A stretch of DNA of 45,149 bases from Planctomycetota bacterium (lineage in GTDB: Bacteria > Planctomycetota > Phycisphaerae > SM23-33): the NCBI GenBank assembly GCA_026693065.1, contig JAPLNA010000025.1, positions 1 through 45,149 of the forward strand, written 5' to 3'. Both the position numbers and the translations under genes were made by a program. Below are positions 1-45,149 of this stretch, piece by piece. Within the stretch, counting starts at the first letter, position 1. Every line of letters starts with the position of its first letter. Below the pieces are notes generated by a model. It was given only the letters and a program-made list of their open reading frames with translations, did not search any database and was not told where the DNA came from.

Positions 1-48
1 AGCCAGCGACAGATGAAGCGTAAGCGAATGGAGAAGAAGGAGAACTGA
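1..48 (+). CDS. C-terminal end of an unidentified upstream gene (partial)
   Basis: Frame 1 is open from the first base and stops at TGA 46-48. Only 15 residues are visible and they are strongly basic (MKRKRMEKKEN). Nothing about function can be said. The AAGGAG inside its last codons could serve as the ribosome binding site of the next ORF, which would make the two genes translationally coupled. Confidence 0.35.
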   Translation, partial: SQRQMKRKRMEKKEN

Positions 49-51
49 ACA

Positions 52-711
52 TTGACGCCCCGGGTGGTCCGGGGTACACATAGGCATGGGCGCTACGGTT
101 TTCGCCCGCCCAGCGCCACGGTTTTACTCCGCCGTTTACAGAAGTACAAATTGCACCCCGGCGGAGTATTGCGGTTCCGCCTGGAATACGACGAGACGAT
201 CCACAAGCACGAGAATCTGTTCGGGGTGTGGTTGGACGCGTCCTATTCCCTGCAACGGCTCAACCCCGCCGGGCTGGAGGTCGGCAGCAGGAACATTGAG
301 ATCCTGGTCGAGTACGATTCCCCGCCCTATCTGGCCCCGGATGGATCGACGCGTTGGCAGATCGACCGGCTGCGGGATGCCGCCGACTTCTGCCACATGC
401 AATTCATCCGCGACTGGTTTCCCAAGAATGTCGCGGACCTCAACGATGACAAGAGGGGCTTCAAAGAGACGCAGGCGACGGCTCCTCTGGACGGGAGCGC
501 GGTCACCAACAATGCCGTCCTCCATTACAGGCTCCAGGCCGTCGGCTCTGCCCCCGCCAAGGAGCGGCTCGCCATCTCCGTGCGTGACCTGTTCCGGAAG
601 AGACTCCTGGGGGAGGACATCGACAAGTTCCGAAAACGCCTGGTCACCTGGCCGGGATTCGCCGAAACACGAGACCCGGACATGGGAAGAAACCCGACCC
701 CCCCGGCATAG
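52..711 (+). CDS. Hypothetical protein, 219 aa
   Basis: I do not recognise this protein. The plus frame looks coding: codons end mostly in G or C and the composition is ordinary soluble protein (for example DFCHMQFIRDWFPKNVADLN), unlike the antisense ORF at 136-525. No signal peptide or membrane segment is visible. The TTG start at 52 is chosen because AAGGAG lies nine bases upstream, inside the end of the preceding gene. The first 25-30 residues are Arg-rich and less convincing, so the true start may be further in. It lies in the same frame as the gene fragment upstream, separated by one TGA. It converges on the sigma-factor gene across a 43-bp gap in which I see no terminator. Confidence 0.55.
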   Translation: MTPRVVRGTHRHGRYGFRPPSATVLLRRLQKYKLHPGGVLRFRLEYDETIHKHENLFGVWLDASYSLQRLNPAGLEVGSRNIEILVEYDSPPYLAPDGSTRWQIDRLRDAADFCHMQFIRDWFPKNVADLNDDKRGFKETQATAPLDGSAVTNNAVLHYRLQAVGSAPAKERLAISVRDLFRKRLLGEDIDKFRKRLVTWPGFAETRDPDMGRNPTPPA

Positions 712-754
712 GTCAATCGGCCGCTCATCCGCGCCTATGGCCCCCCGAACCCCC

Positions 755-2464
755 TCACGACATCAAATCCGCCTGCTGGGGATGAAGAATGTCGCGGAGT
801 TTGGAGAGGGCTTGGATCTCGATCTGGCGGACGCGCTCTTTGGAGATGCCCAGGCTGCGGCCGAGTTGTTCGAGGGTTTTGTGGGGCTGGCCCTGGTCCA
901 GGCCGTAGTGGTCGACGAGGATGGAACGTTCCATGGAGGACAGTTGGGCCAGGACCGAGTCGATGCTCTCGCGGAGCTCGGAGAGGCTGACCTCGGCGGA
1001 GTCGTAGGTGCGGAGGCCCGCGGCGATGTCGAGCACCTCCTCGTGCCCGGTCGAGTAGCGGTCCATCACGTACCGCTCGCGGGGGACGGAGCGGGCGAAG
1101 TTGCGGATGATGGCCCAGGAGGCGTAGGTGCTGAAGCGGTTGCCGCGGGAATAGTCGAATTTTTCGACGGCCTTCATGAGCGACACGTTGCCGTCGCTGA
1201 TGAGCTCGAAGAGCGTCTGCACCCCGCCGACGTGCTTCTTGGCGATCGAGACGACCAGGCGCAGGTTGGCGCGGATGATCTGGTTCTTGACGACGTTGGC
1301 CTGGACGAGGCACTTCTCGATCTGCTTGAGCTTGCCCGTGCGGACGTGGGCGGGGTCGATCTCCTGGCGGAGTTTGTCGCTGCGGTACTTGAGGTAGTTG
1401 TACTTTCGGAAGAGGGCGCGCTCGGCCTCGGGGTTCAGCAGGGGCATCTCATAGAGGGCCTGGAGGTAGGCCGGCAGGCCCACCGGGGGCTTGGGCGGCT
1501 TGGCGCCGGCGCGGGGGGGCCATTCGGCGGCCGGGTCGTTCAGGATCGCGTCGGAGGCGTTCGGCAGGTCGAATTCAGGATTGTGAATATACGTGATCGG
1601 GCGGCTCATGAGCTGCTGCGCCCGCATTTCGTTCACGATGCGGTAGATGCTGCCCCGCGTCCGCCTGCACCGCTGGGCCAGGGACTGGACGGACACCCCG
1701 CGGAGGAAGGCGCGGTAGATGGAGGCCTTCTCCTCTTCGTCGATCTGGGAGAGCAGGTGGGGAAAGATGGCCTGCTCGGGGTTCTCGATATCGTGTCGGC
1801 GGAGGGTGTAGCGGATGGTTTCGACGGCCCGGCCGGTGTGGGCGGCGAGGCGGCGGGCGACGTCGCTGAGGCGGGCCCCGGCCGAGTCGACCATGCGCCG
1901 GGCGCGGCGGATGACGGCGTCCTTTTCCTCGGCGGTCATCTGGGTGAACTGGGAGGAGCGATTGATTTCCTGGCTGCGGGCGGCGACGAAGCGGCGGACG
2001 GAGCTCTCGAGGAAGGCCACGCGCCTCTTGCCGTCAGGGAAGAGCAGGCGGCGTGCGACGAGCCCGCGGTCGCGCCACCGCTGGATGGTCTTGCCCGAGA
2101 CGTTGAACCGCCGGGTGAGGGCGTCCAGGTCGTGCAGGGGTTCGTCGTAGTCGGTGCTGGCCAACTCGAAGCTGTCGCACAGGTCCAGGATCAGGGCGGG
2201 CAGGTCTCGCTTGAGGCTCGCGCCGCTCAGGAGGGAATCGGGCAGCCCGTTGTTGCCGGGGTGGTATCCCGTCAGGCGGAAGACGATGAATTCGTAGGGA
2301 TACTCGCGGGTGTCGACGAGGACTTCGAGGAGGGCTTCCGCCGAGTCAATATAGCCCTTACGTAACCGAACCAGACCCGCGCCCAGCTCGGCTGCCAGCT
2401 CCGCCATGACTTTGTTGGCGTAGGCACGCATGGCATGTATGGTAGGCAAGGCACGCGCCCCCAT
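755..2464 (-). CDS. Sigma-70 family RNA polymerase sigma factor with N-terminal helix-turn-helix extension
   Basis: A 569-aa protein (numbering from the ATG at 2464). The C-terminal half is a sigma factor: region 2 at about 394-458, with NLRLVVSIAKKHV and the -10 recognition helix around RFSTYASWAIIRNFAR, and region 4 at about 501-561 with the -35 helix LGISKERVRQIEIQAL. Region 3 seems absent, since only about 45 residues separate 2 and 4. The N-terminal half has three helix-turn-helix-like stretches, near 116-160 (MerR-like, FNVSGKTIQRWRDRG), 198-224 and 256-281. It should direct core polymerase to a promoter set, but which one is unknown. It is longer than group 3 sigmas and does not look like the housekeeping factor. 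The start is chosen as the first ATG after a good promoter; ATG 2431 is an alternative. Confidence 0.85.
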   Translation of the reverse strand: MGARALPTIHAMRAYANKVMAELAAELGAGLVRLRKGYIDSAEALLEVLVDTREYPYEFIVFRLTGYHPGNNGLPDSLLSGASLKRDLPALILDLCDSFELASTDYDEPLHDLDALTRRFNVSGKTIQRWRDRGLVARRLLFPDGKRRVAFLESSVRRFVAARSQEINRSSQFTQMTAEEKDAVIRRARRMVDSAGARLSDVARRLAAHTGRAVETIRYTLRRHDIENPEQAIFPHLLSQIDEEEKASIYRAFLRGVSVQSLAQRCRRTRGSIYRIVNEMRAQQLMSRPITYIHNPEFDLPNASDAILNDPAAEWPPRAGAKPPKPPVGLPAYLQALYEMPLLNPEAERALFRKYNYLKYRSDKLRQEIDPAHVRTGKLKQIEKCLVQANVVKNQIIRANLRLVVSIAKKHVGGVQTLFELISDGNVSLMKAVEKFDYSRGNRFSTYASWAIIRNFARSVPRERYVMDRYSTGHEEVLDIAAGLRTYDSAEVSLSELRESIDSVLAQLSSMERSILVDHYGLDQGQPHKTLEQLGRSLGISKERVRQIEIQALSKLRDILHPQQADLMS

Positions 2465-2496
2465 GTCGGCGTGTGCCGGAGTTCTCCACCTGTGAT

Positions 2497-2525
2497 AGTA
2501 TCCCCGAGGGCCGAAAAGCACGCAA
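2497..2525 (-). promoter_or_regulatory. Putative sigma-70 promoter of the sigma-factor gene
   Basis: On the minus strand TTGCGT is followed by exactly 17 bases and then GATACT. The -10 box is about 33 bp upstream of the proposed ATG at 2464. Position and spacing are good; the hexamers match consensus only partly. Confidence 0.5.
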
Positions 2526-2646
2526 GAGGAATATCGCCCGGGCGGAAAAAAATGCAGAATTTTCGGCCGGTGGGGGCTCAGGTATCGTCCTGACATGTCC
2601 GCCGCCGGGGGGGGGCCGGAAGGGGCCCGGGCCGGCGAGGCGGGGG

Positions 2647-4662
2647 TTACTTGATCGCCTTGAGCCTCTCCCGCAGAAGCAGGGCGGGGGCGAGGAAAGG
2701 CGACTCGGTGCGGTCTTCATTTCCGCCGGCCCCCTTCAGGGCGTTGTTGACGGCGGCGGCGGCGGCGTCGCGGGCCTTGTTCATGCCATCGGTGTTCTGC
2801 TTGGCGAGGTCGCCCTCGAGGGCCTGCCGCCCGGCCCGCAGTTGGTAGGCCTTTTCCCAGGCGAGCCCGGCCAGGGTGTAGCCGGCCCATCGCACCTTGG
2901 TTTCGGTGGTGGCCTGGACGGCCTGGTCGAACCGCGCGGCGGCCTCTTCGCACTGCTTGGCCGCCTGATCCCGCCATTCGTTGGCGCCCGCAAGGGCCTG
3001 GTCGTCGGCCGGGGCGCTGGCCGGGCTACTGGCCGGGCTGCTGGCCGGCACGTGAGCGACAGCCGCCTCGGGGGTCAGCGAGTCCTTGGCCATCCGCTCG
3101 AGGTTCTTAGCCGGCTCGCTGTCGGGCAAGAGCTGGTTGACGCGGTCCCTGAGGGCCCGAACCTGCTCGGCCAGGAGGATGCCCTCGAGGGCCAGCGAGG
3201 CCTTAGCCATCCGGGCGACGCCCTGGTCGAGGTTGGCCTGAGCCTTCATCTGCCCATCGGCGTCTTCGCCGTCGGCGGGGATCGCGGCGTCCAAGGCCTT
3301 CTGGGCCTCGACGAGGGCCTCGCGGGCCTGGCCTTGGGCGACCATCACGCCGGCGACGAACACGGCCGGCCCGGCGTTCGCGGGGGCCTGCTTGACCGCC
3401 GGCGCCACGGGGGCCGGCGCCGAGGCCGGTTCGGACGTCGCCGCGGCGGCCGGGGCTTTCTCGGGCGCCGCGGCTTCGGCACGCTTCTCCGACGCCGGCA
3501 CCACGGGGTGTTCCTTGTCGCTCAGCCAGCCGGCCGCGTCGGCCAGCACCGTCGCCAGCTCGGCCTGCCGGTCCTTGGTCTGGGCGGCGAGCTCGGCGAG
3601 TCGCTTGTCGGCACTGGCCACGGCCTCGTCGCGCTGGGCCTGGGTCGTCAGGTCCCGCGCCAGGTCGGCGGCCACGCCGGCCTCTTGGATCTTCAGTTCG
3701 GCAATCTCGTTTTGTGCGTAGGCGAGTTTCGTTTCGAGTGCTTCGGCGTCGACGATGGACTTGCTGGCGGCCTTGTCCTTCTCGATGGCCTTGAGGGTGG
3801 TTTCGGCGGCCCCCTGCCCTGTCCCGGCAGCGCCGGCGGCCTTCTCCTCGTTGGCCTCTTTCCGCAGCCTGTCGCCGGTTTCCTGGGCGTCCTTGACCTG
3901 CTGCCGCAGCGTGGCGGCGGCAGACTCGGCGGCTTCCCGCTTGGTCTTCAGGTCTTCCTGGAGGGTCTTGGAGTCCGCGTTCAACTTCGGGTCCACGCCC
4001 TTGGCGATCTTGTCCTTGTACTGGCGGTAGTAGTCGGCTTGCTCGAGTTGCCAGGCGATGGCGTCGAGGCAAGCGGCGGCCTGGGCGAGCTGCCCGCGGA
4101 GTTCAACCCCCGCCAGCGCCGCCTGCCGGGCGTATCCCCGCCCCGTCAGCAGCCAGGCCATCCCCAGTTTCGCCTTCGCCAGGGCCACCGTCTTGGGGGT
4201 GCCCTTAGCCTCGTTGGCGTCCAGGGCGGCCTGCAGTTGCGTCCGGGCGGCGGCCAGCTTCGTCATGGCCGCGGGGTTCACGGTCGGGGCGGTCATCAGG
4301 CGATACGGCATCTTGCCGGCCTCGATGAACCCCTTCCACTTGGCATCCTGGGCCGTCCGCTGCTCCTCGGTCAACTGCGAGGCAAGCAGGTAGGGGATCG
4401 GGTCTTCGGGAAGGGCGGCGGGCAGGTCCTTGGCCCACGGGCCATGTTTGGGCGAGCCGTCCTTCGGGAGGAACTCGGAGGTCGGGTTGCCCAGAAGGCT
4501 CTCGGCGGCGGCGAGATTCTTGCCGGCCTGGTCGACGGCACTCATCAGGGCCTTGTCGGCAAGGCGGCTGGAGTTCTCCGGCCAGAATCGCAGGCCGGCC
4601 AATACGACCAGGGCCACGGCGACGCTGACGGCCACCACGATGATCGCCTTCTTGTTCTCCAC
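2647..4662 (-). CDS. Membrane-anchored Ala-rich coiled-coil protein, 671 aa
   Basis: Function not recognised. One hydrophobic helix (about residues 6-26, AIIVVAVSVAVALVVLAGL) follows a Lys-rich N-terminus, so the protein is probably anchored in the membrane with a large extracytoplasmic part. The rest is very rich in Ala, Glu, Lys and Gln, with long helical or coiled-coil stretches near 200-380, interrupted by Pro/Ala/Ser linkers near 400-440 and 540-560. Such layouts occur in TPR-like or periplasm-spanning proteins, but I see no diagnostic motif. The GTG start at 4662 is preferred over the ATG at 4686 because AAGGAG lies six bases upstream of the GTG. It is the last of a run of minus-strand envelope genes. 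Confidence 0.75.
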   Translation of the reverse strand: MENKKAIIVVAVSVAVALVVLAGLRFWPENSSRLADKALMSAVDQAGKNLAAAESLLGNPTSEFLPKDGSPKHGPWAKDLPAALPEDPIPYLLASQLTEEQRTAQDAKWKGFIEAGKMPYRLMTAPTVNPAAMTKLAAARTQLQAALDANEAKGTPKTVALAKAKLGMAWLLTGRGYARQAALAGVELRGQLAQAAACLDAIAWQLEQADYYRQYKDKIAKGVDPKLNADSKTLQEDLKTKREAAESAAATLRQQVKDAQETGDRLRKEANEEKAAGAAGTGQGAAETTLKAIEKDKAASKSIVDAEALETKLAYAQNEIAELKIQEAGVAADLARDLTTQAQRDEAVASADKRLAELAAQTKDRQAELATVLADAAGWLSDKEHPVVPASEKRAEAAAPEKAPAAAATSEPASAPAPVAPAVKQAPANAGPAVFVAGVMVAQGQAREALVEAQKALDAAIPADGEDADGQMKAQANLDQGVARMAKASLALEGILLAEQVRALRDRVNQLLPDSEPAKNLERMAKDSLTPEAAVAHVPASSPASSPASAPADDQALAGANEWRDQAAKQCEEAAARFDQAVQATTETKVRWAGYTLAGLAWEKAYQLRAGRQALEGDLAKQNTDGMNKARDAAAAAVNNALKGAGGNEDRTESPFLAPALLLRERLKAIK

Positions 4663-4798
4663 GGCGCACTCCTTGTTCGCCCGCATCGGGCAGGGATATC
4701 GGGCGGGGCCCGGCCTTCCGTGCCGCCCCGCCGCTACGTGTTCTTACCACGATCGCATTCGGTTTGCAAGTCTCACAATGCCATCCGTCGGCGGCATC

Positions 4799-5293
4799 TC
4801 AGGCGGCCTCGGGGGGCGCGGGCGGGAAGACCGCCGCCAGAAGCTTCACCGCCCGCTCAATCACGGGCATGCTCACTCCCCCCTGCGCCATCGGACAGGC
4901 CAGCACCAGCACCTGGCGTCGGGCCCCGATGCTGCCTCCGCCCCGCCCGAAGTCGTCCAGCTCGCCGGCCAACGCCACCACGTACGACCGCGCCTCCCGC
5001 GCCGGGCCGTGACCGCCTTCGCAGTGAAAGTCAAACGTCCGGAACGGCCAGCCCCCCACCGTCCCCGTCGTGACGTTCCGCACGCGCGGGCTGTGCCCGA
5101 TGCCGAAGAAAACGAAATCGCCCAGCCGTCCGGGCAGATCGAGGGAGTCTTCCTTCTCGAAGCGGAACCCCAGGTCGAGGGCCTGTCGGACCAGGCGGCG
5201 TGCGCGGCGAGACTGTGCCAGCCCGAGCCCGACGAAATACGCCACCGCTCCCGCCAGAACGGTCCCCAGCAGCCATGGCCAAGTGTTCTCCAC
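4799..5293 (-). CDS. Hypothetical single-span membrane protein, 164 aa
   Basis: The N-terminal 27 residues form a membrane helix (WLLGTVLAGAVAYFVGLGLA) followed by a basic cluster (QSRRARRLVRQ), which predicts a cytoplasmic soluble domain. That domain (about residues 28-160) contains FRFEKEDSLDLPGRLGDF and then a beta-rich GTVGGWPFRTFDFHCEGG segment. I do not recognise the family. The start is GTG with only a weak purine-rich site. It lies 42 bp downstream of the CX4CH protein gene and may be in the same transcript. Confidence 0.65.
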   Translation of the reverse strand: MENTWPWLLGTVLAGAVAYFVGLGLAQSRRARRLVRQALDLGFRFEKEDSLDLPGRLGDFVFFGIGHSPRVRNVTTGTVGGWPFRTFDFHCEGGHGPAREARSYVVALAGELDDFGRGGGSIGARRQVLVLACPMAQGGVSMPVIERAVKLLAAVFPPAPPEAA

Positions 5294-5335
5294 GTCTCGC
5301 CCTATCTGGCAGAAGGAATCGCCCTCGCCGGGGCG

Positions 5336-6682
5336 TCAGGGAGCGCCGCTCGCGGCGCCGGGGTCGGCGGGCTTTTCCGGGGGCGCCGGGGCGCCCGTGT
5401 CGGGGCCCGGCTCGGGCTGGGTCTCGGGGACCTTGTCGGACCCATCGTCCTTCGTGTCGCCGCCGCTGCCCCCCAGGGGCTTGGCCGGCTGAAGAACGCC
5501 CTCCAGCGAGCCGCCGAAATCCAACTTCACCCCTTCCGGGGCCGTATAGTCCAGCGACAGGTCGCCGCGATCCTTCCGCAGCGAACTGATCCACCGCAGC
5601 ACGTCCTGGTACGCCCCGTCGCCCGTGTTCTTGTACAACGGGAGCCAGCCCTTGACCTTCGCGTGCCGCAACTGCCCGTCCTTGGGCGGCAAATCGTTGG
5701 GAAGCCCGTATTGCAGCAGCAGCGACCGCTCCGGCTCGTTCCGGTCGATCAGCCGATCGCCGGTTTTGCCGACCATGCCGTCCAGCAGGATGAAGTTCGT
5801 GTACGCCGCCGCCGCCCCGGCGTCGGGACGATTGACCAGCCGGATGACGCCGTTGAGTTTCGCTCCGCCGTGGCACTCACGGCTGCCGCATCGGAGGGCC
5901 ACCCGCGTCCAGACCTTCTCTCGCATCCGCACGATGACCCGGGGGTCGCTCTTGACGGCGACGTCCTTCAGGATGTCGGCGGCGTCGGCGGTGCCGGCGA
6001 CGGCGTCGCGGATCCGGACGGCCCTGGCGGCCGGCGTCAGGGCCTGGAACCGCTGCAAGGCCTTGGCGTCATCGGCGATCTCCTTGCCCAAGGGCGTCTT
6101 GAGGAACCGCTTGACGACGTCGTTGCTGAACACGATGGGCAACTGGTTCTCGTCGGAGGTCAACTCGGAGAGCCTGATCTTCTGAATATCCCCCGGGCCC
6201 GCCAGGGCAATCTCGCCCGGCTTGACCGCCGGTGGCTCGTCCGGCCCGGTCGTGCCCTCCTTGGGACCGACCGAGCCCGTGCCGGTTCCGGCCGTCAGAA
6301 GCTCCAGGAGCTTCTTCGCCTTGGCGTGGTCCTTGTCGATGTCCAGCGCCTCGCGGACTTCCTTCTCGGCGACGCTGAGCTGGTTGCGATCGTAGGCCCA
6401 TTGGCCCACTTTGACGTGGTCGTCGGCGCTCTTGGCGTCGATACCCGCGAGCTTCTGCTTGTACTCCTCCGAGAAGCTCATCACGTCGGTGACCTTGGCG
6501 ACGTCGTCCCTGCTGATCTCCCGCGAGCCGTACTTGCTCTTGACGAGATACCCCCCGGCCGTCTCGCTGACGTCCCCCGTAACGGTCGAACCGTCCTTGA
6601 GGACCAGGGTCTTCATCGCCGCCGGCGCCCACGCGGCGGAAGCCAGAACGATCACGACGCCCATCAACACTCTACCGGCCAT
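5336..6682 (-). CDS. Secreted protein with CX4CH motif, 448 aa
   Basis: A signal peptide is clear (about residues 1-22, ending near WAPAA). It is followed by a short beta-rich module (VLKDGSTVTGDV...REISRDDVAKV), a TPR-like helical stretch (about 85-130) and a larger domain containing CGSRECH at 265-271. A CX4CH signature may bind c-type haem, but only one is present and haem binding is an inference. The C-terminus is a Pro/Glu/Gly-rich disordered tail. The ATG at 6682 is chosen because it begins the signal peptide and has GAGGTG just upstream; the longer ORF start would put coding sequence through the tRNA spacer. The N-terminal module resembles that of the next secreted protein (6947-8089). 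Confidence 0.75.
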   Translation of the reverse strand: MAGRVLMGVVIVLASAAWAPAAMKTLVLKDGSTVTGDVSETAGGYLVKSKYGSREISRDDVAKVTDVMSFSEEYKQKLAGIDAKSADDHVKVGQWAYDRNQLSVAEKEVREALDIDKDHAKAKKLLELLTAGTGTGSVGPKEGTTGPDEPPAVKPGEIALAGPGDIQKIRLSELTSDENQLPIVFSNDVVKRFLKTPLGKEIADDAKALQRFQALTPAARAVRIRDAVAGTADAADILKDVAVKSDPRVIVRMREKVWTRVALRCGSRECHGGAKLNGVIRLVNRPDAGAAAAYTNFILLDGMVGKTGDRLIDRNEPERSLLLQYGLPNDLPPKDGQLRHAKVKGWLPLYKNTGDGAYQDVLRWISSLRKDRGDLSLDYTAPEGVKLDFGGSLEGVLQPAKPLGGSGGDTKDDGSDKVPETQPEPGPDTGAPAPPEKPADPGAASGAP

Positions 6683-6788
6683 AGTACACCTCGCATTGCA
6701 GAGACTGGGATATCTCTCTATGAGTCGGCCATTCGCGCCGGGCCCATCGAGCAAATCTTTCGCATGCTCCCGTGGGCCCACAGGGCAC

Positions 6789-6862
6789 AGGCGGCGGTGG
6801 GATTCGAACCCACGTATAACGGATTTGCAATCCGTCGCCTTGGTCCGCTTGGCTACGCCGCC
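6789..6862 (-). tRNA. tRNA-Cys (GCA)
   Basis: The minus strand folds as a complete cloverleaf. The acceptor GGCGGCG pairs with CGCCGCC, the anticodon loop TTGCAAA carries GCA, and the T arm is GTGGG-TTCGAAT-CCCAC. The discriminator base is U, as is standard for tRNA-Cys. CCA is not encoded. Confidence 0.96.
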
Positions 6863-6946
6863 GGATCGGCCAGAGAACTATACTCCCCCCGCCCCGGGCG
6901 GTCAACCCTCCGCCCCGCGCCGGCGGAGGAAAACCTCACCGCCCCC

Positions 6947-8089
6947 TCAACCGGGCTTCTTCCCGGACAGTTTGGCCAACGCCCCCTTGGCCTCCTCGAC
7001 GATGTCCTTGGCGGACTTGTACGCCGGGTCCGTCGTCACCTTCTCGTAGGCCTTCTCCGCCGCCTGGGTGTTGCCCAGAAGTTCATTCACACGGCCGGCA
7101 TACAGAAGGGCCTCGGCGGCGACGGGGGCCTTCGTGGCGGCCACCTTGGCCCGCATGAAACTCACCCCCGCCTGCACCAGCAGACCCTTCCGCGCGTCGG
7201 CGTCGGTCTTCTCCGACATCGGAAGGGCCTGGTACAGCCTGGCCTTGCCGATCAGCACCAGCGTCGGGCCCACTTCCGCGGCAATGCACTGGGGCAGGCT
7301 GTCCGTAAGACGGGCCGCCTGCTCGGCCAGAACCGCGGGCTTCTGCCCCGCCCGGATCAACCCGCCCGCCCCCGCCGAAGATGCCGTCCGCGCCGCTTCG
7401 CCGCTCTCGACGGAGGAAGCGGTCACTTTGCTCGGGTCGCCCTCCGTGCCGGCCCGGGGGGGAACGGCCCCCGCGAGCGTCGCGGCGATCTTGTCGGCCT
7501 TGTCGTCCTGCCCTTCCCGACGGTACAACTGCATCAGCAGCTCACGGGCTTTCGTCCGGACCACGTTGCTCTTGATCTCCCCCATTCGGCTCTCGAGGGC
7601 GCTGATGGCCTGCGCGTTCCGCTCGTCGCCCTTGTCGGCCAGTTCGTGCGGCATGAGGGTGATCACCGCCGGCGACGTGTCCGTCGCCACGATGTCCAGC
7701 CACGTCGAAACCGCCGACGCGATCGACTTGTCCTTGCCCAGGGCCTCCACCTTGCGATACCGCGCCAGTTGCGCCAGCCACGCCGGGGTGTCCCCGTTCG
7801 AGATCACGCCGTCGTACAGGCCCGTCGCGTCAGCGACCTTGTCGCCGGCGCGGAGTTCCTCGGCCTTGTTGAAGGAGTCCTGCCCGTCGATGGCGATCTG
7901 CACGACGTCCTTCAGCGAGCGGGTTCGTTCCTGGGCGGAGGCGTTGGTATAGGTCAGATCGCCGTCTTTGAACCCGGTGATGCGGTCGACCGAGATGACC
8001 ATATTCCGGCTCAAGACGATCTTGTCCGCCGCCGCCGCGCCCGCCAGCACGCCCACAAGAACCGACACCGTCACTATTCGTCGTCGCAT
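6947..8089 (-). CDS. Secreted TPR-like helical repeat protein, 380 aa
   Basis: A signal peptide (RRRIVTVSVLVGVLAGAAAA, cleavage near residue 21) is followed by a short beta-rich segment (DKIVLSRNMVISVDRITGF) like the one after the signal peptide of the 5336-6682 product. The remainder is mostly helical, Ala-rich and organised like tetratricopeptide repeats; the clearest unit is near the C-terminus (LLYAGRVNELLGNTQAAEKAYEKV). The protein is probably periplasmic and mediates protein contacts; no catalytic motif is visible. The ATG at 8089 has GGAG eight bases upstream and a TATAAT box about 100 bp upstream. tRNA-Cys lies between it and the next gene of the run. Confidence 0.75.
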   Translation of the reverse strand: MRRRIVTVSVLVGVLAGAAAADKIVLSRNMVISVDRITGFKDGDLTYTNASAQERTRSLKDVVQIAIDGQDSFNKAEELRAGDKVADATGLYDGVISNGDTPAWLAQLARYRKVEALGKDKSIASAVSTWLDIVATDTSPAVITLMPHELADKGDERNAQAISALESRMGEIKSNVVRTKARELLMQLYRREGQDDKADKIAATLAGAVPPRAGTEGDPSKVTASSVESGEAARTASSAGAGGLIRAGQKPAVLAEQAARLTDSLPQCIAAEVGPTLVLIGKARLYQALPMSEKTDADARKGLLVQAGVSFMRAKVAATKAPVAAEALLYAGRVNELLGNTQAAEKAYEKVTTDPAYKSAKDIVEEAKGALAKLSGKKPG

Positions 8090-8192
8090 GCGTGTTCTCC
8101 CGCGCCGGGCCTTGTTGGCTAGCCGCCCGGGGCCTCGTTAGAGACTCCAACCCGTATTCTGACAGAACCCGTCGGTTAAGGCAACCCTATCT

Positions 8193-8221
8193 ATTATACG
8201 CGGCGAGGGTTCCTTGACGAG
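8193..8221 (-). promoter_or_regulatory. Putative promoter of the secreted TPR-like gene
   Basis: A perfect TATAAT reads on the minus strand at 8198-8193. The -35 region at 17-bp spacing is poor (CTCGTC) and overlaps the -35 box of the divergent tRNA-Leu promoter. It would give a leader of about 100 nt. Confidence 0.45.
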
Positions 8222-8242
8222 TGTCCCCGGGTGCATTAGAGT
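8214..8242 (+). promoter_or_regulatory. Putative sigma-70 promoter of tRNA-Leu
   Basis: TTGACG, exactly 17 bases, then TAGAGT on the plus strand. The -10 box ends 23 bp before the first base of tRNA-Leu, which fits a short 5' leader. Confidence 0.6.
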
Positions 8243-8265
8243 GGATTCTTCAGGCGGCGCCTCCG

Positions 8266-8347
8266 GCGAGGGTGGCGGAATTGGCAGACGCGCCAGGTTT
8301 AGGTCCTGGTCCCGAAAGGGGTATGGGTTCGAGTCCCGTCCCTCGCA
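8266..8347 (+). tRNA. tRNA-Leu (TAG)
   Basis: An 82-nt class II tRNA. The acceptor GCGAGGG pairs with CCCTCGC and the discriminator is A. The anticodon stem-loop CCAGG-TTTAGGT-CCTGG gives TAG. A long variable arm (GGTCCCGAAAGGGGT) and the T loop GGTTCGAGTCC are present. CCA is not encoded. It is the only RNA gene on the plus strand here. Confidence 0.96.
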
Positions 8348-8388
8348 TGGCGGCCCGGGGGGTTCAGGCCTCCCCCCGCCGGCCGCCA
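8348..8388. terminator. Strong GC hairpin between tRNA-Leu and the convergent glycosyltransferase gene
   Basis: TGGCGGCC-CGGGGGG, loop TTCAGGCCT, then CCCCCCG-cc-GGCCGCCA forms a 15-bp stem with a two-base bulge. It begins just after the tRNA 3' end and ends just before the stop codon of the convergent gene, so it probably acts in both directions. There is no T tract, so it is not a textbook intrinsic terminator. Confidence 0.5.
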
Positions 8389-8389
8389 C

Positions 8390-9939
8390 TCAGGGGCGAA
8401 TCTGCTGCTTCAACGCCTGGCGGTCTTTCCGCACCGCGTACCGCGTCTGCAGGCTCAGCAGCGAAACGTACAGGAACCCGAACGTGAACATCGCCAGGAA
8501 CGGCGCCCACAGGATCGTTCGCCCCCCGCCGGCCACGCTGAGCACCAGGCACACCAGCATGTAGATCGCGAAGGCGATCTCCACGACGGGAACGTAGTCG
8601 AACCGTTTCTTCTTCCGGGGCAGGTGAACGTCCGGCGAGGGCACGGTCCGCGCGTCCCCGTACTTGGGCGTCCGCACGAATTCCGTCTTCTTGCCGAACA
8701 ACGCCTCGAGGATCGCCTTGGTGTTCGATACGCACAACCCCACGCCCAGGGCCATCAGCATCGGCATGAACTTGAGGATCGTCCGCCAGTCGCCGAACAA
8801 CTCGATCTGGCTGGCGGCGTAGAACAGCATCGCCGACATCGTCGCCAGGGCGAAGATCGCCACGTCGAAGACGCTCTGCCCCACCGTGCCGGGGGCGTAG
8901 GGCAGCAGGCGGGTGTACATCGCCGGCAGGATCATCGTCATCAGCATCAGCACGTAAATGTGCACGGAGAAGCCCGTCAGGTGGAAGAACGCCTCGATCT
9001 TGACCTTCAGGGGCAGCTTGGCCAGCATGACCTTCGGCAGCATCTTCAGGGCCGTCTGGGCCCCACCCTTCGTCCAGCGGAACTGCTGGGCCTTGAACGC
9101 GTGAACTGCTGGGCCTTGAAGGCGTTCATCTCCGGGGGCAACTCCGCCGGGGCCGTTACGTCAGGCAGGAACACGAACTTCCACCCCTTCATCTGCGCCC
9201 GGTACGACAGGTCCAGGTCTGCCGTCAGCGTGTCGTGGTGCCAGCCGCCGGCGTCGGCGATGGCGCTCTTGCGCCACGTGCCCGCCGTCCCGTTGAAGCT
9301 CATGAACCGGTCGCTCCGGTTCCTCGCCACGTGCTCGATCGCAAAGTGGCCGTCCAGATAAATCGCCTGCGATTGCGTCAGCAGGCTGTCGTACCGGTTG
9401 ATGTGCTCCCAGCGGGTCTGCACCACGCAGACCTTCGGGTTGGTGAAGTGGTGAATGGACCGCATCAGGATGTCCGGGGCGGGCACGAAGTCGGCGTCGA
9501 AGATCATCACGAACTCGCCCTTGGCGCTCTTGAGCCCGTTCTCCATCGCCCCGGCCTTGTAGCCCGACCGGTCCGTGCGGTGAATGTGCTCGACGTCAAA
9601 GCCGTGGGCCCGGGCCTCTTCGCACGCGGCCGCGGCGATCTGAACCGTGTCGTCCGTGCTGTCGTCCAGCACCTGGATCTGCAGTTTCTCTCGCGGGTAG
9701 TCGATCTGGCAGGCCTTCTCGATGATCCGTTTGGCCACGTACTGCTCGTTGAACATCGGCAGTTGGATCGTCACGAGGGGCAGTTGGTCGAACTTCCCGG
9801 GCGCCAGAGGGACGTTCTTGCGGTGCCGGTAGTACAGGTACACGATGATGTAGCGGTGAAGCCCGTACATCGACACCATCACCATCGCGAAGGTGTAGAC
9901 CGACATGAACATCACGTGAAAGAAGCTGGTCCAGTCCAT
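8390..9939 (-). pseudogene. Cellulose-synthase-like family 2 glycosyltransferase, broken by a 23-nt duplication
   Basis: The N-terminal part (start ATG 9939, AGGA eight bases upstream) has one membrane helix and the GT2 catalytic signatures DDSTDDT (92-98), DAD (148-150) and TADLDLSYR (239-247). It then runs into an early stop. The second ORF (8390-9043) holds the C-terminal membrane helices (for example VHIYVLMLMTMILPAMYTRLL). The two join perfectly as MNAFKAQQF-RWTKGG if one copy of a 23-nt direct repeat is removed. The break lies exactly in the QxxRW motif, so the enzyme as written is inactive. The intact form would be an inner-membrane processive glycosyltransferase making a beta-linked polysaccharide, of the cellulose or mannan synthase type; the sugar cannot be told from sequence. 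It may be a real mutation or an assembly error. Confidence 0.85.
9080..9120 (-). repeat. 23-nt tandem duplication in the glycosyltransferase gene
   Basis: GAACTGCTGGGCCTTGAA occurs at 9080-9097 and again at 9103-9120, separated by CGCGT. Removing 23 bases restores the reading frame and the QQFRW motif. Confidence 0.9.
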
Positions 9940-10669
9940 AACGTGTTCCTTCGAACAGCGGCCCATAGGCCCGGTCACCGGGCCTCACCGGAGCGCCCAA
10001 CGGCACCGGGGCATTGTACGTGCCCGCCCCCGCCCAAGTCAACCCTCCCCCTCCCGGAAAACTCCCGCGGCCGGGGGGCCGGAGGGCAGCCATCATCTTC
10101 CCCGGCCGGCCTGGACCCTTCGGTTCTCGCAGGCAACCAAAGGAGCCGGTAGTCCGCCTTCGGCGGATAGCCAGGGGGAAACGGCAACAGATCCCGAAGA
10201 ATGGTATTCCGTACGTGGCCACACGGTGGCCGCTCGCGGGGGACCCGGCGGCGGTTCCCCCTGCACCCCCTTCCCCGGCCCACACACGCCAAAACAACGG
10301 TACGCGCGATCCCCACGCGACATGTCTATCCCGTTCTTTCTTCTTGCGGGGTGTGTGGGCCGGGCAGAGGGGTTTGGGGAAAGCGTCCGCACGCTCTCCC
10401 CATGTTTCCGGTTGTTGGGGTCGCGGCCTGGCACAGAGAAACTCCGCCATGGTGCCAGACCGCAGTCCCACCGGTCGCCCTCTTCCAACAGTTTGCCCTG
10501 CTTTCGGTTACGCCGCCATCCAAATCATCCGCACTTTTTGGGAGATAACCTCCCAATCTTCACGGCTCCTCCCACTTTGTACTCGCCTCACCGCATCCGC
10601 CCCAAGAACCTGACCCCGGGATCCATCCACATCAGGCTTCCCTCGTAAGATTCGCATTCGCGGGGGGGG
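9940..10669. other. Intergenic region without a convincing gene
   Basis: About 730 bp. The ORFs in it (10014-10613 plus, 10093-10488 minus and others) are Pro/Arg/Gly-rich and overlap each other on both strands, as expected for non-coding GC-rich DNA. It holds several hairpins: TCCGCC-TTC-GGCGGA near 10160, GGCCAC-ACG-GTGGCC near 10217, and a 14-bp inverted repeat around 10274-10364. Stretches such as CCGCACTTTTTGGGAGATAACC are less GC-rich than the genes. It could hide a small RNA or the remnant of a repeat element, but I cannot support either. Confidence 0.6.
10274..10364. repeat. 14-bp perfect inverted repeat with 63-nt spacer
   Basis: CCCGGCCCACACAC at 10274-10287 is the exact reverse complement of GTGTGTGGGCCGGG at 10351-10364. 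Weaker G-rich similarity continues outward for another 15 bases or so. Confidence 0.7.
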
Positions 10670-10948
10670 TTAGGCATCGGTGGCAGCGTACTGGATTAGC
10701 CTACTACACGTCTGTTGAAGTGTTGGTTTCTCGTCCTGATGGGCCACCCATCCTTTGAGGAAGTCACGGGCCAGGAACACCTCGAGGAAGTAGTTCAACC
10801 CGAGTTCTTGAGCATCCGCCGGAAGGCCTCCTGACTCCGGTTCGCGTGCGACCACAACCACCGAGTCCTCCGTCCAAGGCGCGGCTGCATATACCGTGCT
10901 CCCAGCATCGAAGGAATCCAGGTCTCTAACCGCTTCAATCAGTTTCAT
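10670..10948 (-). CDS. Hypothetical small acidic protein, 92 aa
   Basis: Family not identified with certainty. The sequence is ordinary soluble protein with a distinctive middle, DSVVVVAREPESGGLPADA followed by LGLNYFLEVFLARDFLKGW. It resembles small uncharacterised bacterial proteins with the pattern 'PWT.DS..VVA.EP.SGG.P..A', some of which occur in accessory gene sets; this is recalled, not searched. There is no signal peptide or membrane helix. The ATG at 10948 is taken as start, with TTG at 10960 as the alternative; neither has a strong ribosome binding site. It is isolated between a gene-poor region and the cyclophilin gene. Confidence 0.55.
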   Translation of the reverse strand: MKLIEAVRDLDSFDAGSTVYAAAPWTEDSVVVVAREPESGGLPADAQELGLNYFLEVFLARDFLKGWVAHQDEKPTLQQTCSRLIQYAATDA

Positions 10949-11183
10949 TCTTGGCCCCAAATCCTTTGCCCGACTCTACCCCACATAACGGCTTCCTCGC
11001 AAGAGCATCTGGGTGGCTCGGTGGGCCGGGCTCCCGGTCAACGTCGCGCGGCCCGACGCAAGCCCGAGAACGGGCGCAATCAAGGAGCGAACCAGGATTG
11101 CCATGGATGTCAATCGGGCGTGTGATTCACGCGTGAACGTCACGATCACGGACTCGGCCCGGAAGGACATCTATGACCCCGCC

Positions 11184-11699
11184 TTACCCCACGCGGGCGA
11201 ACTTGATCGTAATGGGCGAGGTCGGGACGTCGTCGTGGCCGAAGCGGCTGGCGGTGGGGACGGAGGCGATGGCGTCGACGATGTCCAGGCCGGCCGTCAC
11301 CTTGCCGAAGACGGCGTAGCCGAAGCCGCGGGGGGTTTCGTCTTTGTGATTGAGGAAGGCGTTGTCGACGAGATTGATGAAGAACTGGGCGGTGGCTGAG
11401 TCGACGACGTTCGTTCGGGCCATCGCGAGGGTGCCGCGATCGTTGAGGGCGCCGTTGCCGGCCTCATTGCGGATGGGCTTGGTCGTGCCGGGCTTGGAGG
11501 TCATCTTCTCGTCCATCCCGCCGCCCTGGACCATGAAGCCCTTGATCACGCGGTGGAAGATCGTGCCGGCGTAGTAGCCGCTCTTGACGTAGGCCAGGAA
11601 GTTGGCGACGCTGATCGGGGCTTTGTCCGCCCAGAGTTCGACAGTGATGTCGCCCTTGGAGGTTTCCAGGATCACGACGGGGTTGGGTTGGTTGGCCAT
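11184..11699 (-). CDS. ppiB: Peptidyl-prolyl cis-trans isomerase, cyclophilin type
   Basis: A 171-aa single-domain cyclophilin that catalyses proline isomerisation during protein folding. The active-site block [14 protein letters not shown] (48-61, with the catalytic Arg, Phe and Gln), [16 protein letters not shown] (95-110) and FGKV (131-134) are intact, and the order matches cytoplasmic PpiB. No signal peptide is present, so it should be cytoplasmic. The ATG at 11699 is preferred over the longer ORF start because AGGAG lies about seven bases upstream. It follows the HIT gene by 35 bp and probably shares its transcript. Confidence 0.93.
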
Positions 11700-11734
11700 G
11701 GGGAAGCTCCTGGGGTTAGTGCCCGCCAAAAGGG

Positions 11735-12157
11735 CTAGCGTGAAAGTTCATCTTGGATCGCTTGGACGAGCTGCTCGGCCCGGCCGGCGGGGTACTTGCC
11801 GGCGGGCCAGTTGAAGCCGAAGGCGTCGCCCGGGTTACGGGGGATGACGTGGAAGTGCACGTGGGGCACTTCCTGGTGGGCGGCCTTGCCGTTGTTCTGG
11901 AGGACGTTGACGCCCGCACAGCCGGTGGCGGCCTGGACGGCTTTCACCAGGGCGGGCAGGTGGCGGAGCATGGCAGCGGCCTGGTCGGCGGACAGTTGGT
12001 CGAGAGTCTGGGCGTGGGCCTTGGGGATCAGCAGCACGTGCCCCTCGGCCAGCGGGGCGATGTCAAGGAAGGCCAGGCAGGCGTCATCGTCCAGCACCTT
12101 CATCGCGGGGATTTCGCCGCGGGCGATACGGCAGAAGATGCAGTCGGTCGGGGGCAT
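11735..12157 (-). CDS. HIT family nucleotide-binding hydrolase
   Basis: A 140-aa histidine-triad protein. The triad [10 protein letters not shown] (H99, H101, H103) is intact, as is the N-terminal [10 protein letters not shown] and the substrate loop [10 protein letters not shown]. Members of this branch (HinT-like) hydrolyse nucleoside phosphoramidates or related mononucleotides in the cytoplasm. It starts 8 bp after the rplQ stop, so it is probably the distal part of the alpha operon in this organism. Confidence 0.93.
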
Positions 12158-12165
12158 GGGGGCTA

Positions 12166-12717
12166 CTAGGCCTGGGCTTCCCCGCCGGCGTCGGCGGGCT
12201 TTTCAGCCTGGGCCTGGGCGTCGGCGGCCGAGTCGATGGCTTCGCGGCGCTTGGCGGTGCGGCGGCGACGGCGGCTGGTGGTGCCCTTGGCGTCGGCGTC
12301 GGCGCGGGTTTCTTCGACCAGTTGCAGGATCACCTGTTTGCCGGCGTCGCCGATGCGGCGTTCGGCCAGGCGGATGATGCGGGTGTACCCGCCCGGGCGG
12401 GTGGCGTAGCGGGGGGCGATTTCATCGAAGAGCTTCTGGACCACGGTCTTGTCGGCCAATTCGGTGTCGGTCTTGGCCTCGTTGAGGGTGTAGATGTCGC
12501 GGTCGCGCATCTTGGAGAGGATCAGCCTCCGGGCGGCGAGGGTGCCCTTTTTGGCCAGCGTGATGAGCTTCTCGACGAACGGGCGAAGCTCCTTGGCCTT
12601 GGCCTCGGTGGTGCGAATGGCGCCGTGCTCGAAGAGGGCGGCGGCCATATTCATCCGCAGGGCTTTGCGGTGGCTGGTGTTGCGGCTCAGTTGTCTTCCG
12701 GCTACGCGATGACGCAT
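12166..12717 (-). CDS. rplQ: Large-subunit ribosomal protein L17
   Basis: The N-terminal 115 residues are a normal L17 (MRHRVAGRQLSRNTSHRKAL, then ILSKMRDRDIYTLN and GGYTRIIRL). L17 sits near the exit tunnel of the 50S subunit. At 183 aa it is about 60 longer than usual; the extra C-terminus is basic and then Ala/Glu-rich (TSRRRRRTAKRREAIDSAAD) and probably disordered. It is the last ribosomal gene of the alpha cluster, after rpoA. Confidence 0.98.
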   Translation of the reverse strand: MRHRVAGRQLSRNTSHRKALRMNMAAALFEHGAIRTTEAKAKELRPFVEKLITLAKKGTLAARRLILSKMRDRDIYTLNEAKTDTELADKTVVQKLFDEIAPRYATRPGGYTRIIRLAERRIGDAGKQVILQLVEETRADADAKGTTSRRRRRTAKRREAIDSAADAQAQAEKPADAGGEAQA

Positions 12718-12783
12718 GGCAATACCTTCTTCGTGGTCTTCTTTCAGGTCCCGCGGCCAGAATGCCCGGCGCGGGAGAGTACG

Positions 12784-13830
12784 TTAGTCTTTCGCCGGCT
12801 CGGCGGCCTCGGGCACCTTCACGTCCATGCCCAGGGTCATGCCGATGTCTTCCAGCTTCCGCTTGACCTCGCGGAGGCTGGTCTTGCCGAAGCTGCGGAT
12901 CTTGAGCAGTTCGGCCTCGGAGAGGCTCACCAGTTGCCCGACGGTTTCGATCCGGGCGGCTTCCAGGCAGTTGCTCGACCGGACGGACAGTTCCAGCTCG
13001 TGGACCGGCATGGAGAGTTTCTTCTGGAGTTCCAGGTCCACTATGGAGAGTTTCTTCTGCAGTTCCAGGTCCACTTCCTGCTGGCGGTCGGAGACGCCGG
13101 CCTCGATCACCTGCTCGCCGACCTCGAAGTACTGCACGAACGGGTTGAGGTGCTTGCGGAGGATCTTGGCGGCCTCGACCATCGCCATTTCGGGGGTGAT
13201 GGTGCCGTTGGTCCAGATTTCCATGACGAGGCGGTCGAAGTTGGTTCGCTGCCCGACGCGGGTGTCCTCGGTGTGGTAGCGAACGCGGGTGACGGGGCTG
13301 AAGGCCGCGTCCACGAAGATCCGCCCGTGCTCCTGGTCGGCCTCGTCGTCGATCATGTCTTCGGCGGGCAGGTAGCCTCGCCCGGTCTGGACGACCATTT
13401 CCATGTCGAACGGGGCATTGTCCGTCAGGGTGGCCAGGACCATGTCGCCGTTGATGATCTCGATGCTCGGATCGACCTCGATCATGTCGGCGGTGACGGG
13501 GCCCTTGACCTCGCTGTGAACTCGCATCAGCCGCGTGCCGGGCTGATGGGCCTTGAGCACGAGACTCTTGACGTTCAGAACGATGTCGGTCACGTCTTCC
13601 ATCACGCCGGGGATGGCCGTGAATTCATGATCGGCCTTGCCGATCCGAATGCTGGTAACGGCCGCCCCTTCGAGGCTGCTGAGCAGAATGCGCCGAAGGG
13701 AGTTGCCGACCGTCGTGCCGAACCCGCGTTCGAAGGGCTCGACGACGAAGCGCCCGTATCGGGGCGTAGACACGGCCTGATCGTTCACCACTCTCGTGGG
13801 CAGTTCCAGACCTCGCCACCTGACTCGCAT
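12784..13830 (-). CDS. rpoA: DNA-directed RNA polymerase subunit alpha, with duplicated linker
   Basis: A 348-aa alpha subunit. The N-terminal domain (about 1-235) has the dimerisation and beta-contact regions (GFGTTVGNSLRRILLSSLEG, 36-55). The C-terminal domain (about 276-348) has the helix-hairpin-helix that binds UP elements and activators (LLKIRSFGKTSLREVKRKL). The linker between them holds an 11-residue direct repeat, VDLELQKKLSI (253-263) and VDLELQKKLSM (264-274), encoded by a 33-nt tandem duplication with one mismatch. The reading frame is kept, so the effect would be a longer, probably helical linker. It lies between rpsD and rplQ, as in most bacteria. Confidence 0.98.
   Translation of the reverse strand: MRVRWRGLELPTRVVNDQAVSTPRYGRFVVEPFERGFGTTVGNSLRRILLSSLEGAAVTSIRIGKADHEFTAIPGVMEDVTDIVLNVKSLVLKAHQPGTRLMRVHSEVKGPVTADMIEVDPSIEIINGDMVLATLTDNAPFDMEMVVQTGRGYLPAEDMIDDEADQEHGRIFVDAAFSPVTRVRYHTEDTRVGQRTNFDRLVMEIWTNGTITPEMAMVEAAKILRKHLNPFVQYFEVGEQVIEAGVSDRQQEVDLELQKKLSIVDLELQKKLSMPVHELELSVRSSNCLEAARIETVGQLVSLSEAELLKIRSFGKTSLREVKRKLEDIGMTLGMDVKVPEAAEPAKD
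13010..13075 (-). repeat. 33-nt in-frame tandem duplication in rpoA
   Basis: Copies at 13010-13042 and 13043-13075 are identical except for one G/C difference (TTCTGGAG versus TTCTGCAG). They encode the 11-aa repeat in the alpha interdomain linker. Confidence 0.95.
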
Positions 13831-13891
13831 TCGGAATACCTCCGTCCTTTCGGACCGAAAAAGGTAATGTTCTCTGTTTGGTTTTTCGTCG

Positions 13892-14435
13892 TTACCGGCT
13901 GCAAAACTCGACGATGAGCTGGTCTTCCACGGGGATCATCACGTCGTCACGCGTGGGCGTGGCGATGACGTCGGCGGCCAGGGCCGTCTGGTCCAGCTTC
14001 AGCCAGTTCTGCACGTGGGGCTCGCCCAGTTCCTCGATAGAAGCCCGGACGAGCTTCTTCGAGGGCTCGGCGTCCTTGATCGTGATGCGGTCGCCGACGC
14101 GGGCCATGTAGCTGGCCACGTCAACCCGACGCCCATTGACGTGCACGTGTCCGTGCGAGAGCGCCGGTATGGCCCTTCAAGCGTTCGGCGGCGTGGAAGT
14201 AGTTCATGAACTGCTTTTCAAACACGCCGTAGTATCGCTTGACCTTCTGCTTTTCGCGCTGGCGTACCGAATACTCGGTGCCGCGGCCGCGACGGAAGCT
14301 CTTGGGCCCGGGCGGGGCATTCCTGCCCTGCTTTTCCATGGCGCACTTGGCGCTCTCGCACCGAGCGCCCTTGAGCATCAGCTTGATGCCTTCGCGCCGG
14401 CAGAGTCTGCATTTTGGTCCGATGTAACGTCCCAT
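13892..14435 (-). pseudogene. rpsD: Small-subunit ribosomal protein S4, internally deleted and frameshifted
   Basis: The 5' ORF (14121-14435) encodes a normal S4 N-terminus with a zinc site (CRLC, then CESAKC) and continues to AAERLKGHTG (residue 91). The frame then changes, and SHGHVHVNGRRVDVASYMARVGD, ending IVEFCSR, is read in a second frame from near 14155 to 13892. The roughly 29 residues that normally lie between TG and SHGH (the LLERRLDNVVYR helices of the S4 domain) are missing. The gap is not a multiple of three. As written, no functional S4 can be made, although S4 is normally essential for 30S assembly. Either the assembly lost about 85-90 bases here or an intact copy exists elsewhere. 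The flanking genes rpsK and rpoA are in the usual order. Confidence 0.9.
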
Positions 14436-14465
14436 GTGTGGTTATGCTCCTGGTAGCTCCGGATC

Positions 14466-14849
14466 TCAAACGCGCCGCCGCTTGCGCGGGCGGCACCCGT
14501 TGTGCGGAATCGGGGTGACGTCTTCGATCGAGATGATCTTCAGTCCTGAGGCCTGCAAGGCCGTGATCGCGCTCTCGCGTCCGGAGCCGGGGCCCTTGAC
14601 GCGGACCTCGACCTCGGCCATGCCCATCTTCCGGACGTCCCGCGCGGCGTCCTGCGCCGCCCGGGTCGCCGCGAACGGCGTGCTCTTGCGCGAGCCCTTG
14701 AAGCCGACCGTACCGGCCGACTTGGTGCACAGAACCTCGCCGTTCATGTCGCTGATGCATACCAGCGTGTTGTTGAACGTCGCCTTGATATGGACGATAC
14801 CCTTGGCGATGTTCCGCCGGATCTTCTTGGTTTTTCGTGCCTGCGCCAT
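14466..14849 (-). CDS. rpsK: Small-subunit ribosomal protein S11
   Basis: A 127-aa S11 of normal length. Signatures are [20 protein letters not shown] and the C-terminal [19 protein letters not shown]11 forms part of the 30S platform around the E-site mRNA. It starts 3 bp after rpsM, so the two are translationally coupled. Confidence 0.99.
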
Positions 14850-14852
14850 GGC

Positions 14853-15236
14853 TTACCGCAGCTCCTTGACGGATTTCTTTCCTGCGACCGTCTTGCGCGG
14901 GCCCTTCCGGGTCCGGGCGTTGGTCTTGGTACGCTGTCCGCGGACGGGCAGCCCACGCCGGTGCCTCATCCCCCGGTAGCAGCCGATCTCGCGCAGCCGC
15001 GAGATGTTCTGCTGCGTCTGACGCCGCAAGGCGCCTTCAATGACGTAGTCCCGCTCCAGGATCGTGTTGATCTTGCCGAGCTGGTCTTCCATCAGTTCCT
15101 TCGCCCGAGTCTTCGGATCGATTCCGACCTTCTCGCAGATCTCCAGCGCGAACGCCGGGCCGATCCCGAAAATGTACTGCAACGAGATCACCGTCTGCTT
15201 GTCGTTGGGAATGTCGACACCTGCCACACGCGGCAT
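14853..15236 (-). CDS. rpsM: Small-subunit ribosomal protein S13
   Basis: A 127-aa S13 beginning [20 protein letters not shown]. It has the conserved [20 protein letters not shown] block and a basic tail that reaches the P-site tRNA. S13 sits in the 30S head and bridges to L5. Length is normal. It follows rpmJ by 22 bp at the head of the alpha cluster. Confidence 0.99.
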
Positions 15237-15258
15237 ACGTTTGCTCCTTACGCGGGCC

Positions 15259-15372
15259 TCAGCCCTGGCGCTGCTTGTGCTTGGGATTCGTGCAGATCAC
15301 GCGCACGATACCTCGGCGCCGAATGACCTTGCAATGCTCGCATACTCTGCGAACCGACGAGCGTACTTTCAT
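15259..15372 (-). CDS. rpmJ: Large-subunit ribosomal protein L36
   Basis: This 37-aa gene is too short for the ORF track. It begins [19 protein letters not shown] and ends [11 protein letters not shown]. The zinc ligands (CEHC, then C and H in CTNPKH) are all present, so this is the zinc-binding form. It lies between map and rpsM. In many bacteria infA would sit just upstream, but only 47 bp separate it from map. Confidence 0.97.
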
Positions 15373-15419
15373 CGCATTCACCTGCCGCGCCCGGCGCCAA
15401 AAGGCCCGGGACGCTGTAC

Positions 15420-16196
15420 CTAGTCCGTCAAAACCGACACGCCGTCTTCCGTAATCGCCAGCGTGTGCTCAAAGTGAGCCGACGGCTTTCCGTCTCGCGT
15501 CACTACCGTCCAGCCGTCGGCCAGACATCTCGTCTCGGCCGTGCCCAGGTTCACCATGGGCTCGACCGCCAGGACCAGCCCCGGCTCCAGCCGGATGTCG
15601 CGAACCAGCAACTCCCGCGACACGAAGTTGGGCACCTTCGGGTCCTCGTGCATCTCCTGCCCGATCCCGTGCCCGACGTACTGCCGGACAATCCGGAATC
15701 CTTCCGACTCGATGTAGTCCTGCGTCACCCGGACCACTTCCGACCAGAACCGTCCGGGCCGCAGCATCGAGATCGTCATCGCCAGGGCGTTCCGCGTCAC
15801 CTCGACCAGCCGCCGCGTCGCCGCCGGCACCGTGCCGACCACGAACGTCTGCGCGGCGTCGGCACACCAGCCGTCCCGCTGCACGCCGAAGTCGATGCTC
15901 ACGATCTGACCTTCGGCGATCACGCGGCGGCGCGAGGGTATCCCATGCACCACCTCCTGGTCGATGGAGGCGCAGATACTGCCGGGAAACGGCCCGGCCC
16001 CGTCGCGCCCGGGGTAGTTCTTGAACAGACACGTCCCGCCGGCTTCCAGGCAGATTCGTTCCGCTTGGCGATCCAGTTCTTCAGTTGTCAGGCCCGGGGC
16101 GATCATCTCGCCCAGGCTCGTCAATACCTGCCGGACGATTCGTCCGGCTTTTCGCATCCGCTCGATCTGCTCGGGTGTCTTGAGCCGAATCGCCAC
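15420..16196 (-). CDS. map: Methionine aminopeptidase, type I
   Basis: A 258-aa enzyme that removes the initiator Met from nascent proteins. The five metal ligands are visible: two Asp in [18 protein letters not shown], His in [14 protein letters not shown], Glu in AVEPMVNLG and Glu in the C-terminal region. [12 protein letters not shown] near the end is typical. Length is normal for type I without an N-terminal extension. It follows adk by 19 bp, the usual secY-adk-map order. Confidence 0.98.
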
Positions 16197-16215
16197 GGGG
16201 TTCCGCCGCGGCCTG

Positions 16216-16866
16216 TCACGCGCCCTTCAGGGCGCGCATCAGGTCCGCCGTCACTGCATCCGGCGCCTTCGCGCCGTCGACTTCGATCATACGCACACGC
16301 CCGCACGCGCGGTAGTACGCAATCACCGGTTCGGTCTGGCGGTTGTACGCCGTCAGACGGTCCCGGACGACCTTTTCCGTATCATCCGCCCGCTGCGACA
16401 GGGCCGACCCGCACGCGTCGCACACCCCCGCCTTCTTGGGCGGCAGGAACTTCCCGTGGTACGCCTGGCCGCACGAGCACACTCGCCGGCCCGTGATGCG
16501 TTCCACGATCGCCTCGGACGGGGCGGTGATCACCACGACCGCGTCCAGCGGCGCCTTCGCGGCGACCAGTTGCTTGTCCAACGCCTGGGCCTGGGCGGTC
16601 GTTCGGGGAAAGCCGTCGAGCATCAGCCCGGCCTGGGAGTTGGCGCGGGTGATGGCGTCGGCCATCATCGAGACGACCACTTCGTCGGGCACGAGCGCCC
16701 CGGCGTCCATGTACTCGGCGAGTTTCTTCCCGCGGGCGGACCCGGAGGCCTTTTCCGCGCGAAAGATGTCGCCGCTGGACAGGTGCGTCATGCCAAAGGC
16801 CTCGACGAGGCGTTTGGCCTGCGTGCCCTTTCCGGCGCCGGGGGGTCCCATCAGGACGATCCTCAT
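16216..16866 (-). CDS. adk: Adenylate kinase
   Basis: A 216-aa long-form adenylate kinase (AMP + ATP to 2 ADP). The P-loop GPPGAGKGTQAKRL (about 8-21) and the motif LDGFPRTTAQAQAL are intact. The LID carries a zinc-type Cys cluster (RRVCSCGQAYHGKF, then GVCDACG). The first knuckle reads C-S-C rather than the common CxxC, so metal binding may be altered. Its ATG overlaps the secY stop codon (ATGA), giving translational coupling. Confidence 0.98.
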   Translation of the reverse strand: MRIVLMGPPGAGKGTQAKRLVEAFGMTHLSSGDIFRAEKASGSARGKKLAEYMDAGALVPDEVVVSMMADAITRANSQAGLMLDGFPRTTAQAQALDKQLVAAKAPLDAVVVITAPSEAIVERITGRRVCSCGQAYHGKFLPPKKAGVCDACGSALSQRADDTEKVVRDRLTAYNRQTEPVIAYYRACGRVRMIEVDGAKAPDAVTADLMRALKGA

Positions 16867-18440
16867 GAATAGGACCCCTTGATCCGGGCGCTGCCGCCCA
16901 GGAACCCGCCGTAGTCACGCATCACCAGGTTCGACTCGATCCTCTGCACCAGGTCCAACGCCACCGACACCACGATCAGCAGACCCGTTCCGCCAAGGAA
17001 CGCCGAGATGCTGAACGGGATGCTCATCGCCGAGGCCACCACCATCGGCAGCACGGCCACCACCGACAGGAACGCCGCACCGCAATACGTGATGCGTTCC
17101 ATGACGCGTTCGAGATAATCGGCGGTTCGCTTGCCGGGGCGAAGCCCGGGAATGAAACTGCCGTGATCGCGAAGCTGCTCGGAGGTGTCCTTGGGCTTGA
17201 ACTGGACGGTGGTCCAGAAGTAGGCGAAGAAGTAGATCATCCCGACGTACAGGACGGTGTAGATGTAGTGTCCGTTGCGGAAGGCTTCGCTCAGGCTCAC
17301 CCAGAACGACCCGCCGAACTTGCTCTGGAGCTGCTGGAAGATCAGCCCGGGGAAGATCATCAGCGAGCTGGCGAAGATGATGGGCATCACGCCGCCGTGG
17401 TTGACCCGCAGGGGCATGTAGTGCTTGCCGCCGGCGGTCATTCGCCGCCCGCGGACGTGCTTGGCCTGGTGAATGGGAATACGACGCTGGGCCTGGGTGA
17501 TCAGGATCGCCCCGGCCACCACGAACACGAACGCCGCCACCAGGATGACAATGTGGATCACGCCCATGCGGCCGCTGCTGGGGTCGGGCAACAGGGCCAT
17601 ATCCATCCCCGAGCCCAGTTGCCGGATCGCTCGCGGAACGCGGGCGACGATGCCGCCCATGATCAGCAGGCTGATGCCGTTGCCGATGCCGTATTCGTCA
17701 ATCTGCTCGCCCAGCCACATCATGAACATCGTGCCCGCCGTCAGGCCCAGGATGCCCATCAGGAACACCAGCGTGGGATTCAGGTGCGGATAGATGTAGT
17801 TGCTGCTGCCGAGAATGAACTTCATCCACATGCCCGCCTGGATGACGCACAACAGGACGGTGGCGTAGCGGGTGTACTCCTGGATCTTCTTCTGCCCGGC
17901 GGGGCCTTCCTTCATGATCTTCTCGAGGGAGGGCACGACGGTCGTGAGCAACTGGAAGATGATGGAGGCCGAAATATACGGCATGATGCCCAGCCCGAAC
18001 AGGGTGCACTGGGCCAGGTTGCCGCCGGTGAACATGTCGTAGTAATCCATCGCGTCTTTGCCGGCGCCGCTGCCGCCGCCGATCTTCCCCAGTTCGTCCT
18101 GGTTCAGCCCGGGCAGGGGAATGTGGAAGCCTATGCGATAGATGCACAGCAGGAAGATGGTGAAGCCGATCTTCCGGAGCAGCTCGGGGATATTGAAGAT
18201 GTTCTCGATGTGGCGGTGGATGGCCGACGCCGACCAGAGCGCCCAGTAATACACGCCGACCAGGCCCAGGCCCATAACGACCTGCATGACTTCCTCGACG
18301 GCGGTCGTGGTGACGCCGCTCTGGATCATGCCCACCAGGGCCGTCAGGCCGTGCGCCTTGCCGGGCCAGCCTGCGATGAACCACAGACCCAGTCCTACCA
18401 GGATCACACCGGTCAGCAGTCTGAAGATACGGAAAGCCAT
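16863..18440 (-). CDS. secY: Protein translocase subunit SecY with N-terminal extension
   Basis: SecY forms the protein-conducting channel in the inner membrane with SecE. The canonical protein begins near residue 76 (IENIFNIPELLRKIGFTIFL) and has the expected ten helices, including IMPYISASIIFQLL and the cytoplasmic loop with PLRVNHGGVMPIIFASSL. In front are about 75 extra residues with two more predicted helices (IFRLLTGVILVGLGLWFIAG and VVMGLGLVGVYYWALW). I see no start codon just before the canonical part, so the extension appears real; an internal ATG near residue 52 is the only nearby alternative. Total length is 525 aa against 430-460 usually. Confidence 0.97.
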   Translation of the reverse strand: MAFRIFRLLTGVILVGLGLWFIAGWPGKAHGLTALVGMIQSGVTTTAVEEVMQVVMGLGLVGVYYWALWSASAIHRHIENIFNIPELLRKIGFTIFLLCIYRIGFHIPLPGLNQDELGKIGGGSGAGKDAMDYYDMFTGGNLAQCTLFGLGIMPYISASIIFQLLTTVVPSLEKIMKEGPAGQKKIQEYTRYATVLLCVIQAGMWMKFILGSSNYIYPHLNPTLVFLMGILGLTAGTMFMMWLGEQIDEYGIGNGISLLIMGGIVARVPRAIRQLGSGMDMALLPDPSSGRMGVIHIVILVAAFVFVVAGAILITQAQRRIPIHQAKHVRGRRMTAGGKHYMPLRVNHGGVMPIIFASSLMIFPGLIFQQLQSKFGGSFWVSLSEAFRNGHYIYTVLYVGMIYFFAYFWTTVQFKPKDTSEQLRDHGSFIPGLRPGKRTADYLERVMERITYCGAAFLSVVAVLPMVVASAMSIPFSISAFLGGTGLLIVVSVALDLVQRIESNLVMRDYGGFLGGSARIKGSYS

Positions 18441-18467
18441 TCTCGGTACCCTTGTGCTCTGGGTGAA

Positions 18468-18920
18468 CTAGGAAGCCACGATCTCCGTGGTGCCGCCGGC
18501 CTGCTGAATCTTGGCGGTCGCCGAGGCGGTGAACTTCGCCGCCACCACGGTCAGTTTCTTGGTCAGTTGCCCGTTGCCGAGGACTTTGACGGCCTTGGCG
18601 GCGTCGTCGATGAGCTTGGCGCCCGCCAGAGCGACCGCGTCCACCTTCGCCCCGTCGGCAAAGAGCTTCTCCAGGTCCGCGACGTTCACGATCTGGTAGT
18701 TCTGACGGAAGTTGAAATTGTTGAAGCCGCGTTTGGGCAGGCGGGAGATCTGCGGGTTCTGCCCGCCCTCGTACCCCCACTGGGCCTTCCAGCCCGCGCG
18801 GGCGCCGTAGCCCTTGCTGCCTCGTCCGCAGGTCTTGCCCCGGTGCGAGCCGATCCCGCGACCGACTCTCCGGCGTTTCTTGTGCGCCCCTGCCGTAGCC
18901 AGGATCTCATCGAGTTTCAT
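18468..18920 (-). CDS. rplO: Large-subunit ribosomal protein L15
   Basis: A 150-aa L15. The N-terminal extended arm KKRRRVGRGIGSHRGKTCGRG and the block GFEGGQNP-like GYEGGQNPQISRLPKRGF are diagnostic. Its ATG overlaps the rpsE stop (ATGA). rpmD (L30), which sits between rpsE and rplO in many bacteria, is absent. Confidence 0.99.
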   Translation of the reverse strand: MKLDEILATAGAHKKRRRVGRGIGSHRGKTCGRGSKGYGARAGWKAQWGYEGGQNPQISRLPKRGFNNFNFRQNYQIVNVADLEKLFADGAKVDAVALAGAKLIDDAAKAVKVLGNGQLTKKLTVVAAKFTASATAKIQQAGGTTEIVAS

Positions 18921-19417
18921 TCTGCACCGACTCCTCGCAACGCACGGATGGTTTCGGCCGACTGCAGCTTCCGCAGCGCGTCGATGCCGGCCTTCAACAG
19001 GTTCTTCGGGCTCGTCGAGCCGTAGGCTTTCGTCAGCACGTCGTGAATGCCCGCCAGCTCCAGCATGGGGCGGAGCTTCTTGCCCGCGATGACGCCCGTG
19101 CCCTCGGAGGCCGGCAGCATGATCACCTTGCTGGCGCCGCTGTGCCCCATCACCGTGTGCGGGATGGTGCGCCCCTTGAGGACGACGGTATAGAGTTTCT
19201 TCTTGGCCTCGCTGACGGCCTTCTCGACGGCGTCGGGGACCTCGTTGGCCTTGCCGTACCCCAGCCCGACGACGCCGCGGTGGTCGCCGATGGCCACCAG
19301 AGCGGCAAAGCTGAACCGGCGACCGCCTTTGACGACCTTCGAGCAGCGGTAGATCTGGATGACTTCCTCATCCAGGCCGCCGGAGTTCTCATCTTTCTTG
19401 GGTTTTTCAAAAGCCAC
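18917..19417 (-). CDS. rpsE: Small-subunit ribosomal protein S5
   Basis: A 166-aa S5. The N-terminal double-stranded-RNA-binding-like domain ([18 protein letters not shown]) is followed by the [20 protein letters not shown] block. S5 helps form the mRNA entry site and affects decoding accuracy. Length is normal. It follows rplR by 20 bp and overlaps rplO by 4 bp. Confidence 0.99.
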
Positions 19418-19437
19418 GTGCGTTGCTCCTGTTGTGC

Positions 19438-19809
19438 CTAGAACTCCAGCCCGCCCTTGCGAGCGGCGTCGGCCAATTCCTGAATGCGCCCGTGATAGGC
19501 GTACCCGTTTCGGTCAAAGACGACCTTCTTGATGCCGGCCTCGACGGCCTTGGCGGCCAACGCCGCCCCGACCAGCGCGGCGGCGGCCTTGTTGTTCGCC
19601 GACCCGTCGGCCTTCGCGCGGACCGGCTTCTCCATCGTCGAAGCCGACACCAGCGTCCGCCCGGCCATGTCGTCGATGATCTGGGCGTAAATGTTCTTGT
19701 TGCTGCGGAAGACCGTCAGCCGCGGGCGCTCCGGCGTACCGGTGACCAGCTTGCGAACGTGACTCTTTCGACGCAGCCTGCGTTTGGCTTGTTTTTGTTC
19801 TATGCTCAT
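19438..19809 (-). CDS. rplR: Large-subunit ribosomal protein L18
   Basis: A 123-aa L18 with a basic N-terminus and [24 protein letters not shown], ending [20 protein letters not shown]. It binds 5S rRNA together with L5. Normal length and position, between rplF and rpsE. Confidence 0.99.
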
Positions 19810-19838
19810 GGTTATTCCACTCGTGCCCTTGGCCCGAC

Positions 19839-20417
19839 TTACGCGCCGGCGCCGGCGAAGGCCTTGCCGACCTTGCGGCGAACATATTCGCCCGTGTACC
19901 GGATGCCCTTGCCCTTATACGGCTCGGGCGGACGGCTCTTGCGGACGCGGGCGGCGAACTCTCCCACGGCCTGCTTGTCGGCGCCTTTGACGGTGAACCG
20001 CGCCGGTTCCGTCTCGCCGCGTGCCTGGGGGGTCTGCACTTCCACGACCAGACCCGCCGGAACGTCGAAGACGACCGGATGGCTCTTGCCGCAATTGACC
20101 GTGAACTTCTTGCCCTGCAACTGCACGCCGTAGCCCACGCCGTACACCTCCAGCGCCCGCATGTACCCTTGCAGGCAGCCCTGGAGCATGTTGGCGATCA
20201 GGCTTCGCGTCAGCCCGTGCAGAGCGCGATCCAGCCGCTCGTCCCCCTTGCGGGTGACGACCACGAGCTTGGCGCCCGTGTCGACCTGGACGGTCATCTC
20301 CGGACGGAACGTCCAGGCCAGCTTGCCGACGGGGCCCTCGACGCTAATGGTCGTCCCGCTCAGGGAGACCTTCACGCCGTCGGGAATCGGAATCGGTTTT
20401 TTTCCTATTCGGGACAT
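19839..20417 (-). CDS. rplF: Large-subunit ribosomal protein L6
   Basis: A 192-aa L6 with its two related domains. It begins [20 protein letters not shown], has [17 protein letters not shown]-like [19 protein letters not shown] in the middle and ends with [13 protein letters not shown]-like [21 protein letters not shown]6 lies near the sarcin-ricin loop. The C-terminus is about 10 residues longer than usual, ending in KAFAGAGA. Confidence 0.99.
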
Positions 20418-20432
20418 TGTCGACTCTTCTCA

Positions 20433-20834
20433 CTAGCAGACGGTGCAGAGCACTTCGCCGCTGATGTTCCTCTGGCGGCACTCGCGGTCGCTCAAGACGC
20501 CCTTGGAGGTCGTCACGATGGAAATCCCCAGCCCGTTCATCGGGCGGGGCAACGCCCCCACGCCGCGGTACAACCGCCGCGAAGGCTTGCTCCATCGCTT
20601 GATCTCGTTCACGACGTCTTCGCCGCGCGGGCCGTACTTCAGGTATACCCGCAGGAGGCCCTGCTTGGTGGTATCCTCGATTCTCGCGTAGTCGTTGATG
20701 TAGCCCTCGTCCTTCAGCACGCGGGCGATGCCTTCGCAGACCTTGCTGGCGCGAATGTTGACGGTCTCGTGACGGCTCCGCAGGGCATTGCGGATCCGCG
20801 TCAACATGTCGGCAATCGGATCGGACAGACTCAT
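20433..20834 (-). CDS. rpsH: Small-subunit ribosomal protein S8
   Basis: A 133-aa S8 that binds helix 21 of 16S rRNA. It begins SLSDPIADMLTRIRNALRSR and ends GLGISIVTTSKGVLSDRECRQ with EVLCTVC. Normal length; the usual place between rpsZ and rplF. In several bacteria S8 represses its own operon; I could not identify such a site here. Confidence 0.99.
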   Translation of the reverse strand: MSLSDPIADMLTRIRNALRSRHETVNIRASKVCEGIARVLKDEGYINDYARIEDTTKQGLLRVYLKYGPRGEDVVNEIKRWSKPSRRLYRGVGALPRPMNGLGISIVTTSKGVLSDRECRQRNISGEVLCTVC

Positions 20835-20859
20835 TGTCTCTTCCTTATTCCAGGCCGGC

Positions 20860-21045
20860 TTACCAGCTGGCCTTCCTCATTCCGGGGATCTTGCCTTCGT
20901 TGGCCAGCCGCCGCAGGCAAATGCGGCAGATGCGGAACTTGCGGTACACGCTTCGCGGGCGGCCGCAAATCTGGCAACGGCGGATGATCCGCGTGGAAAA
21001 CTTCGGGGTCCGTTTGGACTTCTGTACTTGGGCTGTTGTCGCCAT
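20860..21045 (-). CDS. rpsZ: Small-subunit ribosomal protein S14, zinc-binding short type
   Basis: A 61-aa S14 of the short, zinc-binding type. The four cysteines are in RRCQICGRP and [12 protein letters not shown]. The end [11 protein letters not shown] is typical. It lies between rplE and rpsH, as in most bacteria. Confidence 0.98.
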
Positions 21046-21058
21046 ACGTTACGGCCTT

Positions 21059-21604
21059 TCAGCTGACACGGAACGGCATGCCGAGCATGCGTAACAGTTC
21101 ACGGGCTTCTTCATCGCTGCGGGCGCTGGTCTGGAAGGCGATGTTCATGCCCTGCGTGAACGTCACCGTGTCCGGGTTGATCTCCGGAAAGACGCTCTGC
21201 TCGACCAGGCCCATGTTGTAGTTGCCTCGCCCGTCGAAACCCGAGGGGTTCAGCCCGCGGAAGTCCTTCACCCGCGGGATCGCCAGCGTCACCAGGCGGT
21301 CGAAGAACTCCCACATCCGCTGCCCGCGGAGGGTCACCTTCAACCCGACGGCCAGGCCTTCGCGGAGCTTGAAGTTGCTGATGCTCACGGTGGCCTTGGT
21401 GACGACGGGCTTCTGGCCGGCAATCAGCCCCAGCTGCTGCTGGGCGGCTTCGAGCTTGGCCTGCTCCTCGTGGGCGTTGCCGATGCCCATCGAGATCACG
21501 ATCTTCTTGAGCCGCGGAACCGCCATCACGTTCTTGTACTGAAAACGCTGGGTGAGTCCGGGCTTCACTTCCTTGTCATACTGCTCGTGGAGACGGGCTA
21601 TCAT
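21059..21604 (-). CDS. rplE: Large-subunit ribosomal protein L5
   Basis: A 181-aa L5 that binds 5S rRNA and contacts the P-site tRNA. Signatures are VPRLKKIVISMGIGNAHEE, RLVTLAIPRVKDFRGLNPSG and FDGRGNYNMGLVEQSVFPEI. The tail ELLRMLGMPF is standard. Normal length; 10 bp after rplX. Confidence 0.99.
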   Translation of the reverse strand: MIARLHEQYDKEVKPGLTQRFQYKNVMAVPRLKKIVISMGIGNAHEEQAKLEAAQQQLGLIAGQKPVVTKATVSISNFKLREGLAVGLKVTLRGQRMWEFFDRLVTLAIPRVKDFRGLNPSGFDGRGNYNMGLVEQSVFPEINPDTVTFTQGMNIAFQTSARSDEEARELLRMLGMPFRVS

Positions 21605-21614
21605 GCTTCACCAC

Positions 21615-21950
21615 CTACTTGCCTTTCTTGACCGTCCCGAGGACCTGGCCGCTCTTGCGGGCGATGCGGACCTTGCTGCCGTCGGCTTCGGTGCGGAAGC
21701 CCACGCGGGTCCTGACATTGGTCTTCGGGTCCACCGGGAGGACGTTGGACAGGTGAATGGGCATCTCTTTCTGGATACGCCCGCCCTGCGGATTCCGCCG
21801 CGAGGGCTTCACGTGCCGGTACACCCGGTTGACGCCCTGAACGACGCACTTGCCGCTCTTGGGGTCGATACGGAGCACTTCGCCGGTCTTACCCTTGTCA
21901 TCGCCGGCGATGACTACCACGACGTCGCCTTTTCGCACGTGCCTGGCCAT
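21615..21950 (-). CDS. rplX: Large-subunit ribosomal protein L24
   Basis: A 111-aa L24, an early assembly protein of the 50S. The KOW motif is near the N-terminus (KGDVVVVIAGDDKGKTGEVL) and GVNRVYRHVKPSRRNPQGG follows. The end (KVRIARKSGQVLGTVKKGK) is typical. It starts 3 bp after rplN. Confidence 0.99.
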   Translation of the reverse strand: MARHVRKGDVVVVIAGDDKGKTGEVLRIDPKSGKCVVQGVNRVYRHVKPSRRNPQGGRIQKEMPIHLSNVLPVDPKTNVRTRVGFRTEADGSKVRIARKSGQVLGTVKKGK

Positions 21951-21953
21951 TTC

Positions 21954-22340
21954 CTACACCACCTCGGCTGCGAGAGATACGATTTTCATGAAGTTCTTTT
22001 CCCGCAGTTCGCGGGCGACGGCCCCGAAGATTCTCGTGCCCTTGGGGTTGCCTTCGGCGTCGATCAGCACGGCGGCGCTCTTGTCGAACCGCACGTAGCT
22101 GCCGTCGCTGCGGCGCACCGGGTGGGCCACCCGGACGACCACGCAGCGGACGACCTCGCCGGCCTTGACCTCGCCGCCGGCCATCGCCCGCTTCACGGAG
22201 CAGATGATCACGTCGCCCAGGGACGCCGTACGCCTCGTGAAGGCCCCGGTCTGCGTCGAGCCGCCCAGCACCCGGATCACGTACACGATCTGGGCGCCGG
22301 TGTTATCGGCCACGTCCATTCGCATTTCTGCTTGAATCAC
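21954..22340 (-). CDS. rplN: Large-subunit ribosomal protein L14
   Basis: A 128-aa L14 located at the subunit interface. It begins [20 protein letters not shown] and contains [10 protein letters not shown] and [20 protein letters not shown]. It is slightly longer than the usual 122 aa. It lies 12 bp after rpsQ. Confidence 0.99.
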
Positions 22341-22352
22341 GGTAAGGCCTCT

Positions 22353-22646
22353 CTATTGTTCCGTCGTCTCGTTGGCGCGGCGAAGCACCTTCACAACCCG
22401 CCAGCGTTTCCGCTTGCTGACCGGGCGGCAGGGCACGATCTCGACCAGGTCGCCCACCTGGGCGACGTTCTTCGGGTCGTGCACCGCCAGGCTTCGCTCC
22501 CGGCGAAGGTACTTCTCATACGCCACGTGTTTGACCAGGCTCCGCAGCGTCACGGTCAGGCTCTTATCGCCCGAGCGTTTCGAGACGAAGGCGGCCTTCG
22601 CGCTCTGCTCGCTGGCGCCGGTCGTGGGGTCCGTTGCTTCTGTCAT
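22353..22646 (-). CDS. rpsQ: Small-subunit ribosomal protein S17
   Basis: A 97-aa S17. The OB-fold core starts near residue 19 (VSKRSGDKSLTVTLRSLVKH) and contains YLRRERSLAVHDPKN and GDLVEIVPCRPVSKRKRWRV. The first 18 residues (Thr/Ala-rich) are an extension. It follows rpmC by 30 bp. Confidence 0.98.
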   Translation of the reverse strand: MTEATDPTTGASEQSAKAAFVSKRSGDKSLTVTLRSLVKHVAYEKYLRRERSLAVHDPKNVAQVGDLVEIVPCRPVSKRKRWRVVKVLRRANETTEQ

Positions 22647-22676
22647 GGTGTGGTTCCGCTCGATCTTCCTTGCCGC

Positions 22677-22889
22677 TTAGTTCGCGGCGCCGGCCGTCCG
22701 GGCCTGTTCGCGCTTCCGCTTCTCCGTCAGCAGCCTCGCGATGTCTCGCTTGGCGTGCATCAGCATCGCGGGGCTTTCCAGCTTTTCCGTCACCGACTGC
22801 GCCCGCAGATCGAACACGTGCCTTCGCAGGCGGTCCAGCTCGGTCTGCAGTTCTTCGTCGTTCAACGCTATTACGTCCTTGGGTTTCAT
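22677..22889 (-). CDS. rpmC: Large-subunit ribosomal protein L29
   Basis: A 70-aa L29, two antiparallel helices near the exit tunnel. The helix pair is visible as LNDEELQTELDRLRRHVFDLRA and MLMHAKRDIARLLTEKRKRE. Normal length; 12 bp after rplP. Confidence 0.98.
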   Translation of the reverse strand: MKPKDVIALNDEELQTELDRLRRHVFDLRAQSVTEKLESPAMLMHAKRDIARLLTEKRKREQARTAGAAN

Positions 22890-22901
22890 GATGCCTTCGC
22901 C

Positions 22902-23321
22902 TTACAATGCACGTCGTCGCGTGACCATACGGCACCGCACGGGCATCTTGAACGCCGTCCGCGCCAGGGCCATCCGGGCCGTCTCTTCGTCCACCCCGCC
23001 GACCTCAAACAGCACCGTGCCGGGCTTGATCCGCGCGACCCATTCTTCCGTCTCGCCTTTGCCCTTGCCCATTCGCGTTTCCAGCGGCTTGGCGCTGATG
23101 GGCTTGTCCGGGAACACCCGGATATACACCCGTCCCTCGCGGTGAAGGTAGTGCGTGGCGGCGACACGCCCGGCCTCGATCTGGCGGGCCGTCAGCCACA
23201 CCGTCTCCAGGCTCTGCAGGCCGTACTCGCCGAAGGCCACCGTGTTACCCCGGGTGGCCATCCCGCGCATCTTGCCGCGCTGCTGCTTGCGGTACTTGAT
23301 TCTCTTTGGCATCATTGCCAT
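22902..23321 (-). CDS. rplP: Large-subunit ribosomal protein L16
   Basis: A 139-aa L16, which helps position tRNA in the A site. It begins MPKRIKYRKQQRGKMRGMATRG (after an initial MAM) and contains FGEYGLQSLETVWLTARQIE and GKGKGETEEWVARIKPG. Length and order (rpsC-rplP-rpmC) are normal. Confidence 0.99.
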   Translation of the reverse strand: MAMMPKRIKYRKQQRGKMRGMATRGNTVAFGEYGLQSLETVWLTARQIEAGRVAATHYLHREGRVYIRVFPDKPISAKPLETRMGKGKGETEEWVARIKPGTVLFEVGGVDEETARMALARTAFKMPVRCRMVTRRRAL

Positions 23322-23336
23322 AGCAGTGTTCCTCGG

Positions 23337-24149
23337 TTACTTCGGTGTCTCGTCGCGCCGGTGGCGCGGCTCGCCGGAGGCCGTCGGGGTCGACGCCGGG
23401 GCGCCTTCGCTCGGGGCCGATCCTTCTTCACGCCGCGAACCCCGCGGCCCGCCCTCGCGCCGGCGACCCGCACGGGTCCGCGGGCCGGCGTTCGGATCTA
23501 CCTGGATTTCCTCGCCGAACATCCCCAGGTGAATCCATACCTTCACGCCCACCGCGCCATACGTCGTGAAGCTGGTGGCCGTGCCGTAGTCCACGTTGGC
23601 TTCCAGGGTGTGCAGCGGAATCGAACCCTTGAGGGTCGTCTCGCGGCGGGCGATTTCCGCCCCGCCCAGCCGACCGGAAACCGTAATCTTGATGCCCTTG
23701 GCGCCGGCCTGCATCGCCGCGTCCACTCGCTGCTTGAGCGCCCGGCGGAAGCTCCGCCGACGCTTGAGCTGCTCGCTGACGCCCTCGGCAACCAGCATGG
23801 CGTCCAGGTCCGGGTTGCGGATCTCGACGATGTTGATGTTCACCCGCCGGTCGGTCAGGTGCTCCAGCTCGCCCTTGAGCTTGTCGACCTCGGCGCCCTT
23901 GGGCCCGATGACCAGCCCGGGGCGGGCCGTCCGCAGGATCACCTTCACTTCTTCCCGCGTCCGCTCGATCTCCACGCCGGCGATGCCCGCGAACGGGGGT
24001 TGGCGGTTCAGCTTGGCGTCGATGAACTTGCGGATCTTCTGGTCCTCGACCAGGAACTCGCCGTAGTTGCTCTTGGGAGCGAACCACCGGCTCTTCCAGC
24101 CGAGCGTGATGCCTGTCCGAAACCCTGTGGGGGATACTTTCTGTCCCAT
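23337..24149 (-). CDS. rpsC: Small-subunit ribosomal protein S3 with disordered C-terminal tail
   Basis: A 270-aa S3. It begins MGQKVSPTGFRTGITLGWKS, has the KH domain (LVIGPKGAEVDKLKGELEHL) and the C-terminal domain with GRLGGAEIARRE. The normal fold ends near residue 220 (VKVWIHLGMFGEEI). About 50 further residues are Arg/Gly/Glu/Ser-rich and probably disordered. S3 lies at the mRNA entry channel. Confidence 0.99.
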   Translation of the reverse strand: MGQKVSPTGFRTGITLGWKSRWFAPKSNYGEFLVEDQKIRKFIDAKLNRQPPFAGIAGVEIERTREEVKVILRTARPGLVIGPKGAEVDKLKGELEHLTDRRVNINIVEIRNPDLDAMLVAEGVSEQLKRRRSFRRALKQRVDAAMQAGAKGIKITVSGRLGGAEIARRETTLKGSIPLHTLEANVDYGTATSFTTYGAVGVKVWIHLGMFGEEIQVDPNAGPRTRAGRRREGGPRGSRREEGSAPSEGAPASTPTASGEPRHRRDETPK

Positions 24150-24162
24150 GCCTGCCTCTTGG

Positions 24163-24504
24163 TTATGCCTTCGCGGGCTCTTGGTCGACTTCGATCACGA
24201 TGTGGCACATTCGCTTGCGGATTTCATACGCCCGCCCGCGGTCCTTGGCCCGGATCCGCTTGATCACCGGGCCCTCGTCCACGCGCGAGACGCTCACGAA
24301 CAGGTTCTCCACGTCCGCCTCGGCTTCGTTGGCGTTGGCGATGGCGCTCTTGAGAACCTTGCCGATCATGACCGCCGCCCGATTGGGCGAAAACTTCAGG
24401 ACGTTCAACGCGTCTTGCACGTCGCGTCCGCGAACCATGTCCGCGATCAGCCGCACCTTCCGGGCGCTCATCCGGGCATACCTGTGTATTGCTCGCCATG
24501 CCAT
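24163..24504 (-). CDS. rplV: Large-subunit ribosomal protein L22
   Basis: A 113-aa L22, which lines the peptide exit tunnel. It begins AIHRYARMSARKVRLIADMV and contains AVMIGKVLKSAIANANEA and the tunnel loop around DEGPVIKRIRAKDRGRAYEI. Normal length; 13 bp before rpsC. Confidence 0.99.
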   Translation of the reverse strand: MAWRAIHRYARMSARKVRLIADMVRGRDVQDALNVLKFSPNRAAVMIGKVLKSAIANANEAEADVENLFVSVSRVDEGPVIKRIRAKDRGRAYEIRKRMCHIVIEVDQEPAKA

Positions 24505-24546
24505 CTTGGTTCTTCCTGTGCTGACCGTCCAGGGACGGGCCTTTCG

Positions 24547-24837
24547 TTACGCCGGCGCGGCGCCCGGCGTGGCGGCCTTCCGCCCGCTGTGCCCGCGGAA
24601 CGTACGCGTCGGGGAGAACTCCCCGAGCTTGTGGCCCACCATGTCTTCCGTCACGAAGACCTTGTGGAACATCTTGCCGTTGTGCACCATGAAGGTCATT
24701 CCGATGAACTCCGGGACGATCGTGCAGGCGCGAGCCCACGTCTTGATCGCCTCGTGCGAGCCGGCCTGCAGCGCCTTCTGCACCTTCCGGAACACCTTCT
24801 CGTCCACATACGGACCTTTTTTCGCGCTTCTGGTCAT
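24547..24837 (-). CDS. rpsS: Small-subunit ribosomal protein S19
   Basis: A 96-aa S19 of the 30S head. It begins [20 protein letters not shown] and contains [19 protein letters not shown] and [19 protein letters not shown]. Normal length and position after rplB. Confidence 0.99.
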
Positions 24838-24873
24838 TGCTCTTGCCTTTGCGAGTCCTTTGCCTGCGCCGCC

Positions 24874-25722
24874 TTACAGTACCAACTGCCCATTTCGCAC
24901 GTTCCGGCGACGACGCAGGATCATCCGGCTGGACGTCTTGCGGCGACGGCGGGTCTTGCCGCCCTTGGAAAGCTTGCCCGTCCGGCTCACCGGGTGACGG
25001 CCGCCGCTGCGCCGGCCTTCGCCGCCGCCCATCGGATGCGCCACCGGGTTCATCGCCGATCCACGCGTCGTCGGGCGAATGCCCAGGTGACGCTTGCGAC
25101 CGGCCTTGCCCCACCGCGTGCTCGAATGCTCCAGGTTGCCCAACTGACCGATCGTCGCGCGGCACTTGGCGTTCACCATGCGAGTCTCGCCCGAGGGCAG
25201 CACGACGTGGGCGTGTACGCCTTCCCGTGCCATCAGCTTCGCCGTGCCCCCGGCCGTGCGGACCATCTTGCCGCCCTGCCCCGGGGTCATCTCGATATTG
25301 TGCACTTCCAGTCCCAGCGGAATGCTCGCCAGAGGCATGCAGTTGCCGACCTTCGGCTCGACCTTCTCGCCCGAGACCAGCTTCATCCCGACCGTCACGC
25401 CCACCGGCGCCAAAATATATCGCTTCTCCCCGTCTTCGTACTGCACGAGGGCGATGTTGCAGCTGCGGTTGGGATCGTATTCGATCGTCATGACCGAGGC
25501 GGGCTGCCCGTCCTTGGTCCGCTTGAAGTCGATCACGCGGTACATCCGCTTGTGACCCCCGCCGATGTGCCGGCAGGTGATCATGCCCGAGTGGTTTCTC
25601 CCGCCGGTCTTCTTCAGCGGGCGAAGCAGGCTTTTCTCGGGCGTCGTCGTGGTCACTTCCTGGCGGATGTTGACCGAGCTGTTGCGCCGGCCCGGGGATG
25701 TCCTGTTGTATGTTTTGATCAT
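24874..25722 (-). CDS. rplB: Large-subunit ribosomal protein L2
   Basis: A 282-aa L2, a core 50S protein near the peptidyl transferase centre. It begins [17 protein letters not shown] and contains [20 protein letters not shown] and the conserved [18 protein letters not shown] loop. Length is normal. It starts 18 bp after rplW. Confidence 0.99.
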
Positions 25723-25740
25723 CGAACTCTCTCCGGCCTG

Positions 25741-26028
25741 TTAGAACAGGTCGATTCGGTACTCGGCGTCCAGGACCACGACGGCCCGCTTCCAGTGCCG
25801 CGTCGCGCCCCAACCCATCCCGTGGCGGCGGGGCTTGCCCTTCCGGTTGGCCGTCCGCACGGTCTTGACCTTCACGTTGTAAATCTTCTCGATCGCCTGC
25901 TTGATCTGCGCCTTGTTGGCGTTGGGGTGGACCTCGAAGGGATACGTGTTCCGGGCCTGGGCCTGGAACGTGCCCTTTTCCGTCACCAGCGGGCGGACGA
26001 CGATGTTGTAGATCTCTTCGTTCCGCAT
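25741..26028 (-). CDS. rplW: Large-subunit ribosomal protein L23
   Basis: A 95-aa L23, which forms the docking site for trigger factor and SRP at the tunnel exit. It begins MRNEEIYNIVVRPLVTEKGT and contains FEVHPNANKAQIKQAIEKIY. Normal length. Its ATG lies one base after the rplD stop, so translation is coupled. Confidence 0.98.
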   Translation of the reverse strand: MRNEEIYNIVVRPLVTEKGTFQAQARNTYPFEVHPNANKAQIKQAIEKIYNVKVKTVRTANRKGKPRRHGMGWGATRHWKRAVVVLDAEYRIDLF

Positions 26029-26029
26029 G

Positions 26030-26662
26030 TTACTTGGCCTCCGCCTTGCCGGCCGTCATCGCCTTCATCGCCGCCAGCGTCACCAGCATCTTCTGCTTGA
26101 TGGCGATGTCGAACGCGTTCAGGTCGTCCACGATCCGCACGATGAGCCCGGGGATGTTGCGGCTGCTCAGGTAGGTGTTGGGGTCCCGCTGGTCGAGCGT
26201 GACCAGGCAGGACCGCTCGATCTTCAGGGCCGACAGAAGCGCCGCCATCTGGCTGGTCTTGGGGGCCTCGAACGACATGCCCTCCACGATCACCAGGTCT
26301 TCCCCCAGCAGCTTGGCCAGGATGGCCGAATTCGTCGCCGCCCGACGCATCTTGCGGGGAAGGATCTGGCGGAAGTCGCGCGGCTTCTTGCCGAACGCCA
26401 CGCCGCCCCCCCGCATGATGTTCGTCCGCAGGTTGCCTCGACGCGCCCGGCCGGTGCCTTTTTGGCGGTAGAGTTTGCGCCCGGACCCGTGCACCATCCC
26501 GCGGCTGCGGGTGGCCACCGTGCCCTGGCGCTGGTTGGCGTGGTAGGTCACGATCGCCTGCTTGAGCAGGGCGATATTCACTGTGCCGCCGAAGAGGGCC
26601 TCATCCACCGCGAAGGTGTCGACCTTCTTGCCGGCTGCGTTATAGACTGGAACGTCCAACAT
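26030..26662 (-). CDS. rplD: Large-subunit ribosomal protein L4
   Basis: A 210-aa L4. The tunnel-reaching loop is present (GSGRKLYRQKGTGRARRGNL, with GGGVAFGKKPRDF). In Escherichia coli L4 represses the S10 operon; whether it does so here is unknown. Normal length, 24 bp after rplC. Confidence 0.99.
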   Translation of the reverse strand: MLDVPVYNAAGKKVDTFAVDEALFGGTVNIALLKQAIVTYHANQRQGTVATRSRGMVHGSGRKLYRQKGTGRARRGNLRTNIMRGGGVAFGKKPRDFRQILPRKMRRAATNSAILAKLLGEDLVIVEGMSFEAPKTSQMAALLSALKIERSCLVTLDQRDPNTYLSSRNIPGLIVRIVDDLNAFDIAIKQKMLVTLAAMKAMTAGKAEAK

Positions 26663-26686
26663 TGCTTGCGTCCTGCCGTTGGGGCC

Positions 26687-27358
26687 TTACTGGGCCGGGG
26701 CCGTCGCCACCTTGGCCGTCTTGGAAACCCGGATAAAAACAAGTCCGCCGTTGGCCCCGGGCAAGGCGCCCTTGACCAACAGCAGGTTGTTTTCCGAATC
26801 CACGCGAACCACGCGGATATTTCTGGTTGTGCAGCGAGCGTCGCCCATGTGCCCGGCCATCTTCTTGCCCCGCTTGGGCTTGCCGCCCGTGCCGCGGTTG
26901 GAAGAATGGCTCGAAATCGCCCCCGGACTGCGGTGCTTGCGCTCGCAACCGTGGCTGGCGGGCATGCCCTTGAAGTTGTGCCTCTTCATCACCCCCGCGA
27001 ACCCCTTGCCCTTCGTCGTCCCGATCACGTCCACGAACGCCACGCCGTTGAAGGCCTCGACCGTAATGGCCTGACCCGGCTGAACGTCCGCCGCCGGCTC
27101 GCTCAGCCGCATCTCGCGGACGTACCGCTTGGGCTTGCAGCCGGCCTTCGCCGCATGACCGATCGCCGGGGCAATCGCTCGCTGGGGCTTGACGTCGTCG
27201 AAGCCGATCTGAACCGCGTCGTATCCGTCGGACGCGACGGTCTTGACCTGGAGCACGTTGCACGGACCGGCCTGAACGACCGTCACGGGAAGCAACACGC
27301 CGGCCTCATCATAGACCTGCGTCATGCCGACTTTTATGCCGAGTATCGCCGCCTTCAT
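26687..27358 (-). CDS. rplC: Large-subunit ribosomal protein L3
   Basis: A 223-aa L3. The ATG at 27358 begins MKAAILGIKVGMTQVYDEAG and follows rpsJ by 10 bp; the longer ORF start would overlap rpsJ. The central loop that reaches the peptidyl transferase centre (HRSPGAISSHSSNRGTGGKP) is conserved. Confidence 0.99.
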   Translation of the reverse strand: MKAAILGIKVGMTQVYDEAGVLLPVTVVQAGPCNVLQVKTVASDGYDAVQIGFDDVKPQRAIAPAIGHAAKAGCKPKRYVREMRLSEPAADVQPGQAITVEAFNGVAFVDVIGTTKGKGFAGVMKRHNFKGMPASHGCERKHRSPGAISSHSSNRGTGGKPKRGKKMAGHMGDARCTTRNIRVVRVDSENNLLLVKGALPGANGGLVFIRVSKTAKVATAPAQ

Positions 27359-27368
27359 GGCCGCACCT

Positions 27369-27677
27369 CTACGCCTTGATCTTGATAAACACCCCGGCGG
27401 GAACGACCAGCCGGTTGAGGGCCTCGATCGTCCGAACCGTAGGTTCGTAAATGTCGATGATCCGTTTGTGCGTGCGCATCTCGAACTGCTCACGCGACTT
27501 CTTGTCCACGTGCGGGCTTCGCAGGACGGTGTACCGCTCGATCCGCGTCGGCAGCGGGATGGGGCCCCGCACCCGGGCGCCCGTCCGCTCGGCGTGATCC
27601 ACGATCTCTTTCGCCGACGAATCCAGCGCGCCGTGGTCGTACGCTTCCATCCGAATACGTATCCTATCTTGCACCAT
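27369..27677 (-). CDS. rpsJ: Small-subunit ribosomal protein S10
   Basis: A 102-aa S10, which also acts with NusB in antitermination. The ATG at 27677 is chosen over the longer ORF because GGAG lies eight bases upstream and the length then matches the family. Motifs are [20 protein letters not shown] and [19 protein letters not shown]. It is the first gene after a promoter and heads the S10 cluster. Confidence 0.98.
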
Positions 27678-27736
27678 TCTGGTGTCTCCGTCCGATTCCA
27701 TCGGTCGCAGGCCGCGTCAAAATGCAGAGTTGCGCT

Positions 27737-27790
27737 AGCATACGCCTATTTTTCGCACAGTCAATCTTTTTGCGGATTTTTTTTGAATAT
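27737..27790 (-). promoter_or_regulatory. Promoter of the S10 cluster with A-rich upstream (UP-like) element
   Basis: On the minus strand TTGACT is followed by 16 bases and TATGCT, about 60 bp before the rpsJ ATG. Just upstream of the -35 box is an A-rich stretch (TATTCAAAAAAAATCCGCAAAAAGA) of the kind bound by the alpha C-terminal domain. It stands out strongly from the GC-rich surroundings. Confidence 0.7.
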
Positions 27791-27819
27791 TTGCCGTTTC
27801 CGCCCTCAGGCGGCTTCCG

Positions 27820-29898
27820 TCAGACCTTCTTCAGGATCTTTTCCGTCACCGACGCCGGCGTCCGCCCGTACGCGTGCGGCTCCATCGTCGCCGTCCCTCG
27901 GCCCTGGGTCAGCGACCGCAGTTTCGTGGAGTATCCGAACATTTCCGCCAGCGGAACCGTCGCCGAGATCACCCGGTAGGGCCCCTGCTGGGCCGATCCG
28001 CGGATCTCCGCCCGACGGCTGTTCAGGTCCCCCGTCACGATCCCGAAGAATTCCTCGGGGACCACCACTTCCAGGAGCATGATCGGCTCCAGGAAGACCG
28101 GCTTGGCCTGGGCGATGGCCTGGCTGAAGGCCATGCTGCCGGCCTGCTGGAACGCCATGTCGCTGCTGTCCACCGGGTGGTCTTTGCCGTCCAAGAGCTT
28201 GACCAGGACGTTCAGCACCGGATACCCCGCCAGCGGACCGGCCCCGGCGGCGTCCCGGACGCCCCGCTCGACGGAGGGGATGTATTCCTTGGGCACCGAG
28301 CCGCCCTTGGTGGCGTCCTCGAAGACGACCGACTCGTCGCCCTTCTCGGCCGGCACGTAATGCTCCACCGACAGCTCGACCACGGCGAACTGCCCGTGCC
28401 CGCCCGTCTGGCGGACGAACCGGGCCTCTACCGTTGCCGACCCGGCGATCGTTTCCTTGTAGGCCACCGACGGGCGCCCCACCCGGACGTTCACGCCCAT
28501 GTCCCGCACCAGTTTGTTCTTGATGATCTCCAGGTGCAGCTCGCCCATCCCCGAGATCGTCGTCTGCCCGGTTTCTTCGTCGTACCGGTAGCGGAAGGTC
28601 GGGTCCTCGCGGCGAAGCGTATCCAGCGAGCCGCCCAGTTTCTGCTTGTCGGCGTTGGATTCCGGCTCGATCGACATCGTGATGACCGGCTCGGGAAACT
28701 CGGGCTTCTCGAGCACGATCGGCTCTCGCGGATCGCACAGCGTATCGCCCGTCAGGGAGCATTTGAGCCCCACCACCGCCACAATGTCCCCCGCGACGGC
28801 TACGTCCCGGCGAATCCGCTCGTTGGCGTGCATCTCCCAGATCCGCGAAACGATTTCCTTCTTGTCCTGCGTGCTATTGAGCACCCGCGTGCCGCTCTTG
28901 AGCATGCCGCTATACACCCGCAGGAACGACAGGTCGCCGTGCTGGTCGGAGGTGATCTTGAACACCAGCCCCGCGAAGGGCGCCTCCACGTCGGGCTTGC
29001 GCTCGACGCGGTCTTCCGACTTCACGCTCTCGTGCCCCGTCACCGCCGCCATGTCCATCGGACTGGGCAGGTAGTTCACCACCCCGTCCAGCAGCAACCG
29101 GACCCCCCGGTGCTTCAGGGCCGAGCCGCAAAATACCGGGTGCAACTTGCCCGCCACCGTGCCGCAGCGAACCGCCGTCATAATGTCGGACTCGCTGATG
29201 GGCTGGTCGTGCAGGTACTTCTCGAGCAGGGCCTCGTTGAACTCCGCGGCCTTCTCGATCATGTCGTGCCGCGCCTTTTCCACCGCCTCGCGGTACTCCT
29301 CGGGAATCTCTTCTTCCCGCATGGTGGTGGCCACGTCGGCGGCGTCGTAATACCACGCCTTCCGCCGCACCAGGTCGATCTGACCCTGGAACTTGTCCCC
29401 GTAGCCGATGGGCAACTGCATCAGGATCGGGTTGCCGTGCAACCGCCCGGCGATTTCCCCGACGACTTTCTCGAAGTCCGCCCCGGCCCGGTCCATCTTG
29501 TTGATGAAGCACAGCCGCGAGACCTTGTACTTGCTGGCCTGCCGCCACACCGTCTCGCTCTGGGCCTCCACGCCGCCCACGGCACAAAACACCGCGATCG
29601 CCCCGTCCAGCACGCGGAGGCTTCGCTCGACTTCCACAGTGAAATCGACGTGCCCGGGCGTGTCGATCAGGTTAATGTCGCAATCCTGCCACTGGAGCGT
29701 GGTCGCCGCCGAGGTGATGGTGATGCCCCGCTCCTGCTCTTCGGGCAGGAAGTCCATCACGGCCGTGCCCTTGTGGACCTCGCCCATCTTGTACGTCCGA
29801 CCCGCGAAATACAGAATCCGCTCGCTCACCGTCGTCTTGCCGGCGTCGATGTGGGCCATCACGCCCATGTTCCGAAGCTTTGTGAGGTCTTTTGCCAC
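27820..29898 (-). CDS. fusA: Translation elongation factor G
   Basis: A translocation GTPase, 692 aa from the GTG at 29898. G motifs are AHIDAGKT (15-22), RGITITSAATT, DTPGH and NKMD. Domain IV, which enters the decoding centre, carries RQTGGHGQFAVVEL, and domain V ends with AYGRTPASVTEKILKKV. The GTG start is chosen because it gives the usual EF-G N-terminus (KDLTKLRNMGVMAHIDAG); the 719-aa ORF would start from TTG at 29979. No strong ribosome binding site is seen for either. It follows rpsG after an unusually long gap of about 465 bp. Confidence 0.97.
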   Translation of the reverse strand: MAKDLTKLRNMGVMAHIDAGKTTVSERILYFAGRTYKMGEVHKGTAVMDFLPEEQERGITITSAATTLQWQDCDINLIDTPGHVDFTVEVERSLRVLDGAIAVFCAVGGVEAQSETVWRQASKYKVSRLCFINKMDRAGADFEKVVGEIAGRLHGNPILMQLPIGYGDKFQGQIDLVRRKAWYYDAADVATTMREEEIPEEYREAVEKARHDMIEKAAEFNEALLEKYLHDQPISESDIMTAVRCGTVAGKLHPVFCGSALKHRGVRLLLDGVVNYLPSPMDMAAVTGHESVKSEDRVERKPDVEAPFAGLVFKITSDQHGDLSFLRVYSGMLKSGTRVLNSTQDKKEIVSRIWEMHANERIRRDVAVAGDIVAVVGLKCSLTGDTLCDPREPIVLEKPEFPEPVITMSIEPESNADKQKLGGSLDTLRREDPTFRYRYDEETGQTTISGMGELHLEIIKNKLVRDMGVNVRVGRPSVAYKETIAGSATVEARFVRQTGGHGQFAVVELSVEHYVPAEKGDESVVFEDATKGGSVPKEYIPSVERGVRDAAGAGPLAGYPVLNVLVKLLDGKDHPVDSSDMAFQQAGSMAFSQAIAQAKPVFLEPIMLLEVVVPEEFFGIVTGDLNSRRAEIRGSAQQGPYRVISATVPLAEMFGYSTKLRSLTQGRGTATMEPHAYGRTPASVTEKILKKV

Positions 29899-30287
29899 GG
29901 TCTTGTCTATCCGGCCTTTGGCGGCCGACTCATTTTGCGCAACAACGCGACAACAGGCCCTGCCCGGGCGCACTACCAATGGCAGAGCACGAAACGCTTG
30001 GTGGTGGAAGCTACGTCCAGCCGGCGATCCGTAGCGGATCGCCGACGTCGGCCTTGCAGGGGGCGCCCCACGGACGCTCGCCTGACGGCAGACCGACCCG
30101 GTTGTCCTATCTCATGCGGGCGTTCGCGGGGTGAACCTCGAAGGCCCTTATCTGAGCCCCGGCCTGTACGGCTCTGACCGGGGTCGTTCGCCCATGAAGG
30201 CTAGCCCGATCCGTGGCCTGCCTCGACGAACGATTCGACCAACACCGCCGCCCCGGCCCCCACGATGGAAGCCGGTGACAAGAGGAT
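29899..30287 (-). promoter_or_regulatory. Long fusA leader with a strong hairpin
   Basis: The space between rpsG and fusA is about 465 bp, far longer than other gaps in this block. It contains a perfect 10-bp hairpin (CGGCGATCCG-TAG-CGGATCGCCG at 30022-30044), possibly extended by a further five pairs. I see no clear small ORF and no known riboswitch. If transcription starts at the promoter near 30288, the leader is about 380 nt. Confidence 0.45.
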
Positions 30288-30316
30288 GTTGTAACACATT
30301 ACAACACGGTACACAA
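30287..30316 (-). promoter_or_regulatory. Putative fusA promoter overlapped by an inverted repeat
   Basis: On the minus strand TTGTGT, 17 bases, then TACAAC. An 8-bp inverted repeat with a 4-base centre (TGTTGTAA-CACA-TTACAACA, 30287-30306) covers the -10 box and half of the spacer, as an operator would. The hexamers are only moderate matches. Confidence 0.45.
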
Positions 30317-30363
30317 GGCCAAAAATCGGATCTCCGCCGGTTTTCGGCCTGACACTCGAAACC

Positions 30364-30840
30364 TTACCAGGAGAAGTGCGCGAAGGCCTTGTTCGCCTCG
30401 GCCATTCTATGCACGTTCTCTTTGGTCGTCACAGCCGTGCCCTCCCCGCGGAAGGCGTCCATCAACTCGCTGGCCAGGCGCTGCCCGGTCGGGCGCCCCT
30501 TGCCGGCGCGGACGGCCTCGCGGATCCAGCGGATCGCCAGCGAGAGTTGCCTCTTGCCGCCGACCTGCTTGGGCACCTGGTAGTTGGCGCCGCCCACCCG
30601 CCGCGAGCGGACCTCGATCATCGGCTTGCAATTGTCGATGGCCTTCTCGAACACCTCCAGCGGCGTGGCGTCCTTGATCTTGTCGGCGATAATCGTCATC
30701 GCGTCATACACGATCGAACGGGCCACTGTCTTCTTGCCTTCCCACATCAAGCAATTGATGAACTTCGCCATCAGCTTGCTGTGATACCGTTCATCCGGCA
30801 GGAGGCACTTCGCCGACGCTGTGAATCTCTTGTATGCCAT
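30364..30840 (-). CDS. rpsG: Small-subunit ribosomal protein S7
   Basis: A 158-aa S7, the primary assembly protein of the 30S head. It contains [45 protein letters not shown] and the end [16 protein letters not shown]. Normal length; 18 bp after rpsL. Confidence 0.99.
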
Positions 30841-30858
30841 GGTCTCTCTTCCGCCTGC

Positions 30859-31230
<372 letters not shown>

Positions 31231-31280
31231 CGTTGTCTCGCACTTTCCTTAGACGGCTAAAAAGCCAGTGTACCTCTCGT

Positions 31281-34200
31281 TCAATCCAATCCCAGCAACG
31301 CCTGGGCCGCCGCGGACTTCTGGTCGGCCTCGCTGATCTCCTCGCTCGACAGGCCGAACAGCTCGCCCAGTTCCACGTTCCGCTTCACCCGCATGTTCAC
31401 GTACGGGTGGAAGCTCGTGCCGGCCGGAATCAGGTGGCCCAGGATCACGTTTTCCTTCAGCCCGATCAGGTTGTCAATCTTGCCGGCCAGCGAGGCCTCG
31501 GTAAAGACCTTCGTGCTTTCCTGGAAGCTCGCCGCCGACAGGAAGCTCTCCGACTGCAGCGAGGCCTTCGTGATGCCCAGCAGCAGCGTCTTGGCGGTCG
31601 CCGGCTTGGCGCGGGACGTCTTGGCGGGCTGGCCGCCCTTGGTCTCGGCTTCCATGTTGGCCCGCTCGACGTCGTCCTTCGAGACGATCTCGCCGGCCTT
31701 CAATCCGGTGTCGCCCGGGTCCACGACCTTCAACGACCCGGCAACCCGCTTATTCTCCTCGATAAACAGCGTTCTGTCAACCACATCTCCCGGCAGCAAC
31801 TCCGTGTCGCCGATGCTGTCCACCATGACCCGGCGCAGCATGCGGGAGAGAATGATCTCCATGTGCTTATCATTGATGTTCTGCCCCTGGCCGCGGTAGA
31901 CGCTCTGGACCTCGCCCAGGAGGTATTCCTGCAGCTTCTCCTCGCCGCGAATGGCCAGAATGTCGTGCAGAACCAGCGGGCCTTCCGTCAGCGGGTCGCC
32001 CGCTTCCACGTAGTCGCCCGTGTGAACCAGCAGGTGCTGGTCGTGCGGCACGTGGTGCTCGCGCTCCATGCCCGAGTCGCTCCGGACGATGATCGTCATC
32101 TTGCCGCGACGCTTGTCCGTCCGCAGTTCCACGCGCCCGGAAATCTCCGCCATCGCGGCCGGGTCCTTCGGCTTGCGGGCCTCGAACACTTCCGTCACGC
32201 GGGGCAGGCCCCCCGTGATGTCCTGCGTGCCCGTCACCTCGCGAGGCTGGCGGGCGAGCAGTTCGCCGGGCTTGACCTGCTGGCCTTCCTCCACCTCGAT
32301 ACGAGCCTTCGCGGGCAGGTAGTGGAAGTCCAAAATGTGACCGGCCTTGTCCTCGATCTCGATTCGCGGGTGCTTCTCGCCCTTGTGCTCGATGACGACG
32401 TACCGCTGGCTGACGCCGCGGGCACGGGTGCCTTCGGCCTCGATGCGGACGGTTTCGCCTTCCTCGATGTCGCGGAAGCGGACGCTGCCGGCGGCCTCGG
32501 CCAGGATCGGCACCCGGTGCGGGTCCCACGTGGCCATCCGCTCGCCGGGCTTGACCTTCCCGCCTTCCTTCACCGCCACGATCGCACCGTAGGGAACCTT
32601 GTACTTCTCCAGCTCGCGGTTCTTCTCGTCCATGATCGCCAGTTCGCCGTTGCGCTTCAGGGCGATCATTCGCTTGCCGGCCTCGGTGCTCACCTCGACG
32701 ACGTTCAGCTCGCGGTAGGCCACCGTGCCGCCGGCCGTCGCGAGAATTTCCGACTCGACCACCGCGCGGGTAGCAACACCGCCGGTGTGGAACGTACGCA
32801 TGGTCAACTGCGTGCCCGGCTCGCCGATCGACTGGGCGGCGATGATCCCCACCGCCATGCCCTCTTCCACCAGCTTGCCGGTCGAGAGGTCCATGCCGTA
32901 GCAGCGGGCGCAGATGCCCAGCGGGCTTTCGCACGTCAGGGCGCTGCGGACGCGAATGCTCTCGACGCCCAGGTCTTCGATCTTGCGGGCCATCGCCTCC
33001 GAAATGATCTGGTCTTCCTTCACGATCATCTCGTCGGTGATGGGGTTGACGAGGTTCTCGCGGGCGATGCGCCCCTTGAGCATCTCACGCAGGGGCACGT
33101 CCACCTGCGCGCCCGTGTAGATCCGGGCGCCGTGCGTGGACGAGAAGTATTCCAGCACCGTCAGGCCTTCGCGGAAGTTGGCCTTAATGGGGGTTTCGAT
33201 AATCTCGCCGGAGGGCTTGGTCATCAGGCCACGCATGCCGGCCAACTGGCGGATCTGGTCGACGTTGCCGCGGGCGTTGGAGTGCAGCATCAGCCAGACC
33301 GGGTTCAGGTAGTTCGGGTCGTCCTTGCGCTGGTCGCCCTTGAGGGCTTCCATGAGGCTTCGCGTGACTTCTTCGCGGGCGTGAATCCACACGTCCACGA
33401 TCTGGTTGTACCGCTCGCCGTCGGTGATGGCGTCGTTCTGGTAGTCGCTCTGGATCTGGTCCACGCGCTTCTGCGCCCGGTCCAGGATCGCCGGCTTGTT
33501 CTCGGGAATCTTCGCGTCGGTAATCCCGAAGCTCAGTCCCGCCAGCGTCGCGTACTTGAACCCCAACGCCTTCATCCGGTCCAGCAGGTCCAGCGTCGAG
33601 GGCTTGCCCAACGCCTGGTAGCAGTCGCTGATGACGCGGTTGGCGTCCTTCTGGCCCAGCGACATGTTGTAGTAGCTCATGCCCTTGGGCAGGATGTCGT
33701 TGAAGATGCACCGCCCCGGCGTCGTCAGGATGCGACCGCGCTCGGGGGCGTACTTCGTCTCTCGCTCCACCACCATCTTCACCGTCGGCATGCGGACGAT
33801 CACCTTCGCGTGCATGCCGATCCGACCCAGCGCGTGGGCGCTGATGGCTTCCTCGGCCGTCGCGAAGATCGGGTATAGCGTACCTTGTTCTCCACTCTTC
33901 GGCACAAGGATTCGCTCATCGAGGAGGTGTTCTGTAATGTGGTCGCGCAGGCTACTCGCCCCTTTGCCGAGGCAGTGGTACTCAAGTCTTTCGCGGAGGC
34001 CACGCTTTCTGCCCGGCTTGACTATGCCTATGTAACCATCATTCACCTTCCCGGTTCTCTTGCTTCGGAATATGTAGATTCCGGGCTTTTCCGGCGCACG
34101 GGACGGGTCATTTGCCCACCCCGACTTACTACCTGCCAATGCGATAGCCTGTTCGAAAAGCTCCTTCTGGCTCGGGCTAGCATTGTTCTTCCACCACTCT

Positions 34201-36011
34201 TTGAAATTAGCAATGCCGTCCGCAGAACGAGCATAGTTATTCCGTGTGTTCCACCGGGGCAGATGGTTCTTTTCCGTCTTGGATGGATCGGGGAACTCGA
34301 TCATCAACCGACCTTCCAAGCACTCGATTTCTTGGGCATCCAAGTCCGGGGTCGCCAAGATCTGGAATTCCAGTTCTTCCTCGATGTACTGATTAAGCTC
34401 CTTCTTCCAGTCGGGCTTCTTTGCGTCCGGGCCGTAAGGGACCTTCTTGACGTCGTCGGTGACGAACGCGCTGCCGCCCTCGGCCGTCAGGTAGTACACG
34501 CCCAGGACGATGTCCTGCATCGGCATCGTGTTGGGAGCGCCGTTGGCGGGCGAGAAGATGTTGTTCGTCGACAGCATGAGCACGTGGGCTTCGGCCTGCG
34601 CCTCGACGGACAGGGGCAGGTGGACGGCCATCTGGTCACCGTCGAAGTCGGCGTTGAAGCCTTTGCAGACCAGCGGGTGAATGCGGATGGCGTTGCCCTC
34701 GACCAGGACGGGCTCGAAGGCCTGGATGCCCATGCGGTGAAGCGTCGGGGCGCGGTTCAGAAGCACCGGGTGCTGGTAGATCACTTCTTCCAGCACGTCC
34801 CAGATTTCCGGCTCGCGGCGTTCGAGCATCCGCTTGGCGGACTTGATCGTGTCGGCCAGGCCGCGTTCCTTCAGCCGCCGGATGATGAACGGCTGGTAGA
34901 GCTCCAGGGCGATCTTCTTGGGCAGTCCGCACTGGTTGAGCCGCAGCTCGGGGCCCACGACGATCACGGACCGGCCCGAGTAGTCCACGCGTTTGCCCAG
35001 CAGGTTTTCGCGGAAGCGCCCCTGCTTGCCCTTGATCATGTCGGTGAGGCTCTTGAGGGGGCGGTTGGCCGTCCCCTGCACCGGGCGGCGGCAGCGGCTG
35101 TTGTCGAACAGGGCGTCGACGGCCTGCTGCAGCATCCGCTTCTCGTTCCGGATAATCACCTCGGGGGCGTTCAGGTCCATCAGCTTCTTCAGCCGGTTGT
35201 TCCGGTTGATGATGCGACGGTACAGGTCGTTCAGGTCGCTCGTGGCGAAGTTGCCGCTCTCCAGCAGCACCAGCGGGCGGAGGTCCGGCGGAATCACCGG
35301 GATCACTTCCATCACCATCCACTCCGGACGGTTGCCCGAAACGCGGATGTTCTCCACCAGCTTGAGCCGCTTGATGAAGTCCTTGCTCTTCTGCTTGCTC
35401 TTGGTCTTGGCCAGGTCGTCCCGTAGGTCGCCGGCGAGCTTTTCCAGCTCGAGCTTCTCGAGCAGAACGCGGATGGCTTCGGCGCCCATCTCGGCCTTGA
35501 AGTCCGTGCCGTACTGCTCGACCGCCGAGCGGTATTCATCCTCGCTGAGCACCTGCTGGTACTTCAGCGGGGTCTGCCCCGGGTCGGTCACGACGTAGTC
35601 CTGGAAGAGGATGACCTTTTCCAGATCGGCGGTCTTCATCGCCAGCAGCGTGCCCAGCCGACTGGGCAGGGCCTTGAAGAACCAGATGTGAACCACCGGA
35701 GCGGCCAGGTTGATGTGCCCCATCCGCTTGCGCCGCACGCGCGAGTGCGTCACCTTCACGCCGCAACGGTCGCAGATGATGCCCTTGTGCTTCGTGCCCT
35801 TATACTTGCCGCACGCGCACTCCCAGTCGCGCTCCGGGCCGAAGATCCGCTCGCAGAACAGCCCGTCCTTCTCCGGGCGGTACGTGCGGTAATTGATCGT
35901 CTCGGGGCGCTTGACCTCCCCGAACGACCAACTGCGGATATCGTTGGGCGAAGCCAACTGGATCCGGACCGACCCGTAATCGTTGATTCGATCGTATACG
36001 CTTTCTGCCAT
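31281..36011 (-). CDS. rpoC: RNA polymerase subunit beta' with a GIY-YIG domain insertion
   Basis: A 1576-aa beta' subunit. The N-terminal zinc site (CACGKY...CDRCG, 65-83), the catalytic NADFDGDQM (453-461), the bridge-helix/trigger-loop block ([25 protein letters not shown]) and the second zinc site ([13 protein letters not shown]) are intact, so the polymerase should work. Between [11 protein letters not shown] (ending at 513) and the beta' sequence resuming near [20 protein letters not shown] (715) lie about 200 extra residues; most bacteria have a short loop here. The second half contains PGIYIF (643-648), YIG (660-662), RERLEYH (R675, H679) and GKGASSL, the order of a GIY-YIG nuclease. 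The frame is continuous on both sides. Hand-counted GC for 33901-34440 is about 54%, against about 67% in adjacent lines. No other rpoC gene part is disturbed. Confidence 0.97.
33873..34440 (-). mobile_element. In-frame GIY-YIG homing-endonuclease-like insert within rpoC
   Basis: The insert spans about residues 524-713 of beta'; exact ends are uncertain. Its composition is Asn/Lys/Trp-rich in places ([20 protein letters not shown]) and GC-poor compared with the host gene. The GIY-YIG part (641-710) aligns in order with the I-TevI type: GIY, 13 residues, YIG, then R-x3-H. The late catalytic Glu and Asn are not certain, so activity is unknown. No intein signals (N-terminal Cys/Ser block, C-terminal HN) are visible. 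Confidence 0.65.
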
Positions 36012-36038
36012 CGTTCGAGCCTCGTAGAAACGTCGACC

Positions 36039-39000
36039 TTAGACAAGCGCCTTCTTTTCCAGTTGTATGTTCAGACCCAGGCCGCGGAGTTCGTTGCACA
36101 GCACGTCGAAGCTGACCGGCGTGCCCGCCTCGAGCGTGTTGGCGCCCTTGACCATGGATTCGTAAATCTTCGTCCGGCCTTCGACGTCGTCGCTCTTGAC
36201 CGTCAGGAGTTCCTGCAGCGTGTAGCTGGCGCCGTAGGCCTCCAGGCCCCAGACTTCCATCTCGCCGAACCGCTGCCCGCCCGTGCGGGCCTTGCCGCCC
36301 AGGGGCTGCTGCGTGATCAGCGAATACGGGCCCGTCGCACGAGCGTGAATCTTCTCGTCCACCAGGTGATGCAGCTTGTTCATGTAAATGAACCCGACGG
36401 TGGCCTTCTGCTCCAACGCCTCGCCCGTCCGCCCGTCCGACAGGATCATCTTCCCGCCGAAGGGCATGTGCTGGAGAATCTCCCGCGTGTCGCCGGCCTG
36501 CTGAACCACGCCCATGTCCGCGCTCCGCACGGCGACGTGCTCGTTGGCTTCCTTGACGACGTCGAAGATCTCCTGCTCCTTGGCTCCGTCAAAGACGGGG
36601 GTGACGGCCTGGAAGCCCAGGATCGCCGCCGCCCAGCCCAGGTGCGTCTCCAGAATCTGACCGAGGTTCATACGCCCGGGCACGCCCAGCGGGTTCAGGC
36701 AGATATCGATCGGCGTGCCGTCGGCCATGAAGGGCATGTCCTCTTCCGGCAGGATGCGGGCGATGACGCCCTTGTTGCCGTGGCGCCCAGCCATCTTGTC
36801 GCCCACGCCCAGCTTTCGCTTGGTGGCGACGCGGACCTTCACCATCTCCAGCACGCCCGAGGGCAACTCGTCGCCGCGCTTCATGTGGGCGAGTTTGCGT
36901 TCGGTCTCGGCCTGCACTTCCTGAATCCGAGGCCAGAACCGTTCGTAGATCGTGTCCACCTGCTCGCGGACGGTGGCGTTGGTGGTCTTGGCCCACTTGG
37001 GGTTGAAGTTTTCGATCTGTTCGACGAGCACGGCCTCGATGTCGCTCTGGGCGACCTTCTGGCGGGTCGTCGGGTCGATCATCGGAGCGCCCAGGACGGC
37101 GTTCATCTCCTCGACCATCTTGGCGAACAGCTCGATCAGGCGCACATTCATCTCGCTGCGGAAGTCCTTCATCCGCTTGGCGAGGTCTTTCTTTTGCTGG
37201 TCGGACATGCTCATCCGGCGGCTGAAACGCCGGGCGTCCACCACCACGCCTTCCTCGCCGGCGGGCAGTTCGAGCGAGTCGTTCTTGACGTCCTCGCCCG
37301 CCCGCCCGAAGATCGCGTGCAGCAGCTTCTCTTCCGGCGACAGTTCGCTCTTGCTCTTGGGGCTGACCTTGCCGACCATGATGTCGCCCGGGCCCACCCG
37401 CGTGCCGATCCGAACCACGCCGTTCTCGTCCAGGTTCCGCAGCGCCCGCTCGGAGACGTTGGGGATGTCCCGCGTGAACTCCTCGCGGCCGAGCTTCGTC
37501 TCGCGGACTTCCACGTCGTACTCTTCCAGGTGGACGCTCGTGAAGCAGTCGCCCTTGACCAGCCGCTCGCTGATCAGGATGGCGTCCTCGAAGTTGTAGC
37601 CGTCGAAGGGCATGAACGCGACCAGCACGTTACGTCCCAGGGCCAGTTCGCCGTGGCTGGTGGCCGAGCCGTCGGCGATCACGTCGCCCTTCTTGACCCG
37701 CTGGCCTTCCTTCACCACGGGCTTCTGGTTCAAGCACGCCCGCTCGTTGAGCTTGTTGAACTTCCGCAGCTTGTACTCGTCGGTGTTGTCGATCACGATC
37801 CGCATGCCGTCGGAGAACGTCAACGTGCCGCCCTTGCGGGCGCGAACCACCATCGACGAGTTCACCGCCACGTGACGCTCCATCCCCGTCGCGACGACGG
37901 GCGGCTCGGTCCGCAGAAGCGGCCCGGCCTGGCGCTGCATGTTGGATCCCATCAGCGCGCGGTTGGCGTCGTCATGCTCCAGGAACGGAATCAGCGCGGC
38001 GGAAATGCCCACCGTCTGCTTGGGCGAAATATCCAGGAACTGCACGTCCTTGCCTTCCACCAGCAGCACGTCCCCGCGGGCGCGGGCCAGCACGTGTTCC
38101 TTGGGCAACTTGTGCGTCTGCCCGCGGGTGGTCGGCTCGAGGGAGTCCGGCGGGGCCAGCACGGCCTCGATCTCTTCGTCCGCCCGCAGGGCGACCACTT
38201 CTTCCGTCACCAGGCCCTTGGACACCCGCCGGTACGGCGTGGTGATGAACCCGTACTCATCCACGCCGGCGTAAATGCCCAGCGAGGTGATCAGGCCGAT
38301 GTTCTGGCCTTCCGGGGTTTCGATCGGGCAGATGCGGCCGTAATGGCTGATGTGCACGTCGCGCGTCTCGAAGCCCGCCCGCTTGCGGTTCAACCCGCCC
38401 GGGCCCAGGGCCGACAGGCGACGCTCGTGCGCCAGTTGGCTCAACGGATTCTGCTGGTCGACGACCTGGCTCAGTTCGCCCCGGCCGAAGAAGAACTCCA
38501 TCGCCGAGGAAATGCTCTTGGAATTCACCAGTTCGGAGATCTTCGAGAGCTCCTCGGCGTCCTTGAGGCTCATGCGTTCCTGCACGGTGCGGCGGAGCTT
38601 CAGGAAGCCCTTGCGCAGCTCTTCGCTGGCCAGCTCGTCGATGGTGCGGAGGCGGCGGTTGCCCAGGTGGTCGATGTCGTCCACCACGCCCTGGCCGTCT
38701 CGCAGGTGCATGATGTACTTGAGCGTCTGGATCATGTCCTCGACGTGGATGACCATTTCCTTTTCAGGAATCTCGAGGTTGAACTTGCGGTTCAGGCGGA
38801 ACCGCCCCACCTTGCCCAGGCGGTAGCGGTTCTCGTCGTAGAACTTCTCGTCGAAGAGGGTCTTGGCCTTCTCCAACTGCGGCGGGTTGCCCGGACGCAG
38901 CCGTTTGTAAATGTTGATCAGCGCCTCGTCGTGCGAGTGCGTCGGGTCTTCCGACAGGGTGTTGAGCACCAGCGGATCGACCGCGCCGTCGACGATCAGC

Positions 39001-39803
39001 ACCTTCTTGATCGTGGAAGACTGGATGCGGGTGAGGGTCTCGCCGATCTGCCCGCCGGCGGGAACCAGTTCCTCGCCGCTGTCGGGGTCGATGACGGCCT
39101 CGCCCACGTACGTCTGGGGCTCCAACTGCGAGACGCCCACGCTCTTGACCGGGTAAAACTCCTCGATCAGGCTCTTGTCCGTCCCGAACTTCTCGCTCAT
39201 CGCCCGCAGGAACGTCGTCGCGGGGATCTTGCTCGACTGGTCGATCCACATCGTCAGCGAGTCTTTCTTCGTGACGGCGATCTCGATCCAGCTTCCGCGT
39301 TCGGGGATCAGCCTGGCCCCGTGCAGCGGGCGGTCAGACTCCTGCATCTTCACCGAGAAGTCCACGCCGGGGGATCGGTGCAACTGCGAAACGATCACGC
39401 GTTCGGCGCCGTTGATGATGAACGCGCCCCCGCCGATCATCTTGGGGATTTCGCCCAGGTAAATGCTTTCCTCGACGACATCCTTGGTTTCCTTGCGGAC
39501 CAGGCGGCAGCGGATGCGGAAGGGAAGCCCGTACGTCAGACGCAGGTCGCGGCACTCCTGCACGTCGTACCGCGGATCGTCCATTTCGTAATAGAGATAC
39601 TCCAACTTCGTCCGCTCGTCGTAGCTGACGATGGGGAAGATTTCCCGCAGCAGGGCCTCGAGCCCCTCGTGCTTTCGCCTCGTGGGTTCGGCGTCGGCCT
39701 GCAGGAACCGCTCGTAGCTCTTGACCTGGATTTCGACCAGGTCGGGGACGGGGATGGCGTCACCGACTTTCGAGAAATCGCGGATTCGGTCCATTCGCAG
39801 CAT
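36039..39803 (-). CDS. rpoB: DNA-directed RNA polymerase subunit beta
   Basis: A 1254-aa beta subunit, counted from the ATG at 39803, which has AGAGGTG about seven bases upstream; the ORF track start at 39830 lacks one. The rifampicin pocket reads [26 protein letters not shown], keeping the Asp, His and Ser whose changes usually give resistance. Other conserved blocks are [17 protein letters not shown], the catalytic-site [43 protein letters not shown] and [21 protein letters not shown]. It is 121 bp after rplL, a gap that holds a strong hairpin, and 27 bp before rpoC. Confidence 0.98.
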
Positions 39804-39850
39804 CGTGAGCACCTCTGTCCGTTCGTACAACGTCCGCTGTCACAACTTTG

Positions 39851-39901
39851 CCCGGGGGCCTCCGGCAGGCGGTGTTCTCGCCGCCCGCCGGAGGGTCCGG
39901 G
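39851..39901 (-). promoter_or_regulatory. Very stable hairpin between rplL and rpoB
   Basis: On the minus strand CCCGG-acc-CTCCGGCGGGCGG, loop CGAGAACA, CCGCCTGCCGGAG-gcc-CCGGG gives a 13-bp inner stem and a 5-bp outer stem. No T tract follows. In Escherichia coli the rplL-rpoB gap contains an attenuator and an RNase III site, so a similar role in lowering rpoBC expression is plausible here. Confidence 0.6.
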
Positions 39902-39924
39902 CCCAGGCCACTCGCGTGGCGAAC

Positions 39925-40323
39925 TTACTTGACTTCGACCGTCGCGCCGGCGGCTTCCAACTGCTTCTTGGCTTCCGCGGCCTCGTCCTTCGAGACGCCC
40001 GTCTTCACCGGCTTGGGCGCGCCTTCCACCAGTTCCTTGGCTTCCTTGAGCCCCAGGTTCGTCAGGCTGCGAACGGCCTTGATGACCTGAATCTTCTGGT
40101 CCCCGGCGACCTTCAGGATCACGTCGAACTGGGTCTGCTCGGCCGCCGCTTCCACCGCGGCGGCAGGTCCGGCCATCATGACGGCCCCGCCGGCGGCCGG
40201 CTCGATCCCGTACGTCGCCTTCAGGTAGTCCGCCAGCTCGACGGCCTGCTTGAGGGTCAGCTTCACGATCGCGTCGCCCAGGGTCTTGATCTCGGCCGCG
40301 AACTCTTTCGCTTCGTCTGCCAT
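39925..40323 (-). CDS. rplL: Large-subunit ribosomal protein L7/L12
   Basis: A 132-aa stalk protein that recruits translation GTPases. The ATG at 40323 ([20 protein letters not shown]) is used; the longer ORF start adds an Arg-rich stretch not seen in the family. The N-terminal dimer region is followed by an Ala/Gly hinge (about 43-62) and the globular domain with [20 protein letters not shown] and [18 protein letters not shown]. Confidence 0.98.
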
Positions 40324-40430
40324 TTCGATATCTCCGCTTCTTCTACGTTTCTGCCGGCCTGATAGGCGAGACCACATCGGCCTCATTTAAGCCTTGCGAC
40401 CCAATCCGCAGCCGGCGGATCTTCTTACAC

Positions 40431-41057
40431 TCACGCCTCGGTCGCGGGGGCTTCCGTCGCGGGGGCCTCGTCCGCCGCCGCCGGAACGGCTTCCGCCGCC
40501 GGAGCGGCCTCGGCCGCGGGGGCTTCGGCGGGGGCCTTCTCTTCGATCGTCTTGAGAATGCCCGCCAGCTTCGTCCCGCCGCTCAGGATCGCCGCCACCA
40601 GCTTGCCGCCGGCGCCCAGCATCGCGCCGACGACCTTGCCCAACGCCTCGTCGCGCGTCGGGAACTTGCTGAGGGCCTCCACCGCCGCCGGCGTGCCGAA
40701 CGCGTCGCCTTCCAGCACCGCGCCCTTCACCTTCAGCGCCTTGGTCGTCTTGGCGATCTCCAGCAACTCGCGAACGACCGACACCACGCTGGTCTTCCCG
40801 CCGTCGGTGGCATACGCCAACGCGCACGGGCCTTCCAGAATGTCGGCCATCGCCTGCTGGCCCGCGGTCTTGAAGACCTGCTTGGCCAGGGCGTTCTTCA
40901 CGATCATCACCTTGACGCTCTTGGCGGCCAGTTTGCCGCGCAGTTGGTTCATCGAGACGGCGTCAATGCCCGTCACGTCCACCACCGCCGCCGACGTCAC
41001 GCCCTCGAAACGACGGGCGACTTCTTTCCGCACCAGTTCTTTTATGGGCTTGCTCAT
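40431..41057 (-). CDS. rplJ: Large-subunit ribosomal protein L10 with Ala-rich tail
   Basis: A 208-aa L10, which anchors L7/L12 to the stalk base. The first 175 residues are normal (KELVRKEVARRFEGVTSAAV, then VLEGDAFGTPAAVEALSKFP). The C-terminal 30 or so residues are an Ala/Pro/Glu tail (EAAPAAEAVPAAADEAP) beyond the L12-binding helix. In other bacteria L10 represses the rplJL operon. It lies 15 bp after rplA. Confidence 0.98.
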   Translation of the reverse strand: MSKPIKELVRKEVARRFEGVTSAAVVDVTGIDAVSMNQLRGKLAAKSVKVMIVKNALAKQVFKTAGQQAMADILEGPCALAYATDGGKTSVVSVVRELLEIAKTTKALKVKGAVLEGDAFGTPAAVEALSKFPTRDEALGKVVGAMLGAGGKLVAAILSGGTKLAGILKTIEEKAPAEAPAAEAAPAAEAVPAAADEAPATEAPATEA

Positions 41058-41072
41058 GGCGTTTTCACCGTG

Positions 41073-41753
41073 TTACTGGATTTCCACCAGCACCGCAGGA
41101 GACATCGTCGTCGCCAGGGCGATCTTCTTGATGTACGTGCCCTTCGTCGTCGTCGGGCGGAGGTTCCGGATGTGGCGAATGAACGCTTCGACGTTCTCGG
41201 TGAGCTGCTCGGCCGGGAAACTGGCCTTGCCCACCACGGCGTGAACGTTCCCGCCGTCGTCGTTGCGGTACTCGACCTTGCCGGCGCCGTATTCCTTCAC
41301 CGCGTTGGCGATCTGCGGCGTCACCGTGCCGCTCTTGGGCGAGGGCATCTTTCCCTGCGGGCCCAGGACGCGGCCCAGGCGGGAGACGATCTTCATCATC
41401 CCCGGGTGCGCCACCGCCACGTCAAAGTCCAGCCATCCGTCGGCGACTTTCTTGACGAGTTCTTCCCCGCCGGCCTCGATGGCGCCGGCGGCCTTGGCGG
41501 CCTCGGCGTCCGAGCCTTCGCAGAACGCGATCACTTTCTTCGTCGCGCCGATGCCGTGAGGCAGGCTCAACGCCCCGCGAAGGGCCTGGTCGGCCTGCTT
41601 CGGGTCGATCCCCAGGTGCATCACCAGTTGGATCGAGCTATCGAACTTCGTCGGGGGGAATTCCTTGACGATCTTCACCGCTTCGGCAAGGGGAACGGGC
41701 TTGGGCGGGACTTTCTCCAGGCATTGCCTGTAACGCTTCGACCGCGGCTTCAT
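41073..41753 (-). CDS. rplA: Large-subunit ribosomal protein L1
   Basis: A 226-aa L1, the mobile E-site stalk protein. It contains KFDSSIQLVMHLGIDPKQAD, LGRVLGPQGKMPSPKSGTVT and the end TTMSPAVLVEIQ. Normal length. It is separated from rplK by 113 bp with a terminator-like hairpin; L1 often regulates translation of its own mRNA in this area. Confidence 0.99.
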   Translation of the reverse strand: MKPRSKRYRQCLEKVPPKPVPLAEAVKIVKEFPPTKFDSSIQLVMHLGIDPKQADQALRGALSLPHGIGATKKVIAFCEGSDAEAAKAAGAIEAGGEELVKKVADGWLDFDVAVAHPGMMKIVSRLGRVLGPQGKMPSPKSGTVTPQIANAVKEYGAGKVEYRNDDGGNVHAVVGKASFPAEQLTENVEAFIRHIRNLRPTTTKGTYIKKIALATTMSPAVLVEIQ

Positions 41754-41821
41754 CGCATGTCCTTCTACGTCGAAAAGACTCCCCCGGTTTCAGCCCCGTG
41801 GTTGGGCTCTACTCTGGAACG

Positions 41822-41853
41822 AAAAACAAAAAACGCGGTGCAAGCAGCGCCGC
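41822..41853 (-). terminator. Terminator-like hairpin between rplK and rplA
   Basis: On the minus strand GCGGCGC, loop TGCTT, GCACCGC, then GTTTTTTGTTTTT. The stem is 7 bp with one C-A mismatch and is followed by a strong T tract. Since the genes downstream must also be transcribed, it is probably a partial terminator or attenuator. Confidence 0.6.
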
Positions 41854-41866
41854 TAAACGCTAGACA

Positions 41867-42292
41867 CTATCCCTGCACCGTAATGCCCATGCTCCGGGCG
41901 GTGCCTTCGATGATCTTGCAGGCCTTCTCGATCTCCCGGGCGTTCAGATCCTTCATCTTCCGCTGGGCGATCGCACGGACCTGGTCCTTCGTCACCGAGC
42001 CCACCTTCTCCTTGTTGGGCGTGCCCGAACCCTGCGCGACCTGGGCGGCTTCCTTCAGCAGCGCCGCCGCCGGCGGGCTCTTGATCTCGAAACTGAACGT
42101 CCGGTCGCCGTACACCGAAATCACCACCGGGATCGGCATGCCGTTGAATTCCCGCGTGGCCTCGTTGAACTGCGAGACGAACTGCCCGATGTTCACGTTG
42201 TGCTGGCCCAACGCCGGTCCAATCGGCGGGGCGGGCGTCGCCTTGCCGCCGGGGGCCTGCAACTTGATCTTCGCTACCACTTCCTTTGCCAT
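41867..42292 (-). CDS. rplK: Large-subunit ribosomal protein L11
   Basis: A 141-aa L11 at the GTPase-associated centre. It begins [20 protein letters not shown] with the Pro-rich [19 protein letters not shown] and ends [18 protein letters not shown]. Normal length; it follows nusG by 43 bp. Confidence 0.99.
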
Positions 42293-42335
42293 GGCGATTC
42301 TTCCTGTCCGGTCCGCCCGGGGCTCGCGCCGCGGG

Positions 42336-42890
42336 TCAGACCTTCTCTACCTGCCAATATTCCAGTTCCACCGGCGTCGCGCGACCGAAAATCGTCACGA
42401 TCACACGGATCAGGCCCTTGTCGATGAGCACCTCGTCGACCGTGCCCTCGAAGTTCTCGAACGCGCCTTCCTTGATCTTGACGGCCTCGCCCTTCTGGAA
42501 CTCGACGTTGACCGTGCCGCCTTCCTTGCTCTTCTCGATCTGCATCAGCATCTTGTCCACGTCGCCCTGCGCCATCGCCGTGGGCTTGCCGCCGGCGCCG
42601 ATGAAATCCCCCACGCCGGTGGTCTCGCGGATCAGGAACCAGGCTTCCTCGCTGATGCGCCCCTCGCCGCCCAACTCCATCTCGACGAACACGTATCCGG
42701 GGTACATCTTCCGCTCGACGTACTTCTTGCCCCCCGGGCGGTTTCGCGGACTGGGACGCCGCTCCGTGGGGACCAGCACGCGGCCGATCTCCACGTCTAG
42801 CCCTTCGATCTTCACCTTCCGCTCCAGGGCCTCGCGGACCTGGCCTTCCTTGTTGGAGGCGACTCGCAGGACATACCATTGTTTGGCCAT
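42336..42890 (-). CDS. nusG: Transcription termination/antitermination factor NusG
   Basis: A 184-aa NusG. The N-terminal NGN domain begins [20 protein letters not shown] and contains [13 protein letters not shown]. The C-terminal KOW domain (about 130-184) has [20 protein letters not shown]. It links RNA polymerase to the ribosome or to Rho. A short basic Pro-rich loop ([18 protein letters not shown]) lies in the NGN domain. It is 23 bp after secE. Confidence 0.98.
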
Positions 42891-42913
42891 CTGGTTGCTC
42901 GCTCCCGGAGGGG

Positions 42914-43315
42914 CTACTTACCCATCACGCCGATCTTGCTGAAGAACATCACGAACAGCCAGTCCACGCTGAACAACAGGAAGGCCATGATCAGCGTCAC
43001 AATGATCACGACCTTGGTCGAGCCGATGACTTCCGTCCGGCTGGACCAGGAGACCTTCTTCATTTCGCTTTCGGTGGCGATCAGGAAATCCGCCGGCTTC
43101 TGGCGGTTGACCACCAGGAACATCCCCCACGCCGCCGCGGCCACGAGCAGCGTCGGGATGCCGTACTGCAGGTAGACCTTGTAGCCCGAGGGCTTCAGGT
43201 TCCCCCCGAGCGTCTGGGCCAGTACAGCCACGCCGATGGCCACGATCACCATCATGCCGACGAACGTGCCGATGCGGGTGTATCGTCCCTGGCCTCGTTT
43301 GTAGATCTCGAACAT
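42914..43315 (-). CDS. secE: Protein translocase subunit SecE
   Basis: A 133-aa SecE starting at the ATG 43315 (MFEIYKRGQGRYTRIG); the longer ORF start would run into tRNA-Trp. The conserved SecE core is EMKKVSWSSRTEVIGSTKVVI with the last membrane helix. Two additional N-terminal membrane helices make it a three-helix form like that of Escherichia coli. It follows tRNA-Trp and precedes nusG, the usual order. Confidence 0.96.
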   Translation of the reverse strand: MFEIYKRGQGRYTRIGTFVGMMVIVAIGVAVLAQTLGGNLKPSGYKVYLQYGIPTLLVAAAAWGMFLVVNRQKPADFLIATESEMKKVSWSSRTEVIGSTKVVIIVTLIMAFLLFSVDWLFVMFFSKIGVMGK

Positions 43316-43372
43316 TCTGTTCTCTCTTCCGGTCTTCGGCGGGCTCTGGCCTCGCCCGCCGCTCGCATTCAC

Positions 43373-43445
<73 letters not shown>

Positions 43446-43558
43446 GTCTGGACCGGCAGTCGCGGGCCTGGAAAAGCCTATGCTCCCGGCTCGTCCAGGC
43501 CCGCGTCTGTCCAGCCGGGCCGCCTGATGGGGAGGGCGCTCCGGCCGAGGCGGTCGTG

Positions 43559-43726
43559 TTATTTCCTCTTGAGTTTATGCTCCGTGTGAGCCCGCGTCCG
43601 TGGGCAGAATTTCTTCAATACCAGCTTGGGCGACCCGCCGGTGACCTTCACCTCGGTGCGGTAATTCAGCTCGCCGCAATCGCTGCACTGGAGCCAGACG
43701 TATTCTCTCGCCTTCGACTTTGCCAT
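43559..43726 (-). CDS. rpmG: Large-subunit ribosomal protein L33
   Basis: This 55-aa gene is missing from the ORF track because of its size. The protein reads AREYVWLQCSDCGELNYRTE, then KLVLKKFCPRTRAHTEHK. The first CxxC knuckle is intact but the second has only one Cys (CPRT instead of CPxC), so zinc binding may be lost. It starts 7 bp after tuf and precedes tRNA-Trp, the standard tuf-rpmG-trnW-secE order. Confidence 0.95.
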   Translation of the reverse strand: MAKSKAREYVWLQCSDCGELNYRTEVKVTGGSPKLVLKKFCPRTRAHTEHKLKRK

Positions 43727-43733
43727 GAAACCC

Positions 43734-44939
<1,206 letters not shown>

Positions 44940-45053
44940 CTGTCGCGCTCCTCTTGCAAAAGCCCGTGAAGACCTTTCCTTGCTGGTTCAGAGTCCGTTT
45001 ATTCTACCGAGCGGCCACGCTCTCGCCGGCGCCGCCGCCTACCAAATTCGACA

Positions 45054-45126
<73 letters not shown>

Positions 45127-45149
45127 ATCTTGGGTCCGCCGCTACAGCG

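Follow-up and report, generated by a model that had tools for sequence, protein, structure and literature searches.

The locus raises the question of how a sigma factor that carries several helix-turn-helix (HTH) units of its own, and apparently no region 3, may select its promoters. The window, i.e. the whole stretch of 45,149 nucleotides analysed here, derives from a Planctomycetota bacterium and encodes this protein near one of its ends. In our reading, which we hold to be reasonably probable, the protein belongs to a planctomycete-specific clade and serves as an alternative sigma factor, in which the sigma function and a DNA-bound activator are joined in one chain.

The gene lies on the minus strand in a single uninterrupted frame, with its stop end at 755 and in-frame ATG codons at 2596, 2464 and 2431. 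The N-termini of its homologs align to the position of the last of these, which is thus probably the true start, while a start at 2464 is also possible and sets the protein length at 558-569 residues. The preliminary description had delimited the open reading frame as 755-2464; the frame stands, yet its start codon is the less likely one in view of the homologs. The features of the window are compiled in Table 1. Autoregulation of the gene was considered and dropped, as the upstream regions show RpoD-like promoters whose excess over chance is weak (8 found upstream of the orthologs vs 3.2 expected at the strictest cut-off).

Table 1. Position of the sigma-factor gene, its encoded domains and related features within the window (aa, residues counted from the ATG at 2431)
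Feature	Position	Strand	Basis or remark
Sigma-factor CDS	755..2431	-	558 aa from ATG 2431; homolog starts, one frame
Candidate RpoD-type promoter, TTGCGT-N17-GATACT	2497..2525	-	sequence; weak enrichment upstream of orthologs
N-terminal domain, aa 1-92	2156..2431	-	helix-strand-helix-strand-helix, slightly acidic, without known family
HTH1, aa 97-160, MerR/BldC-type winged HTH	1952..2143	-	HTH_17, MerR_1, PDB 6ama/6amk
HTH2, aa 165-218, resolvase/HTH_38-like	1778..1939	-	weak HTH_38, profile match to HTH3, predicted structure
HTH3, aa 221-277, Mor/HTH_23/resolvase-like	1601..1771	-	Mor, HTH_23 (above curated cut-off)
Proline-rich linker from HTH3 to sigma core, aa 278-317	1481..1600	-	sequence; pLDDT dip
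Region 1.2 motif, aa 318-345, LPAYLQALYEMPLLNPEAERALFRKYN	1397..1480	-	hhalign to RpoD region 1.2; HrdB/SigA alignment
Sigma region 2, aa 365-452	1076..1339	-	Pfam Sigma70_r2, 1.8e-13
Region 2/4 linker replacing region 3, aa 453-482	986..1075	-	disordered, acidic; pLDDT <50 at 454-480
Sigma region 4, aa 483-548	788..985	-	Pfam Sigma70_r4, 5.3e-14; T/S-K-E-R-V/I-R-Q helix near-invariant
rpoA	12784..13830	-	about 10 kb upstream of sigma gene, same strand
rpoC (31281-36011), rpoB (36039-39830)	31281..39830	-	same strand as sigma gene
tRNA-Trp, tuf (43734-44939), tRNA-Thr(GGT)	43372..45126	-	same strand as sigma gene

From the N- to the C-terminus, the protein comprises an unclassified domain, HTH1, HTH2, HTH3, region 1.2, region 2, a short disordered linker and region 4. 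Regions 2 and 4, both claimed from the outset, lie well above their Pfam cut-offs (50.5 bits vs 24.0 and 51.9 bits vs 24.1, respectively) and are also present in all 63 homologs, which places the protein in the sigma-70 family. Region 3 is absent. The window protein exhibits no match to Pfam Sigma70_r3 down to E=5, and this family is not among the top 25 Pfam families matched by the 63 homologs; the test itself works, since it recovers region 3 in the genome's own RpoD (1.3e-24). An alignment of profiles to 29 planctomycete RpoDs matches regions 2 and 4 and skips the region 3 block (P=4.7e-43). The two approaches thus agree with the earlier claim that region 3 is lacking, and the short gap observed between regions 2 and 4 proves to be a disordered acidic linker. 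The preliminary description mentioned neither the first domain, which is distinct from the HTH units, nor the region 1.2 motif; the latter is recovered by hhalign against RpoD region 1.2 (P=7.9e-8), while Pfam Sigma70_r1_2 gives no match in the window protein.

The residues with which a sigma factor reads its promoter are only partly those of RpoD. The K-E-R-x-R-Q core of region 4.2 is invariant in 63/63 homologs, where planctomycete RpoD carries R-E-R-V-R-Q, and the FSTYA motif of region 2 is conserved in the homologs. In regions 2.3-2.4, the sigma-70 sequence FSTYATWWIRQAIT is represented in this family by FSTYASWAIMKNFA: the second W is replaced by A in 57 of the 63 homologs, the aligned Q by K or R in all of them, and the aligned T by A in 60. 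In sigma-70, the residues Q437 and T440 recognise the base pair at -12, and the two adjoining W residues aid melting. The -35 preference is probably like that of RpoD, since KERxRQ is kept throughout, and the -10 preference is probably changed, since the W, Q and T are replaced. No target promoter or binding site of the sigma factor was found in this analysis.

An AlphaFold2 model built on the 63 aligned homologs gives the full-length protein a mean pLDDT of 89.1, mostly above 90 over the N-terminal 290 residues and below 50 solely at 454-480, between regions 2 and 4; when modelled alone, the N-terminal half adopts identical elements (pLDDT 92.6). All three HTH units proposed earlier are confidently predicted as HTH-like helix arrangements, so that the structural check, in which they might have failed to appear, went in their favour. 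At a pTM of 0.60, the model does not fix how the HTHs and the sigma core are arranged with respect to each other. In the window protein, Pfam reports HTH_23 above its curated cut-off, together with weaker matches to HTH_17, MerR_1 and Mor.

The three segments were also scanned separately with Pfam across 29 homologs, and most of these homologs return HTH1 and HTH3. For HTH1, HTH_17 is matched in 29/29 and MerR_1 in 24/29, in line with the MerR-like segment described initially; this winged HTH, whose wing has two strands in the model, matches only HTH_17 in the window copy itself. Its profile matches PDB 6ama/6amk (E about 4e-4), and by Foldseek it resembles 6ama chain P, i.e. Streptomyces BldC (prob 0.91, TMt 0.65), followed by the HTH of lambda gpNu1 (prob 0.90). 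Foldseek with the whole N-terminal half yields weak matches, none with E<0.001. HTH3 matches Mor in 22/29 homologs and HTH_23 in 14/29, while HTH2 alone is matched weakly, by HTH_38 in just 6/29. The HTH2 profile, however, aligns to HTH3 (hhalign probability 65%, P=5.9e-5), such that the two look like a tandem pair; HTH2 is thus supported weakly by sequence profiles and well by its predicted fold and its likeness to HTH3. The recognition helices keep conserved polar residues, E204 and R207 being invariant in that of HTH2. All three units are basic (median pI over the 63 homologs of 10.8, 9.8 and 10.3 for HTH1, HTH2 and HTH3), and the N-terminal domain is not (5.7); the latter has no Pfam family and no notable PDB profile match.

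The distribution of the architecture, a check suggested together with the original claim, shows it to be conserved as a whole across two planctomycete classes. A profile of the N-terminal part (A3) matches 193/198 genomes of the window's class (E<=1e-5) and 194/199 genomes of a second class (E<=1e-8), in both nearly always once per genome and fused to a sigma core. The five misses in the second class comprise three genomes of one genus (g288) and two very fragmented assemblies. Since the open frames are mostly 550-600 aa, fusion is the rule. In a phylum-wide sample, A3 occurs in 114/392 genomes, mostly of the two classes, with few other planctomycetes. The best 80 loci of a whole-collection scan are nearly all Planctomycetota by title, and the named records among them include Phycisphaerae, Sedimentisphaerales-type, Pirellulales, Planctomycetaceae and Gemmataceae members. 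A mobile-element origin was rejected: scans of 50,697 phage and 72,556 plasmid records gave no match to the N-terminal half, and the tree of 63 members largely follows taxonomy. Within a Pirellulales sub-lineage (L089-L092 and L095), the first domain has been lost and the HTHs and sigma core kept. Two labels look doubtful, namely Candidatus Kuenenia for L089, which groups with Pirellulales, and Actinomycetota for L073.

The mechanism that we favour combines these elements. Regions 1.2, 2 and 4 would place the sigma factor in RNA polymerase, and the ECF-like disordered acidic linker takes the place of region 3; published structures show that in ECF factors the region 2/4 linker is able to fulfil the function of the region 3/4 linker (PMC6372665). 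Without region 3 the usual extended -10 contact would be missing, and the altered region 2.4 would weaken or change the reading of the -10 element. The three N-terminal HTH domains may then supply extra sequence-specific promoter contacts in cis. We infer that they bind DNA, sit on promoters and are needed for initiation. Of the initial suggestion that the protein carries its own regulator and the sigma function in one chain, the architecture is confirmed and conserved, while binding of promoter DNA as a regulator is what we infer.

Which genes such a factor would serve is a separate matter. In the window, a supercluster is arranged on the minus strand (12784-45126) in the order tRNA-Thr, tuf, tRNA-Trp, rpoB, rpoC, secY, rpoA, with the sigma gene downstream. 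In three relatives of the window's family (G587, G617 and G609), rpoA is followed on its own strand by the sigma gene after about 18-30 kb, and in most others the two are on different contigs. Many Pirellulales-type loci have, directly after the sigma gene, tRNA-Thr(TGT), tRNA-Tyr, tRNA-Gly, tRNA-Thr(GGT), tuf, tRNA-Trp, secE, nusG, rplK and rplA, an order which corresponds to the thrU-tufB/secE-nusG/rpl-rpoB arrangement of E. coli. Among one-contig genomes, 13 (families f31 and f72) have the sigma gene 7-11 kb from rpoB, upstream of it and on the same strand; in most others the two lie far apart. Linkage to the RNA polymerase cluster therefore recurs, at opposite ends in different lineages, and is not universal.

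The sigma factor may be one of stress or development with a small regulon unrelated to the ribosomal and RNA polymerase cluster, the linkage being inherited gene order; this we regard as a credible minority view. It concerns the regulon and is compatible with the combined sigma factor and activator. The lack of linkage in many complete genomes of the two classes speaks for it, yet a gene that is retained near-universally, and mostly as one copy, is rather what one expects of a core function than of a niche stress regulator, and the occurrence of the gene in almost every sampled genome of these classes, usually in one copy, suggests that its product is probably a core regulator. A bolder proposal, for which we would claim only a slim chance, is that of a second near-essential sigma factor, which would steer RNA polymerase to tuf, ribosomal protein and RNA polymerase genes by its multi-HTH DNA-reading arm, such that the transcription of growth genes would be split with RpoD.

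The N-terminal domains may, on the other hand, be mainly inhibitory, masking the DNA-binding surfaces of the sigma factor or filling the downstream DNA channel in the manner of region 1.1, with release upon a signal or promoter binding. HTH folds are able to serve protein contacts too, which speaks against the reading favoured above. The N-terminal domains directly precede region 1.2, which is the site of region 1.1 in RpoD, and the first of them is acidic overall. In two genomes of another family it is joined directly to the sigma core of paralogs without HTHs, which indicates that the domains are modular and would also suit an inhibitory part. Its kinship with region 1.1, suggested by the order of elements, was nevertheless rejected, as hhalign gave a probability of 0.1% against 29 planctomycete region 1.1 sequences; moreover, the HTHs are basic and conserve their recognition-helix residues, and a pure plug would need neither. 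Inhibition as the main role is therefore rather unlikely. Least likely is a repressor or BldC-like nucleoid-type factor, whose HTHs would bind operators unrelated to sigma function and whose sigma core is possibly degenerate: the resemblance of HTH1 to BldC, whose binding to direct repeats is cooperative (PMC5859096), speaks for it, yet conservation of the core is strong and extends to the entire KERxRQ helix and to FSTYA in region 2, and nearly all genomes retain the fusion, in open frames of about 550 aa.

Several further elements accompany the gene. Ahead of the sigma start, at a distance of about 50-80 nt, a 5' leader RNA element is conserved in 13 Pirellulales-type loci (L045:4751-4814, L048:5398-5459, L066:7828-7894, L074:3321-3388, L079:3719-3782, L093:7842-7904 and 7 more). 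Its parts are a stem on the outside, a hairpin on the inside (typically GCGA-loop-TCGC) and, on the 3' side, a bulge with GGAA. The outer stems pair better within than between the 13 loci (mean score 14.3 vs 8.7), a value reached by 0/1500 permutations, and the two GGA motifs of the leader recall CsrA sites, which is offered purely as an idea. In 29 loci (e.g. L045:2503-3960), the sigma gene has a divergently transcribed neighbour, whose product of about 430-620 aa begins like a signal peptide; the one tested has no Pfam match. In the window, the genes that immediately precede the sigma gene (2647-4686, a coiled-coil protein, 4799-5293 and 5336-6781) resemble their counterparts in L039-L041, as judged by eye from the protein starts. 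Sedimentisphaerales-type loci carry a 208-aa gene of corrinoid-binding type (GDLHDIGKNL motif), co-directional with the sigma gene and upstream of it (L096:7203-7826, L099:7254-7877 and L147:7734-8354; at a larger distance in L100, L106 and L110). This separate B12-binding gene is real in several such loci, while an apparent fusion of sigma factor and B12-binding protein in L111 was discarded, as its frame crosses a run of N letters, translated as X, i.e. an assembly gap. Apart from rpoA, the window's genome has a second gene (G000:C199:5227-5675) that encodes domains of the RNA polymerase alpha C-terminal type, two in number; it is present in nearly all relatives checked.

In open-licence PMC papers on planctomycete, region-3-less and HTH-fused sigma factors and on SigA paralogs, no description was found of this family, nor of any sigma factor that carries regulator-type DNA-binding domains of its own. 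Planctomycete ECF groups and N-terminal extensions are covered by a review of non-canonical ECFs, from which the term helix-turn-helix is absent. Rhodopirellula baltica RB12251, a 567-aa 'RNA polymerase specialized sigma factor', is repressed under heat, cold and salt (PMC2754498); by length alone it may be an ortholog, but the same paper also calls it rfaY, and it was not used as evidence. Gene regulation is poorly understood in this phylum, in two classes of which the family is near-universal and mostly single-copy; the family suggests a route by which a sigma factor may become promoter-specific with neither region 3 nor a separate activator. In the model species Planctopirus limnophila, inducible systems in common use did not work (PMC11958385), which makes the basic rules of planctomycete promoters worth knowing, and the genetic tools that exist in this species render the prediction directly testable.

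The protein is not a primary sigma factor, because the same genome has a normal, separate RpoD. It lies far below the cut-offs of all specific NCBIfam models, the highest scores being those of the curated RpoD models (at best 136 bits vs a cut-off of 555), while it passes the broad sigma70-ECF model TIGR02937 (92.3 vs 42.9 bits). It shares regions 1.2, 2 and 4 with the primary sigma factors (RpoD/SigA/HrdB; PDB 8k60, 7vpd and 6dcf), which are the best matches of its core in sequence and fold, yet it differs from them in lacking region 3 and a detectable region 1.1, in possessing three HTH domains instead, and in its region 2.4 residues. Like the ECF factors (group 4), it passes from region 2 through a short disordered acidic linker to region 4 without region 3; the retention of region 1.2 sets it apart from them, as does the large N-terminal HTH module. 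The genes beside the sigma gene, examined for an ECF-style anti-sigma factor or equivalent, have no Pfam match. HTH1 is like BldC and other MerR-type HTH proteins in sequence and fold but, unlike the MerR regulators, it is one domain of a sigma factor and is followed by HTH2 and HTH3, without a coiled coil or effector domain. The closest relatives within its own genome are region-3-less paralogs (G000:C177:2451-3269 and G000:C301:12194-13003), which together with L140-L142 apparently make up an entire clade that no curated family represents. These share with it region 2, the linker, region 4 and an LFxKYN helix in front, and they lack the N-terminal HTH module by which the present family is distinguished.

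Follow-up and report, generated by a model that had tools for sequence, protein, structure and literature searches.

An in-frame insert in rpoC of the window

The stretch of DNA analysed here (the window; 45,149 nucleotides of contig JAPLNA010000025.1, from a Planctomycetota bacterium) carries the RNA polymerase (RNAP) genes rpoC and rpoB on its minus strand (Table 1). In agreement with the first-pass annotation of this DNA, rpoC is uninterrupted and forms one unbroken frame of 1576 codons, the single rpoC match in the source genome. Relatives align with the protein up to residue ∼526 and again from residue ∼709. Comparison with the short loops of these relatives (e.g., VEYKGEKYPAF) set the ends of an in-frame insert of 184 residues, located between VKKVPYG and LYPIF and found in none of the family relatives searched. 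The alignment with relatives that the annotation had proposed thus defined the insert ends and revealed a patchy presence; the span given earlier, 33873 to 34481, had the location right and was slightly too wide.

The insert had also been described as lying right after the catalytic NADFDGDQM motif and near the active centre. It does lie downstream of the motif (residues 453 to 461), but ∼70 residues intervene, so that the two are not close in sequence; on mapping to Escherichia coli, the insertion loop corresponds to beta' residue ∼523. The foreign composition noted at first sight was confirmed, with a GC content of 0.54 in the insert versus 0.65 in the remaining rpoC and a GC3 of 0.65 versus 0.91.

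Table 1. Features of the rpoC-rpoB region, in window coordinates
Feature	Position	Strand	Remarks
rpoC (RNA polymerase beta')	31281..36011	-	single copy, 1576 aa including insert
In-frame insert at site rpoC-A, aa 528-711, circularly permuted GIY-YIG domain (predicted nuclease)	33879..34430	-	absent from relatives; AlphaFold model
Insert first half: b3 (ELEFQIL, 546-552), a3 with Glu566, LPRWN with Asn588	34248..34376	-	corresponds to C-terminal half of canonical GIY-YIG domain
Helical linker, aa 589-631, from nuclease C-terminal half to GIY half	34119..34247	-	homologous in all members; model helices 77-90 and 93-107
Insert second half: W632, GIY (Y646), GYIG (Y660), R675, H679, SSLRDHI	33936..34118	-	corresponds to N-terminal half of canonical GIY-YIG domain; hhalign to UvrC
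Host loop VKKVPYG, aa 521-527, N-terminal side of insertion	34431..34451	-	alignable to empty relatives
Host loop LYPIF, aa 712-716, C-terminal side of insertion	33864..33878	-	alignable to empty relatives; E. coli beta' ∼523
rpoB (beta), without insert in source genome	36039..39830	-	same element family at three rpoB sites in other genomes

Motif order points to a circularly permuted GIY-YIG domain

What kind of domain is the insert? The canonical N-to-C order of a GIY-YIG nuclease is b1-b2-a1-a2-b3-a3. The insert reads b3-a3(Glu)-Asn-linker-b1-b2 (GIY-YIG)-a1 (Arg-His)-a2 instead, which identifies it as a GIY-YIG-derived domain that is circularly permuted and not a canonical member. The second half is the GIY half. 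A profile of related elements aligned with planctomycete UvrC GIY-YIG domains at an hhalign probability of 97% (P = 1.5e-10), and UvrC chains ranked first, if weakly, in a PDB sequence search with this half. The motif positions in the first-pass annotation (GIY at 644 to 646, YIG at 660 to 662, R675/H679) were accurate and the GIY-YIG relatedness was borne out, but the comparison with I-TevI-type endonucleases was too narrow: the insert does not belong to that family.

That annotation had rightly read the second half as GIY-YIG and overlooked the first as part of the same domain. The first half is no accessory domain; it contributes the Glu and Asn of the nuclease and comprises strand b3, a helix in which Glu566 is near-invariant, and an invariant Asn588 within P-x-x-N. 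Its counterpart in UvrC is the stretch FxxTxxxxEALxLExxLIKxxxPxxN, with which it aligns at P = 6.5e-4; none of 100 column shuffles scored as high.

The proposed search against GIY-YIG profiles succeeded with hhalign to UvrC but not with Pfam, for which the insert scored below threshold (PF01541, 13.8 versus 22.6 bits; PF20815, 15.6 versus 22.4 bits). Swapping its halves raised the PF20815 score to 17.7, with a coverage of 35 to 132, and rotation of further members lifted none of them over the Pfam thresholds. AlphaFold produced a confident model of the insert in the permuted order (pLDDT 86.2, pTM 0.81), an a/b fold bearing GIY-YIG motifs. In Foldseek, where chains are compared sequentially, this model had no PDB match at E ≤ 0.001; a permuted chain is expected to give that outcome, which speaks neither for nor against the permutation.

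A family of elements at six sites in rpoB and rpoC

A phylum search with the unswapped parts of the insert turned up another rpoC, that of G189, in which a homologue lies in frame elsewhere in the gene. A two-row profile run over 397 genomes of the class then gave 12 matches, all of them rpoB- or rpoC-sized frames confirmed by rpoB/rpoC alignment. With improved profiles and searches by family, the total grew to 24 elements, that of the window included, from 22 genomes of this class (labelled Phycisphaerae/Planctomycetota in their records). All 24 lie in the reading frame of rpoB or rpoC and occupy six sites, three in each gene (Table 2). With 23 further homologues and profile E-values down to 1e-72, the resemblance is far beyond chance.

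Table 2. Insertion sites of the elements
Site	E. coli position	Genomes
rpoC-A	beta' ∼523	G000 (window), G746, G645
rpoC-B	beta' ∼705	G677, G585
rpoC-C	beta' ∼1082	G189, G461
rpoB-D	beta ∼330	G645, G558, G555, G734, G776, G778, G755, G775, G774, G777, G506, G795
rpoB-E	beta ∼1200	G707, G674, G757
rpoB N-terminus	beta ∼11	G036, G774

Two genomes carry two elements each, one per gene in G645 and both in rpoB in G774. Junctions were defined by empty sites in species of the same genus or family, and presence was patchy even inside genera (12/89, 5/39, and 1/35 genomes in three families).

A degenerate DNA signature for GIY[FI]F-x-x9-GY-x-G, run over 84,980 genomes (257 Gb), gave 21 matches, 13 of which were members, all in rpoB or rpoC of Phycisphaerae/Planctomycetota. 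The other eight had no match to the element profile; those from outside Phycisphaerae were GlmS-like, a membrane protein, and others. The class-wide search with better profiles returned one non-RNAP protein, a small free-standing GIY-YIG protein of canonical order in G552, and a search of the phylum gave weak matches of UvrC size as well. Neither this search nor the 84,980-genome scan revealed a family element outside rpoB/rpoC, and the restriction is no search bias because the profile contains no host sequence. The raw insert had no or chance matches in phage and plasmid collections, and viral contigs held no relatives of the element and one chance pattern match. Weak family matches at three further loci (L035/L036, NikR-like by sequence, and L032) were dismissed as chance.

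The family holds three permutations, the window order being the commonest. The G189 element opens between b3 and a3. In G585 the halves are swapped: a profile built without G585 matches its GIY half (1.5e-22) and then its Glu half (1.7e-11). Alignments that mixed the two halves were misaligned by MAFFT, and an AlphaFold model of this unpermuted element was too poor for use. Site B is occupied by two different permutations, and so is site C. All members share a homologous linker between Asn and GIY, so the two ends must already have been joined in their common ancestor.

Conservation and horizontal movement

Pairs of elements with measurable dS gave dN/dS values of 0.11 to 0.16, indicating purifying selection. 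All six catalytic residues (Y646, Y660, R675, H679, E566, and N588 in the window) are kept in 19 of 23 members. Residue by residue, H and N are conserved in 23/23, both tyrosines in 22/23, E in 21/23, and R in 20/23, and the element of G677 has lost four. Such a pattern is compatible with an active nuclease that occasionally decays.

Do the elements move? On an IQ-TREE phylogeny of 23 elements, the six sites require 10 changes (minimum 5), and as few were obtained in 66 of 200 shuffles; site is thus nearly random with respect to element kinship. The two copies of G774 fall in different clades, as do those of G645, and one clade (support 100/99) covers three sites. Elements were lower in GC than their own host gene in all 23 cases measured (sign test, 2.4e-7).

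The clearest case is that of G707 and G674, which belong to the same genus, come from separate studies, and carry the element at the same site, rpoB-E. Their elements differ by a dS of 0.090 and a dN of 0.010, versus 0.702 and 0.036 in the flanking rpoB, and the low-divergence stretch ends about six codons from one junction and one or two from the other. Because this island of identity does not extend beyond the element, the element must have moved horizontally, later than the divergence of its hosts. Recent transfer was seen in this pair only; other same-site pairs look old. Together with the patchy presence, the pair indicates horizontal spread of the element into alleles that lack it, with homing as the process that we infer.

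Weighing the explanations

Is the segment cut out before the polymerase works, as an intein or intron? GIY-YIG nucleases often ride in introns, and the insert is low in GC. The frame, however, stays open through every junction and on both sides of the insert, as the first-pass annotation had pointed out, and signs of either element are lacking. An intein would begin with Cys, Ser, or Thr, end in His-Asn before another Cys, Ser, or Thr, and contain splicing blocks, whereas the insert starts with PDAKK and ends with SGEQGT before Leu; Pfam and NCBIfam scans found no intein splicing-domain family. The nuclease domain takes up the whole insert, leaving no space for a ribozyme. As to a group I or II intron, Rfam gave no match to the window region at E ≤ 1, and eight further loci had none above gathering score within their polymerase genes. 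We consider removal highly improbable. An assembly artefact or chance resemblance is scarcely credible at all: the hosts, as far as named, are metagenome-assembled genomes, and the evidence consists of genome sequences, but 24 in-frame copies come from independent studies and assemblers, one contig has ∼1250x coverage, and the active site is conserved. RNAP is known to carry lineage-specific insertional domains such as BEAN/HABAS and E. coli SI1/SI3, and sites C and D lie in regions that we take to be those of SI3 and SI1, respectively. Polyphyly and permutation have been reported for HABAS as well (PMC11515920). An ordinary domain of this kind, inherited vertically and immobile, is nevertheless very unlikely here, given that presence varies inside genera, tree and site disagree, GC is foreign, and the G707/G674 identity island exists.

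The main rival is still the domesticated module suggested in the first-pass annotation. On this account, an RNAP-tethered GIY-YIG nuclease would serve the cell, in UvrC-like transcription-coupled repair or by cutting R-loops or phage DNA, and copies transferred between species would be kept only when fused to RNAP, at whichever surface loop accepts them. Such a role explains the exclusive residence in rpoB and rpoC better than mobility does. The kept catalytic residues also speak for it, as does the nearness of the GIY half to UvrC in PDB and profile comparisons, and purifying selection is equally compatible with host function. It accounts less well for the patchiness and site-hopping. Six scattered sites in both subunits and two elements per genome exceed the needs of a fixed function, the decayed active site of G677 is still in place, and the G707/G674 transfer was limited to the element. 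We regard a host-useful module as a live possibility, though not a probable one.

With moderate confidence, we favor the reading that the insert belongs to a spliceless, RNAP-resident, homing-like family of mobile GIY-YIG nucleases in beta and beta' loops of Phycisphaerae. The spliceless mobile element raised as an option for the window is well supported by the wider family. The genomes show homology, six sites, three opening points, a site-independent phylogeny, and at least one recent element-only transfer; the domain probably stays in the mature polymerase and is predicted to be an active DNA nuclease. Two features argue against homing proper. Homing endonucleases typically have conserved target sequences, and the insertion sites here are variable loops. 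In several cases the element takes the place of a few host residues, which resembles inexact joining more than clean homing.

A candidate mechanism

In the mobile reading, the element would be made as part of beta or beta' and retained there without splicing. The nuclease would cut an empty allele, and repair of the break would copy the element in, in a homing-like manner. The only survivors would be in-frame insertions in tolerant loops, and the essential, constantly expressed host gene would then shield the element, as only precise in-frame loss could be tolerated. Permuted forms may have arisen when a head-to-tail duplicated (or circular) copy was opened at another loop of the domain. More tentatively, the elements might represent a novel kind of mobile DNA: a nuclease cassette with an endless frame, open to circular permutation, that transposes among beta/beta' loops, may re-open its circle elsewhere with each jump, and travels as a parasite built permanently into the host polymerase.

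Comparison with known systems

I-TevI-type homing endonucleases, free-standing or in introns and inteins, share with the elements the GIY-YIG motifs, patchy and horizontal distribution, AT richness, and residence in essential genes. The elements described here differ in having no intron or intein, in being fused to the host protein, in their permutation, and in their variable-loop sites. The N-terminal GIY-YIG domain of UvrC is the best sequence match of the GIY half and has the same E..P..N pattern, but it is of canonical order and part of a free-standing repair protein. Rickettsia palindromic elements are repeats that lie in frame in protein genes and are translated; unlike the present family, they are short palindromes, occur in many genes, and have no enzyme domain. 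Another case of insertion into a host protein is the GIY-YIG domain in HsdR of Methylococcus capsulatus (MCA0838), of which a close homologue lacks the domain (PMC1564403). This is a single Slx1-like case in a restriction subunit, with no family and no RNAP, and the string "permut" is absent from PMC1564403. Within the open-licence literature searched, we found no description of GIY-YIG domains in RNAP or of their permutation or movement, in line with the earlier impression that the arrangement is undescribed.

The BEAN and HABAS domains also lie in frame in beta/beta', are polyphyletic, and occupy non-equivalent sites, and HABAS domains occur in circularly permuted topologies (PMC11515920). 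They are not described as nucleases, and PMC11515920 contains neither the word GIY-YIG nor the word nuclease. The model of the element, with its a/b fold and GIY-YIG motifs, shows neither the BEAN bracket fold nor the four-stranded HABAS sheet with its GD-box. The mechanism by which RNAP acquired insertional domains is described as unclear in PMC11515920, and the process as one believed to have dwindled once early evolution was over. Whereas BEAN/HABAS domains are ancient and follow the bacterial tree, the elements are recent, patchy, and moving between sites, and recent insertion into RNAP with empty sites in sister species makes the process datable and testable. The circular permutations in the family form a natural series, and its sites show where beta and beta' can take in ∼200 additional residues. 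The family also suggests that splicing is not needed for a selfish or semi-selfish nuclease to persist, provided that loops of an essential enzyme tolerate it. The ingredients (a GIY-YIG nuclease, an RNAP insertional domain, homing-type spread) are known; what appears undescribed is their combination in a single RNAP-restricted family that moves and permutes without splicing.

Variation among RNA polymerase inserts and related proteins

Four of the six catalytic residues are gone from the in-frame GIY-YIG element in the rpoC of genome G677 (GII, FVG, Lys replacing Glu, and Ser replacing Arg); despite these losses, the element remains in frame, and from its sequence it would be either decayed or domesticated. 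Downstream of the N-terminal element of G774 rpoB lie two copies of the host motif TVRNFG..DA, identical at 29 of 42 bases, as if insertion of the element had duplicated the start of the gene. In G757, assembled as a single contig (G757:C1), rpoB (L116) is broken by a run of N and two portions of it are ∼1.1 Mb apart, and we therefore regard the scaffolding as doubtful.

Coordinates of the inserts and the free-standing protein
Feature	Location	Strand	Remark
G036 rpoB, additional in-frame insert	aa ∼461-704 of L067 ORF 4282-9378	(-)	Corresponds to window rpoB ∼231-241
G774 rpoB, N-terminal element	N-terminus of L110 ORF 3727-9024	(-)	
G677 rpoC insert	Within L061 ORF 2495-7339	(+)	
Free-standing GIY-YIG protein, 129-aa frame	L115, G552:C27, ∼14905-15123		Canonical order

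The rpoB of G036 houses an additional insert unrelated to the GIY-YIG element of the same gene. It weakly matched phrog_24538 (8e-8) and the 8-oxoguanine glycosylase-like family PF21790 (E = 0.0067); judged by sequence, it is perhaps a different type of DNA-acting domain housed in RNA polymerase.

A lysine-rich extension of ∼20 residues was observed exactly at insertion site D of rpoB in genus g388 species without the element (L155, L156, L157, and L158), possibly a scar from element loss. The free-standing GIY-YIG protein of G552 carries an N-terminal helix similar to the linker that joins Asn to GIY in the RNA polymerase elements, of which this protein is a candidate ancestral form.
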